Assembly: GCF_900176205.1 (NCBI RefSeq)
Contig: NZ_LT859959.1
Span: 1,364,001 to 1,428,000, forward strand
Source of the DNA: Bradyrhizobium sp. ORS 285
Lineage (GTDB): Bacteria > Pseudomonadota > Alphaproteobacteria > Rhizobiales > Xanthobacteraceae
Direction: 5' to 3'
DNA: 64,000 nt
Positions 1-64,000 of the stretch are shown one piece after another (positions within the stretch are counted from its first letter, which is position 1; each line of letters begins with the position of its first letter). The position numbers were made by a program, and so were the translations under genes. A model generated the notes under the pieces. That model did no database searches and was not told the origin of the DNA. It saw only the letters and a program-made list of their open reading frames with translations.

Positions 1-2
1 TC

Positions 3-1043
3 GCTGGGCATACAAGTCGAGCGATTGACTTTCGGGTTAACTTCACTAAGTCCCAAGAGACGCTTCAGGCCACTCACCGTTTTTTTGAGGAGAGCAAATC
101 GAGGTTGCGCGGAGAACGGTCGGAAGACGTACTCTCGTCTTTCCACGTGTTTATCGAGCGTTTGCTTGTCCAGGAAATCGCGCTTTGTTTGTTGCGGCGT
201 AAGGGCATTTCGGGGTCGCGAAATCTTTGCGTGGCGGGTGGGTGCGGTCTGAACATCAAATGGAATAGTGCACTTCGATCGAGTGGCTTGTTCGACATGG
301 TATGGGTTCCACCTTTCCCGAATGATAGTGGATCAGCAATTGGAGCTGCATGCGCGGAGAATGCTGCACGAAGCGGGTTTCGATCGCTCGAATGGTCGGT
401 CTATTGCGGCCCTACATTAAAAAGGAGTCGCCCTTCGCGAGAATGGGAGTCGGTAGCCTGTAGCCTCGATGAGTTGGCGGCGATAATTGCGGGTGATCAG
501 CCTGTTGTATTTCTCTCTGGCAGGGCGGAACTGGGGCCGCGGGCGCTCGGCGGCAGAAGTATTCTGGCCGCGGCGACGTCGCCAACGATGAAGCAATACC
601 TCAACGAGATGAAATCTCGCGAAGAATTTCGGCCTGTCGCACCAATTTGCATAGAGGATCGTGCGTCAGAGATCTTCTCTCCTGGCACGCCTGACCCCTA
701 CATGCTCTTCGACCATCAGACGCGGGAGGAATGGCGGGCGAAAGTGCCGTCTATCGTACACTTGGATGGCTCTGCGCGGTTGCAGACGGTCGCCAGGACG
801 TCTACCCATCACGTGGCCCAATTGCTTGTCGAGTATGAGAGGCTAACAGGCATACCGTTGCTTTGCAATACGAGCGCTAACTATCATGGTCGGGGCTTCT
901 TTCCCGACGTTTCATCAGCCTGTGAGTGGGGACGAATAGATCACGTTTGGTCTGACGGTCAGCTCTGGCGCAAAAGGGTTCATACGAGATGTTCGGCAGA
1001 AAGTGAGCTTGAGCGCGTTGGGGCAGGTGCATGTCTCACATAG
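3..1043 (+). CDS. nodU: NodU carbamoyltransferase, 5' end cut by the window edge
   Basis: This is the C-terminal part of NodU, the cytoplasmic enzyme that transfers a carbamoyl group from carbamoyl phosphate to the non-reducing sugar of Nod factor. The frame is open from base 3, so the true start lies outside the window; about 347 residues are visible of an expected 560 or so. Family signatures include CVAGGCGLN-type residues (VAGGCGLNIKWN) at about 243-275 and the glycine-rich ELGPRALGGRSILA motif typical of the NodU/CmcH C-terminal domain, followed by EEFRPVAP and TGIPLLCNTSAN blocks. Its last codons overlap the nodI start by 13 bases, so the two are translationally coupled as in the rhizobial nodSUIJ order. 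Base composition is lower in GC than the right half of the window, as usual for symbiosis islands. Confidence 0.93.
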   Translation, partial: AGHTSRAIDFRVNFTKSQETLQATHRFFEESKSRLRGERSEDVLSSFHVFIERLLVQEIALCLLRRKGISGSRNLCVAGGCGLNIKWNSALRSSGLFDMVWVPPFPNDSGSAIGAACAENAARSGFRSLEWSVYCGPTLKRSRPSREWESVACSLDELAAIIAGDQPVVFLSGRAELGPRALGGRSILAAATSPTMKQYLNEMKSREEFRPVAPICIEDRASEIFSPGTPDPYMLFDHQTREEWRAKVPSIVHLDGSARLQTVARTSTHHVAQLLVEYERLTGIPLLCNTSANYHGRGFFPDVSSACEWGRIDHVWSDGQLWRKRVHTRCSAESELERVGAGACLT

Positions 1044-1945
1044 CCGTAGATGTCAGAAACGTAACAAAGGTGCGTGAGAGGAGGAAAGTGGTAGATCGGC
1101 TTCGCTTCAGTGTAAATAAAGGAGAGTGTTTCGGATTGTTGGGTCCGAACGGTTCTGGCAAAAGCACCATTTTGCGTATGTTGCTTGGACTGATCCGCGC
1201 GGATTCCGGAGATATTTCAGTTCTAGGCAGCCAAGTGCCGGATCAGTCTCGTTTGGTGCGGTCCCGCATCGGGGTTGTACCGCAGTCGGACAATTTAGAG
1301 AACGAGTTTACCGTACGCGAGAATTTGGCTTTATTCGGTCGCTATTTCGGGATGCGCCAAAACGAAATTCAGGCGTCAATTCCTTCACTGCTTGAGTTTT
1401 CATGCCTCGAAAATCGCGCGAGCTGGAAGGTGTCGGATCTGTCTGGTGGCATGAAGCGGCGGCTCGTCCTGGCGCGTGCAATGATCAATAACCCGGACCT
1501 GCTTATTATGGACGAGCCGACGACTGCGTTGGATCCGCCCGCGCGGCACATAATATGGGACAGACTGCGGGTATTGCTAGGAAAGGGAAAGACGATTTTG
1601 TTGAGTACGCATTTTATGGAGGAAGCAGAGCGTTTATGTGATCGGATCTGCGTGCTTGACGAGGGGCATATTATCGCACAGGGGAAGCCGGCTGACTTAA
1701 TAGAGACGGTGGTTGGATGTGATGTACTGGAGATATATGGTGACGATCCCGGCAAGATTGCTAATCTGGTCAAAACGCACGCAACTCGTGTCGAGGTGAG
1801 CGGTGAGACCGTCTATTGCTACTCGTCGGATATTGCGCGAGTACGAGAACGATTGCAGGGTGGAGCAAGGCTGCGCTTAATGGAGCGATCGGCAAATCTA
1901 GAGGACGTATTCTTGCGGCTAACTGGACGTGAATTGGAGGCCTAG
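1031..1945 (+). CDS. nodI: NodI, ATP-binding subunit of the Nod-factor exporter
   Basis: NodI is the ABC ATPase that with NodJ exports lipochitooligosaccharide Nod factors across the inner membrane. The 304-residue product has Walker A GPNGSGKS near residue 40, the ABC signature LSGGM followed by KRRLVLARA, Walker B LLIMDEP and the switch histidine in STHFMEEAERLCDR. Length matches the family (about 300-340). The ATG at 1031 lies within the end of nodU; a GGGCAGG stretch just upstream can serve as ribosome binding site. nodJ follows after 3 bases. Identification rests on ABC motifs plus its place between nodU and nodJ; other drug-type exporters are similar, but the context decides. Confidence 0.93.
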   Translation: MSHIAVDVRNVTKVRERRKVVDRLRFSVNKGECFGLLGPNGSGKSTILRMLLGLIRADSGDISVLGSQVPDQSRLVRSRIGVVPQSDNLENEFTVRENLALFGRYFGMRQNEIQASIPSLLEFSCLENRASWKVSDLSGGMKRRLVLARAMINNPDLLIMDEPTTALDPPARHIIWDRLRVLLGKGKTILLSTHFMEEAERLCDRICVLDEGHIIAQGKPADLIETVVGCDVLEIYGDDPGKIANLVKTHATRVEVSGETVYCYSSDIARVRERLQGGARLRLMERSANLEDVFLRLTGRELEA

Positions 1946-1948
1946 GCG

Positions 1949-2734
1949 ATGTATCGGTACCGTGCGGTAATGCCGGCGAATTGTTGGAATTGGTCTGCAG
2001 TATGGCTACGCAATTACGTTGGTTGGCGTAAGGTTGCGGTTGGATCCCTCATCGGAATTCTTGCCGATCCGCTTACGAACTTGCTTGGGCTCGGTATCGG
2101 TCTTGGCATAATCATTGGGCCCGTTGGTGGTGTGTCGTACATAGAGTTTCTGGTGGGTGGAATTGTTGCGACCAGCGTTATGACAACTGCGACGTTTGAA
2201 ATGATGTATGGTGCGTTCTGGCGAATGTCCTTTCACAGGACATGGGAAGCGATGATGTGCACGGAGCTGACGCTAGGGGACATCGTTCTCGGTGAGCTTG
2301 TATGGTCGTTAAGTAAGTCGACGTGCGCTGGTGTGGGGGTTGGCGTGGTTGCTGCAGTCCTTGGCTACGCTAACCTGCAATCAGTTGTGCTATCGGTTCC
2401 CGGAATGTTGCTCACGGGACTGGCTTTCGGAAGTCTAGCAATGGCGATCGTTTCAATGTCGCCAAGCCATGAGTATTTCGTATTTTATCAAACGCTTGTG
2501 CTAACACCAATGGTGTTCGTGTGCGGAACTGTGTTTCCAGTTGCGCAGCTTCCTGGACCATATCAAACGATAGCGGCGTTCCTGCCATTGGGACATTCAA
2601 TCGAAATTATTCGCTCAAATATGCTAGGGTCGCCGGTTGGAAGCATTTGGAATCATATTGTGGCTCTCTTTGGATGTGCAATTGCCTCATTCGCGGTGGC
2701 GATTGTAGCCTTCGAGCGCCGTCTCACGATGTAA
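1949..2734 (+). CDS. nodJ: NodJ, membrane subunit of the Nod-factor exporter
   Basis: NodJ is an ABC-2 type permease of the inner membrane that pairs with NodI for Nod-factor secretion. The 261-residue protein has about six hydrophobic segments (for example around residues 35-60, 65-90, 115-145, 150-170, 178-200 and 230-255) and the ABC-2 family segment LTPMVFVCGTVFPVAQLP near residue 185. Length is normal (about 262). It follows nodI by 3 bases and is the last recognisable gene of the nod operon here; a strong ribosome-binding-like AAAGGAGGAA follows its stop codon, but no nod reading frame continues behind it. Confidence 0.93.
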   Translation: MYRYRAVMPANCWNWSAVWLRNYVGWRKVAVGSLIGILADPLTNLLGLGIGLGIIIGPVGGVSYIEFLVGGIVATSVMTTATFEMMYGAFWRMSFHRTWEAMMCTELTLGDIVLGELVWSLSKSTCAGVGVGVVAAVLGYANLQSVVLSVPGMLLTGLAFGSLAMAIVSMSPSHEYFVFYQTLVLTPMVFVCGTVFPVAQLPGPYQTIAAFLPLGHSIEIIRSNMLGSPVGSIWNHIVALFGCAIASFAVAIVAFERRLTM

Positions 2735-2957
2735 AGGAGGAATTCCGTTCAGTTCTGGTGCAACTAGATAGCTACCGAAGGAAATATGTGGCTGATGATT
2801 GCCGGAGTCTGCCAGCATTGATGCGCCGAAAAAATCATATTTCCGAGGAATGAAGGTCTTGGTGGCCAACCGGCTGAATTGTTTTGGAAGACGAGAACCT
2901 GCGTAAGCCTTCGGTGAGGGCCGCCTTGCGTCGGAGCTCACTCTTGAAGCGGTAGGA
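2735..2957. other. Gap between nodJ and the first IS-associated gene, no recognisable gene
   Basis: In other Bradyrhizobium nod operons nolMNO/nolO and nodZ follow nodJ. Nothing here reads as their product. An AAAGGAGGAA motif at 2733-2742 resembles a ribosome binding site without a start codon at normal distance. The rest has no frame I recognise and may be the scar left when the downstream nod genes were replaced by insertion sequences. Confidence 0.5.
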
Positions 2958-3248
2958 TTAGTACCTCGACACAGAGGTTTTGACCGGTTGATAGTGGTCC
3001 TGCAGGATCGGCAGGTCTTCGGGGGCGACGAGGACTTGGATGCTGCGTGAGGCGCCCGGAGTTCTGCAAATGAAGCCGGCGCGCTCAAGTGTGAGGATCA
3101 TCTGGTGCACGGTCGGCGGCGTGACGCCGAAATAATGCTTGATGTCGCGTTCGGCGGGCGGCCGCCGGTTGACGCGAGTGTAGGCGTCGATGAACGCCAG
3201 ATACTGGCCCTGCTTGGGAGTGAAGCCGGGCGCGGCCTTGTCAGACAT
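2958..3248 (-). CDS. Small LexA-type winged-helix DNA-binding protein
   Basis: The 96-residue product begins MSDKAAPGFTPKQGQYLAFI, with a second possible start (MNQ) three codons upstream. The layout resembles the N-terminal DNA-binding domain of LexA: helix 1 with TPKQGQYLAFIDAYTR, then RRPPAERDIKHYFGV and PPTVHQMILTLERAGFI as the helix-turn-helix and wing. The catalytic protease half of LexA is absent, so this is a stand-alone DNA-binding protein. Stand-alone domains like this occur repeatedly in rhizobial genomes; its target is unknown. It lies divergent from the neighbouring IS3 orfA, with its start only about 24 bases from the IS3 left end, so it may be island cargo rather than part of the IS. 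A longer frame reading through the IS3 on this strand is a shadow of orfA. Confidence 0.7.
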   Translation of the reverse strand: MSDKAAPGFTPKQGQYLAFIDAYTRVNRRPPAERDIKHYFGVTPPTVHQMILTLERAGFICRTPGASRSIQVLVAPEDLPILQDHYQPVKTSVSRY

Positions 3249-3335
3249 TTGATTCATCGGTCGATTCAGCTTGACCTTGCCCCTAGGGCTTAATCCAGTT
3301 TGAAGTTCGTTCTGGCCCCTAGAGAGGACCAGAGC

Positions 3336-3602
3336 ATGAAGCGCAGCCGCTTTACGGAAGAGCAGATCACCGGGATTTTGAAGGAGCACGAGGCTGGCGT
3401 TGCGGTCGCCGACCTGTGCCGCAAGCATGGCGTGAGCGACGCCAGCATTTACAAGTGGAAGGCCAAGTTCGGCGGAATGGACGTCTCGGAGGCCAAGCGG
3501 CTGAAGACGCTGGAGGACGAGAACACGCGGCTCAAGCGGCTGCTGGCGGACGCCATGCTGGACAATGCCGCCCTGAAGGATCTCCTGGGAAAGAAGTGGT
3601 GA
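3336..3602 (+). CDS. IS3-family OrfA, helix-turn-helix transposase subunit
   Basis: OrfA supplies the DNA-binding half of the IS3 transposase. The 88-residue protein starts MKRSRFTEEQITGILKEHEA, has a helix-turn-helix (VADLCRKHGVSDASIYKWKAKFGG) and a leucine-zipper-like C-terminus (LKTLEDENTRLKRLLAD) used for OrfA/OrfAB multimerisation. The upstream in-frame TTG-type extension (MKFVLAPREDQS) lies in the terminal repeat region and is unlikely to be the start. OrfB begins at a GTG overlapping the orfA stop, in the -1 frame, the usual IS3 arrangement for programmed frameshifting. This copy looks intact, but its OrfB is destroyed. Confidence 0.9.
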   Translation: MKRSRFTEEQITGILKEHEAGVAVADLCRKHGVSDASIYKWKAKFGGMDVSEAKRLKTLEDENTRLKRLLADAMLDNAALKDLLGKKW

Positions 3603-3869
3603 CGCCCGCGGCGAAGCGGAAGGCTGTCGCACATCTCGTGGGCGTTCACGGGATGAGCGAACGGCGGGCGTGTAAAGCCATCGGCTGTTGCCGCATGACG
3701 GTCAGATACCAGACGAGCCGGGCCGATGATGCCGGGCTGCGGCAGCGCATGAGGGCGATAGCACATGAGCGCCGCCGCTTCGGCTATCGAAGCCTGCACG
3801 TCCTGCTCAGGCGACAGGGCTACCTGGTCAATCACAAGAAGCTGTTCCGGCTGTACCGGGAGGAACGGC
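3599..3869 (+). pseudogene. IS3-family OrfB transposase, truncated by IS66
   Basis: The frame starts VTPAAKRKAVAHLVGVHGM and continues through the HTH_21-type N-terminal region (RRACKAIGCCRMTVRYQTSR, RRFGYRSLHVLLRRQGYLVN) up to FRLYREER, where the IS66 end interrupts it. The whole DDE integrase core is missing, so no active OrfAB can be made from this copy. The same protein continues further in the fragments at 10812-11313 and 24211-25093, which shows what has been lost. Confidence 0.88.
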
Positions 3870-3927
3870 GTAACCCTCCGCCGGGGGCCGCCTTGGCAAT
3901 TTGGTGTTGATGCTGAGAACTGTCCTT

Positions 3928-4317
3928 ATGGACAGAGATAAGGACAGTGCCCGGATCGGGCGGCTTGAAGTGGTTGAGACGGGTCGGCGGCGACGCTGGT
4001 CTGAGGACGAGAAGCTCAGGATCGTGATGGAGAGCCTGCAGGGGAGCCGGCAGGTTTCGGCAACAGCCTGGCGGTACGGCATCTCACGTTCATTGCTTCT
4101 GAAGTGGCGGCGGCTGTTCCGCGCGGAACAGAATGAAGCTGGGCCGCGACTGGACTTCGTTCCGGCGACTGTGATCGCAGAGCCGGCCGTGCCGACCGGC
4201 GGCGGCGCGATTGAGATCGAGCTTGCAGCCGGAGCCAGAATGCGGATCACCGGCGCAGTCGATGAGGCGACGCTGAAGGCTGCCGTCGCGGCGTTGACGG
4301 ACGGGCGAACGCGATGA
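3928..4317 (+). CDS. tnpA: IS66 TnpA accessory protein
   Basis: TnpA is the small DNA-binding accessory protein of IS66 elements. From the ATG at 3928 it is 129 residues: MDRDKDSARIGRLEVVE, then RRRRWSEDEKLRIVMES and the helix-turn-helix QVSATAWRYGISRSLLLKWR, and an acidic tail with IEIELAAGARMRI. ATG codons at 3910 and a TTG at 3901 are alternative starts. It overlaps tnpB by 4 bases (ATGA). It differs clearly from the TnpA of copy B, whereas the TnpC proteins are close, supporting exchange of halves between two IS66 types. Confidence 0.85.
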   Translation: MDRDKDSARIGRLEVVETGRRRRWSEDEKLRIVMESLQGSRQVSATAWRYGISRSLLLKWRRLFRAEQNEAGPRLDFVPATVIAEPAVPTGGGAIEIELAAGARMRITGAVDEATLKAAVAALTDGRTR

Positions 4318-4641
4318 TCCCAATTCCGTCAGGGATACGCGTGTGGATCGCGACCGGCCACACCGACATGCGCCGTGGCATGCAGAGCCTGGCGCTTGGA
4401 GTCCAGGAGAGCCTGAAGCGCGACCCGCATGCCGGCGATCTCTACATCTTCCGCGGCCGTCGCGGCGATCTGGTCAAGATTCTCTGGCATGACGGGTTGG
4501 GTATGTCGCTGTACGCCAAGCGCCTGGATCGCGGCAGGTTCATCTGGCCTTCGGCGTCGGACGGCGCGGTGTCGATCTCGGCCGCGCAGATGGCTTACAT
4601 GCTCGAGGGCAATTAAAGATACCCATAGGAGCCACGATGAC

Positions 4642-5007
4642 GTGGCCGTTTGCGATGAGGTCGAGGTCGTCGACCCTCGCCATCCGCTCTACGGACGACG
4701 CTATCGCCTGATCTCGGTCGGCAAGGAATCGACCAAGCGCGGAGCGTGCAAGGAGCCTTTTGCGCGTGTACATTATCGATTCGGTCTCACGCTTCTTTTG
4801 CCGCTCGGGGTGACAAATCTTGAGCGGAATACCTTGTCGCGCGCCGCGCCGACCAAGCTGGACCTGGGCGCGCTGCAGGATCTCATCGCGTTGGCCGAAG
4901 AGAGCGAGGGCACATGCCCATCGAACCTCGACAGGTCTGGCGAAGCTTACCGGAAGCGCTCCGGCAAGCGATCGCGGAAGATCTCGGCCAAGTCATGCGG
5001 GAGGTGA
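4642..5007 (+). CDS. Small conserved-looking protein preceding the serine recombinase, function unknown
   Basis: Reading from a GTG at 4642 (AGGAG at 4626-4630) gives 121 residues, with VEVVDPRHPLYGRRYRLIS followed by KRGACKEPFARVHYRF and a hydrophobic GLTLLLPLGVT stretch; the C-terminal third is basic and may be degenerate. It ends 3 bases before the recombinase start, so it is likely co-transcribed and could be a recombination directionality factor or accessory protein, but that is inference. A second, overlapping frame from ATG 4914 (MPIEPRQVWRSLPEALRQAI) also looks protein-like and could be the real partner. I do not recognise a named family. Confidence 0.45.
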   Translation: MAVCDEVEVVDPRHPLYGRRYRLISVGKESTKRGACKEPFARVHYRFGLTLLLPLGVTNLERNTLSRAAPTKLDLGALQDLIALAEESEGTCPSNLDRSGEAYRKRSGKRSRKISAKSCGR

Positions 5008-5010
5008 GCG

Positions 5011-6744
5011 ATGGGCTCCGAACTCGTCAAACCGGATCACTTGGACCGCAGAGCAGTGGTGTATGTCCGGCAATCGACGCCGCACCAGGTGATCACAAAT
5101 CAAGAGAGCCTGAGGCTTCAATACGCTCTCTCACAGCGCGCCCGCGACCTCGGATGGCGCGAGGCCGACATCGATGTGATCGATAGTGATCTTGGACAGA
5201 GCGGCGCCGGGGCAGCTCACAGAAAGGGCTTCAATGATCTCGTCGCTCGCGTCACCCTTGGTGAGATCGGCCTCATTCTATCCGTCGACGTGACGCGCTT
5301 GGCGCGCAACTGTTCGGATTGGTACCCGTTACTCGACGTGTGCGGACATCGTCGCTGCCTGATCGCTGACCGTGATGGGATCTACGATCCCGGAACGCCG
5401 AATGGCCGTCTTCTGCTCGGATTGAAGGGCACGATCTCCGAGTTGGAGTTACACACGATCAGGAGCCGGATGACGACAGGGCTTCTGGCAAAAGCGGAAC
5501 GCGGCGAATTGGCTTTGCAGCTGCCGGCGGGACTCGCGCGGGATCCGTCCGGCGTGGTCACAAAAGATCCGAACATCGAGGTGCAACAGCGCTTGCTGTT
5601 GCTCTTCGAGACGTTCCTGAAGGTACGAACGTCTGCGCAGGTTATGCGGGTCCTCGTAGGCCGCGGGCTGGCGCTGCCTCGTCGCGATCGCCATGGGGAT
5701 CTGCGCTGGCAGCCCGCGACGGTATCGGCCGTGACGGCGATTCTCAGGAATCCGGCCTATGCAGGGGCCTTCGTCTATGGAAGGACTTGGCAGAAGCCGT
5801 CCAGGGTACCAGGGGAACGTCCACAGAAGTCTCCGCGTCGTGGGAAGGACTGGAGGATCATGGTGAAGGACAAGTACCCTGCCTATATCGATTGGGAGAC
5901 CTTCGAGAAGATCCAGGCCATGCTGTGCGACAACCGTGCTGAGTACCAGCATATCAAGAGCCGCGGCATTCCACGGGATGGAGCTGCCCTCCTGCACGGC
6001 ATCACCTATTGCGGCGAGTGCGGACACAAGATGGCCGTGCGCTACAAGGGCGGCAGTCAGTACGTCTGCAACCACCTGAAGATCCAGCGTGGTGCTCCGG
6101 AATGCCAGAATCTGCGTGCAGCTCCAATCGATATCCAGGTTGCTGCAGCATTCCTGGAAGCAGTGGCGCCGGCAGAGATCGACGCGTTATCGAAAGCCCG
6201 GAAAGCGCATCAACACTCTGAAAGAGCCCTCCGCCTTGCAGAAGAACAGCAGATCGAGAGGCTTCGGTATCAGGCATCCCTTGCGGAACGTCAGTTCAAT
6301 CGTGCCGATCCCGACAATCGATTGGTGACCGGCGAATTGGAGCGACGCTGGGAATCGGCCTTGTTGGATTTGCGCCGAGCCGAGGATGGGTTCGCACAAC
6401 GCAAGAGTCTCAAATCCAGCGAGCCAGCAGGTGTTCCTCCTGATCTTCGCGCCAAAGTCGTAGCCCTCGGAAATCGCCTTCCAGGGCTGTGGAACGATCC
6501 GGCGACGCGCAGAGACCAACGCAAAGCGCTTTTGCGGTGTCTCATCGATAAGGTTGTGTTGCGGCGATGCGAGCGCGACAAGGCTACGGTCCGTATCGTG
6601 TGGCGCGGCGGTGCAACGACAGAGCTCGTGGTGACGCTGCCCGTCAATGCTGTTACAGCCTTGCCCAGATATCGGGAAATGATCGAGCGCATCTGCACGC
6701 TTGCAACGAGGGGCGGTCCGACGATGAGATCGCGCTCATACTGA
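5011..6744 (+). CDS. Large serine recombinase (resolvase + recombinase + zinc ribbon)
   Basis: Site-specific recombinase of the large serine type, which cuts DNA with a serine nucleophile. Residues 1-165 form the resolvase domain: RAVVYVRQSTPHQV with the catalytic serine of RQST, and VDVTRLARN. Residues about 195-320 match the Recombinase domain (AYAGAFVYGRTW, YPAYIDWETFEKIQAML), followed by a zinc ribbon (ITYCGECGHKM ... YVCNH ... ECQNL) and a coiled-coil stretch near 395-445. The ATG has GGGAGGTGAGCG upstream. At 577 residues it is shorter than relatives of this type because a one-base loss near 6709 shifts the frame; the C-terminus continues in another frame. The catalytic and zinc-ribbon parts are intact. 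Confidence 0.85.
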   Translation: MGSELVKPDHLDRRAVVYVRQSTPHQVITNQESLRLQYALSQRARDLGWREADIDVIDSDLGQSGAGAAHRKGFNDLVARVTLGEIGLILSVDVTRLARNCSDWYPLLDVCGHRRCLIADRDGIYDPGTPNGRLLLGLKGTISELELHTIRSRMTTGLLAKAERGELALQLPAGLARDPSGVVTKDPNIEVQQRLLLLFETFLKVRTSAQVMRVLVGRGLALPRRDRHGDLRWQPATVSAVTAILRNPAYAGAFVYGRTWQKPSRVPGERPQKSPRRGKDWRIMVKDKYPAYIDWETFEKIQAMLCDNRAEYQHIKSRGIPRDGAALLHGITYCGECGHKMAVRYKGGSQYVCNHLKIQRGAPECQNLRAAPIDIQVAAAFLEAVAPAEIDALSKARKAHQHSERALRLAEEQQIERLRYQASLAERQFNRADPDNRLVTGELERRWESALLDLRRAEDGFAQRKSLKSSEPAGVPPDLRAKVVALGNRLPGLWNDPATRRDQRKALLRCLIDKVVLRRCERDKATVRIVWRGGATTELVVTLPVNAVTALPRYREMIERICTLATRGGPTMRSRSY

Positions 6745-7079
6745 CAACGGAAGGACATCACTCACCGTGGGAAACGGACAAAGTTATCCCGGCCACGGTG
6801 CAAGGCATTCGCCTCAAGAACCGTATAAAGATCCAGCGTCGCCAGACACGTTGGCCTGCGATCCCTGGTAGTCTCACCGTTACTAAATTGGCAGATCGCA
6901 TGCATATTACTGCCAAGTGGATCTACGTCCAGCTTCGCTCTGGACGTATTGTGACCACGCGTGAACACTCCGGCCGCTTCCTGTTCCCGGACAGCACGAA
7001 AGCTCTGAAAGCGGTTCGTCAATTGCGAGACCACCGTGTCGAGAAGATCGATTTGAGGGAGCATCATCATGAAAAGTAG
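6711..7079 (+). pseudogene. Displaced C-terminal part of the serine recombinase
   Basis: Immediately after the frame change the +1-type frame reads EGRSDDEIALILTTEGHHSP and continues to QLRDHRVEKIDLREHHHEK. It includes a helix-turn-helix-like segment (VTKLADRMHITAKWIYVQLR) typical of the C-terminus of this recombinase class. One inserted G at about 6709 (ACG-GAG-GGG instead of ACG-AGG-GGC) would join it to the upstream protein and give about 690 residues. Whether the shift abolishes activity is unknown. Confidence 0.7.
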
Positions 7080-8637
7080 GGGCATCAACAACAGCCCTCG
7101 ATCGAGGGCATCGACTGGAGACATCCGCAGGCAAGCTGGCGACCGCAAAGCGCGGGTTGAGCCAATAATCCTTCGGCTTTGGGCGTTTGGGGAGTCACAA
7201 TACCTTCGATCTGTGATTCACTGCGCTGTATGAATGCTGAGCGCGACGCCGGTCCCGATGACATAGCGGCCTTGAAAGAGGCGCTGGCAGCCGAGCGCGC
7301 CAGGGGTTTGGAAATTGCGGCGGAGCTGGCTGTCGCCCGCGCGAAAGCCTCGGAAGACAGCGCGCTGATCGCCCAGCAGAAGCTGCAGATCGCCAAGCTG
7401 CGGCATCAGATCTACGGACAACAGTCGGAGCGCTCGTCGCGGCTGATCGAGCAGTTGGCGCTGACCTTCGAGGAACTGGAAGTCGACGCCACCGAGGACG
7501 AGCTGTCGGCAGAGCAAGCCGCGGCCAGGACGACGACCGTCCGCGTATTTACGCGCAAGCGTGCGGAGCGCCAGACCTTCCCGGAGCATCTGCCGCGCGA
7601 GCGGGTTGTGATCGATCCGCCACCCGCGTGCGAGTGCTGCGGCGGCCATCGCCTGCGCAAGATCGGCGAGGACGTGACGCGGACGCTGGAGGCTGTGCCG
7701 CGGCAGTGGAAGGTTGTCGAGACGGTGCGGGAGAAGTTCTCCTGCCGTGACTGCGAGAAGATCAGCCAGGCGCCTGCGCCGTTCTACGCCGTGGCGCGGG
7801 GATGGGCTGGTCTGAGCTTTGTTGGCCATGATCATGTTCGAGAAGTTCGGCCAGCATCAGCCATTGAACCGCCAGGCCGAGCGTTACGCCTTGGAAGGCG
7901 TGCCGATCGCGCTGTCGACCATGGCGGATGCCGTTGGATCGGTCTGTGCGTCGCTGGAACCTCTGCTACGCCTAGTCGAATCCCACGTTCTGGCGGCCGA
8001 GCGCCTTCATGCCGATGACACGACCGTGCCGGTGCTGGCCAAGGGCAAGACCGATACGGGGAGATGCTGGATCTACGTCCGGGACGATCGGCCGTTTGGC
8101 GGCGCCGACCGCCGGCAGCGATGTTCTACTACTCCCGCGACCGCAGGGGCGAGCACCCGCAGACGCATCTGGCAGGCTATGCCGGCATCCTGCAGGCCGA
8201 TGCCTATGACGGGTATAACCAGCTCTATCTGGCGGAGCGCCAACCTGGAGCGATCCGCGAAGCGGCGTGTTGGGTACATGCCCGGCGCCCGTTCTTCGTC
8301 ATGGCCGACATCGACGAGAACGCGCGACGCAAGGCTTCCGGCAAGAAGGACATTCCGCTGTCGCCGATCGCGGTCGAGATGGTGCGACGGATCGATGCAT
8401 TGTTCGAGATCGAACGCTCCGTCAATGGCAGGAGCGCCGAGGAGCGCGTTCGGGTGCGGCAGGCGCTGAGCCAGCCTCTGGTCGAGGACCTGGAGGTCTA
8501 TATGCGTGAGCAACTCGCCAAACTGTCCCGTGGCCACGACCTCGCCAAGGCGTTCAACTACATCCTCAAGCGCTGCGGATCTCGCGCTCCGGCTTCGGAC
8601 CGAGCTCGAGCGCAACAAGCTCCGCTTCACCGCGTTC

Positions 8638-10064
8638 GGTCGTGTCCCCGGGCGTGGTGTAACTCGGTAGAGCAAAGCCGTCCGCCCGCGCGCTCCCCCA
8701 TAGCGCTGTAGCGGGTGGACGGCTTTGCGGTGGTCACCGGCGATTGCCCGGTAGGGTCGGGTTGCTGACACCAACCTGATTCGAGGAACCACCGATGACC
8801 GACGAGATGATGAACCTTCGCGCACTCGTGGAGAAGGCCCCGGACGCGGATCTTCTGCGCGAGATGATCGGCTTTGCAGCGCAGCGGTTGATGGAGATGG
8901 AAGTCGCCGGGCTGACCGGGGCGGCCTATGGCGAGAAGAGCTCCGAGCGTCTGGCGCAGCGCAACGGCTACCGTGACCGGACCTGGGAGACGCGGGCCGG
9001 TTCGGTCGAGCTGCGCGTTCCCAAGCTGCGCAAGGGAAGCTACTTCCCGGGCTTCCTGGAGCCGCGCCGGATGGCCGAGAAGGCGCTGACCGCCGTGATC
9101 CAGGAAGCCTACGTCCAGGGCGTCTCGACCCGTTCGGTCGACGACCTCGTGCAGGCGATGGGGATGAGCGGCATCTCCAAGAGCCAGGTGAGCCGGCTCT
9201 GTGGCGAGATCGACGACAAGGTGAAGGCCTTTCTCGCCCGTCCGATCGAAGGCGACTGGCCGTATCTGTGGATCGACGCCACCTACGTGAAGGTGCGCCA
9301 GAACGGGCGCATCGTCTCGGTCGCGGTTATCGTCGCGATCGGCGTCAACAGCGACGGCCGACGCGAGGTGCTGGGCATGGACGTCGGCCCGTCCGAGGCC
9401 GAGACGTTCTGGACCGCGTTCCTGCGCAAGCTCACACGCCGTGGACTGCGTGGCGTGCAGCTCGTGATCTCGGATGCTCACGAGGGCATCAAGGCCACCG
9501 TCGCCAAGGTGCTCAATGCCACCTGGCAGCGTTGTCGCGTTCACTTCATGCGCAACGCTCTCGCTCATGCCGGTAAGAGCGGGCGCCGCGTGGTCTCCGC
9601 CTTCATCGCCACGGCCTTTGCCCAGGACGACGCCGAGGCAGCCAAGGCGCAATGGCGCAAGGTCGCCGACCAGATCCGTCCCAACGTGCCCAAGCTCGCC
9701 GCCCTCATGGATGAGGCCGAGCCTGACGTGCTCGCCTATATGAGCTTCCCGGCACAGCACCGCGCCAAGCTGCACTCGACCAATCCAATCGAGAGGGTCA
9801 ATGGCGAGATCAAGCGCCGCACCGAGGTCGTCGGCATCTTCCCAAACGAGGAAGCAATCGTCCGTCTCGTCGGTGCGATCCTGCTCGAGCAGAACGACGA
9901 GTGGGCCGTCCAGCGCGCCCGCTACATGACTCTGGAAACCATCGCGCCTTTGAGCGATGATCCCATTGCTGGCCTGCCCGCCGTGGCAGGCTGACCAGCT
10001 CGGCCCGCACCGGAATCGCCCGGTGATCCACCATGCCAGCTACACCACTCTATGGGACACGATC
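8638..10064 (+). mobile_element. IS256-family element, copy A, complete
   Basis: 1,427 bases with terminal inverted repeats GGTCGTGTCCCCGGGCG and (reverse complement of the right end) GATCGTGTCCC, and more internal identity around GTGGTGTA. Flanked by an 8-bp target duplication CCGCGTTC at 8630-8637 and 10065-10072. It carries one intact transposase gene. Its sister copy at 22416-23839 has the same ends and its own target duplication. Confidence 0.93.
8795..9994 (+). CDS. IS256-family (Mutator-type) transposase
   Basis: 399-residue DDE transposase of the IS256/MULE class. The N-terminal part ([52 protein letters not shown]) is family-typical, the first catalytic aspartate is in [11 protein letters not shown], the second in [13 protein letters not shown] and the glutamate in [15 protein letters not shown]. 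Start ATG with GAGGAACC upstream. Full length and uninterrupted, so probably active. It is nearly identical in structure to the transposase at 22573-23772 (differences scattered), so the two copies are relatives but not a fresh duplication. Confidence 0.95.
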
Positions 10065-10356
10065 CCGCGTTCCTCGATGACGGGCGGATCTGCCTCTCGA
10101 ACAATGCCGCGGAGCGCGGTCTGAGAGGCATCGCTCTCGGTCGAAAATCCTGGCTGTTCTGCGGCTCCGATCGCGGAGGTCGGCGCGCGGCGGCCATGTA
10201 CAGCCTGATCGTCACGGCCAAAATGAACGGAATCGATCCGCAAGCCTGGCTGACCGATGTCATTGACCGGATTGCCGCTCACCCGTCCCAACAGCTCGAC
10301 GAACTGCTGCTCTGGAACTGGACGCCTCAGGCCGCAGCGCTCTCCACCCGAGCGGC

Positions 10357-10578
10357 ATGACCACGCACGTCAACAAAGTTCACCACGTCACCACCATCGC
10401 CAAGGTTGCCCAGGACCTCGGTGAAGATGAAGAATGGTTGCACGACGTCGCCAGCGAATTGGACATCGAGGATGGCGTCATCTGGGTCTACGGCGCTGGT
10501 GACGATGGCGTCATGGCCTTGACCGACTTCGGGATCGACAACCTGATCGAGCTTGTCAAAGCGCGTCGGCAGCTCTGA
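10357..10578 (+). CDS. Fourth IS66-linked frame, small acidic protein of unknown function
   Basis: 73-residue acidic protein beginning MTTHVNKVHHVTTIAKVAQD, with LGEDEEWLHDVASELDIEDG and VIWVYGAGDDGVMALTDFGI. Its ATG overlaps the tnpC stop (ATGA), so it is coupled to tnpC. The same frame follows tnpC in copy B at 12478-12721 (there frameshifted), which shows that it belongs to this IS66 type rather than to the flank. It lies before the right terminal repeat at 10638. Role unknown; a regulator or antidote-like passenger is conceivable but not shown. Confidence 0.65.
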   Translation: MTTHVNKVHHVTTIAKVAQDLGEDEEWLHDVASELDIEDGVIWVYGAGDDGVMALTDFGIDNLIELVKARRQL

Positions 10579-10638
10579 AATCTCTTTCCAGATGACGCCG
10601 CAAACCGGCACCCCCTGCGGCCTACGGCGGATGCTTAC

Positions 10639-10811
10639 CTTGCGACGCTTCTTGCCACGAAAAACTGACCTCAAATCCATGACGCCAGCCGCCATCAGAC
10701 AACGCGTCCACCGCCTCAACCATACCCCGCGCAAGTGTCTGGACTTCCAGACACCCGCCGAGGCATTCTCAAAACTCAAATCAACCGTTGCACTTCAAAC
10801 GTGAGTCCATC
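10639..10811 (+). pseudogene. 3' part of an IS30-family transposase, torn from its 5' part at 15.3-16.1 kb
   Basis: Directly behind the IS66 right end the frame reads RLRRFLPRKTDLKSMTPAAI and ends AFSKLKSTVALQT at a stop at 10802-10804, the standard C-terminus of IS30 transposases (RLNHTPRKCLDFQTPAEAF). The N-terminal part ends in GRLRR at 15269-15276 on the other strand. Both break points carry the same 8 bases CTTGCGAC, the target duplication of an IS66. The terminal segment to about 10811 contains an inverted repeat with AAGTGCAAC and CTCACG, matching the other IS30 end near 16158. Confidence 0.88.
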
Positions 10812-11313
10812 AGGCCAAATTCGGCGGAATGGACGTCTCGGAGGTCAAGCGGCTGAAGACGCTGGAGGACGAGAACACGCGGCTCAAGCGGCTGCTGGCG
10901 GATGCCCTGCTGGACAATGCCGCCCTGAAGGATCTCCTGGGAAAGAAGTGGTGACGCCCGCGGCGAAGCGGAAGGCTGTCGTACATCTCGTGGGCGTTCA
11001 CGGGATGAGCAATCGGCGGGCGTGTAAAGCCGTCGGCTGTTGCCGCATGACGGTCAGATATCAGACGAGCCGGGCCGATGATGCCGGGCTGCGGCAGCGC
11101 ATGAGGGCGATCGCCCATGAGCGCCGCCGCTTCGGCTATCGTCGCCTGCACGTCCTACTCAGGCGGGAGGCCTACCTGGTCAATCACAAGATGCTGTTCC
11201 GGCTGTACCGGGAGGAACGGCTCACGGTGCGCCGCAGAGGTGGCCGCAAGCGGGCCCTCGGCACACGTGCGCCGATGACGGTGCCGCTGCCATACTCGGG
11301 CAAGACCCATTAG
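10812..11313 (+). pseudogene. IS3 fragment: end of orfA and start of orfB
   Basis: Continues the IS3 orfA exactly where the fragment at 16159-16351 stops (WKA | KFGGMDVSEVKRLKTLED), the break being the IS30 insertion point with AGGCC at both edges. orfA ends LLGKKW; orfB follows from a GTG with VTPAAKRKAVVHLVGVHGM and runs to LTVRRRGGRKRALGTRAPM, then is cut off near 11290 before the catalytic core. No right terminal repeat. Not functional. Confidence 0.85.
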
Positions 11314-11674
11314 AAGCCATAGTTGATACGCTAGCTATTGGACGAAACTAGCATTGATTCTTCTCGCATCACATTTGCGGGCCGTCAGACCAAGCATGAA
11401 CTACACAGTATTGGAACGTACTTTTATACCGCGCAGCATACCATGGCGCAGACCCCACTCCGAATGCCCGCCCGTAGAACACCGCCAAGGTTCAGCTTTA
11501 AGTCCAAGACAAAAGAGCGTACATATACTTCATTTGATGCAGACGCTGTCCAAATATTGCGAGCGGCCCTCAGATAAAAGGAACTTCTTATCGTCGATAA
11601 TGCACCTTCCTACAAGCGGTATGATATGCATTTTTGGAAAGCCCCCCCCGCTCTGCACACTATGGAAAGCTCTC
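11314..11674. other. Upstream region of the FkbM methyltransferase, no certain gene
   Basis: AT-richer than the surroundings. The methyltransferase frame stays open upstream to 11354, but the extension has no domain-like composition. I looked for a nod box (ATC-N9-GAT repeats) and for a tts box and found no convincing match. It contains a C8 run at 11643-11650. Confidence 0.4.
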
Positions 11675-12322
11675 ATGTCGTCAGTAGAAGTACATAAGGA
11701 CATCCTATCCCTTCTGAAAAAGCCCAATCCGGTTATCCTAGATATCGGCTGCAATGACGGAACTGATACGCTCGCGTTCCTCGATTTGTGCCCGCAATGC
11801 AAGCTCTACTGTTTCGAGCCAGATCCCCGAGCGATCGCTCGCTTTAAAAGAAAGCTGGGCAAATCCCTCGATAAAGTGGAACTTTTTGAAGTCGCAATTA
11901 GCGACCGGAATGGGACAATCGACTTTCACCCCAGCAATGCGGACGGGGATGCGAAGAATTGGGATCTATCAGGTTCAATACGCCGTCCGAAGAACCATTT
12001 GATCGAATATGATTGGGTTCGGTTTGAACATCCCTTCTCGGTTAAAACGCGTCGGCTGGACGACTGGAGCCGCGAAGTCCAGCTAGGTGAAGTCGACTTG
12101 ATCTGGATGGACGTTCAAGGAGCCGAAGCTGACGTCATCGCCGGCGGGATGCGGACCATGAGGTACTCGCGTTTCATCTACACCGAATATAGCGACCGCG
12201 AACTCTATGAAGGTCAGCCGACCCTGCAAGCCATTCTGGGGTTATTGCCATCATTTGAAGTAACGGTTAACTACCCCCGCACAGCAGAAGGTGACGTGTT
12301 GCTGAGGAACAGACAAATGTAG
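11675..12322 (+). CDS. FkbM-family SAM methyltransferase, possible NoeI
   Basis: From the ATG at 11675 the protein is 215 residues. SAM-binding motif I is VILDIGCNDGTDT (residues 20-32), with the acidic FEPDPRA block after it, DLSGSIRRPKNHL in the middle, VDLIWMDVQGAEADVIAGG as motif IV-like segment and YTEYSDRELYEGQPTLQAIL near the end, all as in compact FkbM methyltransferases that O-methylate sugars. In rhizobia NoeI is an FkbM-type enzyme that 2-O-methylates the fucose of Nod factor, which would suit this island, but I cannot confirm orthology. The open frame extends upstream to 11354. It is stranded between an IS3 remnant and an IS256 remnant and lies in a segment that was probably inverted. 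Confidence 0.75.
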   Translation: MSSVEVHKDILSLLKKPNPVILDIGCNDGTDTLAFLDLCPQCKLYCFEPDPRAIARFKRKLGKSLDKVELFEVAISDRNGTIDFHPSNADGDAKNWDLSGSIRRPKNHLIEYDWVRFEHPFSVKTRRLDDWSREVQLGEVDLIWMDVQGAEADVIAGGMRTMRYSRFIYTEYSDRELYEGQPTLQAILGLLPSFEVTVNYPRTAEGDVLLRNRQM

Positions 12323-12345
12323 CATGCTGCCGATTTTGGCCGTCC

Positions 12346-12443
12346 AGGGCATCAAGGCCACCGTCGCCTAGGTGCTCAATGCCACCTGGCAGCGTTGTCG
12401 CGTTCACTTCATGCGCAACGCTCTCGCTCATGCCGGTAAGAGC
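12346..12443 (+). pseudogene. Remnant of an IS256 transposase gene
   Basis: About 98 bases match the middle of the IS256 transposase (GIKATVA ... [20 protein letters not shown] region, compare 9485-9582), with AAG changed to the stop TAG. It ends at GGTAAGAGC, where the IS66 right end begins at 12444. So IS66 copy B's right end was inserted in an IS256 copy, the rest of which is gone. Confidence 0.85.
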
Positions 12444-12477
12444 GTAAGCACCCGGCGTAGGCCGCAGTCTGACTATA

Positions 12478-12721
12478 TTATCTGGATTGCCGGCGTTTGA
12501 GCAATCCTTGGTTCTCCTTGTGCATTCGAACTTGTTCGATCAGATTTTCGACGCCCGCGTTGGTGAAGGCCTGGACGCCATCTTCTCCGACGCCATAGAC
12601 CCAGACCACGCCGTCCTCGATCTCCATCTCGTTGGCCACGTCGATCAGCCAGCCTTCATCTTCCCCGAGGTTTCGCGACCTGGGTGAGGGTGGTGACGTG
12701 ATGAACCTTGTTGACGTGCAT
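12478..12721 (-). pseudogene. Fourth IS66-linked frame, frameshifted copy
   Basis: Starts 2 bases after the tnpC stop with MHVNKVHHVTT and, after the loss of one base near 12680, continues DEGWLIDVANEMEIEDGVVW and VYGVGEDGVQAFTNAGVENL, homologous to the 73-residue protein at 10357-10578. It ends at 12478. The parallel position in both IS66 copies marks it as part of the element. Confidence 0.7.
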
Positions 12722-12723
12722 GG

Positions 12724-14373
12724 CTATGCCGCTCGAGCGGAGAGCGCTGATGCCGGTGTCCATTTCCAGGGCAGCAATTCGTCCAGCCGGTGAGCCGGGT
12801 GAGAGGCGATGCGCGCGAGGACATCGGCGAGCCAGGCCTGCGGATCGATGCCGTTCATTTTGGCGGTGACGATCAGGCTGTACATCGCAGCTGCGCGCCG
12901 GCCGCCGCGATCAGACCCGCAGAAGAGCCAGGATTTTCGACCTAGGGCGATGCCTCGCAGACCGCGCTCGGCGGCATTGTTGGAGAGGCACACACGACCG
13001 TCATCGAGGAACAGCGTGAAGCTCGGCCATCGCTTCAGCACGTAATTGAATGCCTTGGCAAGGTCGTGCCCCCGGGCGAGCTTGGCGAGTTGCTCTTGCA
13101 TGTAGAGCCGCAGGTCTTCGGTCAAAGGCCGACTGAGCGTCTGCCGTGCTTCGAGACGCTCCTGCGCGCTTTTGCCATTGATGGAACGCTCGATCTCGAA
13201 CAACGCATCGATCCGGCGCACGACCTCGATTGCGATCGGAGAAAGCGGGATCTCCTTCTTGCCCGCAGCCTTGCGGCGCGCATTCTCCTCCAGATCGGCC
13301 ATGGCAAAGAACGGGCGCCGCGCATGCGCCCAGCACGACGCCTCGTGGATCGGTCCAGGGCCGCGTCCAGCCAGATAGAGCTGGTTATAGCCGTCATAGG
13401 CGTCGGCCTGCAGGATGCCGGTATACCGCGCCAGATGCGCCTGCGGATGCTCGCCCTTGCGATCACGCGAGTAGTAGAACATCGCTGCCGGCGGGTCCGC
13501 ACCACCGAACGGCCGGTCGTCCCGGACATAGATCCAGCACCGCCCCGTGTCAGTCTTTCCCTTGGCCAGCACCGGCACGGTCGTATCGTCGGCATGAAGG
13601 CGCTCGGCCGTCATGACATGCGCTTCAACCAGGCGCAGCAGCGGGTCCAGCGACGCACAGACCGACCCCACGGCATCCGCCATGGTCGAGAGCGCTATCG
13701 GCACGCCCTCCAGCGCGTAGCGCTCGGCCTGGCGGTTCAAGGGCTGATGCTGACCGAACTTCTCGAACATGATCATCGCCAGCAGGCTCGGCCCGGCCCA
13801 TCCCCGCGCCACGGCATGGAACGGCGCCGGCGCCTGGCTGATCTTCTCGCAGTCCCGGCAGGAGAACTTCTCCCGCCCCGTCTCGATCACCTTCCATTGG
13901 CGCGGCACCACCTCCAGCGTCCGCGTCACGTCCTCGCCGAGCTTGCGCAGCCGCTGGCTGCCGCAGCATTCGCAAGCCGCCGGCGGCTCGATCACCACCC
14001 GCTCGCGGGGCAGATGTTCGGGGAAGGTTTGTCGCTCGGTGCGCTTGCGCGTGAAGGCGCGGACCGTGCTGGTCTTCGCCGCGGCGCGTTCCGCCGCAAG
14101 CTCGTCCTCGGTGGCGCCAGCTTCCAGCTCTTCGAACGTCAGCGCCAGTTGTTCGAGCAGGCGTGATGAACGCTCCGACCGCTGCCCGTAAATCTGATGC
14201 CTCAGCTTGGCGATCTGCAGCTTCTGGGACGCGATCAGGGCTTCGTCTTCCGATGCCTTGGCTCGGGCAGCCGCAAGCTCGGCAGCGACCTCCAATCCCT
14301 TCGCGCGCTCGGCCCCCAACGCCTGTTTCAGGGCGACGACGTCATCCGGTCCAGCATCGCAATCAGCTTTCAT
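12724..14373 (-). CDS. tnpC: IS66 TnpC transposase, intact
   Basis: 549-residue DDE transposase. An N-terminal coiled-coil (ALKQALGAERAKGLEVAAEL) and LRHQIYGQRSERSSRLLEQL are followed by a zinc-finger-like CECCGSQRLRKLGEDVTRTL and CRDCEK, then the transposase core with LHADDTTVPVLAKGKT, YVRDDRPFGG, LQADAYDGYNQLY and CWAHARRPFF, and the tail SNNAAERGLRGIALGRKSWL. Length and motifs are complete, so it is probably active and could supply transposase to the broken copy A. Confidence 0.95.
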   Translation of the reverse strand: MKADCDAGPDDVVALKQALGAERAKGLEVAAELAAARAKASEDEALIASQKLQIAKLRHQIYGQRSERSSRLLEQLALTFEELEAGATEDELAAERAAAKTSTVRAFTRKRTERQTFPEHLPRERVVIEPPAACECCGSQRLRKLGEDVTRTLEVVPRQWKVIETGREKFSCRDCEKISQAPAPFHAVARGWAGPSLLAMIMFEKFGQHQPLNRQAERYALEGVPIALSTMADAVGSVCASLDPLLRLVEAHVMTAERLHADDTTVPVLAKGKTDTGRCWIYVRDDRPFGGADPPAAMFYYSRDRKGEHPQAHLARYTGILQADAYDGYNQLYLAGRGPGPIHEASCWAHARRPFFAMADLEENARRKAAGKKEIPLSPIAIEVVRRIDALFEIERSINGKSAQERLEARQTLSRPLTEDLRLYMQEQLAKLARGHDLAKAFNYVLKRWPSFTLFLDDGRVCLSNNAAERGLRGIALGRKSWLFCGSDRGGRRAAAMYSLIVTAKMNGIDPQAWLADVLARIASHPAHRLDELLPWKWTPASALSARAA

Positions 14374-14442
14374 GCGACGTAGTGAATCACAGATCAGGCC
14401 GGTTGGAACTCCCTAAATACCGGAATCCGCAACTATCTCTGC

Positions 14443-14790
14443 TCAGCCTGCGCTTTGTGGCCGCCATGTCAGCTGCGGATTCCTCCAATCGATCGCCTCA
14501 AGCATGTAGGCCATCTGCGCGGCCGAGATCGACACCGCGCCATTGGACACCGAAGGCCAGATGAACTTTCCTCGGTCGAGGCGCTTGGCGTAGAGCGACA
14601 AGCCGATCCCGTCATGCCACAGGATCTTGACCAGATCCCCGCGACGGCCGCGGAAGATGTAGAGATCGCCGGCGTGGGGATCTCGCTTCAAAATCTCCTG
14701 GACCATCAGGGCCAGGCTCTGCATGCCACGGCGCATGTCCGTGTGGCCGGTCGCAATCCAGACCTTGACGCCGCTCGGGATCGGAATCAT
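14443..14790 (-). CDS. tnpB: IS66 TnpB accessory protein
   Basis: 115 residues, MIPIPSGVKVWIATGHTDMR ... DLYIFRGRRGDLVKILWHDG ... YMLEAIDWRNPQLTWRPQSA, the complete IS66 Orf2-type protein. It overlaps tnpA by 4 bases (ATGA) and precedes tnpC by about 70 bases. Used here as reference to identify the split copy at 4314-7160. Confidence 0.93.
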   Translation of the reverse strand: MIPIPSGVKVWIATGHTDMRRGMQSLALMVQEILKRDPHAGDLYIFRGRRGDLVKILWHDGIGLSLYAKRLDRGKFIWPSVSNGAVSISAAQMAYMLEAIDWRNPQLTWRPQSAG

Positions 14791-15182
14791 CGCGGCCTCA
14801 AAAGGTCGAGAATGCGCCGAAGTGCCTCGGTGTCTACGTCGCGGTCGACGCGCACGCAGCAGTCGTCCAGTTCGATCTCGATCTTTCCGGCCCGCATGCT
14901 CGGTGCGGCACGCGATGGCGACGGTGGTGATGGCACCCTCGTCAAGTCGTCAGCCTGCGACGACACGATGGCGACAGGAACGATAGCCGGCACAGCCTCG
15001 GCACCCAGCCGGCCCTGCCGCGCCTGCCGGCGCCAGGTGAACAGCAGGCTCTGAGCCACCCCATGCCGCCGGGCAACTCCGCAGACGGTCTGCCCGGACT
15101 GCATCGTCTCCTCGATCAGACGAACCTTATCCTTATAACTCCATCGACGCCGCCGTTCGGCGCCCAAAACTTCCATCTGCAT
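14787..15182 (-). CDS. tnpA: IS66 TnpA accessory protein
   Basis: 131 residues beginning MQMEVLGAERRRRWSYKDKV, with a helix-turn-helix VCGVARRHGVAQSLLFTWRR and a C-terminal acidic segment GKIEIELDDCCVRVDRDV. It belongs to the IS66 Orf1/IS3-like HTH group and differs from the TnpA of copy A, although the TnpB and TnpC partners are close. Confidence 0.88.
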   Translation of the reverse strand: MQMEVLGAERRRRWSYKDKVRLIEETMQSGQTVCGVARRHGVAQSLLFTWRRQARQGRLGAEAVPAIVPVAIVSSQADDLTRVPSPPSPSRAAPSMRAGKIEIELDDCCVRVDRDVDTEALRRILDLLRPR

Positions 15183-15268
15183 CGCCGCATGACCTCAAGG
15201 CTGGACTTAAGGCCATATCCTTAGGGTGCCGGTCACGCCGAACAAGGCGGCCTACGCCGGAGCGATAC

Positions 15269-16158
15269 GTCGCAAGCGACCGATCGAGTTTTCCGCGCCT
15301 CCCTTTTGCCAAGAGCTGTGTGGATCGCAGAAGAAGGTTGGAACGCCCAGTTTTTTGTGGAGCCTGTGATGCTCTGCGAACTCGGTTCCGTTGTCGAAGC
15401 TGACGGTTTTCGCATCACCTGAGGAAGCTTGCGGAGTTGTCGGGCGATCACTTGAGCGGTGAGGAGCGCCTTTCGGTCAGGAAGGTGCTGAACGATACTG
15501 AAGCGGGTTTGCCGTTCGTGCAGGACGAGCAGGCCCTGACCATAGCTGGCGAACAGCATGAAGTCGGCCTCCCAATGGCCCGGCTCCCGGCGGCTCTCCA
15601 CCTCAGCAGGGCGCTCGCTGATGGGGCGGCGCTGCTTGATGAAGCTGGCGGGGCTCCCGCTTGGCCGCCTGCGACGTCCTCGCCTGAGCTTATGGCGTGG
15701 TAGCAGACGATGCCAATAATCCTTCTGAGCCGTCCGATGATAGATGAAGCGATAGATCGACTCATGGCTGATGATGACGCGACCATGCTCTCGCGCCAGC
15801 CGGCCAGCGACTTGCTCTGGCGAATGTCCCATCGCAAGGCTTTCGCCGACGAGCTTGCGCAGGTCCGGCTGGCGCGCCAATTTGAAGCGACCATCCCACT
15901 TGCGCCGACGCTCGGCCAATTGCTGAGCTCGGACAGGTTCATAGCCTCCCTTCCAAACCCTCGTGGATTGCGAGTTGCGGCGCAGTTCCCGACTGATCGT
16001 CGAACGCGCTCGGTCGAGCGCAAGCGCTATCTCGTTTTGAGATTTGCCGTCCGCATGCAGACGATAAATCTCGATACGCTCCCTAAGGCTGAGCTGGCCG
16101 TAACATTGTCCCATCGCCACAACACCCTAACAGGTGTTGCACTTGTGTCGTGAGCTTA
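15269..16158 (-). pseudogene. 5' part of an IS30-family transposase, cut by IS66
   Basis: Starts MAMGQCYGQLSLRERIEIYR at 16120 and carries the IS30 helix-turn-helix (KSQNEIALALDRARSTISRE) and the start of the DDE core (GHWEADFMLFASYGQGLLVL). Near 15420 a frameshift diverts it; in the other frame VSFDNGTEFAEHH (second catalytic motif) and SWQKGGAENSIGRLRR follow. At 15268 IS66 copy B begins. The C-terminus is at 10639-10804 on the opposite strand. The left terminal repeat TAAGCTCACGACACAAGTGC ends at 16158. Confidence 0.9.
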
Positions 16159-16351
16159 GGCCTTCCACTTGTAAATGCTGGCGTCGCTCACGCCATGCTT
16201 GCGGCACAGATCGGCGACCGCAACGCCAGCCTCGTGCTCCTTCAAAATCCCGATGATCTGCTCTTCCCTAAAGCGGCTGCGCTTCATGCTCTGGTCCTCT
16301 CTAGGGGCCAGAACGAACTTCGAACTGGATTAAGCCCTAGGGGCAAGGTCA
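16159..16351 (-). pseudogene. IS3 fragment: left end and N-terminus of orfA
   Basis: Left inverted repeat TGACCTTGCCCCTAGGG begins at 16351 (minus strand). orfA starts at 16287, MKRSRFREEQIIGILKEHEA, and runs through the helix-turn-helix to SIYKWKA, where IS30 interrupts it at AGGCC. The remainder is at 10812-11313. Joining 16159 to 10817 restores KWKAKFGGMDV without loss. Confidence 0.88.
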
Positions 16352-16497
16352 CTTCTGCGGCTCATTGCCAATCTTGGCGACAATTGGGGTCACTGCCGGC
16401 CAGCACGAAGGGGCTCGCTTGCGCGATCCGGAACCATCCGAACCGCTCGGGCCTGGACCTCGGGTGAGATCTTGCTCGTCGGCTTCTCCGTAGTCAC
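16352..16497 (-). pseudogene. Degenerate orfA of a second IS3 subgroup
   Basis: Reads VTTEKPTSKISPEVQARAVR followed by frameshifted remains of PSRWAA-type and IAAKIG-type segments and an internal stop. The opening matches the TSKISPEV.ARAVRMV start of another IS3 orfA type (larger than the IS407-like one next to it). It is truncated by the left end of the adjacent IS3 at 16351. No further part of this element is recognised in the window. Confidence 0.6.
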
Positions 16498-16558
16498 TCC
16501 ATCCTCTCAGAAGATGGAACGTGGGGGCGCTCAGCGTTCTCATAGCGCAAGGGCTTCT

Positions 16559-18628
16559 TCATAGGGTGAGGCCGTGCTCATTGAGAACCTTGTCTCTAAG
16601 AGCCCCCTTGATCTCGCGTGCGATCTCTTTGCGAATAGCGGGACCTAACTCGCGCTTGGCGTCTTCAACCAAGTCAGCTTCAGCCCCGGTCAGGCCTTGG
16701 TCGGCCAGCTGTTGCTGCAGCCGGTTATCGAACTCTGTTTCCATTGCAGCAATAAGCTGGTTCTGAGCCATAGCGTGGTCTTCGGGGGCGATGTGACTCA
16801 CGACGTCATCCCAAGGTTGCCAGTCCAGCGCCAAATAGTCGGCGAATTCCGCCACTTCTCGGTCCCGCACGGTAGCTTCTGCGCTGTCAACGTCAGCGTC
16901 GGTCACGCCGGAAACCGCAAAAAAGCGCATGTTCGGTGCGACGTGTTGCAGCCCAAGTCGCTCGCGGAGCCTATTTTGATAGGCAAGGAAGACCTCGATA
17001 GCGTCAATATCTTGGACGCTGTCGACCGAGCCTAGTGAGTGAACCTTATCGCGCGCAATTCTCTCCAGCGCATCCAGGCGGAACATGACCCGGCCCAATT
17101 CAACCAGATCTGGAAAACGGTCATTGCTTTTATAGACGCCGTTTTTGACGTCGGCGATGAGGCGTGCGGTCTGCATGCCGTTCCAGGTCAAAGTCCTGCG
17201 ATCCTCGCAGCTCTCGTTGGCGTCGAGGGCCAGCTCAAAGTAGCGCGTACGTAATTCCGGGTCTTTCGCCGCTTGGCGCAGATCATTGGCCACCGAAAGC
17301 CGGAATTCTTCGTTCTCAGCGTTCACGGAGTCGAACAGTCTGCCAAGGAAGAGCGCGTATTCCTGGGCGCCCGGCTCTTCAGCAACGTCCTTCCAAGCTG
17401 TCAGCACCTCTTCATCGCCCTCTTGTTGGTTGCCCCGGAGCCAATTTGAGACCGTTTCAATGAAATCATATTCCTGTTCATCGTCGGTCCCAGACAATTC
17501 ACTTTCGTCATTGTACGAATAGTAGACGGTCGGACCGCCATAGCCTTCGGCTTGTAGGGCTGCCTGCAGGTCCCTGAGCACCTGTTCAGGCAGAGGATTA
17601 TCGTCCAGAATTACACTGTCATTATCGGAAAATTGCGTTAGCAGGTCGTCCGGTAGACTCGACAATTGGTTTTGGCCGACGTCGAGACGCACCAGCGAAG
17701 CAGGCAGTTGCTGCGGCAGACGTGTTAGTTGGTTTTCGCTGGCGTAGAGGAACTCGAGCATGGTGGGAAGGACCTCCGGTAGATTTGTCAATTGATTGTG
17801 GCTGACGTTAAGAGTCTCCAGTGAGGCAGGGAGCACCTCAGGCAGTTCTTGCAACTCATTGTGGTGTAGGTCGAGAAACTCGAGCTCGGCAGGTATGACC
17901 GCCGGCAGGCTCCGCAGCCGGTTGGAGCTCGCGTCGAGAAATCTCAGCTCGGTCGGGAGTACGGGCAGGGTTGTCAGCTGATTGCCCCTCACGTCGAGAA
18001 CGGAAAGTGTAGCAGGCAGATGCTGCGGCAGACGCGTCAGTTGGTTTCCGCTGGCGTTGAGGAACTCGAGTGTGGTGGGAAGGGCTTCCGGTAGATTCGC
18101 TAATTGATTGTCGCTCACGCGAAGATACTGCAGTGAGGCAGGGAGCAACTCAGGCAGTTCCTGCAACTCATTGTGGTTGAGGTCGAGGAATGTCAGCTCG
18201 GTCGGGAGTGCGGGCAGGGTTGTCAGCTGATTGCCCCTGACGTCAAGACGCATTAGCGAAGCGGGCAGGCTATCGGGCAGAGTGGTCAGCCGATTGAAGG
18301 GCACGTCAAGTTGAACGATAGCGCTCGGAAGTCTAGGCAGGCTAGTAAGGAACAGCGATTCAAGATTCAGCCAAACGTTCTCGCCGAGAGCATTCACTCG
18401 GCGCACCGCTTCATCCCGATCCTCAAGTATGCCCGCCTCCGGTTCAGCAGCCCAGTCTTCAAGCGCCTCGTTGTTGGCACCTGCGTCGGCGGAGGGCGCG
18501 CAGTTTGCGTGGCCTGTAACGACCGCGTTCCACTGCGCCGCCGCTCCGTTTTGTCCGCCCTCTTGTCCTGAAGACTCAGGAGGGATGCCTGCGCCGGGCT
18601 GTACCTGTCCTGTCTCGAATGGATTCAT
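16559..18628 (-). CDS. nopM: NopM-type type III effector, leucine-rich-repeat E3 ubiquitin ligase
   Basis: Secreted effector predicted to ubiquitinate host proteins. From the ATG at 18628 (AAGGAAGG just upstream) it is 689 residues. Residues 1-100 are a polar, Gly/Ala/Glu-rich secretion and translocation region. Residues about 102-331 hold eleven leucine-rich repeats of the bacterial LPX type (LDVRGNQLTTLP). Residues about 390-689 form the NEL domain, with the catalytic cysteine at residue 474 in the motif ESCEDR (CxD). Known rhizobial NopM proteins are shorter (about 550); the extra length is in the repeats. A tts box lies 68 bases upstream, so TtsI probably controls it. The longer open frame starting at 19003 is not supported. 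It is the only intact symbiotic cargo near the island end. Confidence 0.92.
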   Translation of the reverse strand: MNPFETGQVQPGAGIPPESSGQEGGQNGAAAQWNAVVTGHANCAPSADAGANNEALEDWAAEPEAGILEDRDEAVRRVNALGENVWLNLESLFLTSLPRLPSAIVQLDVPFNRLTTLPDSLPASLMRLDVRGNQLTTLPALPTELTFLDLNHNELQELPELLPASLQYLRVSDNQLANLPEALPTTLEFLNASGNQLTRLPQHLPATLSVLDVRGNQLTTLPVLPTELRFLDASSNRLRSLPAVIPAELEFLDLHHNELQELPEVLPASLETLNVSHNQLTNLPEVLPTMLEFLYASENQLTRLPQQLPASLVRLDVGQNQLSSLPDDLLTQFSDNDSVILDDNPLPEQVLRDLQAALQAEGYGGPTVYYSYNDESELSGTDDEQEYDFIETVSNWLRGNQQEGDEEVLTAWKDVAEEPGAQEYALFLGRLFDSVNAENEEFRLSVANDLRQAAKDPELRTRYFELALDANESCEDRRTLTWNGMQTARLIADVKNGVYKSNDRFPDLVELGRVMFRLDALERIARDKVHSLGSVDSVQDIDAIEVFLAYQNRLRERLGLQHVAPNMRFFAVSGVTDADVDSAEATVRDREVAEFADYLALDWQPWDDVVSHIAPEDHAMAQNQLIAAMETEFDNRLQQQLADQGLTGAEADLVEDAKRELGPAIRKEIAREIKGALRDKVLNEHGLTL

Positions 18629-18695
18629 CTTACCTTCCTTTGCAAAACTAGCTAAACTCGGTCCCTGGTGACTTATTCTGGAACGTAATATACTC

Positions 18696-18713
18696 AGCTG
18701 TTGATAAGCTGAC
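18696..18713 (-). promoter_or_regulatory. tts box upstream of nopM
   Basis: Minus strand GTCAGCTTATCAACAGCT, which agrees with the rhizobial consensus GTCAGCTTNTCGAAAGCT at 15 of 17 defined positions. It ends 68 bases before the nopM start and is in the right orientation. Binding by TtsI is inferred from the consensus. Confidence 0.85.
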
Positions 18714-19557
18714 AGACCGTTGACCGTGGATCGCAACGATGCCGAGGTCGCGAAGATGTGGCAGGACGAGCGACGACGGCCACGCCGTTGATGGCGTCGG
18801 CGATGAAGTCGCCGACAGTTGATGCAGTTGGGGTATACGTGGACATCGTCCTTGTCGACGTGCTGGCGCGCCGATTCGCGGTGAAGTAGATCCAGCAGAG
18901 CCCCCAGCGGATCCCGGGGCTGATCTTTTCCTGAGCCCGGCGCACTAGGCTTCGTGCCTGATGAGCGGCGGTGCTTCGCGCGGCGAGCTTCGATCTTCCG
19001 CATTGTGACCGGACCCGAGTTGCCTGCGCTCGACGCTCACACCACAAGTCGACGCCCTTGGTCAGGCCAGACTTTCGTCCGGGTACTTTCGGCTGTCGAG
19101 CTGAGGGCCGCCTTCAGTTAGGCAACGCATTTCTGGCATTGCTGGTGGGACGAGACGCTGTGGCGGGCGGCGTTCAGCTGCTGCCGGTCGAGTTCAAGAA
19201 TGCTCTTCGCGCGAGGACCTGATTGCTCTCCTGGACGAAGGCTCGCCGGACCTCATCGTTGGTGCCCTCGCTCGGCGGCTTCTCGCGCTTGTTGATTTAC
19301 CTCGGCCGCGCCCGCATTCGCATATAGCTTAAGCAGAAGCCGGCCTAGCGTCCAGGCGACAGCTCCCTCGTCGGCAGGACGTCCTCTGGTGCCTCCGCGT
19401 ACCGCGTCTCGGCGTAGAGTTCGGCCGCCCGCTTGCGCGCGTCCGAGATCGAGAGGAACTGGGGACGATGCGCTCGCAAATCGCCGAGAACACGCTTCGT
19501 CTTAGAGACCGCAACGACCATTTGGTAGTCCCGTCTCGGACGCGGACGTCACATAAC
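18714..19557. other. 844 bases of degenerate sequence between nopM and IS21
   Basis: No intact gene. On the minus strand a coding-like stretch at about 19350-19525 reads SKTKRVLGDLRAHRPQFLSI and KRAAELYAETRYAEAPEDVL before a stop; its upstream part may lie beyond the IS21 at 22241-22407. I do not recognise the family. The remainder (18714-19340) contains scattered open frames in both directions with no recognised motif. Confidence 0.45.
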
Positions 19558-19695
19558 TATAGCGCGACGATCAGGATGAGAACTTGGCGTCAATCTGGAT
19601 GAGAAGATTGGAGCCGGGTGGCCGGATCATTGTCGCTGGCTCCCGGCTTGGCAAGGGCTGATTGACGCTGGGCGACAATCAGCATTGCCGCAGCG

Positions 19696-22196
<2,501 letters not shown>

Positions 22197-22240
22197 TCAT
22201 CCTGATTGTCGCTGGGTTCTCACCTTGATTGTCGCCGCGC

Positions 22241-22407
22241 ACATAACGGACCTGCGTGTCGGCGAAGACGTGCACTTCGTCAGCCTTGGCGACAGCTAGG
22301 CCGAGGGGCTCCTGGACGATCTTTCGGGAGGTCTCGACGCGCTGGAATGCTAAGGCGCCGGCTGGCGATTCCCTGACTTGAGTTCCCCTGTCGAAGGATG
22401 CCCGCCA
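22241..22407 (-). pseudogene. Piece of an unidentified reading frame cut by IS21, IS256 and IS3
   Basis: On the minus strand this segment is open and reads WRASFDRGTQVRESPAGALA and ETSRKIVQEPLGLAVAKADE, then VHVFADTQVRYV at the IS21 edge. Removing IS256 (22416-23839), IS3 (23892-25104) and IS21 with one copy of each target repeat leaves a frame that stays open from 25299 through here to a stop near 19525, about 150 codons. I recognise no family; it could be a lost island gene or chance. Confidence 0.35.
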
Positions 22408-22415
22408 GTTTCTGG

Positions 22416-23839
22416 GGTCGTGTCCCCGGTGGTGGTGTAGCTCGGTAGAGCAAAGCCGCCCGGACGCGCGCTGTCACGTAGCGCCGTAGCGGGCGGGCGG
22501 CTTTGCGGTGGTCATCGGCAGTTCTCCGGTAGGATCGGGTTGCGACACGCCAACGCAACCGAGGACCCACCGATGACCGACGACATGATGAACCTGCGAA
22601 CACTCGTGGAGAAGACCCCTGATGCGGATTTGTTGCGCGAGATGATCGGCTTTGCCGCCCAGCGCCTGATGGAGCTGGAGGTCGAAAGCCAGACCGGAGC
22701 AGGCTACGGCGAGAAGACCCCCGAGCGTCTGGCCCAGCGCAACGGCTACCGCGACCGGACCTGGGAGACCCGGGCCGGTACGGTCGAACTGCGTATTCCC
22801 AAGCTGCGCAAGGGCTCCTATTTCCCGGGCTTCTTAGAGCCGCGCCGGATGGCCGAGAAGGCGCTCACCGCCGTGGTCCAGGAAGCCTATGTGCAAGGCG
22901 TTTCAACCCGCTCGGTGGATGACCTGGTGCAGGCCATGGGCATGACCGGCATCTCGAAGAGCCAAGTGAGCCGGCTGTGCGGTGAGATCGATGACAAGGT
23001 GAAGGCCTTCCTCGGCCGTCCGATCGAGGGCGACTGGCCGTATCTGTGGATCGACGCCACCTACGTGAAGGTGCGCCAGAACGGGCGCATCGTGTCGGTG
23101 GCGGTGATCGTCGCAGTCGGTGTCAACAGCGACGGCCGGCGCGAGGTTCTCGGCATGGACGTCGGCCCCTCCGAAGCCGAGACGTTCTGGACCGCGTTCT
23201 TGCGCAAGCTCGCCCGCCGCGGCCTGCGCGGCGTCAAGCTCGTCGTGTCCGACGCCCACGAGGGCATCAAGGCCACCGTCGCCAAGGTGCTCAACGCCAG
23301 CTGGCAGCGCTGCCGCGTCCACTTCATGCGCAACGCGCTGGCCCATGCCGGAAAGAGCGGGCGCCGCGTGGTCTCCGCTTTCATCGCCACCGCGTTCGCC
23401 CAGGACGATGCCGATGCCGCAAAAACGCAGTGGCGCAAGGTCGCCGATCAGCTCCGCCCCAAGCTGCCCAAGCTGGCCGGCTTCCTCGACGAGGCCGAGA
23501 CCGACGTACTCGCCTACATGACGTTCCCGCCCCAGCACCGGACCAAGTTGCACTCCACCAATCCGATCGAGCGTCTCAACGGAGAGATCAAGCGGCGCAC
23601 CGAGGTGGTCGGCATCTTCCCAAATGAGGATGCCATCGTCCGCCTCATCGGCGCGATCCTGCTCGAACAAAACGACGAATGGGCCGTCCAGCGAGCCCGC
23701 TATGTGACACTGGAAACCATCGCACCGATGAGCGATGATCCTACCGTCAGCCTTCAGGCTATCGCCAGCTGACCAGCCCGGCTCTCGCCGGCGAACGCGG
23801 TGACCCACCGCGAGCTACACCACGCCACGGGACACGATC
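22416..23839 (+). mobile_element. IS256-family element, copy B, complete
   Basis: 1,424 bases, ends GGTCGTGTCCCCGGTGG and (reverse complement) GATCGTGTCCCGTGGCG, flanked by the 8-bp target duplication GTTTCTGG at 22408-22415 and 23840-23847. One intact transposase gene. Same family as the copy at 8638-10064 with scattered differences. Confidence 0.93.
22573..23772 (+). CDS. IS256-family (Mutator-type) transposase
   Basis: 399 residues from ATG 22573 ([20 protein letters not shown]); an in-frame ATG at 22540 is less likely because it precedes the family-typical start. Catalytic motifs [24 protein letters not shown] and [15 protein letters not shown] are intact. It differs from copy A by conservative changes throughout, so both have evolved separately for some time. 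Confidence 0.95.
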
Positions 23840-23956
23840 GTTTCTGGCAAAACCACCGCCTCTTTTGCAGGACGACAAGGGGGCGGGAATCTGACCTTGC
23901 CCCCAAGGGCTTAATCCAGTTTGAAGTTCGTTCTGGCCCCTAGAGAGGACCAGAGC

Positions 23957-24214
23957 ATGAAGCGCAGCCGCTTTAGGGAAGAGCAGATCATCGGGATTTT
24001 GAAGGAGCACGAGGCTGGCGTTGCGGTCGCCGATCTGTGCCGCAAGCATGGCGTGAGCGACGCCAGCATTTACAAGTGGAAGGCCAAATTCGGCGGAACG
24101 GACGTCTCGGAGGTCAAGCGGCTGAAGACGCTGGAGGACGAGAACACGCGGCTGCTGGCGGACGCGATGCTGGACAATGCAGCCCTGAAGGACCTCCTGG
24201 GACAGAAGTGGTGA
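23957..24214 (+). CDS. IS3-family OrfA
   Basis: 85 residues, MKRSRFREEQIIGILKEHEA with the helix-turn-helix VADLCRKHGVSDASIYKWKA and zipper LKTLEDENTRLLADAMLD. Compared with the copy at 3336-3602, three residues (LKR) are missing in the zipper, an in-frame deletion. Expression is possible, but its OrfB partner is broken. Confidence 0.85.
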   Translation: MKRSRFREEQIIGILKEHEAGVAVADLCRKHGVSDASIYKWKAKFGGTDVSEVKRLKTLEDENTRLLADAMLDNAALKDLLGQKW

Positions 24215-25093
24215 CGCCCGCGGCGAAGCGGAAGGCTGTCGTACATCTCGTGGCGTTCACGGGATGAGCGAACGGCGGGCGTGTAAAGCCGTCGGCTGTT
24301 GCCGCATGACGGTCAGATATCAGACGAGCCGGACCGATGATGCCGGGCTGCGGCAGCGCATGAGGGCGATCGCCTACGAGCGCCGCCGCTTCGGCTATCG
24401 TCGCCTGCACGTCCTGCTCAAGCGGGAGGCCTACCTGGTCAATCACAAGAGGCTGTTCCGGCTGTACCGGGAGGAACGGCTCACGGTGCGCCGCAGAGGT
24501 TAGCGAATGATCGCTGGTCGCTCGACTTCATGTCGGATCAGATGACCGATGGCCGGCGCTTCCGCATCCTGACCGTGGTCGACGACTGCACCCGCGAGTG
24601 CCTGGCGCTGGTGGCCGACACCTCACTCTCGGGCACCCGGGTCGCTCGGTAGCAGGACCGGCTGGTCGCCGAGCGCGGCAAGCCCAGGATGATGGTGAGC
24701 GACAACGGTAGCGAGCTCACCAGCAAGACCATTCTGAGATGGACCGATCAGAGCCGTGTCGCCTAGCACTACATCGCGCCGGGCAAACCCATGCAGAACG
24801 CCTTCTTCGAGAGCTTCAACGGCCGCCTGCGGGATGAACTGCTGAACGAGACCCTTGTCACCTCGTTCGCCAGGCCCGCGTCGCGCACCGATGCTGGCGG
24901 GCCGACTATAACGACGCTCAGCCGCACTCGCAACTCGGGTGGAAGACGCCATCCGAGTTGGCTGCCACCTGCCATCCGCGTCGGGATCTGGCGCTGCGCT
25001 ATGTCGAGAGCTCCGCTCCAGCTCCCGCCGCTACTACCCCCCATATGGGCATATCCAACCGCCCGAACGAACTCAGGTCTGAATAAAACTTGA
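24211..25093 (+). pseudogene. IS3-family OrfB transposase, multiply disrupted
   Basis: The frame begins VTPAAKRKAVVHLVAFTG and is lost by a one-base deletion, resumes with MSERRACKAVGCCRMTVRYQ, stops at 24503, and then shows degenerate pieces of the DDE core: SLDFMSDQMTDGRRFRILTV, DNGSELTSKTILRW and [20 protein letters not shown], with in-frame TAG stops between them. Dead transposase. Confidence 0.9.
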
Positions 25094-25104
25094 GGGCACG
25101 GTCA

Positions 25105-25496
25105 AATCGCGCTGCCTAGTATTGACGAGCAAAACTGCATCTTCCTACAGGGGGATGACAACGTGCGTCTGCTTACGGCCGAGTGGTGAAGAGAGCCCGA
25201 TGCAATCCTAGGCCATTGGACATCGGATGAACTTCTCGACGACTCATTCAAAACACGCATGGAAATAGCAGCCTTCACCTTCAACAAGGAAAAGTTCATC
25301 CTTGGGTAGTGCTATTGGGGGCTCGCCTAGCGCAGGACGAGCACCGGAGCCTGACGCCTCTCTGCCTCGCGATACTGCACGTCTATTCAATTGTACGAGA
25401 AGATAGCCAATCCTGCGATCGAAGGTAGCGTAGCTTTACCTCTAAAGGGCCGCAGGCCACATGGTCAGGTCTTTATCGAAAGCACCCTTAGCGTTG
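25105..25496. other. Stretch between IS3 and the excisionase-like gene, no certain gene
   Basis: Low-GC island DNA. On the plus strand coding-like remains read SIDEQNCIFLQGDDNVRLLT and HWTSDELLDDSFKTRMEIAA with a stop between them; on the minus strand a 65-codon frame (25102-25299) is open. Neither is recognised. No tRNA, promoter or terminator is evident. Confidence 0.4.
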
Positions 25497-25868
25497 ATGA
25501 CAAATCGAGCACATCCTGAAATTGCGCCGGATACTCCGCTGCGGCTTGCCGATGCCGTAAAGATCGTATTTCCTATGGGAGGGATGACGGTCTCAGGCCT
25601 GCGCAGGGAAATCCGCAGAAAAAGGCTCACCGTCGAGGTTATGGCCGGGAAGCAGTTCACGACGCTGGCCGCAATCGAGGAGATGCGACGGTTATGCCGC
25701 GTACATGCAAAGGACCTCGGCTCTGGAAGCGGCCAGTCCGCCGCAAAGATGGGAGGTTCGTTGCCGCCTCCGTCTGGATTATCAAGGACGGCGGCAAGCA
25801 TATCGCCACGGGATGCCTTGCGGAGCCGTTTGGAAAAGGACCGCCGGCCGAAGCCGAGCGAGCTTTAG
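25497..25868 (+). CDS. Excisionase-like small DNA-binding protein next to the integrase
   Basis: 123 residues from ATG 25497 (an ATG at 25461 is also in frame). The core LRLADAVKIVFPMGGMTVSG and LRREIRRKRLTVEVMAGKQF has the winged-helix (MerR/Xis-like) pattern in which a short protein reads a DNA site for excision, with FTTLAAIEEMRRLCR following. Its 3' third overlaps the integrase gene by 175 bases in another frame and looks non-structured. Position directly upstream of a tyrosine integrase supports a role as recombination directionality factor or integrase regulator. Confidence 0.65.
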   Translation: MTNRAHPEIAPDTPLRLADAVKIVFPMGGMTVSGLRREIRRKRLTVEVMAGKQFTTLAAIEEMRRLCRVHAKDLGSGSGQSAAKMGGSLPPPSGLSRTAASISPRDALRSRLEKDRRPKPSEL

Positions 25869-26914
25869 CGGCGTATATTTCCGACAAGTACAAGCCGCCT
25901 AGAAAGACGCGCGATGTGGACGTGATTGACATCGCCGACGTGTTGTCGATCTATCATCAGGACAGCCGCGGTCGGCAAGCTTCACCCGAAAAATTCGATG
26001 GGCGGATCGAACGGCTGAACGACTTCTTCGGCGGCAAAATATTGGGCGAGATCAATTCTGCGCTTTGCGCCGCTTATGTAAAGGCGCGCGGCAATTCCGG
26101 CGGCGCGCGGCGCGATCTAGAGGATTTGCGAGCGGCGATCGGGCATCATGCCCGTGAGAACCTTCACCATGCGATGATCCATGTGACGTTGCCGGAGAAG
26201 GGGGGACCGCGGGAGCGCTGGCTGACTCGCGAAGAAGCTGCGCGACTACTTTGGACCTGCTGGCGCGCCCGCGAGGCACAGACCATTCATCGCGGCCTTT
26301 TGAAGGGCCAGAAGATCGAGACGGACAAGCGGCCGCTACGTCATATCGCCCGTTTCCTTCTGATCGGCTTGTACACCGGTACACGCGCTGGGGCCATCGC
26401 GTCGGCTTCGCCCGAGCGCAAGGACGGCCGGTCATTTGTCGATTTAGATCGGGGGATCTTCTATCGCCTTGCCCAGGGAAAGCGAGCGACCAACAAGCGG
26501 CAGCCTCCGGTACCGATACCAGGACGACTTTTGGCGCACATGAGGCGCTGGGCACGAAGCGGCGGCGTACGTTCGCACTTCGTTGAATGGAACGGCCAGC
26601 CGGTAAAATCCGTCAAAACCGGATTTGCGACTGCGGTGCGGCTATCAGGGCTGTCGCTCAGGGACGGGAATATCTCGCCGCACACTCTGCGCCACACGGC
26701 AGCGACGTGGCTTATGCAGCGGCGCGCCGACCCCTGGCAGGCCTCTGGGTTTCTCGGAATGTCCGTTAAGGTGCTGCTCGACACATATGGCCATCACCAT
26801 CCGGATTACATGCGCGAGGCCGCAGCTGCGATTACTTCAAAAGAAGCAAAGCAGAACTCATCGGTGGTTGAAACGGTGGTTGACCTAGAGAAGCATCTGG
26901 AGGTCAAGTCGTAA
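25694..26914 (+). CDS. Tyrosine integrase of the symbiosis island
   Basis: 406-residue phage-type integrase that would catalyse integration and excision of the island at the adjacent tRNA gene. An N-terminal arm/SAM-like domain (residues about 70-160, DVLSIYHQDSRGRQASPEKF) is followed by the catalytic domain: Arg I in LLIGLYTGTRAGAIASA, the HxxR box PHTLRHTAATWLMQRR, a His in the GHHHPDY region, and the nucleophile Tyr in LLDTYGHHHPDYM. It ends 14 bases from the tRNA 3' end, pointing at it, the usual int-tRNA geometry. Frame and motifs are intact. The ATG lies inside the preceding gene. Confidence 0.93.
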   Translation: MPRTCKGPRLWKRPVRRKDGRFVAASVWIIKDGGKHIATGCLAEPFGKGPPAEAERALAAYISDKYKPPRKTRDVDVIDIADVLSIYHQDSRGRQASPEKFDGRIERLNDFFGGKILGEINSALCAAYVKARGNSGGARRDLEDLRAAIGHHARENLHHAMIHVTLPEKGGPRERWLTREEAARLLWTCWRAREAQTIHRGLLKGQKIETDKRPLRHIARFLLIGLYTGTRAGAIASASPERKDGRSFVDLDRGIFYRLAQGKRATNKRQPPVPIPGRLLAHMRRWARSGGVRSHFVEWNGQPVKSVKTGFATAVRLSGLSLRDGNISPHTLRHTAATWLMQRRADPWQASGFLGMSVKVLLDTYGHHHPDYMREAAAAITSKEAKQNSSVVETVVDLEKHLEVKS

Positions 26915-26928
26915 GTCACTGAAATCGC

Positions 26929-27004
26929 TGGTGGGCCCGGCAGGACTCGAACCTGCAACCAGACCGTTATGAGCGGCCGGCTCTAACCATTGAGCTACAG
27001 GCCC
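26929..27004 (-). tRNA. tRNA-Ile2 (anticodon CAU), island attachment site
   Basis: 76 nucleotides including encoded CCA. Acceptor GGGCCTG pairs with CGGGCCC, D-arm GCTC-AATGGTTA-GAGC, anticodon stem GGCCG/CGGTC with loop CTCATAA, T-arm GCAGG-TTCGAGT-CCTGC. The CAU loop CTCATAA and the body resemble isoleucine tRNA of the ileX type, in which C34 becomes lysidine to read AUA, rather than methionine tRNAs. Its 3' end faces the integrase, so the 3' part of this gene is the likely attachment core; the gene is reconstituted whole on the chromosome side. Confidence 0.93.
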
Positions 27005-27199
27005 CGCGGCACGGAGGGATCTTTCGGGGCGGGCGGGACGGGCCTGCCCGCGGCGACCCGGGAGATCCAGCGGCGGTGCGGGCTTCGTTTACAGCCCTTG
27101 CGCCGATCCGGCAATGCCGCTGCTGGATCGATTTGCGGCGTTGGCGGGCTGCCGCCGGGCCGCGCCAGATCTGGGCGCGGCGGCTCGGACCGTTGCGCG

Positions 27200-28165
27200 C
27201 TAGTCCACCGAGACCCCGGCGAACTCGACCACCTTGCGCCACTTCTCGGTCTCGTCGGCGACGAGCTTGCCGAATTCGGCCGGCGTCATCGCGCGGGGGA
27301 TGCCGCCTGTCTCGGTGAGTCGGGCCACCAGCTTGGGGTCCTTGAGCGCCTCGCCGACGGCCTTGTTGAGCAGCTCCACGATCTCGGGCGGCGTGCCCTT
27401 CGGCGCGGAGATGCCGTAGAAGCCGACCGATTCGTAGCCCGGCACGGTCTCGGCGATCGCCGGCACATCAGGCACCGTCGGCCAGCGCTGCGGCGAGGTC
27501 ACGCCGAGCGCACGGACGCTGCCGCCGCGCGCCTGCTCCAGGGCCGTCGGCAGGTTGTCGAAGATCAGCTGCACCTTGTTGGAGATGATGTCGGGGAAGG
27601 CCAGCGCCGAGCCGCGATAGGGCACGTGCAGCATGTCGCACTTGGTCATCGCCTTGAACAGCTCGGCCGCCATGTGCACCGAGGTGCCGTTGCCGGACGA
27701 GGCGAAAGCGATCTTGCCGGGATTGGCCTGGCAGTAGTCGATGAACTCCTTCACCGTCTTCGCTGGAACATCGTTGCTGACCACCAGCATGTTGGTGAGC
27801 TGCATGATGCTGGCGACCGGCACCGTGTCGCGGATGAAATCATAAGGCAGCTTCTTGTACAGCGAGGTGCTGATCGCGTTGTTCGGCGCGACGAACAACA
27901 GCGTGTAGCCGTCAGGCGGCGCGTTGATCGCGGCGGCGGCGGCGATGTTGCCGCCCGAGCCGGTGCGGTTCTCGACCACCACCTGCTGGCCGAGACGGTC
28001 CGACAGCCATTGCGCCATGATGCGGGCGACGATGTCGACGGGGCCGCCCGGAGCGAAGCCGATCAGCCAGCGGATCGGGCGGTCCGGATAGGCGGCCGCG
28101 GCCGGCTGTGCCGCAAGTCCCGTGGCAACGATCAGTCCGAACAGCAATGCACGCGCCAGCTTCAT
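27200..28165 (-). CDS. Bug/TctC-family periplasmic solute-binding protein
   Basis: 321 residues with a Sec signal peptide (KLARALLFGLIVATGLAAQP, cleavage after AAAA). Then YPDRPIRWLIGFAPGGPVDI, the hallmark of TctC/Bug proteins, with NRTGSGGNIAAAAA, PPDGYTLLF, FASSGNGTSVHMAAELFK and VPYRGSALAFPDI in normal order. These proteins capture carboxylates or aromatic acids, but many Bug genes, like this one, have no transporter membrane genes nearby, so the ligand is unknown. First gene right of the tRNA; 195 bases of non-coding DNA separate them. Confidence 0.9.
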   Translation of the reverse strand: MKLARALLFGLIVATGLAAQPAAAAYPDRPIRWLIGFAPGGPVDIVARIMAQWLSDRLGQQVVVENRTGSGGNIAAAAAINAPPDGYTLLFVAPNNAISTSLYKKLPYDFIRDTVPVASIMQLTNMLVVSNDVPAKTVKEFIDYCQANPGKIAFASSGNGTSVHMAAELFKAMTKCDMLHVPYRGSALAFPDIISNKVQLIFDNLPTALEQARGGSVRALGVTSPQRWPTVPDVPAIAETVPGYESVGFYGISAPKGTPPEIVELLNKAVGEALKDPKLVARLTETGGIPRAMTPAEFGKLVADETEKWRKVVEFAGVSVD

Positions 28166-28235
28166 GTCCGCTTTCCCCCGGGATGTGTTTCGTTGGCAGG
28201 CCGCGTGCGCGGGCCGCTGGTCGATCAGTGCGCCG

Positions 28236-29471
28236 TCACTTCTTGATCAGCGGGCAGGCGGGATCCGGCGGGCCGAACGCGTCCTCGCCTTTGATCGTCG
28301 CGAGGATCTTATAGTAGTCCCACGGATATTTGCTCTCCTCCGGTGACTTGACCTGCGCCAGCACGAGGTCGTGCACCATCAGATTGTCGGCGCGGAGCTT
28401 GCCGTTGCGGGCGAAGAAATCCTCGACCGGCGTCTCGCGCATCTTGGCGGCCACCGCGAGCGGATCGTCGCTTCCCGCGGCCTTGACGGCGTTGAGATAA
28501 TGCGTGACGGCGGAGTAGACGCCGGCCTGCCACATCGTCGGCATCCGATTCATCTTGGCGAAATAGCGCTTCGACCATTCCCGCGTCTTGTCGTCCATGT
28601 CCCAGTAGAACGAGGTCGTCAGCAGCAGGCCCTGCGCGGCGGGCAGGCCGAGCGAATGGATGTCGGTGATCAGCGCGAGCAGCGCCGCCATCTGCTGGCC
28701 ACCCTTGAGCAGGCCGAACTCGGCGGCCGTCTTGATCTCGTTCATGTTGTTGGGGGGACCGGCGGCAATGCCGATGATCTTGGCCTTGGAGGCCTGGGCC
28801 TGCAGGATGAAGGAGGAGAGATCCGGCGTCGCAAACGGCGGCCGGACCGCGCCAACCACCTTGCCGCCATTGGCGGTGACGACGCTCGAGGCGTCGCGCT
28901 CCAGCGAGTGGCCAAAGGCGTAGTCGTCGGTGATGAAGAACCAGCTGTCGCCGCCGCGCTTGACGACCTCCTTCGCCGTGCCGGTGGCCAGCGCCTTGGT
29001 GTCGAACACCCATTGCATCGCGTAGGGCGAGCAGAACTTGCCATGGAAATCGGCAGCACCCGTCGACTGGGTGATGAACAGCCTCTTCTTCTCGGTCGCG
29101 ATGGTCTGCACCGCGAGGCCGACGGCAGAGACGGGGACATCGACGATGAGATCGACCTGCTCGGTGTCGTACCAGCGCCGTGCGATCGCGGCGCCAATGT
29201 CGGGCTTGAGCTGATGGTCGCCGACGATGACGCTGATCGGCTTGTCCAGCACCTTGCCGCCGAAATCATCCACCGCCATCTGCGCCGCGGTGACCGAGCC
29301 CTGTCCGGTCGGCGTCGAGGCCGGACCGTTCATGTCGCTGAGCACGCCGATCTTGACGACGTTGTCAGAGATCTCGGCCTGCGCGGCGGTGGTGACCAGC
29401 AGCGCTGCGGCCGCCCACGCGGCGGTCCTCAAGGAGCTCAGTTGCAATCCGTCCTCCACCGATGCCGGCAT
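28236..29471 (-). CDS. ABC transporter substrate-binding protein, branched-chain amino acid type
   Basis: 411 residues from ATG 29471 (MPASVEDGLQLSSLRTAAWA), a signal peptide ending in TTAAQA; the frame is open upstream to 29519. Peripla_BP_6 fold: VVKIGVLSDMNGPASTPTGQ, DKPISVIVGDHQLKPDIGA, a ligand-contact ITQSTGAADFHG and WFFITDDYAFGHSLERDA. It resembles LivK/urea-type binding proteins that in Bradyrhizobium occur in large numbers without adjacent permeases. Substrate unknown. It precedes the Bug gene on the same strand with a 70-base gap. Confidence 0.85.
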   Translation of the reverse strand: MPASVEDGLQLSSLRTAAWAAAALLVTTAAQAEISDNVVKIGVLSDMNGPASTPTGQGSVTAAQMAVDDFGGKVLDKPISVIVGDHQLKPDIGAAIARRWYDTEQVDLIVDVPVSAVGLAVQTIATEKKRLFITQSTGAADFHGKFCSPYAMQWVFDTKALATGTAKEVVKRGGDSWFFITDDYAFGHSLERDASSVVTANGGKVVGAVRPPFATPDLSSFILQAQASKAKIIGIAAGPPNNMNEIKTAAEFGLLKGGQQMAALLALITDIHSLGLPAAQGLLLTTSFYWDMDDKTREWSKRYFAKMNRMPTMWQAGVYSAVTHYLNAVKAAGSDDPLAVAAKMRETPVEDFFARNGKLRADNLMVHDLVLAQVKSPEESKYPWDYYKILATIKGEDAFGPPDPACPLIKK

Positions 29472-29629
29472 GACGCCGTTGTTCGTCGCGGCTCTGCCGG
29501 CCGCTCCGCCTATCTGCAATCAATCCGAGGCGGCCGTCAATCACGCCTCGCAGCGGAGCAGTGGAGCGATCACTTGCGCTGCACCGCCACAGGCGCCTCG
29601 CAGCGCGAGAGCGACGCAGGTGCCGCGGC

Positions 29630-30220
29630 TCAGGCCTTGGCCGCCTTGTGCTCTTCATGCGCGGCCTCCCACACCTCGCGCGCCGCGTCCGCATTCATCA
29701 GCGCGATGCCGACGCCGACGATCAGGTCCGGCCAGATCGAGCGCCAGACGAAGGCGGTCACGAGACCGGCCGCGATGATCGCGACGTTGGCGAAGGCGTC
29801 GTTGCGCGCCGAGAGGAACGCGGCCTTGGTGAGGCTGCCCTGATGATCCCTGACCCGAGCCAGGATCAGCGCGCAGCCGAGATTGACGACCAGCGCGCCG
29901 AGGCCGGTGATGGTGAGCGGCAGCGGCGCCGGCACGGCCGGCGTGAAGAACTTCTCGCCTGCGGTCCACAGCCCCGCGAGCGCCGGTGCGAGCAGGATCA
30001 GCGCCAGCACCTTGCCGAGCTGCGCGCGACGTGTCGGGCTCCAGCGCAGCGCCAGCGCGATCAGCAGATTGACCGAGGCATCCTCGAGGAAATCAACGCT
30101 GTCGGCGAACAGCGACACCGAGCCGATCGCCAAGGCCACCGCGAACTCGATGCCGAAATAGCCGAGATTGAGGGCTGCCACCGCAATGACCGCGCGGCGG
30201 ACCGGGGCTGTCGTATCCAT
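29630..30220 (-). CDS. Small cation diffusion facilitator-type transporter
   Basis: 196 residues with about six transmembrane helices and the CDF pattern: NLGYFGIEFAVALAIGSVSL, FADSVDFLEDASVNLLIALA (metal-site Asp residues on helix 2), and SARNDAFANVAIIAAGLVTA (the helix-5 site). The C-terminal cytoplasmic metallochaperone-like domain of full CDF proteins (about 300 residues) is missing, so this is the short membrane-only type. Metal is unknown. It lies 9 bases downstream of mobA on the same strand, possibly one transcript. Confidence 0.8.
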   Translation of the reverse strand: MDTTAPVRRAVIAVAALNLGYFGIEFAVALAIGSVSLFADSVDFLEDASVNLLIALALRWSPTRRAQLGKVLALILLAPALAGLWTAGEKFFTPAVPAPLPLTITGLGALVVNLGCALILARVRDHQGSLTKAAFLSARNDAFANVAIIAAGLVTAFVWRSIWPDLIVGVGIALMNADAAREVWEAAHEEHKAAKA

Positions 30221-30229
30221 TACGCATCC

Positions 30230-30853
30230 TCACTCATCCAGCGCTGCCAGCCGTTCCGCCTCGGCGAGATCCTCGGCGGTGTTGGCGTTGAAGAACGGAT
30301 CGAACGGGACGACCGGCCATGTCACGGTCGCGACCTTGTAACGCGCCGTGAAGCGGGTGACCTTCCGGATGTCCTCGCCCGTCAGGGCGCGGCGGAGGTC
30401 GTCGCGAAGGGCGACGGGCCAGAGGCCGGTCACGGGATGGGTCTGGCCGTCCGATGCCGCCAGCGCGAGCTCGGCCTGATCCGCCTCGCGCGCCTCGGCA
30501 AGCCGTGCCACCAGATCGCGCGGCAGAAACGGGCAATCGGTGGCGACGCTCAGCATCCACTGTGCCGACGGCCGATGCGCTGCAACCCAGTCGAGCCCGG
30601 CCAGGATGCCGGCCAGGGGACCTGGAAATCCCTCGACGGTGTCGGGCACGACAGTGAGGCCATAATCCGCGAACCGTGCGGGATCGCCATTGGCATTGAG
30701 GATCAGCGCGTCGCATTGCGGCTGCAGCCGCGCGATCACGCGCGACAGCAGCGTGCGGCCGCCGATCATCCGCATCGGCTTGTCCCCGCCACCGATGCGC
30801 CGGGCGAGGCCGCCGGCGAGGAGGACCCCTGGAATCGAAGTCGTGGCTGTCAT
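30230..30853 (-). CDS. mobA: MobA, molybdenum cofactor guanylyltransferase
   Basis: MobA attaches GMP to molybdopterin to make MGD for DMSO-reductase-type enzymes. 207 residues from ATG 30853. N-terminal nucleotide-binding motif [19 protein letters not shown], then [28 protein letters not shown] and the metal-binding [13 protein letters not shown]; near the end [14 protein letters not shown]. Length fits (about 195-215). The larger open frame to 31345 is antisense to mobB. It is divergent from mobB with about 195 bases between them. Confidence 0.93.
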
Positions 30854-31049
30854 CGTCGGTTGCGTTATCACGCATCGCAGCGTCGCGTCAGCGCATTCCC
30901 TGTGATGATCCACGATTTGGAGATGATCGCTGGAGAGGCTGGCGCGTCCCCCGCGGCTCCCTGAACGGTGGTCCATGCAGGCATGACATCTCCGTTCAGC
31001 CGTTATAGAGCAGTCGAAAATCGCTCGGTCGTTCGACCTGGAGACTGTG

Positions 31050-31595
31050 ATGAAGATCATCGGCCTCGCCGGCTGGAGCGGCGCCGGCAAGACTACGCTG
31101 CTCACGCGGCTCATTCCGCACCTCAACGCGCAGGGGCTGCGCGTGTCCGTGATCAAGCACGCCCACCACCGGTTCGACGTCGATACCCCGGGCAAGGATT
31201 CCTGGCGGCACCGCGAGGCTGGAGCAGCCGAGGTCCTGGTCGCCTCCGGCACCCGCTGGGCCTTGATGCATGAATTGCGCGGCGCGCCGGAGCCTCCGCT
31301 GACCGATCTCCTCGCGCGGCTGTCGCCGGTCGATCTCGTCGTCATCGAAGGCTACAAGGCCGGCCCGCATCACAGGATCGAGGTGCATCGCGCGGCCAAC
31401 GGCAAGCCGCTGCTCTTTCCTGCCGATCCCGGCATCATTGCGATCGCCAGTGACGTCCCAGTCGAGGGGGCTCTGCCGCGCGCCCATCTCGACGACATTC
31501 CCGCCATCGCTGCGTTGGCCCGCGAGCATGCCGTGCCGCTCGCGGAAATCGTGGCGCTGCAGGATCGGGCGGGAATCGAAAGATGGAACTCCTGA
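31050..31595 (+). CDS. mobB: MobB, GTP-binding molybdopterin-guanine dinucleotide biosynthesis adapter
   Basis: 181 residues from ATG 31050 (a GTG at 31047 is an alternative). P-loop [20 protein letters not shown], then [20 protein letters not shown] and [11 protein letters not shown], and the Walker-B-like [20 protein letters not shown] typical of MobB. It assists MobA. tusA follows about 110 bases downstream on the same strand; the joint role of TusA in sulfur transfer for molybdenum cofactor makes the grouping sensible. Confidence 0.92.
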
Positions 31596-31707
31596 GAAAA
31601 GCACGGAACCGCCGGGAACCGGCGTCGTTCCCGATCTGGAACTCGGGCTCGGAGCCGGTCGAATTAACCGGGTTGACGTGCCCTGGCCACTTCGCCATGG
31701 TCCGCCC

Positions 31708-31947
31708 ATGAGCATCACAAGGCTGGATCTGACGGGCTTGAAGTGTCCGCTGCCGGCACTGAAGACGCGCAAGGCGCTGCAGTCGCTGAGGCCGGGCGAG
31801 CGCCTGGAAGTCTGCTGCACCGATCCGCTGGCCGCGATCGACATTCCCAACTTGATTCGTGAAACCGGCGATCGAGTGGAGATCGTCGACCGCAGCGATC
31901 GCGCCATCTTGTTCTTGATCGAGAAGTCGGCGGCGCCGTTGGAATAA
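31708..31947 (+). CDS. tusA: TusA-type sulfurtransferase
   Basis: 79 residues, the usual size of SirA/TusA proteins. The persulfide-carrying cysteine is in the LDLTGLKCPLPALKTRKAL motif (CPxP), followed by a strand-helix CTDPLAAIDIPNLIRETGD. Such proteins pass sulfur for tRNA thiolation and for molybdenum cofactor enzymes. The ATG at 31708 is the first in frame; it lies about 110 bases after mobB. Confidence 0.9.
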   Translation: MSITRLDLTGLKCPLPALKTRKALQSLRPGERLEVCCTDPLAAIDIPNLIRETGDRVEIVDRSDRAILFLIEKSAAPLE

Positions 31948-32605
31948 CGATATCGATCGCGTGTTCATCACAGCACCAGGGTTGTCCAACTACGTAGTTC
32001 GTGCGCCGTCGTCAGCGCCCCCGGGGCTGTCAAGTGGCGTAACCGCTTCCTATCGTCGCATGCTCGCCGGAGGTCGCCCACAACAATGCCGCGTTCTCAG
32101 TCCAGGCTTGTGCTGATGTGCAAAGGCAAGGAGAGGTTGCTGCTGTCTTCACGATTTCGCGAGCATGTCGCGCCCCGCACGATATCAGTCGCGATGGTCA
32201 GCGCATCTCATTAGTTGATTCCGTGAGTGATGCTGAATCGTCCGAAGTAGTCGAGAACATCATGACTACAGCCGAGAGTGGCGGTGGCGTCGGTTGCACG
32301 TCGATTTTTCGTGTTTGTTAGCAACACATGCTCGCTGCAGTGCGATCAATCCACGAAGTTTGACTGATTATTACCATTTTACTATCGACATTTTGCCGTG
32401 CTTCTGCACCAATTGGGGCGCTTCCGCGGAGGTTGCGGAAGGTCAGTCATGCCCGCTGGGGAGCGGGCCAGGCGGAACCGCGGCACAAAGATGACACGGT
32501 GCATGAGACCCGGTGGGGGGTGGCATGCCCATGGAACCGTTCTTGGCGTTTGTGCGTCGCGAAAATGGTCTGGTACGTCGACAGCGGGCAGGGTGAGTAA
32601 GCGTA
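31948..32605. other. Long leader region upstream of the OFA transporter
   Basis: About 660 bases with no supported gene; short frames here have no domain-like composition. It is less GC-rich than the coding DNA around it, with an AT-rich part at about 32340-32400 (TTATTACCATTTTACTATCG). An anaerobic-type box lies just downstream at 32606-32619. A short regulatory RNA or long 5' leader is possible, but I see no specific evidence. Confidence 0.4.
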
Positions 32606-32619
32606 TTGATTCTGATCAA
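32606..32619 (+). promoter_or_regulatory. FNR/FixK2-type box
   Basis: TTGATTCTGATCAA, a perfect inverted repeat matching the FNR/FixK consensus TTGAT-N4-ATCAA. Centre about 62 bases upstream of the transporter ATG at 32674, so it can act as an activator site for that gene under low oxygen. In Bradyrhizobium the reader would be FixK2. Binding is inferred from the match. Confidence 0.8.
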
Positions 32620-32673
32620 GGGGACAGAACATGACGTCGTTGCGTTGGACGGGAGTCCGTAGGGGAGGAATGC

Positions 32674-34329
32674 ATGGCAACCATTGAGAGCGCGGGCTCG
32701 CTCCCGACTGCGCAAGCGGGAATTTTCGATCGTGAACACACGGTGGCGAAAGCCGGGTTCAACCGTTGGCTGGTCCCGCCGGCTGCGCTGTGCATTCACC
32801 TGTGCATCGGCATGGCCTATGGCTTCTCGGTGTTCTGGCTGCCTCTGTCGCGCGCCATCGGCGTGACGCAGAGCCAGGTCTGCACCGATATGAGCCTGGT
32901 GCAGGAGCTGTTCACGACGAGCTGTGACTGGAAGGTCGCTAGCCTCGGCTGGATGTATACGCTGTTCTTCGTGCTGCTCGGCGGCTCGGCGGCGATTTGG
33001 GGCGGCTGGCTCGAGCGCGCCGGACCGCGCAAGGCCGGTGCCGTTGCAGCCTGCTGCTGGGGCGGTGGTCTCTTGATCGCAGCGCTCGGCATCTATGTGC
33101 ACCAGCTCTGGATGATGTGGCTGGGCGCCGGCGTGATCGGCGGCATCGGCCTTGGCCTCGGCTATATCTCGCCAGTGTCCACGCTGGTGAAATGGTTCCC
33201 GGACCGTCGCGGCATGGCGACCGGCATGGCGATCATGGGCTTCGGCGGCGGCGCGATGATCGGTGCTCCGCTGGCCAACCTGCTGATGAACTATTTCAAG
33301 ACCCCGACCTCGGTCGGCGTCTGGGAGACCTTCGTCACCATGGGCCTGATCTACTTCGTGTTCATGATGATCGGCGCTTTCGCCTATCGCGTCGCCCCGG
33401 TCGGCTGGCAGCCCGAAGGCTGGACGCCGCCGGCGGTGAAGAAGGCGATGATCTCGGAGCATCATGTGCATCTCGACAATGCGCATAAGACTCCGCAGTT
33501 CTGGCTGGTCTGGTCGGTGCTCTGCCTGAACGTGTCGGCGGGTATCGGCGTGATCGGCATGGCCTCGCCGATGCTGCAGGAGATCTTTGCCGGCAAGCTG
33601 ATCGGCCTGCCGGACGTCAGCTTCAATCAGCTCGACGCGACGCAGAAGGCGGCGATCGCGGGCATCGCCGCGGGCTTCGCCGGCCTGTTGTCGCTGTTCA
33701 ACATCGGCGGCCGGTTCTTCTGGGCCTCGCTCTCGGATCACATCGGCCGCAAGGCGACCTATTACTGCTTCTTCCTGATCGGCATCGTGCTCTACGCATT
33801 GGCGCCGACCTTCGCAGCCATGGGCTCCAAGCTGCTGTTCGTGGGCGCCTTCGCCATCATTCTCTCGATGTATGGCGGCGGCTTCGCCACGGTGCCGGCC
33901 TATCTCGCCGACCTGTTCGGCACCCAGTTCGTGGGCGCCATCCACGGCCGGTTGCTGACGGCCTGGGCGACTGCCGGCATCGTCGGTCCGGTCGTGGTCA
34001 ACTACATCCGTGAGTTCCAGCTTGCCGCCGGCGTGCCGCGCGACCAGCTTTACAACACCACGATGTACATCCTCTGCGCCATGCTCCTGGCCGGCCTGAT
34101 CTGCAACCTGCTGATCAAGCCTGTCGACGACAAGTGGAACATGAGCCCGGATGAGGTCGCGCAGTATCAGGCACAGCTCGCCAAGAACGAATCGGCGATC
34201 CAGCACGGCTCGTTCGGTATCGGCAAGGGCGGTCTCGACACCAAGGCTGCGCTGTTCTGGGCCTTCGTCGGCGTGCCGCTGGCCTGGGGCGTCTGGAAGA
34301 CGCTGGAAAGCGCGGTCAAGATCTTCTGA
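32674..34329 (+). CDS. MFS transporter of the oxalate/formate antiporter (OFA) family
   Basis: 551 residues, 12 or more predicted membrane helices, preceded by GGGAGGAATGC. The start of helix 1 CIHLCIGMAYGFSVFWLPLS and helix 2-3 features (GGWLERAGPRKAGAVAACC) with the long loop fit OxlT-like OFA proteins, as do GLGYISPVSTLVKWFPDRRG and IGRKATYYCFFLIG. Proteins of this family swap small carboxylates (oxalate, formate and others); the real substrate here is not shown. It is longer than OxlT (about 418) owing to an inserted loop after helix 6 and an extended C-terminus with a further hydrophobic segment. It stands alone, with an FNR/FixK box in front and a strong terminator behind. Confidence 0.85.
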   Translation: MATIESAGSLPTAQAGIFDREHTVAKAGFNRWLVPPAALCIHLCIGMAYGFSVFWLPLSRAIGVTQSQVCTDMSLVQELFTTSCDWKVASLGWMYTLFFVLLGGSAAIWGGWLERAGPRKAGAVAACCWGGGLLIAALGIYVHQLWMMWLGAGVIGGIGLGLGYISPVSTLVKWFPDRRGMATGMAIMGFGGGAMIGAPLANLLMNYFKTPTSVGVWETFVTMGLIYFVFMMIGAFAYRVAPVGWQPEGWTPPAVKKAMISEHHVHLDNAHKTPQFWLVWSVLCLNVSAGIGVIGMASPMLQEIFAGKLIGLPDVSFNQLDATQKAAIAGIAAGFAGLLSLFNIGGRFFWASLSDHIGRKATYYCFFLIGIVLYALAPTFAAMGSKLLFVGAFAIILSMYGGGFATVPAYLADLFGTQFVGAIHGRLLTAWATAGIVGPVVVNYIREFQLAAGVPRDQLYNTTMYILCAMLLAGLICNLLIKPVDDKWNMSPDEVAQYQAQLAKNESAIQHGSFGIGKGGLDTKAALFWAFVGVPLAWGVWKTLESAVKIF

Positions 34330-34353
34330 TCGCCTGGACATCAAAGCAAGCGG

Positions 34354-34385
34354 GAGGTGGATGCACTGCATCCACCTCTTTTTTT
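34354..34385 (+). terminator. Rho-independent terminator after the OFA transporter gene
   Basis: A 12-bp perfect stem GAGGTGGATGCA with TGCATCCACCTC around a single-base loop (C at 34366), followed by seven T residues. Begins 25 bases after the stop codon. Confidence 0.93.
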
Positions 34386-34431
34386 ATGCAATCGCTGGGG
34401 ACCCCGAGCCGCGTGACTGCGCTCTCGCAGC

Positions 34432-34875
34432 TCAGAAATTATCGCAGCAGATCAGTTCCGTGAGCATCGGCTCGGATAAGCGCTTTCCGGGTGAGGGCAG
34501 GGCGCTCTGCTCGAGACGCTCCGCCTCGACGGCAGCGTGGAGGATCGCGAGCGACAGATCGCTGTGCGTTGCCTCGGCGCACTGGTCGAGCCAGTCGGGC
34601 ATGTCGCGCTGCTGTGACAGGGCGCAGTGCCATTCGCCATCATCATAGGCGAGGCGGCGCAGCGACCAGCGCGGCAGCCGCAAGGCGATCAGCTCGAGCG
34701 CGGCGTCGATCCGGGCTTCGGCACGCAGCATCTGGTCGATCCGCACCCGCCGCCGCGCGCGCGCCGACAGCGGCGACACATCATCGTCCTCGCCGAGAAG
34801 ATCCGTGAGCAGCGCGGCGGCCTCCTGCGCGGCCTGTGGGGGCTGCGCGGCATCCTGGATGATCGTGAACGGCAT
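34432..34875 (-). CDS. Conserved-type hypothetical protein, function unknown
   Basis: 147 residues from ATG 34875 (MPFTIIQDAAQPPQAAQEAA); the frame is open further to 35163, but the extension looks non-coding. Helical throughout with acidic LLTDLLGEDDDVSPLSARAR and a Trp/His-containing WSLRRLAYDDGEWHCALSQQ, ending LICCDNF. No motif I can name. It lies between the OFA transporter (opposite strand) and the kdp operon (opposite strand). Confidence 0.6.
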   Translation of the reverse strand: MPFTIIQDAAQPPQAAQEAAALLTDLLGEDDDVSPLSARARRRVRIDQMLRAEARIDAALELIALRLPRWSLRRLAYDDGEWHCALSQQRDMPDWLDQCAEATHSDLSLAILHAAVEAERLEQSALPSPGKRLSEPMLTELICCDNF

Positions 34876-35219
34876 GATGTTGCTCCGTCTCCGTGAGCGG
34901 CAACCCGACCGGGCTCGCGATCGGCAATCTGGCGGCGGAGGCCGTAGGAATGCGAGAGGGCGGGGGTGGGTAAGAAATAAGCGCCGCATAAACGCGCGGC
35001 GCCGCTGAGGCCGGCGCATAGGCGCGCAATGGCGGCGAGGGCGATCTGGGCCGCGAAAGCCGGCCGTCTTTATGGGATTCCTATAACTTTGCCGACCGCG
35101 AAGTCTCGAAAACCTATGAGGTCCGATGCCACCTGGGAGCGTGGAACGGACCGTGGCTGCCACTGCATGCTCCCGGCCGCTCCGTGGTTTGCGCGCATCT
35201 CGCGCATGAGGAGCACATC
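34876..35219. other. Divergent region between the hypothetical gene and the kdp operon
   Basis: It should contain the kdp promoter; the AT-rich TTTATGGGATTCCTATAACT at about 35070-35090 is a candidate, but I see no clear KdpE site. A GCGCCGC/GCGGCGC stem at about 34981-35002 is present. No further gene seen. Confidence 0.4.
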
Positions 35220-35303
35220 ATGCTGGACCTATTGATGCTGGCGCTCGGCGCCGGCCTCTTCGCACTGGCGATCGGCTACACCTATGTCTGTGAGCGGCTG
35301 TAG
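35220..35303 (+). CDS. 27-residue membrane peptide at the head of the kdp operon
   Basis: Starts MLDLLMLALGAGLFALAIGY and ends YVCERL: one transmembrane helix with a short polar tail. Preceded by GAGGAGCAC and 10 bases before kdpF. Peptides like this sit in front of kdpF/kdpA in several proteobacteria and may be a KdpF-like extra subunit or regulator; that role is inference. Too short for standard gene finders. Confidence 0.65.
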   Translation: MLDLLMLALGAGLFALAIGYTYVCERL

Positions 35304-35313
35304 GAGGCGCGCC

Positions 35314-35403
35314 ATGATCGTCGACTATTCGCTCGCCGGCGCCGTGTCGCTCGGCCTCCTGATCTATCTCACCTACGCGCTGCTGCGGCCCGAGCGGTTC
35401 TGA
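35314..35403 (+). CDS. kdpF: KdpF, small stabilising subunit of the Kdp potassium ATPase
   Basis: 29 residues, [20 protein letters not shown] then YALLRPERF, a single membrane helix followed by the LLRPE(R/K)F ending characteristic of KdpF. GGAGGCGCGCC upstream; kdpA follows after 34 bases. KdpF holds the KdpABC complex together in lipid. Confidence 0.9.
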
Positions 35404-35437
35404 CCGCCCGCATCAGCAACTCCCAAGGACAATCCCC

Positions 35438-37141
35438 ATGACCGTCATCGGCTGGATCCAGATCCTGCTTTTCTGCGCCGTCGTCGTCGCGCTCGCCAAG
35501 CCGCTCGGCTGGTACATGACGCGCGTCTTCAGCGGCGAACGTACGTTTCTCTCGCCCGTGCTGCGGCCGGTCGAATCCGCCATCTACTGGGTCGGCGGCG
35601 TCGACGAGCGTCGCGAGCAGCATTGGCTGACCTATACGGTCGCGATGCTGCTGTTTCATGTCGGCGGCTTCCTCATCATTTACGGCGTGATGCGGCTGCA
35701 GGCCGTGCTGCCGTTCAACCCCGCCGGCCAGTCCGCGGTCGCCGAGGATCTGTCGTTCAACACCGCGATCAGCTTCCTGACCAACACCAATTGGCAGAAC
35801 TACGGCGGCGAGAGCACGCTTTCTTATCTCGTGCAGATGCTGGGCCTCACGCACCAGAACTTCCTGTCGGCCGCGACTGGCATCGTGCTCGCGATCGCGC
35901 TGATCCGCGGCTTCTCGCGGGCGTCCGCGCGCACCGTCGGCAATTTCTGGGTGGATGTGACACGCTGCACGCTCTACATCCTGCTGCCGCTGTGCATCGT
36001 CTACACGCTGTTCCTGGTCTGGCAGGGCATCCCGCAGACGCTCGGGCCCTATGTCGAGGCGACGACGCTGGAGGGCGCCAAGCAGACCATCGCGGTCGGG
36101 CCGGTGGCCTCGCAGGTCGCGATCAAGATGCTCGGCACCAATGGCGGCGGCTTCTTCAATGCCAACGCCGCGCATCCGTTCGAGAATCCGACAGCGCTGT
36201 CGAACTTCGTGCAGATGATCTCGATCTTCGCGCTCGGCGCCGCGCTCACCAACGTGTTTGGTCGCATGGTCGGCAACCAGCGCCAGGGCTGGGCGATCCT
36301 CGCCGTGATGGGTGTGCTGTTCATCGCCGGCGTCGCCGTGACCTATTGGGCGGAAGCGAGCGGCAGCAACGTGCTCAACGCGCTCGGGCTGACCGGCGGC
36401 AACATGGAGGGCAAGGAGGTCCGCTTCGGCATCGTCGCGTCGTCGCTGTTCGCCGTGATCACCACGGCGGCGTCCTGCGGCGCGGTCAACGCGATGCATG
36501 ACAGCTTCACCGCGCTCGGCGGCATGATCCCGCTGATCAACATGCAGCTCGGCGAGATCATCATAGGCGGCGTCGGCGCCGGCCTCTACGGCATGCTGCT
36601 GTTCGTCGTGCTCGCGATCTTCGTCGCCGGCCTGATGGTCGGGCGCACGCCGGAATATGTCGGCAAGAAGATCGAGGCCCGCGAGGTCAAGATGGCGATG
36701 CTGGCGATTCTGATCCTGCCGCTGATGTATCTCGGCTGGACCGCGGTCGCCGTGGTGCTGCCGTCCGCCGTCGCCTCGATGGCCAATGCCGGTCCGCACG
36801 GCTTCACCGAGGTGCTCTACGCCTTCACCTCGGCGACCGCCAACAACGGCTCGGCTTTCGCAGGCCTCACCGGCAACACCTTCTTCTACAACCTGACGCT
36901 CGCAAGCTCGATGTTCGTCGGCCGCTTCTTCATGATCATCCCGGCGATGGCGATCGCAGGCTCGCTGGCCGAGAAGAAGTCGATCCCGCCGTCCGCCGGC
37001 ACCTTGCCGACCACAGGCGGCCTGTTCGTCGGCCTGGTCGTCGGCGTCATCCTGATCATCGGCGGCCTCACCTTCTTCCCCGCTCTCGCCCTCGGTCCCA
37101 TCGTCGAGCATCTCGCGATGACCGCCGGCACCGTGTTCTGA
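35438..37141 (+). CDS. kdpA: KdpA, potassium-channel-like subunit of the Kdp ATPase
   Basis: 567 residues with ten or more membrane helices and the four selectivity-loop regions of Kdp[21 protein letters not shown], the motif [32 protein letters not shown] and [15 protein letters not shown]. It conducts K+ into the complex. Length equals the family norm (about 560). First large gene of kdpFABC; kdpB follows 16 bases later. Confidence 0.97.
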
Positions 37142-37157
37142 TCTCGGAGCAACCTCC

Positions 37158-39275
<2,118 letters not shown>

Positions 39276-39287
39276 TCACTTATCGGC

Positions 39288-39367
39288 GTCATTGCGAGCG
39301 AAGCGAAGCAATCCAGAGTCCCGCGCGCAGCCCTGGATTGCTTCGTCGCTTCGCTCCTCGCAATGAC
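39288..39367. repeat. Palindromic repeat between kdpB and kdpC
   Basis: Two inverted arms GTCATTGCGAGCGAAGCGAA and CGCTTCGCTCCTCGCAATGAC, with nested AGCAATCCAG/CTGGATTGCT, enclosing a short GC-rich centre. It is of the REP/BIME type common in Bradyrhizobium intergenic DNA. Its place inside an operon could affect mRNA stability or the KdpB:KdpC ratio. Confidence 0.85.
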
Positions 39368-39390
39368 GGCAGACACATAGGAGACACACC

Positions 39391-39999
39391 ATGCTCAAAG
39401 AAATCCGTCCCGCCATCTTCGTCCTGCTCGCCCTCACGCTCATCACGGGCCTGATCTATCCGCTCGGCATGACCGTCGTCGCCGGCACCATCTTCCCAGC
39501 TCAGGCCGAAGGCAGCCTGATCACGCGCAACGGCGAGGTGGTCGGCTCCGCGCTGATCGGTCAGGAGTTCAAGGACGACAAATATTTCCACGGCCGGCTC
39601 TCGGCGACGACAACCGCCGATCCGAACGACTCCACCAAGACCGTGCCGGCGCCCTACAACGCCGCCAACTCCTCCGGCTCCAATCTCGGCCCGACCAGCA
39701 AGGCGCTGGCCGATCGCGTCAAGGAGGACGTCGACAAGCTCAGGTCCGAGAACCCCGCGCAGGCCGTGCCGGTCGATCTGGTGACGACCTCGGCGAGTGG
39801 CCTCGATCCGGACATCTCGCCAGAGGCGGCGCTGTTCCAGGTCCCCCGCGTCGCCAAGGCGCGCGGCATTGCCGAGGATCGCGTGCAGGCGCTGGTGGCG
39901 AAAAACACCGATGGGCGGCTGATCGGCCTGCTCGGCGAACCCCGCGTTAACGTGCTTGCGCTCAATCTGGCGCTCGATGCCGCAACGGCAACCAAGTAA
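39391..39999 (+). CDS. kdpC: KdpC, accessory subunit of the Kdp ATPase
   Basis: 202 residues. One N-terminal membrane helix ([20 protein letters not shown]) and a periplasmic domain with [48 protein letters not shown] and [20 protein letters not shown], the standard KdpC blocks. KdpC binds nucleotide and stabilises the pump. kdpD starts 77 bases later. Confidence 0.96.
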
Positions 40000-40076
40000 C
40001 GGTCGAGTGAGGTCGCCCGGGTCCTCGTCTTGGTATCAAGATCTTGGCCTCGGGGGACCTCCGTCTATAATGCCGC

Positions 40077-42794
40077 ATGGCCAGCCAACGCCGCGATCCT
40101 GACCAGCGTCCCTCGCCGGAAGCCCTGCTCGAAGCAGCCCGGCGGGAGGACAGTCCTGCCGGCAAGCTCAAGATCTTCGTCGGCGCCGCCCCTGGCGTCG
40201 GCAAGACCTATGAGATGCTGTCGAGCGCGCATGCCCGGATGAAGGCCGGCGTCGATGTGGTCATCGGCTTCGTCGAGACCCATGGCCGGATCGAGACCGA
40301 GGCATTGGTGCGTGGCCTCGAAGTCATTCCGCGCAAGCGCATCAGCTACAAGGACCAGGTCGTCGAGGAGATGGACCTGGACGCCGTGATCGCGCGCCGC
40401 CCGAAGCTCGCGATCGTCGACGAGCTCGCCCACACCAACGCCGCCGGCAGCCGGCATCCCAAGCGCTATCTCGACGTCGAGGAGCTGCTGTCGCACGGCA
40501 TCGATGTCTACACGGCGGTCAACGTCCAGCACATCGAGAGTCTCAACGACGTCGTCGCCCAGATCACGCATGTGCGGGTGCGCGAGACCGTGCCGGATTC
40601 GATCCTCGATCGCGCCGATGCGATCGAACTGATCGACCTCACGCCCGACGATCTGATCCAGCGGCTGAAGGAGGGCAAGGTCTATGTGCCCAAGCAGGCC
40701 GAGCGCGCGCTGGAGCATTATTTCTCGCCCGGCAATCTGACCGCGCTGCGCGAGCTCGCGCTGCGCCGGACCGCCGAGCGCGTCGACGAGCAGCTGCTCA
40801 ACCACATGCAGGCCAACGCCATCGCCGGCCCGTGGGCGGCCGGCGAGCGCATCCTGGTCTGCGTCTCCGACGATCCGCGCGCCGCGAGCCTCGTGCGTTA
40901 CGCCAAGCGATTTGCCGATCGCGTCCATGCGCCGTGGACGGCGGTGACGATCGAGACGCGGCGCAATCTTCAGCTCAGCGACAAGCAGCGCGACCGGCTT
41001 GCCGATACGCTGCGGCTGGCGGAGACGCTGGGCGGCGAGGCGCTGACGATCCCCGGCGTCGGCCGGCGCATCGCCGACGACCTGATCGGCTTCGCGCAGG
41101 CTCACAATGTCACCCAGATCGTCATCGGCAAGTCGAGCCGCTCGCGCCTGTTCGAGATCCTCCGGGGCTCGGTGGTGCATGATCTCGTCCGTCGCGCCGG
41201 CAATATCAGCGTCCACGTCATCGCCGGCGACGAGCCGGCGGAGGCGGCGGCAGCCTCCGTGCAGACGCGGCCGCGCAGCGATCCGCTGCGGCCGAAACCC
41301 TATGCGATGGCGCTGCTGTTCTCGTCATTCGGTCTGGGCCTGGCCGAGCTGATCCAGCCGTTCTTCGGCATCGAGAACGTCGACCTCGTGTTCCTCACCG
41401 CTGTTGTCAGCGTCGCCGCGCGCTATGGGCTGGGGCCGTCACTGCTCGCCAGCGTCGTCTCGTCACTCTGCTACAATTTCTTCTTCCTGCCGCCGCTCTA
41501 TACGTTCACGATCACCGATCCGACCAACATCGCCGCGTTCTTCTTCTTCATGCTGATCGCGATGCTGGTATCCAACGTCGCGGCCCGCGTGCGCGCGCAG
41601 GCGGATACCGCGACCTTGCGCATCCGCACCACCGAGCAGCTCTACGCCTTCAGCCGCAAGCTCGCAGGGACAGCCACGCTCGACGACGTGCTGTGGGCGA
41701 CGGCCTATCAGGCCGCGCTGATGCTGAAAGTACGCGTCGTACTGCTGCTGCCGCAGGACGGCAAGCTCACCGTGATGGCCGGCTATCCGCCGGAGGATCA
41801 GCTGGATGACGCCGACCTCGCCGCCGCGAGCTGGGCCTTCGCCAATGATCGTGCCGCAGGCCGCGGCTCCGACACCTTGCCGGGCGCCAAGCGTCTGTTC
41901 CTGCCGATGCGCACCGGCCGCGGGCTGATCGGCGTCATCGGCATCGACGATGACCGCACCGGGCCGCTGCTGACACCCGACCAGCGCCGGCTGCTGGATG
42001 CGCTGGTCGACCAGGGTGCGCTGGCGATCGAGCGCGTGCTGCTGGTCGAGGACATGGACAAGGTCAAGCGCAGCATGGAGCAGGACCGGCTGCGCTCGGC
42101 GCTGCTGACCTCGATCTCGCACGATCTCAAGACGCCGCTGGCCTCCGTGCTCGGCGCGGCCTCGACGATGCGCGATCTCGCGACGCGGCTGTCGGATCGC
42201 GAGAAGCTCGAGCTTCTCGCGACCGTCATCGACGAGTCCGAGCGGCTGAACCGTTTCATCGCCAATCTGCTCGACATGACGAAACTCGAATCCGGCGCGA
42301 TCAAGCCGAACAGCGCGCTGCACGATCTCGGCGAGATCGTCGGCAGCGCGCTGCGCCGCGCCGGCAAGATCCTCGCCAGTCACAAGGTGTCGCTCGAGCT
42401 GGCTTCCAACCTGCCGATGGTCGAAGTCGATGCGGTGCTGTTCGAGCAGGTGCTGTTCAACCTGCTCGACAATGCGGCCAAATACGCCCCGCCCGATACG
42501 TCGATCGCGATCCGCGGCTTCAGTGATGGCAACTGGATCGTGCTCGACGTCAGGGACGAGGGCGACGGCATCCCGGCCGCCGAGGTCGAGCACGTGTTCG
42601 ACAAGTTCTACCGCGTGCAGAAGGGCGACCAGGTGCGGCCCGGCACCGGGCTGGGGCTCGCGATCTCGCGCGGCTTCATCGAGGCCATGCATGGCCGTAT
42701 CGTCGCCGGCAACCGCACCGACCGGCGCGGCGCCGTCCTCACCATCCGCCTGCCGGTGCCGGCGCAGGCCAAACCGCTGGACACCGCCGCATGA
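40077..42794 (+). CDS. kdpD: KdpD, sensor histidine kinase for potassium limitation
   Basis: 905 residues. N-terminal KdpD domain with Walker A FVGAAPGVGKTYEMLSSAHA and DELAHTNAAGSRHPKRYLDV, a USP-like domain (residues about 255-375), four membrane helices near 415-510, a GAF-like region, and the kinase with H-box SISHDLKTPLASVLGA (His 682), N-box LLDNAAKYAPP and G-boxes VRDEGDGIP and GTGLGLAISRG. It phosphorylates KdpE and thereby controls kdpFABC. It overlaps kdpE by 4 bases (ATGA). Confidence 0.96.
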   Translation: MASQRRDPDQRPSPEALLEAARREDSPAGKLKIFVGAAPGVGKTYEMLSSAHARMKAGVDVVIGFVETHGRIETEALVRGLEVIPRKRISYKDQVVEEMDLDAVIARRPKLAIVDELAHTNAAGSRHPKRYLDVEELLSHGIDVYTAVNVQHIESLNDVVAQITHVRVRETVPDSILDRADAIELIDLTPDDLIQRLKEGKVYVPKQAERALEHYFSPGNLTALRELALRRTAERVDEQLLNHMQANAIAGPWAAGERILVCVSDDPRAASLVRYAKRFADRVHAPWTAVTIETRRNLQLSDKQRDRLADTLRLAETLGGEALTIPGVGRRIADDLIGFAQAHNVTQIVIGKSSRSRLFEILRGSVVHDLVRRAGNISVHVIAGDEPAEAAAASVQTRPRSDPLRPKPYAMALLFSSFGLGLAELIQPFFGIENVDLVFLTAVVSVAARYGLGPSLLASVVSSLCYNFFFLPPLYTFTITDPTNIAAFFFFMLIAMLVSNVAARVRAQADTATLRIRTTEQLYAFSRKLAGTATLDDVLWATAYQAALMLKVRVVLLLPQDGKLTVMAGYPPEDQLDDADLAAASWAFANDRAAGRGSDTLPGAKRLFLPMRTGRGLIGVIGIDDDRTGPLLTPDQRRLLDALVDQGALAIERVLLVEDMDKVKRSMEQDRLRSALLTSISHDLKTPLASVLGAASTMRDLATRLSDREKLELLATVIDESERLNRFIANLLDMTKLESGAIKPNSALHDLGEIVGSALRRAGKILASHKVSLELASNLPMVEVDAVLFEQVLFNLLDNAAKYAPPDTSIAIRGFSDGNWIVLDVRDEGDGIPAAEVEHVFDKFYRVQKGDQVRPGTGLGLAISRGFIEAMHGRIVAGNRTDRRGAVLTIRLPVPAQAKPLDTAA

Positions 42795-43480
42795 CAGGCG
42801 CTCCCATCAAGGTGCTCGCCATCGACGACGAGCCGCCGATCCGCAAACTGCTGCGGATGGGGCTGGCGACGCAGGGCTACGAGATGCTGGAGGCGCCGAG
42901 CGGCAAGGTCGCGCTCGAGAAGCTCGCCGAGGAGCCGTCGCTCATTATCCTCGATCTCGGCCTGCCCGACATCGACGGCCACGAGCTGCTGCGCACCATC
43001 CGCGCGCGCAACGAGAGCATTCCCATCGTCGTGCTGTCGAGCCGCGGCGACGAGGCGGGCAAGGTCAAGGCGCTCGATCTCGGCGCCGACGACTACATCA
43101 CAAAGCCGTTCGGCATGGACGAGCTGCTGGCCCGCCTGCGCGCGGCGCTACGTCATCAGTTACAGGTGCAGGGCGAACGCCCGGTGTTCCGCACCGGCGA
43201 TCTCTCGGTCGATCTCGTGCGGCGTATCGTCAAGCTGGGCGACCGCGAGATCAAGCTGTCGCCGAAGGAATACGACCTGCTGCGCGTCCTGGTGCAGCAC
43301 GCCGGCAAGGTCCTGACGCATCGCTTCCTGTTGAAGGAGCTGTGGGACGAACTGACCGACGCGCAATACCTCCGCGTCTACGTCCGCCAACTCCGCCAGA
43401 AGATCGAGACCGACCCCGAGCGCCCGCAATTCGTTCTGACCGACACCGGCATCGGCTACCGCCTGCGCGCGCCGGATTAG
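42791..43480 (+). CDS. kdpE: KdpE, response regulator for kdp
   Basis: 229 residues. Receiver domain with acidic pocket DDE at 12-14, phosphoacceptor Asp 55 in LIILDLGLPDIDG, the Thr/Ser and Lys in VVLSSRGDEAGK and DDYITKPFGMDELLARLRAA, then an OmpR-type winged helix (EIKLSPKEYDLLRVLVQHAG ... VLTHRFLLKELW ... TGIGYRLRAP). DNA-binding activator of the kdp operon. Last gene of the cluster. Confidence 0.96.
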   Translation: MTGAPIKVLAIDDEPPIRKLLRMGLATQGYEMLEAPSGKVALEKLAEEPSLIILDLGLPDIDGHELLRTIRARNESIPIVVLSSRGDEAGKVKALDLGADDYITKPFGMDELLARLRAALRHQLQVQGERPVFRTGDLSVDLVRRIVKLGDREIKLSPKEYDLLRVLVQHAGKVLTHRFLLKELWDELTDAQYLRVYVRQLRQKIETDPERPQFVLTDTGIGYRLRAPD

Positions 43481-43568
43481 TGCTTCTTCACGACGGCGAG
43501 CCGCGCCTTGTGATGGAGATGCGCCTTCCGACCGATGAATGCCGAACTACGTCAGCACGCACGCTGCG

Positions 43569-43611
43569 CTCCCTCTCCCCGTTCTTACGGGGAGAGGGTT
43601 GGGGTGAGGGG
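43569..43611. repeat. Short palindromic intergenic repeat
   Basis: CTCCCTCTCCCCG-TTCTTA-CGGGGAGAGGG followed by TTGGGGTGAGGGG: a hairpin of the widespread REP type of alphaproteobacteria, 90 bases after the kdpE stop. Could serve as a bidirectional stem-loop. Confidence 0.8.
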
Positions 43612-43728
43612 CAGCCGCACGGGCGGCGCAGGCCAACATGCGAGAGCTCTCCTATTGCATTAGTTCCTCCAAATCGGAACCTTCCTCTCCTCTCGTGATT
43701 GCCGTGCTGTCACAGGGAGACCATGTTG

Positions 43729-44019
43729 ATGGCAAAGACAGCACGCAAATATTCGAAGGGCGCCTCCAAGGACGTCGAGCGCGCGATGAAGAAGCGCAAG
43801 GCCGGCACGCTGAAGAGCGGTGGCTCCGGCCGCAAGGTCAAGAGCCGCAAGCAGGCGATCGCGATCGGCCTCTCCGAGGCACGCCGCGAAGGCAAGAAGG
43901 TGCCTGCGAAGAAGAGCGCGAAGTCGTCGGCGAAGAAGACGGCCAAGAAGTCGGCGAAGAGTTCGAGCAAGAAGAGCACGAAGAAGACAGCGAAGAAGAA
44001 GTCGTCGAAGAAGAGCTGA
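43729..44019 (+). CDS. Lysine/alanine-rich basic protein (DUF6496-like head, histone H1-like tail)
   Basis: 96 residues from ATG 43729 (ATG 43723 is also in frame). The head MAKTARKYSKGASKDVERAM and KKRKAGTLKSGGSGRKVKSR matches the DUF6496 pattern with KQAIAIGLSEARREGKK. The tail is a low-complexity run of AKKS/TKKT repeats like histone H1 C-termini, suggesting nucleic acid binding. A product of this kind would coat or compact DNA; the function is not established. It lies near the ku gene (convergent). Confidence 0.75.
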   Translation: MAKTARKYSKGASKDVERAMKKRKAGTLKSGGSGRKVKSRKQAIAIGLSEARREGKKVPAKKSAKSSAKKTAKKSAKSSSKKSTKKTAKKKSSKKS

Positions 44020-44079
44020 CAGGTGCGCTCATCCGCGCCACGCGCGTCGTGACGCGCAGTCGTCGCCCAGTCCTCCGCT

Positions 44080-44200
44080 GTCGTCCCGGCGAACGCCGGC
44101 ACCCATAACCACAGGGAGAAGTAATTGGGCGGGATGTCCGCCAGTCTTGTCTCACCACAATCGCCGCGGAGTATGGATCCCGGCGTTCGCCGGGATGACG
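44080..44200. repeat. Inverted repeat pair of the CCCGGCGAACGCCGG type
   Basis: GTCGTCCCGGCGAACGCCGG at the left and CCCGGCGTTCGCCGGGATGAC at the right form an inverted pair enclosing about 70 bases. Typical intergenic mobile-like repeat of Bradyrhizobium chromosomes, lying in the convergent gap between the basic-protein gene and ku. Confidence 0.8.
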
Positions 44201-44236
44201 GCGGTGGGCGTGGGCGCACTCGCGTTAAAGCACCCT

Positions 44237-44322
44237 GTAGCCCGGATGAGCGGAGCGACATCCGGGTTCTCACGAACGATCTACGTGATCCCGGATGTCG
44301 CTGCCCTCATCCGAGCTACGGG
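44237..44322. repeat. Inverted repeat pair of the CCCGGATGNCGCT type
   Basis: GTAGCCCGGATGAGCGGAGC ... and ... CCTCATCCGAGCTACGGG form inverted ends, with inner ACATCCGGG/CCCGGATGT arms. A second family of REP-like sequence, directly behind the ku stop codon, where it may act as terminator for both convergent genes. Confidence 0.8.
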
Positions 44323-44326
44323 GTCA

Positions 44327-45205
44327 TCACCCCGCCTTGCGCTGTCGCGCCGCGGACCGATGCGCCTTCTTCGCCGGACGGCGATGCGGCGGCGCGCGCC
44401 GCGACGGTGCGGGTGACGCCTTCTTCCCACCCTTGCCCAGGCTCTGCTTCAGCGCGTCCATCAGGCTGACGACGTTGTCCGACTTCTCCTCCGGCTCCGG
44501 CAGCTTGATCGGTTTGCCCGAAGCCTTGCGCTTGACCAGCGCCTTCAGCGCGGTCTCGTACTGATCCTTGAACTCCGACGGCTTGAAGTGTGCGGCCTTG
44601 GTCTGCAGGATGTGACCGGCCAGCTCGACCATGTCCTTGGTGATCTTCGGCGACTTGATGTCGTCGAAGAACTCGGCCTCGTCGCGCAGCTCATAGGGGA
44701 AGCGCAGGGTGGTGCCGAGCATGCCCTTGCCCATCGGCTCGATCGCGATGATGTGCTCGCGATGCGTCAGCACGATGCGCGCCAGCGCGACCCGGTCCTG
44801 GTCCTTCATGGCATCTCGGATCACCGCAAAGGCGTCGATCGCTGCCTTCCCGTCGGGGGCGATATAATAGGGGTGGTTGAGATAGCGCTGGTCGATCTCG
44901 TCGCGCGGCACGAAGCTGTCGATGTCGATCGTATGGTTGCTCTCGATCTGGACCGCTTCCAGCTCCTCCGGCTCGATCTCGACATACTGCCCCTTGGCCA
45001 GCTCATAGCCGCGGCCCTTCTGATCGCCCTCGACGATGTCGCCGGTCTCGGCGTCGATCATCTGCTGCTTGAGCCGGTTGCCGGTCTCGCGGTTGATCAG
45101 GTGAAACCGCGTCTTCTCCACCGAGGTGGATGCCGGATAGAGCACGACAGGACAGCTGACGAGCGAGAGTTTAAGCGAGCCTTTCCAATAGGCGCGGGGG
45201 GCCAT
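44327..45205 (-). CDS. ku: Ku, DNA end-binding protein of non-homologous end joining
   Basis: 292 residues from ATG 45205 (MAPRAYWKGSLKLSLVSCPV). Ku bridge core with RFHLINRETGNRLKQQMIDA, YVEIEPEELEAVQIESNHTI, the ring DQRYLNHPYYIAPDGKAAID and IAIEPMGKGMLGTTLRFPYE, and a Lys/Arg-rich C-terminus (GGKKASPAPSRRAPPHRRPA) that aids DNA binding and LigD recruitment. Acts as homodimer on broken DNA ends. ligD is the next large gene to the right in the opposite direction. An EcfG-type promoter lies upstream. Confidence 0.95.
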   Translation of the reverse strand: MAPRAYWKGSLKLSLVSCPVVLYPASTSVEKTRFHLINRETGNRLKQQMIDAETGDIVEGDQKGRGYELAKGQYVEIEPEELEAVQIESNHTIDIDSFVPRDEIDQRYLNHPYYIAPDGKAAIDAFAVIRDAMKDQDRVALARIVLTHREHIIAIEPMGKGMLGTTLRFPYELRDEAEFFDDIKSPKITKDMVELAGHILQTKAAHFKPSEFKDQYETALKALVKRKASGKPIKLPEPEEKSDNVVSLMDALKQSLGKGGKKASPAPSRRAPPHRRPAKKAHRSAARQRKAG

Positions 45206-45238
45206 CCGTGATCTCCGTGGCGGTGAGGACGGCGTTGC

Positions 45239-45264
45239 AACGGATAAGTCGTCGTTGCGGTTCC
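45239..45264 (-). promoter_or_regulatory. EcfG-type (general stress sigma factor) promoter of ku
   Basis: On the minus strand GGAAC, 17 bases, CGTT, which fits the alphaproteobacterial EcfG/RpoE2 consensus GGAAC-N16/17-CGTT. The -10-like element lies about 34 bases before the ku ATG. In Sinorhizobium ku genes respond to RpoE2, which makes this plausible. Confidence 0.7.
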
Positions 45265-45931
45265 TTGTGTTGGGGGTCTGGAAGTAGCGAGCACTGACGG
45301 TGGCTCCGGGGGGGGGCGCTCGTTTGTTACTCGTCATGGCCGGGCTCGTCCCGGCCATCCACGTCGTTCGGCGAACGCTGCTCGGCGTGGATGCCCGGGA
45401 CAAGCCCGGGCATGACGACGGTGAGAGCGCGGGTCGCCACAGAATCGGTGCGGCGATGCACTTGTTGCCCGTCGGGTTACTATGTCGCACCAGCTCTCCC
45501 TTGCCACGTCGGGCAAATCAGACCGATCTTTCCGCGCATCCCGCCTCATGCAGAGGGCGTACGCGTCGTCACGATACGTGGAGTGTGGGAGGCGATGGAC
45601 GAGACGGCAGCGTGCGCTTGATGCGCGGACGAGCGCTGACTCTCGGACGCGAAGTCGCGTGGTCCTGGCGCCCCGATGCTGGCGTCAAGCCTGTGCTGCT
45701 GACGAGGCGCACGGGCGACGGTGACTACAAGCCGGACACCGGGGAGAGCGCGAAGTAAGCGTTAACTCCATCGCGCAGGGAAGGCCGGTTGAGGGCCGTA
45801 CCTGTGGTGACTGCCGCCTGCTTTTTGTCTGCAGGCGGGCCATGGGCCGCGGTCAGCACCCGGCCTTCCCTGCACCCTCTCGCTTGCGCAAGAGGGCCGA
45901 CGGCAGCAACACCCGGGCTCGTCGAGCGCTG
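45265..45931. other. Divergent intergenic region between ku and ligD, repeat-rich
   Basis: No supported gene. It holds an inverted repeat at 45333-45419 (GTCATGGCCGGGCTCGTCCC against CCCGGGCATGACGAC) and further repeat-like sequence at about 45460-45530 and 45775-45930, where stem-forming GGCCGGTTG/GAAGGCCGG-like and CTCTCGCTTGCGCAAGAG segments occur. These resemble dispersed Bradyrhizobium intergenic repeats. Confidence 0.55.
45333..45419. repeat. Inverted repeat of the GTCATGGCCGGG type
   Basis: Ends GTCATGGCCGGGCTCGTCCC and GGGACAAGCCCGGGCATGAC pair with each other; inside, ATCCACG/CGTGGAT arms add a second stem. One of several REP-like families in this intergenic region. Confidence 0.8.
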
Positions 45932-45956
45932 GGAACACGGAACTTTGCCCGGTGTT
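45932..45956 (+). promoter_or_regulatory. EcfG-type promoter of ligD
   Basis: GGAAC at 45932-45936, 17-base spacer, GTT at 45954-45956, about 65 bases before the ligD ATG. Fits GGAAC-N17-GTT; the preceding base is T instead of the preferred C. It parallels the site in front of ku. Confidence 0.6.
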
Positions 45957-46020
45957 ATCCTTCGGATCGGCCGGTTTCACCACTCCGCCGGCTTTGCTAC
46001 GCTACCGCTGAACGCGAGGG

Positions 46021-48750
46021 ATGACCGTGGCGCTCAAGAAGCTTTCCACCTACCGCAAGAAGCGCGATTTCGAAAAAACGGCAGAGCCGTCCGGCGATGC
46101 CAAGGTCGCGCCCGCAGCGCGGCCGCGCTTCGTGATCCACAAGCACGATGCGACACGACTGCACTACGATCTCAGGCTGGAATTCGGCGGCGTCTTCAAG
46201 TCGTGGGCGGTAACCAAGGGTCCGTCGCTCGATCCGCACGACAAGCGGCTCGCGGTCGAGGTCGAGGACCATCCGCTGGACTACGGCGATTTCGAAGGCA
46301 CCATTCCCGAAGGCGAATATGGCGGCGGCACGGTGATGCTCTGGGACCGCGGCTATTGGGAGAGCGAAGATCCCGAACGCGGCTTCAAGAAGGGCGACCT
46401 GAAGTTCACGCTGGAAGGCGAGAAGCTGCATGGCAGCTGGGTGCTGGTGCGGATGCGCAACGACCGAACCGGCGGTAAGCGCACCAATTGGCTGCTGATC
46501 AAGCATCGCGACGAGTTCGCCAGGGAAGGCGAGGCCAACGACATCATCGAGGCCGACAAGTCGGTCGCGTCGGGACGCTCGATGGAGCAGATCGCGGCCG
46601 GCAAGGGCAAGGCCCCGAAGCCGTTCATGCTGGCCAAGACGCAGCGCATGGATGCCGACGCGGTGTGGCACTCGAACCGCAGCGAAGGTGAAGCGAAGTC
46701 GAAGGTTTCGACCAAGGCCTCATCGCCGAAGGCCGGGGCGGCAAAGGGGAGCGCTGCCAAGGGGAGCACTGCAAAGCCTCGCGCTACGAAGACGGCCGAG
46801 CCGAAGACCGTCGCGTCGCTGCCGGACTTCGTGCCGCCCGAGCTCTGCACCTCTGTCGCGGCGCCGCCGAGCGGCGAAGGCTGGGCGCACGAGATCAAGT
46901 TCGACGGCTATCGCGTGCAGATCCGAGTCGAGGACGGCCAGGCGACCTTGAAGACGCGCAAGGGTCTCGACTGGACCGCAAAGTTCGGCGCGATCGCGCA
47001 AGCCGCGGCCAAGCTGCCGGATGCGATCATCGATGGCGAGATCGTCGCGCTCGACAAGGACGGCAATCCGAACTTCTCCGCGCTGCAGGCCGCGATCTCG
47101 GCCGGCCAGACTGACGAGCTGGTGTTCTTTGCCTTCGACCTGATGTTCGTCGAGGAGTTCGACCTGCGTCGTCAGCCGCTTCGTGAGCGGAAGGCACGCC
47201 TTGCGAAGCTGCTGAAGGCGAACATCAAGGGCAAGACACCTCGCATCCGCTATGTCGAGCATTTCGAGAGCGATGGCGAGGCGGTGCTGGACTCGGCGCG
47301 CAAGCTGAACCTCGAAGGTATCGTCTCGAAGAAGCTGGATTCCGCCTATCATTCCGGACGCACCGAGAGCTGGACCAAGGCCAAGACAAGGCCCGGCCAC
47401 GAGGTGGTCATTGGTGGCTGGAAGACCACCAACGGCAAATTCCGCTCGCTGATGGTCGGCGTCAACAAGGATGATCACCTCGCTTATGTTGGCATTGTCG
47501 GCACCGGCTTCGGCCAGGACACGGTGAAGGAGATCATGCCGGCGCTGAAGGCGGCGGCGGCCGAGAAGAGTCCGTTCAGCGGCAAGAACGCGCCGCGTGG
47601 GGCGCGCGAGGTGCATTGGCTCAAGCCTGAACTGGTGGCCGAGATCGAGTTCGCCGGCTTTACCGGAGACGGCAACGTCAGGCAGGCGTCGTTCAAGGGA
47701 CTGCGTCAGGACAAGCCGGCGCGCGAGGTCGTCGCTGAGGAGCCGGTTGTCGAGGCCAAGGTGACGAAGCCGGTGGCGCGCGCCGCGGCCACGGTGGCGA
47801 CCGGAGGGACGACGGTGCACAAGACACCGTCGCGATCCAAGAGTTCGGCGATGGTCATGGGCGTCGCGATCTCGAAGCCTGACAAGGCGCTGTGGCCGGA
47901 CGCCGGCGACGGTGAGCCCGTGACCAAGCTCGACCTCGCCAACTATCTGGAAGCCGTCGGCGACTGGATGATCGATCATATCAAGGGGCGGCCGTGCTCG
48001 ATCGTGCGTGCGCCGGACGGCATCGGCGGCGAGCGGTTTTTTCAGCGCCACGGCATGCAGGGCATGTCCGATCTGCTCGAACTGGTGAAGGTGTCCGGTG
48101 ATCGGAAACCCTATCTGCAGATCGATCGCGTCGAGGGACTGATCGCAGTGGCGCAGGTCGCCGCGGTCGAGCTCCATCCGTGGAATTGCGCGCCCGATGC
48201 GTATGATGTGCCGGGACGCCTGGTGTTCGATCTCGATCCGGCGCCGAACGTCGCCTTCGAGGAGGTGATCGCTGCGGCCAAGGAGATGCGGCAGCGGCTG
48301 AAGACGCTTGGCTTGGAGAGCTTCTGCAAGACCACCGGAGGCAAGGGCCTGCACGTCGTGACGCCGCTACTGCATGGCGCGCGCGACAAGGTGACATGGC
48401 CGGAAGCGAAGGCGTTTGCGCAGGGGGTGTGCCAATGGATGGCCAATGACAGCCCCGACGACTACCTGCTCAACATGTCGAAGAAGCTGCGCAAGGGAAA
48501 GATCTTCCTCGACTATCTGCGCAACGACCGGATGTCGACCGCGGTCGCGGTGCTGTCGCCGCGGGCGCGTGAGGGCGCGACGGTGTCGATGCCAATCACC
48601 TGGGCGCAGGTGAAGAATGGGCTCGATCCCAAGCGCTACACGGTTCGCACCGTGCCGGGGCTGCTCGCGAAAACCAAGGCGTGGGACGGTTACGATGATG
48701 CGGCCGGAGCGATCAAGCCGGCGATCAAGAAGCTGACGGACAAACTGTAA
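46021..48750 (+). CDS. ligD: LigD, multifunctional ATP-dependent DNA ligase for end joining
   Basis: 909 residues, with phosphoesterase, ligase and polymerase domains in that order. Residues about 1-190: 3'-phosphoesterase ([40 protein letters not shown]). Residues about 265-560: ligase with catalytic Lys 293 in [22 protein letters not shown] and [20 protein letters not shown]. Residues about 610-905: LigD primase/polymerase with [28 protein letters not shown] (catalytic DLDP) and [14 protein letters not shown]. Linkers are Ala/Lys-rich. It seals breaks held by Ku. The ATG is at the first base of a clear frame; an EcfG-type promoter precedes it. Confidence 0.96.
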
Positions 48751-48818
48751 GAGGTTGTTAGGACGTTCGGGCAGACATGGTTTGCGCCACGTCTGCCCGA
48801 AGAAGTCTCACAGGTGAA

Positions 48819-48983
48819 TTAGATTCGTCCGAGCAGCACGAGGATCAGCACGATGACGATGATCAGGCCAAGGCCGCCGCCGCCGTAATAGCCCGTGCCG
48901 TAGAACGGGCCGCCGCCGATGCCGGAGAAGCCGCCGAGCAGGGCGATGATGAGAATGATGAGGATGATCGTTCCGATGGACAT
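48819..48983 (-). CDS. DUF3309-family small hydrophobic protein
   Basis: 54 residues, MSIGTIILIILIIALLGGFS, a Gly/Tyr-rich loop GIGGGPFYGTGYYGGGGLG, and a second helix LIIVIVLILVLLGRI: the two-helix pattern of DUF3309 proteins (about 50 residues, common in alphaproteobacteria). Probably a membrane peptide of stressed cells; function unknown. GAGGGAATTAC precedes the ATG, and a GGAAC-N17-GTT element lies 58 bases upstream. Confidence 0.85.
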   Translation of the reverse strand: MSIGTIILIILIIALLGGFSGIGGGPFYGTGYYGGGGLGLIIVIVLILVLLGRI

Positions 48984-49040
48984 GTAATTCCCTCCAGAGC
49001 CCGGCAGCGGGGCGGTGCGTCACTCTGCCTTCGCCGAGGA

Positions 49041-49065
49041 AACTGGTCGGAACTTCGAAAGTTCC
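49041..49065 (-). promoter_or_regulatory. EcfG-type promoter of the DUF3309 gene
   Basis: Minus strand GGAAC at 49065-49061, 17-base spacer, GTT at 49043-49041 (preceded by A). The GGAAC is part of a palindrome GGAACTTCGAAAGTTCC, so the site could also be read by another regulator. It lies 58 bases before the start codon. Confidence 0.55.
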
Positions 49066-49154
49066 GGGAATGGATCAGGTAAAATCGGGTGTGTGGCTTT
49101 GCGGTCGTGATCCGCCGTGACTACATCAGGACGGTTGTTAGTCAGGAGATCGCG

Positions 49155-49466
49155 ATGTCAAGACCGCTTGTCGTTTCCATTCCGCATCGCCTCGGCAAAG
49201 ACGAGGCCGTGCGCCGGCTACAATCAGGCCTGAGCCGTGCGGCGAGCACGCTTCCCGTGCTCAGCGTCGATGAGGAGCGCTGGGAGGGCGACAAGATGTT
49301 TTTTCGCGTGCGTGCGCTCGGCCAGGCGGCGTCCGGGCACGTCGAGGTGGCCGAGGATCGGGTTCAGGTCGAGGTCACGCTGCCCTGGCTGCTGCAGCGC
49401 TTTGCCGAAGTCGCGCAGAACGCCATCCGCAGCCGCGGACAGCTGTTGCTGACGAAGAAGAGCTGA
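49155..49466 (+). CDS. Polyhydroxyalkanoic acid system family protein
   Basis: 103 residues from ATG 49155 (MSRPLVVSIPHRLGKDEAVR). The opening I(P/E)H.LGKDEAVRRLQ, then VDEERWEGDKMFFRVRALGQ, a VEVAEDRVQVEVTLPWLLQR strand and NAIRSRGQLLLTKKS fit the PHA_gran_rgn family found next to storage-polymer genes. Exact role unknown; here it is convergent with the glycogen/trehalose operon. The upstream ATG at 49089 is less likely. Confidence 0.75.
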   Translation: MSRPLVVSIPHRLGKDEAVRRLQSGLSRAASTLPVLSVDEERWEGDKMFFRVRALGQAASGHVEVAEDRVQVEVTLPWLLQRFAEVAQNAIRSRGQLLLTKKS

Positions 49467-52271
49467 TCAGCTCTGCGGCGCCAGGGCGGGAGCCTTCTGG
49501 ACGCCGGGATTGGAGGAACTTTCCACGCGAGTTGGGAGCAGCGCGGCCGGAAGGTGAGTGAACAGCGCGGAGACGGGGAGACCGCCGTTCTGGATCGCGG
49601 GAGCGGAATAGCCCGGCAGGTGCACAGTCGCATCGAACGCATCCGCATGCGGCCAGACCCGGCCGCTGTCCGTGAACGGCGCCAGAGTGCGGGCGACAAC
49701 CACAATCACCGCCTCGCGGCCGCGGCGGCGCGCAAAGGCAACGATGTGCTCGGCGTGTCTGCCAGTGACCTCGAGCGGCTCGTAGGAGCCGTCCGTGAAC
49801 ACCGCAGCCAGCTCGTTGCGCAGCTTGATGAGCTGTCGCGTCCAGGCGAGCTTGATGCGTCCGTCGGGCCAGTGGTCCGCGAGGGCAGCCCAGTCCGGCG
49901 CCTCGCTCTCGCGCAGCGCCTGCTCGCGCGCGGCAAAATCGACCGGGCGGCGATTGTCGGGATCGACCATCGAGAGATCCCAGAACTCGGTGCCCTGGTA
50001 GAAATCGGGCACCCCCGGCATGGTTGCCTTCAGCGTCAGCTGCGTCAGCGAGTTCAGCGCACCGAGCAGCGCCACGCGCTTGGCGACGGTCTCCAGGGAC
50101 TGCAGGAACTCAGCCGAGCGCTCGCGATCGAGAATGCGTTCGATGAACGTCCGCAGGCCGTTCTCATACGCCTCGTTCGGATTGAGCCAGCTGGTCTCCT
50201 CCTTGCCCTCCCGCGCCGCCTTCAGTGCGTAGGCCTGCAGCCGTTCGGCAAGGCTCTCGTCGGGACCGCTCACCGGCCAGATGCCGACCAGGGTATGGTA
50301 GAGCATGTATTCGAACGTCGCCGAGGGCGCGCGCATGGTGCCGTCGGTGACGACATGCGGTGCGTTCATGGTCTTCCAGCGTGCCACTGCCGAGGTCCAG
50401 TCACTGGGCAGTTCGGTGAGCGACGCAAGGCGCGTGCGGGCATCCTCGCCGCGCTTGGTGTCGTGGGTGGCGGTCGCCGTCATGCCGTGCGGCCAGTGCT
50501 TGGCGCGAGCCTGCATCAGCTTGTGGAAGTCGCCGACGGCCATCGCATGCGCCGACGGATCGCCGCCGACCTCGTTGAGCGCGAGCAGCCGGTGGAAGCG
50601 GTAGAAGCCGGTGTCCTCCAGCGACTTCGCCATCATGGGACCGGTGAATTGTTGTACCTTGAGCGCGAAGCGGCGGACGCGCGGGACGGAATGCGTGGTG
50701 CTGCGGTCGCGCTTGATCAGATCCATGGTCAGCGCGTCGCGCAGGAAGTCGAAGATCGAGCCATCGGACGCGAACCATTCGGCCCGCGCGCCGGCGATGG
50801 CATGGTCGATCAGCTTGCGATCGGCCTCGGTCGGGCCCGCGTTTGTGAGATAGGTGCGATAGACCGGGAAGTGCAGTACGTAGAGTTCGAGCGCCTGGCG
50901 GAGGCTGTCCTCGGAATAGTCGCGCGTGGAGTAATGACCGTTGGCGATTCGCGCGAGCAGGCGCGTCAGAACGGTGAACTCGGAGGTCAGCAAGGTCTCC
51001 AGCACGCGCCGCTTGGCTTCCTTGATGACGGGCGCGAGCTTCGGCGGCTTGTTGCTGATCTGGCGCCAGATCTCGTCGAGCGGCTCCAGCCCCTTGCCGT
51101 CGATCAGGAGCTGGGTGATGACGTTCATCCACTCGTAGCCCGTGGTGCCGTGCACGCCGGCGAAGCTCGGCAGCTTCTCGTGCTCGCAGAGAATCTTCTC
51201 GATCACCACGTAGAACGGACCCACCGCCGGTCCGCGCGCGTCGCGAATGAGACGGCGCAGGCGCTGGAAGTATTGCGCGGGATCGCGCAAGCCGTCGATG
51301 TGGTCGAGCCGCAGCCCCTGCAGCTGGCCATCGGCGATCAGCTTCTTGACGAGTCGGTGGATCGCCTCGAACGTGCCGGCATCCTCGACGCGCAGGCCGG
51401 CGAGCGTATTGACGTCGAAGAAACGCCGATAATTGATGTCGCTCGACGCCAGCCGCCAGTGGCCCAATTTGTAGTGCTGCCGCTCCAGCAGATGGTGCAG
51501 GGCCAATGTCTGCGCGGGGCGGTCTTCGCCCGCTTTGTAGGCAGACAGGCCCTGGGCGATGACATCGGCCGCACCCGGGATGGCTTTGAGGGCTGCCTTG
51601 AAGCTGGGCGCTTCCTTGCGGTTGGGGCGGCGCAGGCCGGGGTAGCGCGAGGCGAGCTCCAGGATCGCCTTGCCGCTCTCGCTGCTCTCCTCGCCGGCCT
51701 CCTTGACGATGATGCGCAGCATCTCGCCATAGCGCTCCGGCGCGATCGGCAGGCGATGCTCGAAGTACCAGCAGGAGAACGAGCCTTCGTCCGGATCGTA
51801 GCGCAGCTCGATGTCGCCATGCTCCAGCGCGTGGCCGTAGGAGGTGCCGATGATCGGCAGCAGCACGCCGCCGCGCGCGCGATAGGGCAGCTGGTCCCAG
51901 TCGATGTCGAACGAGGCCGCGTGCGGCGAGGCCTGGCCCCATTCGAGCACGTCGAGCCACCACGGATTGTCGTCGAAATGCACGCCGACATGGTTGGGCA
52001 CGAAATCGAGGATCAAGCCGAGGTCGTGCGCCTTCAGCGCCGCGCTCAGCTTGGTGAATCCGTCCTCGCCGCCGAGCTCGGGATTGAGCTTCGAATGATC
52101 GGTGATGTCGTAGCCATGCGTCGAGCCCTTGCGCGCCTTCATGAAAGGCGAGGCGTAGACATGGCTGATGCCGAGCGCCTTCAGATAGGGGACGACGCGC
52201 GCGGCCGCTTCAAAATTGAAATCGGCGGTGAGCTGCAGGCGATAGGTCGCGAGCGGAATGGCTGGAGGCAT
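49467..52271 (-). CDS. treY: TreY, maltooligosyl trehalose synthase
   Basis: 934 residues from ATG 52271 (MPPAIPLATYRLQLTADFNF). GH13 isomerase that turns the reducing end of maltodextrin into a trehalosyl unit. Motifs: YLKALGISHVYASPFMKARK with GSTHGYD, LGLILDFVPNHVGVHFDDNP, GLRLDHIDGLRDP and YVVIEKILCEHEKLP. Length is normal to slightly long (family about 700-950). Last gene of the operon, 2 bases after treZ; its stop codon abuts the stop of the convergent gene at 49466. A longer upstream frame is a treZ shadow. Confidence 0.95.
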   Translation of the reverse strand: MPPAIPLATYRLQLTADFNFEAAARVVPYLKALGISHVYASPFMKARKGSTHGYDITDHSKLNPELGGEDGFTKLSAALKAHDLGLILDFVPNHVGVHFDDNPWWLDVLEWGQASPHAASFDIDWDQLPYRARGGVLLPIIGTSYGHALEHGDIELRYDPDEGSFSCWYFEHRLPIAPERYGEMLRIIVKEAGEESSESGKAILELASRYPGLRRPNRKEAPSFKAALKAIPGAADVIAQGLSAYKAGEDRPAQTLALHHLLERQHYKLGHWRLASSDINYRRFFDVNTLAGLRVEDAGTFEAIHRLVKKLIADGQLQGLRLDHIDGLRDPAQYFQRLRRLIRDARGPAVGPFYVVIEKILCEHEKLPSFAGVHGTTGYEWMNVITQLLIDGKGLEPLDEIWRQISNKPPKLAPVIKEAKRRVLETLLTSEFTVLTRLLARIANGHYSTRDYSEDSLRQALELYVLHFPVYRTYLTNAGPTEADRKLIDHAIAGARAEWFASDGSIFDFLRDALTMDLIKRDRSTTHSVPRVRRFALKVQQFTGPMMAKSLEDTGFYRFHRLLALNEVGGDPSAHAMAVGDFHKLMQARAKHWPHGMTATATHDTKRGEDARTRLASLTELPSDWTSAVARWKTMNAPHVVTDGTMRAPSATFEYMLYHTLVGIWPVSGPDESLAERLQAYALKAAREGKEETSWLNPNEAYENGLRTFIERILDRERSAEFLQSLETVAKRVALLGALNSLTQLTLKATMPGVPDFYQGTEFWDLSMVDPDNRRPVDFAAREQALRESEAPDWAALADHWPDGRIKLAWTRQLIKLRNELAAVFTDGSYEPLEVTGRHAEHIVAFARRRGREAVIVVVARTLAPFTDSGRVWPHADAFDATVHLPGYSAPAIQNGGLPVSALFTHLPAALLPTRVESSSNPGVQKAPALAPQS

Positions 52272-52273
52272 GG

Positions 52274-54040
52274 TTATCCTCCAACGCTCCAGAACACCGA
52301 CCAGGCCGGCAGACGATCGCCCGGCGTGCCGCCCCAGATCGGCGTGCCCGCGCGCGCACTCGCGTCCCCCGCGATCTCCTTGTCGGAGACGTTGGCGAGC
52401 AGGCGGAGCATACTGCCGTCGCCCATCACCCAATGCGCGCTCAAGCGTCCGTCGTCGGTGACGTCGGCTTTGCCGAAGCTCGCGCCCGGCAGCCGGGGTG
52501 CCACGTGCTTGTGCCTGGTGGTGAGCAGATCGCGCACCAATGCGAGGCGCTCACGGCCGGGCGACTCGTTGCGGGCGTCCCAATCGATGATCGCGGACTT
52601 GAAGGTCTCGATGTCGAGAGGATCGGGCACATCGTCGCCGTACTTGGCGTACGCCCACTCATATTCCTTGCGGCGTCCCTTGCGCACGGCGTTTGCGAGG
52701 TCGCCCTGGAAGTCGCAGAAGAACGGGAAGGGTTGCTTCGAGCCCCACTCCTCGCCCATGTACAGCATCGGCACGGTCGGCGCGAGCAGGGTCACCGCGA
52801 GCGCGGCCGCGATGCCCTCCGGTGGTGCCAGCGCCTCGAGGCGGTCGCCGAACACGCGGTTGCCGATCTGGTCGTGGTTTTGCAGAAAATTGACGAACGC
52901 GCCGGGGGCCAGATGACCGCTCGGCTCACCGCGGGGATCGCCGCCCCAGAACGCCGCCGGTTCGCCCTGGTAGACGAAGCCGGAGGCGAGCGCACGCGCC
53001 AGTCCGCTGCGCGGCGATTGCTGGTAGTCGCCGTAATAGCCGCCCGTTTCGCCGGTCAGCATCACGTGCCAGACGTGGTGATAATCGTCGTTCCACTGCG
53101 CGCGAAACTTGCCGCGCGGCGGCTCTTCCGCGGAGTCCAGCATGCTGGCGCGATTGTCGCCATTCTCCAGCACGAGATGGATGTGCCGTCCGCTCTGCTC
53201 GACCAGCTTGCCGACGGCGGCGCTGAGATCGTGCAGCATCGGGATCTCACCCTCATTGGAGAGGATGTGGTTCACGGCGTCAAAGCGCAGACCGTCGAAG
53301 CGATAGTCGGTCAGCCAATGCAGCGCGTTCTCGATCGCGAAGGCGCGCACCTCCGGCTTGCGGTAGTCGATGGCGCTGCCCCATGGCGTGTGCGCATCGG
53401 TGAAGAACGTCGGCGCATAGCGGCCGATGTAGTTTCCTTCCGGCCCGAAGTGATTGTAGACAACATCGAGGAAGACCATCAGCCCGCGCAGATGCGCCTC
53501 GTCGATCAGCGTGCGCAAATCGTCGGGACGGCCATAGAGGCTGTCAGGCGCATACAGCAGCACGCCGTCGTAGCCCCAGTTGCGGGAGCCGGCGAAATCC
53601 GCCAGCGGCATCAGCTCGAGCGCGGTGATGCCGGTGTCGACGAGATGATCGAGCTTGTCGATCATAGCCCGATAGGTGCCGTCCCGGGTGAAGGTGCCGA
53701 CATGGCTTTCGAGGAAGACCGCATCCTGCCACGGCCGCCCGCGCCAGGCGTTCGAGCGCCAGGCATAGGCGCTGTGATCGATCACTTCGCTCGGACCGGA
53801 CACGTCCTCCGGCTGGAAGTCGGAACCGGGATCGGGAACGTCGAGCTCGTCGTCGATGCGGAACTTATAGCGTGCGCCCGCGCCCACGCCGGGCACATCC
53901 AGCGTGTACCAGCCGCCGTCGCGACGCTGCATCTCGTGCCGGCCGTCGAGCACCAGGTCGACCCGCTTGGCGGCGGGGGCCCAGAGACGAAAGGTCGTGC
54001 CGCTCGCGGTGATCTCCGGTCCGAACTGCCGTGCGCTCAT
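52274..54040 (-). CDS. treZ: TreZ, maltooligosyl trehalose trehalohydrolase
   Basis: 588 residues. Releases trehalose from TreY's product. CBM48-like start FGPEITASGTTFRLWAPAAK, then the GH13 regions HVGTFTRDGTYRAMIDKLDH, LMVFLDVVYNHFGPEGNYIG, FDGLRFDAVNHIL, IHLVLENGDNRA and FLQNHDQIGNRVFG (catalytic Asp, Glu and transition-state Asp present). ATG 54040 overlaps the glgX stop by 4 bases. Confidence 0.95.
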   Translation of the reverse strand: MSARQFGPEITASGTTFRLWAPAAKRVDLVLDGRHEMQRRDGGWYTLDVPGVGAGARYKFRIDDELDVPDPGSDFQPEDVSGPSEVIDHSAYAWRSNAWRGRPWQDAVFLESHVGTFTRDGTYRAMIDKLDHLVDTGITALELMPLADFAGSRNWGYDGVLLYAPDSLYGRPDDLRTLIDEAHLRGLMVFLDVVYNHFGPEGNYIGRYAPTFFTDAHTPWGSAIDYRKPEVRAFAIENALHWLTDYRFDGLRFDAVNHILSNEGEIPMLHDLSAAVGKLVEQSGRHIHLVLENGDNRASMLDSAEEPPRGKFRAQWNDDYHHVWHVMLTGETGGYYGDYQQSPRSGLARALASGFVYQGEPAAFWGGDPRGEPSGHLAPGAFVNFLQNHDQIGNRVFGDRLEALAPPEGIAAALAVTLLAPTVPMLYMGEEWGSKQPFPFFCDFQGDLANAVRKGRRKEYEWAYAKYGDDVPDPLDIETFKSAIIDWDARNESPGRERLALVRDLLTTRHKHVAPRLPGASFGKADVTDDGRLSAHWVMGDGSMLRLLANVSDKEIAGDASARAGTPIWGGTPGDRLPAWSVFWSVGG

Positions 54041-56112
54041 GACAGGCCCGCATACGCCAGAACCGAGCGGGGCGGCGCCTTCAGGTCAGTCCCTGCTGCG
54101 AAGTCGGCCGGCTTCTGCTGGGCTTGGGTGGTGTCGAGAACCTGTTGCCAAATCTTGGTTTCGGCGAGCTTGGGCAATTTGAATCCGATCTCTTCGGGGG
54201 CCGCGTTCAGAACGATAAAGATCGGAGCCTGCTCCTGTTCCACCGGAGCGAGCACATAGGCGAGAAATCGTCCGTCGGGAAAGGTCCAGTCGGTTTGCGT
54301 CATCTCCTCTGCCGAAGGTGTCAGCCAGAGCACGCCGAAACTGCCATCCGAGCGGCGGCCGTCGAGCCAGCGGCGCGCGCGGATCTGGCCGAAGCGGCGG
54401 CGCAGCTCGGTCATGTGCGCGATGAATTCGATCAGATCATCGCCCTCGCGACCCATGCCGCTCCAGTCGACCCAGCCGACCTCGTTGTCCTGGCAATAGG
54501 CGTTGTTGTTGCCGGCTTGCGAGTTGCCGACCTCGTCGCCTGCGAGCAGCAGCGGCAGGCCTTGCGCGAGGAACAGACAGGCGAGCTGGTTCTTGCGCGA
54601 CTGCCGGCGCCGCGCATTGATCGTGACGTCATCGGTCGGCCCTTCGTGGCCGAAATTGTTGCTGTGGTTGTCGTTGGAGCCGTCGCGATTGTCCTCGCCA
54701 TTGGCTTCGTTGTGCTTGCTGTTGTAGGCGAAGAGATCGGCCAATGTGAAACCGTCGTGGACGGTGACGTGGTTGACGCTGGCGCGCTGGGTCCGGCCGT
54801 CATGGTTGAAGATGTCGGACGAGCCGGTCATGCGGCTCGAGACCTCGCCGATCAGGCTGCCTTCGCCGCTCCAATAGCGGCGCATGGCGCTGCGGTAGCG
54901 GTCGTTCCATTCCGACCATTGCGAGGGGAAGGCGCCGACCTGATAGCCGCCGAGACCGACGTCCCAGGGCTCGGCGACCAGCTTGACGCCGGACAGCACC
55001 GGGTCCTGGCGGATCGCGGTGAGAAACCCGCTGCGCCGGTCGAAACCGTGCTTCTCGCGCGCGAGCGTGGTGGCGAGGTCGAAGCGGAAGCCGTCGACAT
55101 GGCAGACCTCGACCCAGTAACGCAGCGAGTCCATCACCATCTGCAGCACGCGCGGATGCGTGAGGTTCACCGACGAACCGCAGCCGGTGAAGTCGTCGTA
55201 GAAGCGGGGATTGTCCGGCTTCAGCCAGTAGTAGGACGCATTGTCGATGCCGCGATAGCACAAGGTCGGCCCGAGATGGTTGCCCTCGGCGGTGTGGTTG
55301 TAGACAACGTCGAGCATGACCTCGATGCCGGCATCGTGCAGCCGCGCCACCGTGGTCCTGAAGGCATCGAGCGGATTGTCCTGGGCGTAGCGTTGCTCCG
55401 GCGCGAAGAACGAGATCGTGTTGTAGCCCCAATAGTTGACCAGCTTCTTCTCGACCAGCATGCGGTCGTCGATGAAGGCGTGGATCGGCAGCAGCTCGAT
55501 CGTGGTGACGCCGAGCCGCTTGAGATGCTTGATCATCGCCGGCGACGACAACCCGCCATAGGTCCCGCGTAGATTGGGAGGCACGTCGTCGCGCTTGTTG
55601 GTCAGGCCCTTGACGTGGGCCTCGTAGATGATCGTGTCCTCCCACGGGATCTGCGGCCGCATCTCGCGCCGGCCCCAATTGAAGGTCTCGTCGATGACGA
55701 CAGCCTTGGGCATGCCGCGGGCATTGTCGCGGCGGTCGAAGGAGAGGTCCTCGCGCGGCGAGCCGGCGCGATAGGCGAAATGCGCATCGCTCCAGACCAG
55801 GCGCCCCGCGAGCCGCTTGGCGTAGGGATCGAGCAGCAGCTTGTTGGCGTTGAAGCGATGGCCGCGCTCCGGCTCGTAGGGGCCGTACACGCGATAGCCG
55901 TAGAGCTGGCCGGGGGAGACGTCGTTGAGGTAGCCGTGCCAGACATCCTCGGTGCGTTCGGGCAACTCGATCCGCTCGATCTCTCGGCGGCCCTGGCTGT
56001 CGAACAGACACAGCTCGACCTTCTCGGCATTGGCGGAGAACAAGGCAAAATTGGTCCCTCGCCCGTCCCAGGTGGCACCGAGGCGGGCGTGACTTCCTGC
56101 GGCCAGACGCAT
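54037..56112 (-). CDS. glgX: GlgX, glycogen debranching enzyme (isoamylase type)
   Basis: 691 residues from ATG 56112. Hydrolyses alpha-1,6 branches of limit dextrins. CBM48 at the N-terminus (LGATWDGRGTNFALFSANAE), EDTIIYEAHVKGLT, then IEVMLDVVYNHTAEGNHLGP, VDGFRFDLATTLAREKHGFD, KLVAEPWDVGLGGYQVGAFP and SVNHVTVHDGFTLADL as GH13 regions, complete. Starts 4 bases after the glgB stop. The open frame continues upstream into glgB as a shadow. Confidence 0.95.
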   Translation of the reverse strand: MRLAAGSHARLGATWDGRGTNFALFSANAEKVELCLFDSQGRREIERIELPERTEDVWHGYLNDVSPGQLYGYRVYGPYEPERGHRFNANKLLLDPYAKRLAGRLVWSDAHFAYRAGSPREDLSFDRRDNARGMPKAVVIDETFNWGRREMRPQIPWEDTIIYEAHVKGLTNKRDDVPPNLRGTYGGLSSPAMIKHLKRLGVTTIELLPIHAFIDDRMLVEKKLVNYWGYNTISFFAPEQRYAQDNPLDAFRTTVARLHDAGIEVMLDVVYNHTAEGNHLGPTLCYRGIDNASYYWLKPDNPRFYDDFTGCGSSVNLTHPRVLQMVMDSLRYWVEVCHVDGFRFDLATTLAREKHGFDRRSGFLTAIRQDPVLSGVKLVAEPWDVGLGGYQVGAFPSQWSEWNDRYRSAMRRYWSGEGSLIGEVSSRMTGSSDIFNHDGRTQRASVNHVTVHDGFTLADLFAYNSKHNEANGEDNRDGSNDNHSNNFGHEGPTDDVTINARRRQSRKNQLACLFLAQGLPLLLAGDEVGNSQAGNNNAYCQDNEVGWVDWSGMGREGDDLIEFIAHMTELRRRFGQIRARRWLDGRRSDGSFGVLWLTPSAEEMTQTDWTFPDGRFLAYVLAPVEQEQAPIFIVLNAAPEEIGFKLPKLAETKIWQQVLDTTQAQQKPADFAAGTDLKAPPRSVLAYAGLS

Positions 56113-56116
56113 CGCA

Positions 56117-58251
<2,135 letters not shown>

Positions 58252-58255
<4 letters not shown>

Positions 58256-61200
58256 GAGGACTCGCTGGCAGGTGCTGACTCGGAGAGGACGCGAAGCAGA
58301 TTGCCCAGCGCGACGCGCAACCAATCCGGCCGGTGGGCCAGATCATATTCGAGTGCTCCGAGCGCTTTTTCCAGCAGGAAAAAGTTAAGGAGCGCCTGCG
58401 CTGCGCGCGGATCGTTCGGCCACAGCGGCTCGGTGGCCCTGATGTCGCGATAACCAGACAGAAAAGCCGCGGTCGCCTGATCGCGCCACTCTGCGAGCGC
58501 CGCAGCAAGCCTGCCGTGATCATCCGGGGTGGCTCTCATGGCGCGGTCGAGCGCGACCCGAACGGAGCAGTCGATCGAGCGCAGGAAGCCGGCGATGTCC
58601 CGGGCCGGCGGCGCCTTCCGGCGGCGCTCCGCCAGCGGCTGCTCCTCGTCGCCATCGAAATCGATGATGACGATGTCGTCCTTGACGATCAGCATCTGCC
58701 CGAGATGGAAATCGCCATGCAGGCGAATGTCGCAGCCGGCGACACCGGGCGGGATCAGATGGCTGAGCCGTTCCGACAACTCGCCGCGCTTGGCGAGCAC
58801 CTGGTCGGCCAGTCCCCGTTCGGGATCCTTGAGGTGATCGCGGCGCTCGCTCAGGCTGGCGAAGATGCGGCCGGCCTGAGCCTGGAGCCGGTCGATCCAA
58901 TGGTCGAGGGCGTCCGTCGTGGTCGGCTCGGGAGCGAAGTCGGCGATGTCGCTGCGCGAGGCGAGCGCCGCATGCAGCTCGCCGGCCCGGCGGCCGGCCT
59001 GGGTCATGTAGCGCAGATAGGGCGGCAGCTCCTCGCTCTGCCGTTCGTCGCCGCTCGCGGCGAACACGCGCTGGTCGTCGATGTAGCGATCGAGATAGGC
59101 GGCGGTGACGGTCCAGCCGTCGCCCTGGTTTTCGACGAAGCCATGCACTGCGCCGACGGTGCGCCGCTCGTCGTCCTGGATCACCTCGACGCTGCCGAGC
59201 AGCGGCGGCACGTTGGAGAAGTGAACGATCTCGGTGAGGAAGCGGCCGACATCGATTTCGGGATGAGGGCCTGTCTCGAGCTCGCGATAGATCTTGATGA
59301 AGAATTCGTTGTTGACCACGGCCTTGCTGCTGCAGCGGTCGGTCTCGATGACACGCACCTGCTCGGACTCGCGGATTGGCTTGTCGGGAAAGCGCGAGGT
59401 CGGACGGAATTCGAGCCGTATCCCGTTCTCCTCGACCGTCAGCGACTGCGCGAGATTACGCAGCAGCAGCGCGAGGAAGATGGGATTGGTGGCCGCATCC
59501 AGCAGCGTGCCCTCGCGGGCACCCTGGCGGACGGCTGCGAAGGCCTGCGGATTGTAGCGCTCGCGGTCGAAGCGGACCCATTCGATCTGCATCGGCAGGA
59601 GGTAGCGCAGCTCGTCCTTGCGTTCGGCGGATTTGAAGAAGATCAGCCACGGCCGATTGTCGCCGATGTCGCAGAACGGGATCGCTGACGTCAGCGTCGG
59701 ATGAATCGTCTCCGGCGCGCGTTCGGGGTACCAGCGCGTGCGCGCGAGGTGGCCGGGCAGCACGTCGCGCTCGAACAGGCTGCGGGTGCGCGCCAGCGAT
59801 ACCCAGGTCGAGCCGAGCGGCACGACCAGCGTCTCGAATTCCGGTACGGCGCGCTGAACGACCGGCTCGGACTTGTCGCGCTCCTTGAGCTGGAACCAGT
59901 AGAAGCCGTAAGGCGACAGCGTGATCATATAGGGAAGCTCGCCGATCGCGGGGAAGCGCGAGCGGCCGAGCATTTCGATCGGAATGCGATCCTTGAATGC
60001 GGAGAGATCGAGTTCGGTCGCCTGCGCCGAGCGCGACAGGTTGGCGACGCAGAGGATGACCTCGTCCTTGTACTGCCGCACATAGGCCAGCACCGAGCGG
60101 TTTGCCGGGCGGATGAAGGTCATGGTGCCGCGGCCGAAGGCAAGCGTCGACTTGCGCACCGAGATCAACTTCTTGGTGGCGTTGAGCAGCGACGACAGGC
60201 TGCGTGACTGCGCCTCGACGTTGACGGCCTCGTAGCCATAGACCGGGTCCATGATCATCGGCGCGTACAGCCGGGCCGGGTCGGCGCGCGAGAAGCCGCC
60301 ATTGCGGTCGGGCGTCCACTGCATCGGCGTGCGGACGCCGTTGCGGTCGCCGAGATAGATGTTGTCGCCCATGCCGATTTCGTCGCCGTAATAGATAATC
60401 GGCGTGCCCGGGAACGACATCAGAAGCGAGTTCATCAGCTCGATCTTGCGCCGATCATTGTCCATCAGCGGCGCCAGCCGCCGGCGGATTCCGACATTGA
60501 TGCGCGCGCGCGGATCGTTGGCATAGGTCGACCACAGATAATCGCGTTCGACATCCGTCACCATTTCGAGCGTCAGCTCGTCATGATTGCGCAGGAACAG
60601 CGCCCATTGGCAGCTCGAAGGGATATCCGGCGTCTGGCGCAGGATGTCGGTGATCGGGAAACGATCCTCCTGCGCGATCGCCATGTAGATGCGCGGCATC
60701 AGCGGGAAGTGATAGGCCATGTGGCATTCGTCGCCCTGGCCGAAATATTCCTGCACGTCCTCCGGCCACTGATTGGCTTCGGCCAGCAGCAGCTTGTCCT
60801 TGGCGTAATTATCGAGCTCGACGCGCAGGCGCTTGATGACGGCGTGCGTCTCGGGGAGATTCTCGTTGTTGGTGCCGTCGCGCTCGCAGAGATAGGGAAT
60901 GGCGTCCAGCCGGAAGCCGTCGACGCCGGCATCAAGCCAGCGCTTCATCACCTGGATGATGGCGTTGACCACCCGCGGATTGTCGAAGTTCAGGTCCGGC
61001 TGGTGCGAGAAGAAGCGGTGCCAGTAGAACTGGCCGGCCTCGGGATCCCAGGTCCAGTTCGACTTCTCGGTGTCGGTGAAGATGATGCGTGTGCCCAGAT
61101 ATTTCTGGTCGGTGTCGCTCCAGACATACCAGTTGCGCGCGCTCGATCCGGGCGGGCTGCGGCGCGCGCGCTTGAACCAATGGTGCTGGTCCGAAGTGTG

Positions 61201-61557
61201 GTTGACCACGAGCTCGGTGATGACGCGCAGGCCGCGGCGCTGCGCTTCCTGGATGAAGCGCTTGAACTCCTTCATCGTCCCGAAATCGGGATTGATGCTG
61301 CCGTAATCGGCGATGTCGTAGCCGTCGTCACGGCCGGGCGAGGGATAGAACGGGAGCAGCCACAGCGCGGTGACGCCGAGGTCCTGCAGATAATCGAGCT
61401 TCTCGGTGAGGCCGGCGAAGTCGCCGATGCCATCATTGTTGCTGTCGGCGAACGCCTTGACGTGCAACTGGTAGATGATCGCGTCCTTGTACCAGAGGCC
61501 GTCGCCATCGGTCTCGGTCTGGAGGCTCGGGGCGTCCGGGGATGACATCACGTTCAT
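58252..61557 (-). CDS. treS: Trehalose synthase fused to maltokinase (TreS-Mak)
   Basis: 1,101 residues from ATG 61557 ([20 protein letters not shown]); ATG 61548 is an alternative. Residues about 20-560: GH13 trehalose synthase with [71 protein letters not shown] and [13 protein letters not shown]. Residues about 640-1095: maltokinase (Pep2 type) with [20 protein letters not shown] and the kinase motif [20 protein letters not shown] plus [13 protein letters not shown]. It isomerises trehalose to maltose and phosphorylates it to maltose-1-phosphate, the substrate of GlgE. First gene of the operon treS-glgB-glgX-treZ-treY; no glgE is in the window. Confidence 0.95.
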
Positions 61558-61802
61558 GAAGCCCTCACACCGAAGAGAGAAGAAGAAGGGATCGGCTGTG
61601 GTCGGAGGCGCGCCGGCGCCGCCAGATGCGGCTCTCCTCAAAAGAGGGCAGAATAGGGGAGAAAGCGCCGCGGACGATGACGCTCTCGAACGTGTGCGGA
61701 AATTTGTTCACGGTGATGCCATTGACAAGAAAACAGTGTCCCGGTTCGCTAGGAACCGGAACCACCCGATACAAAGCCGCAGTCCCGGTTTTTGTTCCCC
61801 AA
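61558..61802. other. Divergent region between treS and malQ
   Basis: About 345 bases in total up to 61900. Aside from the EcfG-type promoter for malQ at 61803-61827 I see a CCGGTTC-CTAG-GAACCGG inverted repeat at about 61741-61758. The treS promoter is not obvious. A malQ-frame extension to 61475 overlaps treS and is not used. Confidence 0.45.
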
Positions 61803-61827
61803 GGAACGAGGGCCAACGCGGCGCGTT
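61803..61827 (+). promoter_or_regulatory. EcfG-type promoter of malQ
   Basis: GGAAC at 61803-61807, 16-base spacer, CGTT at 61824-61827: exact consensus GGAAC-N16-CGTT. It lies 73 bases before the malQ ATG. General stress control of glucan/trehalose metabolism by EcfG is known in rhizobia; use of this site is inference. Confidence 0.7.
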
Positions 61828-61900
61828 AGGGGCCTATCCTCTTGCCGTCCCACAACATTTTCACGACGTGCGACCCTCGCGACGTCAGAACGCGTGCCGA

Positions 61901-63853
61901 ATGGATCTCTACAGCCAAGCTCATAGTCTCGGAATCCTGACAGAATTCTACGACGGTCAGGGGAATCGCCGCGTCACCGACGAGGCGGCACTCGAGATCA
62001 TCGTCGAGGCCTTCCCGAGGGCCACGCCGCACCAACTTCTGAACGGCGCGGTCGTGATTCGCTCCGGTCAGCCGGCGCGCAGCCGCCTCAACGAGGCGGC
62101 CAAGCTGCCGGTCGCATGGACGATCAGGCGCGGAGATGTCGCGGTTGCGCATGGTGAGGCGCAGGAGCTCTCCCTGGAATGGCCGGACGATCTCCCCATC
62201 GGCAGCTATCGCGTGGAGCTCGCCGACGCCTCGTCGTGCCGCGACGAACTGCCGCTGCTGGTGACGCCGGACAAGGCCTTTACCGGCGAATTCGATCGCG
62301 TCTGGGTGCTGGCCGTGCAGCTTTATGGCATCCGGTCACGCCGCAACTGGGGCATGGGCGATTTCACCGATCTTGCCGACCTGATCTCGCTGTGCGCCAA
62401 GCTCGGTGCCGATGGTGTCGGCCTCAACCCGTTGCACGCGCTGTTCGACGACCGGCCCGGCGATTTCAGCCCTTACGCGCCGAACAGCCGGCTGTTCCTC
62501 AATGCGCTCTATGTCGATGTCGAGCAGGCGCCGGGCTTTGCCAACGGGCCGGACAGCAAGAGTCTGGAGCCGCTGCGGCAGGCCGAGCTGGTGGATTACA
62601 AAGGCGTCGCGGCGTTGAAATGGCCTGCCTTGCGCGCGGCGTTCGATGCGTTCATGGCCGCGCCGAGCAGTGCCGACGCCGCCGAGTTCAAGGCCTATCG
62701 CGCCGAGCGCGGCGACCTCCTGGCGCGTTTCACCTGCTTCGAGGTGTTGCGCCATCGCTTCCAGAAGCCGTGGTGGGAATGGCCGGAGGAGTGGCGGCAG
62801 CCGGACGCGGCGCGCTGCGCGGCGCTGCTCAATGGTCCTGACAGCCGCGAGGCCGACTTCGTCGCCTATGTGCAATGGCTCGCCGAACGGCAGTTGCGCC
62901 ATTGCAAGGACCTCGCGCATCGCCTCGGCATGAAGGTCGGGCTCTATCTCGACGTCGCAGTAGGCGTGCAATCCGACGGCTTCGATGCCTGGAACGAGCA
63001 AGGGTCGATCTCGCGCACGCTGTCGGTCGGCGCGCCGCCCGATCCATTGAACACCGTCGGGCAGAACTGGGGGCTTGCCGGCTTCAATGCACCCGGGCTC
63101 GAGTTGAAGAACTTCGAGCCGTTCCGCGAGATGATCCGGGCCTCGATGCGCCACGCCGGCGCGATCCGGCTCGATCATGTGCTCGGATTGAAGCGGCTCT
63201 ATCTGGTCCCACATGGCTTTCCCGCCAAGCAGGGTGCCTATGTGCAGATGCCGTTCGATGCGCTGCTCGCCGCCACCGCAATGGAGAGCATCGCGAACCG
63301 GTGCATCGTCATTGGCGAGGATCTCGGCACGGTGCCCGAGGGGTTTCGCGAGCAGATGGCCGATTGGGGCCTTTGGTCCTACAAGGTGATGATCTTCGAG
63401 CGTGACGACAGCGGCCGCTTCCGCGACCTCGATTATTATCCGCCCAACGCCCTGGTCACGCTCAATACGCACGACCTTTCGACCTATGCCGGCTGGCGGT
63501 CCTTCGGCGATCTCAACACCAAGCGCGGCCTCGGCATCGATCCCGGCGAGACTGACCAGGATCGCTGGCGGGCGCTCGGCCTGTGGGACGAGGTGCTGCG
63601 CCAAAACGGCATCGCGACCAACGACGTTCTTGCCGCGATCGGCTTCCTGTCGCGGACGCGGTCGCGCCTGCTCGTGGTTTCGATCGAGGATCTGCTTGGG
63701 GTCGTCGACCAGCCGAACATCCCGGGCACGATCGACGAGCATCCGAACTGGCGCCGCAAGATCCCGGTCCCGATCGAGGACATCGCCGCGAGCACCAGTT
63801 TGGAGGCTTTACGGACCGCGACCGCCGAACGGATCAGCGCTGCCGGCGTTTAA
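61901..63853 (+). CDS. malQ: MalQ, 4-alpha-glucanotransferase (amylomaltase)
   Basis: 650 residues from ATG 61901 (MDLYSQAHSLGILTEFYDGQ). GH77 disproportionating enzyme that transfers glucan chains between maltodextrins. N-terminal domain of about 150 residues, then AVQLYGIRSRRNWGMGDFTD, VGLNPLHALFDDRPGDFSPY, VGLYLDVAVGVQSDGFDAW, AGAIRLDHVLGLKRLYLVP (catalytic Asp), RCIVIGEDLGTVPEGFREQM (catalytic Glu) and VTLNTHDLSTYAGW. Complete length. Divergent from treS, followed after 42 bases by a GH15 gene on the same strand. Confidence 0.95.
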   Translation: MDLYSQAHSLGILTEFYDGQGNRRVTDEAALEIIVEAFPRATPHQLLNGAVVIRSGQPARSRLNEAAKLPVAWTIRRGDVAVAHGEAQELSLEWPDDLPIGSYRVELADASSCRDELPLLVTPDKAFTGEFDRVWVLAVQLYGIRSRRNWGMGDFTDLADLISLCAKLGADGVGLNPLHALFDDRPGDFSPYAPNSRLFLNALYVDVEQAPGFANGPDSKSLEPLRQAELVDYKGVAALKWPALRAAFDAFMAAPSSADAAEFKAYRAERGDLLARFTCFEVLRHRFQKPWWEWPEEWRQPDAARCAALLNGPDSREADFVAYVQWLAERQLRHCKDLAHRLGMKVGLYLDVAVGVQSDGFDAWNEQGSISRTLSVGAPPDPLNTVGQNWGLAGFNAPGLELKNFEPFREMIRASMRHAGAIRLDHVLGLKRLYLVPHGFPAKQGAYVQMPFDALLAATAMESIANRCIVIGEDLGTVPEGFREQMADWGLWSYKVMIFERDDSGRFRDLDYYPPNALVTLNTHDLSTYAGWRSFGDLNTKRGLGIDPGETDQDRWRALGLWDEVLRQNGIATNDVLAAIGFLSRTRSRLLVVSIEDLLGVVDQPNIPGTIDEHPNWRRKIPVPIEDIAASTSLEALRTATAERISAAGV

Positions 63854-63895
63854 TATAGGAGGTGCGGGCGGGGGGCATTTGCACATGGATGTGGA

Positions 63896-64000
63896 ATGTC
63901 CTGCAGGATCGAAGATTACGCGCTGATTGGTGATTGCGAGACGGCGGCGCTGGTGAGCCGCAACGGGTCGATCGACTGGCTGTGCTGGCCGGCGTTCGAC
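63896..64000 (+). CDS. GH15 glucoamylase/trehalase-type protein, 3' end outside the window
   Basis: Only 35 codons are visible: [20 protein letters not shown] then [24 protein letters not shown](C)xTAALVSRxGSIDWLCxPxFD is the conserved opening of bacterial GH15 proteins (glucoamylase-like, some are trehalases). Start at ATG 63896 chosen because the motif begins right behind it; the ATG codons at 63884 and 63888 are in other frames. It would complete a glucan/trehalose gene set with malQ. Confidence 0.8.

Follow-up and report, generated by a model that had tools for sequence, protein, structure and literature searches.

A 2.6-kb segment that carries a noeI-like methyltransferase gene has very probably been inverted in Bradyrhizobium sp. 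ORS 285 by one reciprocal crossover between two inverted and diverged IS66 copies, one belonging to a family that we call X and the other to a family that we call Y. In the 64-kb window (the whole stretch of 64,000 nucleotides that was analyzed), the two IS66 copies found today, A and B, are both hybrids of X and Y, the two target duplicates of Y lie apart, one beside each copy, and an IS30 and the IS3 around it are each split into two parts.

An earlier note on this DNA had described one IS30 torn into two parts on opposite strands, with the same 8 bases at both breaks beside IS66 ends, and coordinates, element tips and a re-joined alignment all confirm this. The N-terminal half (15269..16158, minus strand; NCBIfam transpos_IS30) ends with CTTGCGAC at 15269-15276 (minus), which is the left copy of the Y target duplication, while the C-terminal half (10639..10811, plus strand) starts with the right copy at 10639-10646 (plus), both copies being located by word search and alignment of IS66 tips. 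There is no third copy in the window, where about four would be expected by chance, so that the word by itself is no evidence: the point is that each copy adjoins an IS66 tip exactly (tips at 10638 and 15268) and that the two run into complementary halves of one IS30. Once re-joined, these halves (outer ends at 16158 and 10811) align over 1051 nt with a congener's uninterrupted IS30, L119 (82.2% identity, one gap), and also with L120 (81.5%, 7 gaps) and L121 (80.8%, 3 gaps). The C-terminal half alone is 82.7% identical to L119 over 173 nt and is continuous there with the N-terminal half. A search of the 7.8-Mb genome gave a single match for each half (for the N-terminal half, 40 of 66 first-look candidates were scored; for the C-terminal half, which was searched alone, 14 of 14). 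The expectation that joining them would restore the IS30 frame held only in part: the frame is correct at the join, but the N-terminal half lacks 1 nt near 15411 relative to L119, so that the re-joined IS30 would remain frameshifted.

The proposal that the surrounding IS3 was likewise split, between 16159 and 10812, also stood. Alignment to another IS3 copy delimits a 5' part (16159..16351, minus strand) and a 3' part truncated at 11290 (10812..11290, plus strand), and the element re-closes with a 5-bp repeat, AGGCC, found at 16159-16163 (minus) and 10812-10816 (plus), giving an ungapped alignment of 667 nt with 96.4% identity to that other copy. A possible second split duplication was seen at L013/L017, with IS3 parts of 97% versus 90% identity and 8-mers that are one base apart.

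Copies A and B both look like IS66 elements from their tnpA, tnpB and tnpC genes, judged by the IS66 tnpC domain set. Copy B (12444..15268, minus strand, 2825 bp) has tnpA at 14787-15182, tnpB at 14443-14790 and tnpC at 12724-14373, all on the minus strand, with matches to PF03050, PF13817, PF13007, PF13005 and NF033517 in tnpC, to PF05717 (TnpB_IS66) in tnpB and to PF01527 (HTH_Tnp_1) in the frame at the tnpA position. Copy A (3870..10638, plus strand; left tip GTAACCCTCC, right tip GGATGCTTAC) matches PF05717 in its tnpB (4314-4613), and its tnpC was recognised by DNA similarity only. It is longer than first described, since its left tip lies at 3870 and two other elements are inside it. One is a serine-recombinase element of 2490 bp (4612..7101, plus strand; Resolvase/Recombinase domains) at the end of tnpB, which has a 100% copy elsewhere and whose site is empty in L013. 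The other is a separately inserted IS256 (8638..10064, plus strand) in the X part, flanked by the 8-bp duplication CCGCGTTC at 8630-8637 and 10065-10072. The change from X to Y in copy A at first seemed to fall at this IS256, but a junction made by IS256 was rejected: the insertion is clean and flanked on either side by CCGCGTTC, X-type sequence continues beyond it, and the sequence at the same site is uninterrupted in L013.

The X and Y families of this genome are about 82-83% alike in tnpC. We aligned tnpC of A and B, as the earlier note had proposed for finding the crossover, and assigned family using 222 diagnostic sites in the 3' part of IS66 that differ between sister X and Y copies of the same genome. 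Copy A is X-type at 123 of 129 sites left of the crossover and Y-type at 91 of 93 sites right of it, whereas copy B is Y-type at 129/129 sites on the left and X-type at 93/93 on the right (eight stray sites in A, none in B). A and B are thus reciprocal hybrids, and they switch family in one homologous interval of 35 bp, corresponding to 10217-10251 in A (plus strand) and 12864-12830 in B (minus strand). In A, the last X site is 10216 and a solid run of Y sites starts at 10252, with site 10228 already Y-like; in B, the last Y site is 12853 and the first X site is 12829. Undoing this exchange on paper gives a Y element that shares 99.43% identity with its sister copy L001 over 2826 bp, a value not fully independent of the choice of sites because L001 is among the copies that define them, and 98.3-98.6% with four other sisters (L002, L004, L005 and L006), while copy B in its present form reaches 97.0% over 2733 bp with L001. 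Both Y pieces have L001 as their nearest sister copy.

A target duplication of 8 bp is characteristic of IS66 elements, and all 12 other Y copies that were fetched have matching target duplications (11 exact 8-mers and one 7-mer), whereas in A and B the pair is divided, with one partner beside each copy. Together with the reciprocal hybrids, this supports the earlier claim of an inversion between the two copies, which form an inverted pair (A on the plus strand, B on the minus strand) around the segment, a geometry that gives inversions. From diagnostic sites and tips, the inverted segment spans 10252..12829 and contains the right part of Y, the C-terminal half of IS30, the 3' part of IS3, noeI, a fragment of IS256 and the right part of X. 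The methyltransferase segment was therefore very probably flipped, as had been suggested, since noeI lies within it.

The nested repeats at the insertion points show that a Y-family IS66 entered an IS30 that already lay inside an IS3; an X-family IS66 was close by and pointed the other way. In the 35-bp interval, which lies towards the 3' end of tnpC, X and Y then very probably underwent homologous recombination, by which each received the right end of the other and the 2.6 kb from one crossover point to the other, noeI included, was turned around. We infer that this crossover used RecA and took place in a single step. Limited identity counts against this explanation: X and Y are just about 82-83% alike in tnpC, and identical runs in the crossover interval are at most 20 bp in the four X/Y sister pairs compared, which is short for efficient recombination.

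Could another process leave the same traces? Intramolecular replicative transposition of a single IS66 would produce an inversion and leave that one element present twice, in opposite orientations, with a divided target duplication, as is known for IS6-type elements. We give it practically no credence: A and B each combine parts of two families, reciprocally, with 222 scored differences between these families in the 3' part, and the switch falls within tnpC rather than at the tips. Gene conversion alone was also rejected, as it would leave the flanking IS30 and IS3 halves in place. Sequence resembling copy B occurs in at least 34 stretches of the genome, which may mislead assemblers, and reads crossed between two IS66 copies could have made the order artificial; nevertheless, this is very improbable, considering that the assembly is one 7.8-Mb contig, that a difference between X and Y comes at about every fifth or sixth base (A and B are identical over 35 bp at most, in a run outside the crossover interval), and that such an error would have had to occur in both directions at one position.

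A history of several steps, in which successive rearrangements (by way, for example, of a duplicated locus or of further X copies) parted the halves and subsequent deletions produced the order found today, is unlikely but deserves more weight, and it is compatible with a crossover. It draws on the flanks of X, which do not match and so also count against our explanation: GGAACGGC, the presumed left target duplication of X, lies left of A within another IS3 copy (3862..3869, plus strand), GCTCTTAC lies right of B, and partners of both flanks were absent from the genome in searches with an exact 14-mer and with an 18-letter pattern allowing one mismatch. The X duplication was thus not found exchanged between the copies, as the Y duplication was. 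Against the right tip of X lies a 99-bp fragment of IS256 (12346..12444, plus strand; 99% identical to 9483-9581), the same flank as that of the X copy at L016. At least one further rearrangement is needed for X, separate from the exchange between A and B. The direction of noeI (see below) also suggests an earlier event. These extra events touch X and noeI, however, while the exchange between A and B needs one crossover only, and each IS30 half has its single match.

The uninverted order was not found in relatives, which again speaks against the crossover. The IS30-IS3-noeI arrangement was not covered among the matches listed from 265 genomes of the genus (two candidates scored per genome), where noeI (at most 81% identity) and IS3 match separately, and none of the best 80 of 138 noeI loci (matches longer than 200 nt) has this order. 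One of these 80, L109, carries IS66-like DNA (68%) immediately downstream of its noeI but lacks IS30. No paper describing the present locus turned up in titles and opening parts of abstracts.

The cargo gene (11678..12322, plus strand; PF05050, TIGR01444) is an open frame of 214 aa for an FkbM-family methyltransferase, whose product is 68.7% identical over its full length (214 aa) to NoeI of NGR234; it looks like noeI, encoding a putative Nod-factor fucose 2-O-methyltransferase. It has the same direction as nodIJ, as in 11 of the 12 examined loci that have both within 10 kb, L109 being the single one in which they oppose each other. The pre-inversion state may hence be the unusual one: noeI fits other nodIJ-noeI loci now but would not have done so before the event, a further point against our explanation. 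The inversion probably brought noeI to the common direction, making it likely that an earlier rearrangement had turned noeI away or carried it in. Less weight attaches to this point than to the inversion itself, since none of the closest relatives of noeI has nodIJ within 10 kb and none is among the 12. The noeI segment was thus probably turned or moved once before, possibly through the opposite-direction IS3 copies at 3272 and 16351. There is a slim chance that different IS pairs turned it more than once and that the inverted repeats of A and B still flip it at a low rate; both orientations would then coexist in a culture, and Nod-factor methylation would vary with the reach of upstream nod transcription.

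Scored out of 41 against a nod-box consensus, the window reaches 24 at its best position and the DNA upstream of noeI reaches 23, whereas 21 of 79 related loci have a box of at least 32 in the 2 kb preceding noeI (the flank of the 80th was too short). The fetched NGR234 stretch has a best score of only 30, so that a cut-off of 32 can miss diverged boxes, and 15 loci score at most 25, so that the absence of a box here is not attributable to the inversion.

In pNGR234a of Sinorhizobium fredii NGR234 (NC_000914), noeI also lies downstream of nodIJ in the same direction, but nolO precedes it and noeE follows, while 8.9 kb of mostly mobile elements separate nodJ from noeI here. Inversion by recombination between IS copies is a known kind of event, of which the present case is unusually clear. 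A study on Bradyrhizobium symbiosis islands (PMC8692435) describes IS-mediated deletions and duplications that also arose by homologous recombination between resident IS copies, with no transposition required and with target duplicates traced; the copies or fragments there were direct and of the same IS, whereas inverted copies of diverged IS66 families gave an inversion here. Inverted and fragmented nod/nif clusters were described in the similarly IS-rich genomes of B. septentrionale and B. quebecense, although the passages on those clusters name no IS pair or crossover point (PMC8374602). Here, one and the same 35-bp crossover is indicated by mobile elements nested in one another, by a duplication of 8 bp and by two IS66 hybrids; the traces of this single rearrangement are preserved with unusual completeness. 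The case indicates that, on a symbiosis island, recombination can take place between IS copies that are just about 82-83% alike; predictions limited to identical copies may therefore undercount such events. The rearranged gene, noeI, probably shapes the nodulation signal.

The genome that carries the window (bases 1364001-1428000) is a single 7.8-Mb contig. Insertion sequences are numerous in the window, which starts within a gene row nodU-nodI-nodJ, where nodI and nodJ match the named NGR234 genes and the first gene is taken to be nodU-like. With IS66 copy B (12444..15268, minus strand) as query, at least 34 similar stretches were found in the same genome (40 of 196 candidates scored), and 17 of these IS66 places were compared: L001-L012 make up family Y, and L013-L017 family X. 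Over its left part, copy B is 97.5-98.4% identical to all 12 Y copies, while its right end resembles X copies (98.3% for L016, 97.5% for L013, 96.8% for L017 and, over a shorter stretch, 91.5% for L014) and Y copies at 77-80% only. In copy A (3870..10638, plus strand), the left end is X-like (98.2% to L013, 92.4% to L014 and L015), as is tnpC (97.8% to L013 and L015, 98.8% to L014), and the right end matches Y.

Using L013 and L016 to define X, and L001, L002, L004, L005 and L006 to define Y, we found 222 cleanly differing sites in the 3' part of IS66. Left of the crossover, copy A is X-like at 123/129 sites and copy B Y-like at 129/129; right of it, copy A is Y-like at 91/93 and copy B X-like at 93/93. 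Judged by these sites, copies A and B are reciprocal hybrids of X and Y. They also place the crossover in tnpC: the family switches between 10216 and 10252 in A, which corresponds to 12865 to 12829 in B. Both hybrids are Y-like at site 10228, which could mark a repair tract or variation already present in the parent. Three copies outside the site definition were scored at sites with letters: L008 is Y-like at 129/129 sites on the left and 49/59 on the right, L014 is X-like at 123/129 and 44/59, the lower right-hand scores of these two going with their differing right ends, and L017 is X-like at 65/68 right-hand sites and mixed at 10 left-hand sites near its cut-off end. Among the Y copies, seven (L003, L007-L012) group together: their right end is shorter (about 2.69 kb versus 2.83 kb), and their duplications match.

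Undoing the exchange, by joining B 15268-12853 to A 10229-10638, gives a Y element of 2826 bp that is 99.43% identical to L001 and 98.3-98.6% identical to L002, L004, L005 and L006, all end to end, compared with 97.0% over 2733 bp for unaltered copy B against L001. L001 is among the copies that define the Y sites, yet both Y pieces are also closest to it by whole-sequence identity. All 12 Y sister copies compared are flanked by matching duplications (exact 8-mers in 11 and, in L002, a 7-mer), whereas that of the window is split between the left of copy B and the right of copy A. As the earlier note had observed, the same 8 bases, CTTGCGAC, stand beside an IS66 end at both breakpoints: they occur at two places only in the 64-kb window, 10639-10646 (plus) and 15269-15276 (minus), adjoining the right tip of copy A (10638) and the left tip of copy B (15268). 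Since copy A lies on the plus and copy B on the minus strand, a single crossover inverts the segment between them. The inversion between the two copies that had been proposed is thus well supported by reciprocal hybrids, a shared switch point, a split Y duplication and opposite strands; we infer that the exchange depended on RecA. No relative with the uninverted order was seen among the best 80 of 138 noeI loci or the matches listed for 265 genus genomes.

The broken elements around the breakpoints were then closed. Fusing the N half of the IS30 (15269-16158, minus) to its C half (10639-10811, plus) at a single CTTGCGAC gave an element 82.2% identical over 1051 nt, with one gap, to an uninterrupted IS30 of a congener (L119), and 81.5% (7 gaps) and 80.8% (3 gaps) identical to L120 and L121. 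The earlier claim that joining restores the frame holds at the join but not throughout, since the N half is one nucleotide short near 15411 relative to L119. Each half yielded a single match in the genome, with 40 of 66 candidates scored for the N half and 14/14 for the C half. The surrounding IS3 proved to be split likewise: it closes at an AGGCC repeat (16159-16163, minus; 10812-10816, plus), and the closed piece is 96.4% identical, ungapped over 667 nt, to another IS3 copy of this genome.

The FkbM-domain gene of the inverted segment (11678..12322, plus) is, from its 68.7% full-length identity to NGR234 NoeI, noeI-like. Its direction was compared across 81 loci, namely the best 80 of 138 noeI loci (up to 10 kb of flank) and NGR234, where the order is nodI-nodJ-nolO-noeI-noeE. 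Both nodIJ and noeI are present in 12/81, with noeI following nodIJ in the same direction in 11/12 and opposing it in one (L109), in a small and distant sample where the 11 include several near-identical pairs; the flanks (up to 10 kb) of the closest noeI relatives (L038-L066, 77-82% identity) contain no nodIJ. In the window, noeI and nodIJ are now co-directional, and their directions prior to the IS66 exchange must have been opposite; the likeliest course is an earlier rearrangement, followed by the exchange that returned noeI to the common direction. In L109, from Rhizobium ecuadorense, where noeI opposes nodIJ, an IS66-like stretch (7006-9398, 68%) lies directly downstream of noeI. In two Ensifer loci (L094, L117), nodIJ and then noeI are followed by a NEL-effector-like gene of opposite orientation. 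The window has a NEL/LRR effector-like gene at 16559-19003, and genome positions 1345000-1347001, about 34 kb to the left, are 97.6% identical to 16969-18970, the match ending at the limit of the compared stretch. A scan with a nod-box consensus recognised no box upstream of the window's noeI (best 23 of 41) and found boxes scoring at least 32 of 41 in 21/79 related loci. The region upstream of noeI at 11291-11650, which joins a truncated IS3 at 11290, matched only itself in its own genome, and matches of relatives begin at 11651 or later.

Other events have affected element X. An IS256 (8638-10064, duplication CCGCGTTC) interrupts the X part of copy A at a site that is uninterrupted in L013. 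The end of the IS66 tnpB carries a 2490-bp serine-recombinase element (4612-7101), whose integration core is CGAGGGCA; a 100% identical copy (genome 1348566-1351055) occupies the corresponding place in that gene of another IS66 family. A further genome has an 80% relative (L147), again in an IS66 tnpB tail, and a fourth element (L148) lies at a different site; the element may target IS66. The left flank of X is GGAACGGC inside another IS3, and its right flank is an IS256 fragment (12346-12444) common to the distant X copy L016, the left flanks of the two differing. Since no partner of either flank was found in the same genome and the right flank is common to L016, a further exchange or deletion at X is indicated; X copies may have swapped ends among themselves. 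CTCACGCC and CTCACGCA lie inside IS3 parts at L013 (genome 1228303-1231135) and L017 (1216009-1216261), which suggests a possible second split IS66 target duplication and another X-mediated rearrangement, of about 12 kb.

Deletions and duplications by homologous recombination between IS copies are established in Bradyrhizobium symbiosis islands (PMC8692435), and IS-rich strains with inverted nod clusters have been described (PMC8374602). No earlier report of this locus was found among the literature titles and abstract beginnings listed. The inversion between copies A and B is a new, well-resolved case of IS-IS recombination, notable in that its partners are diverged and its crossover lies within 35 bp.
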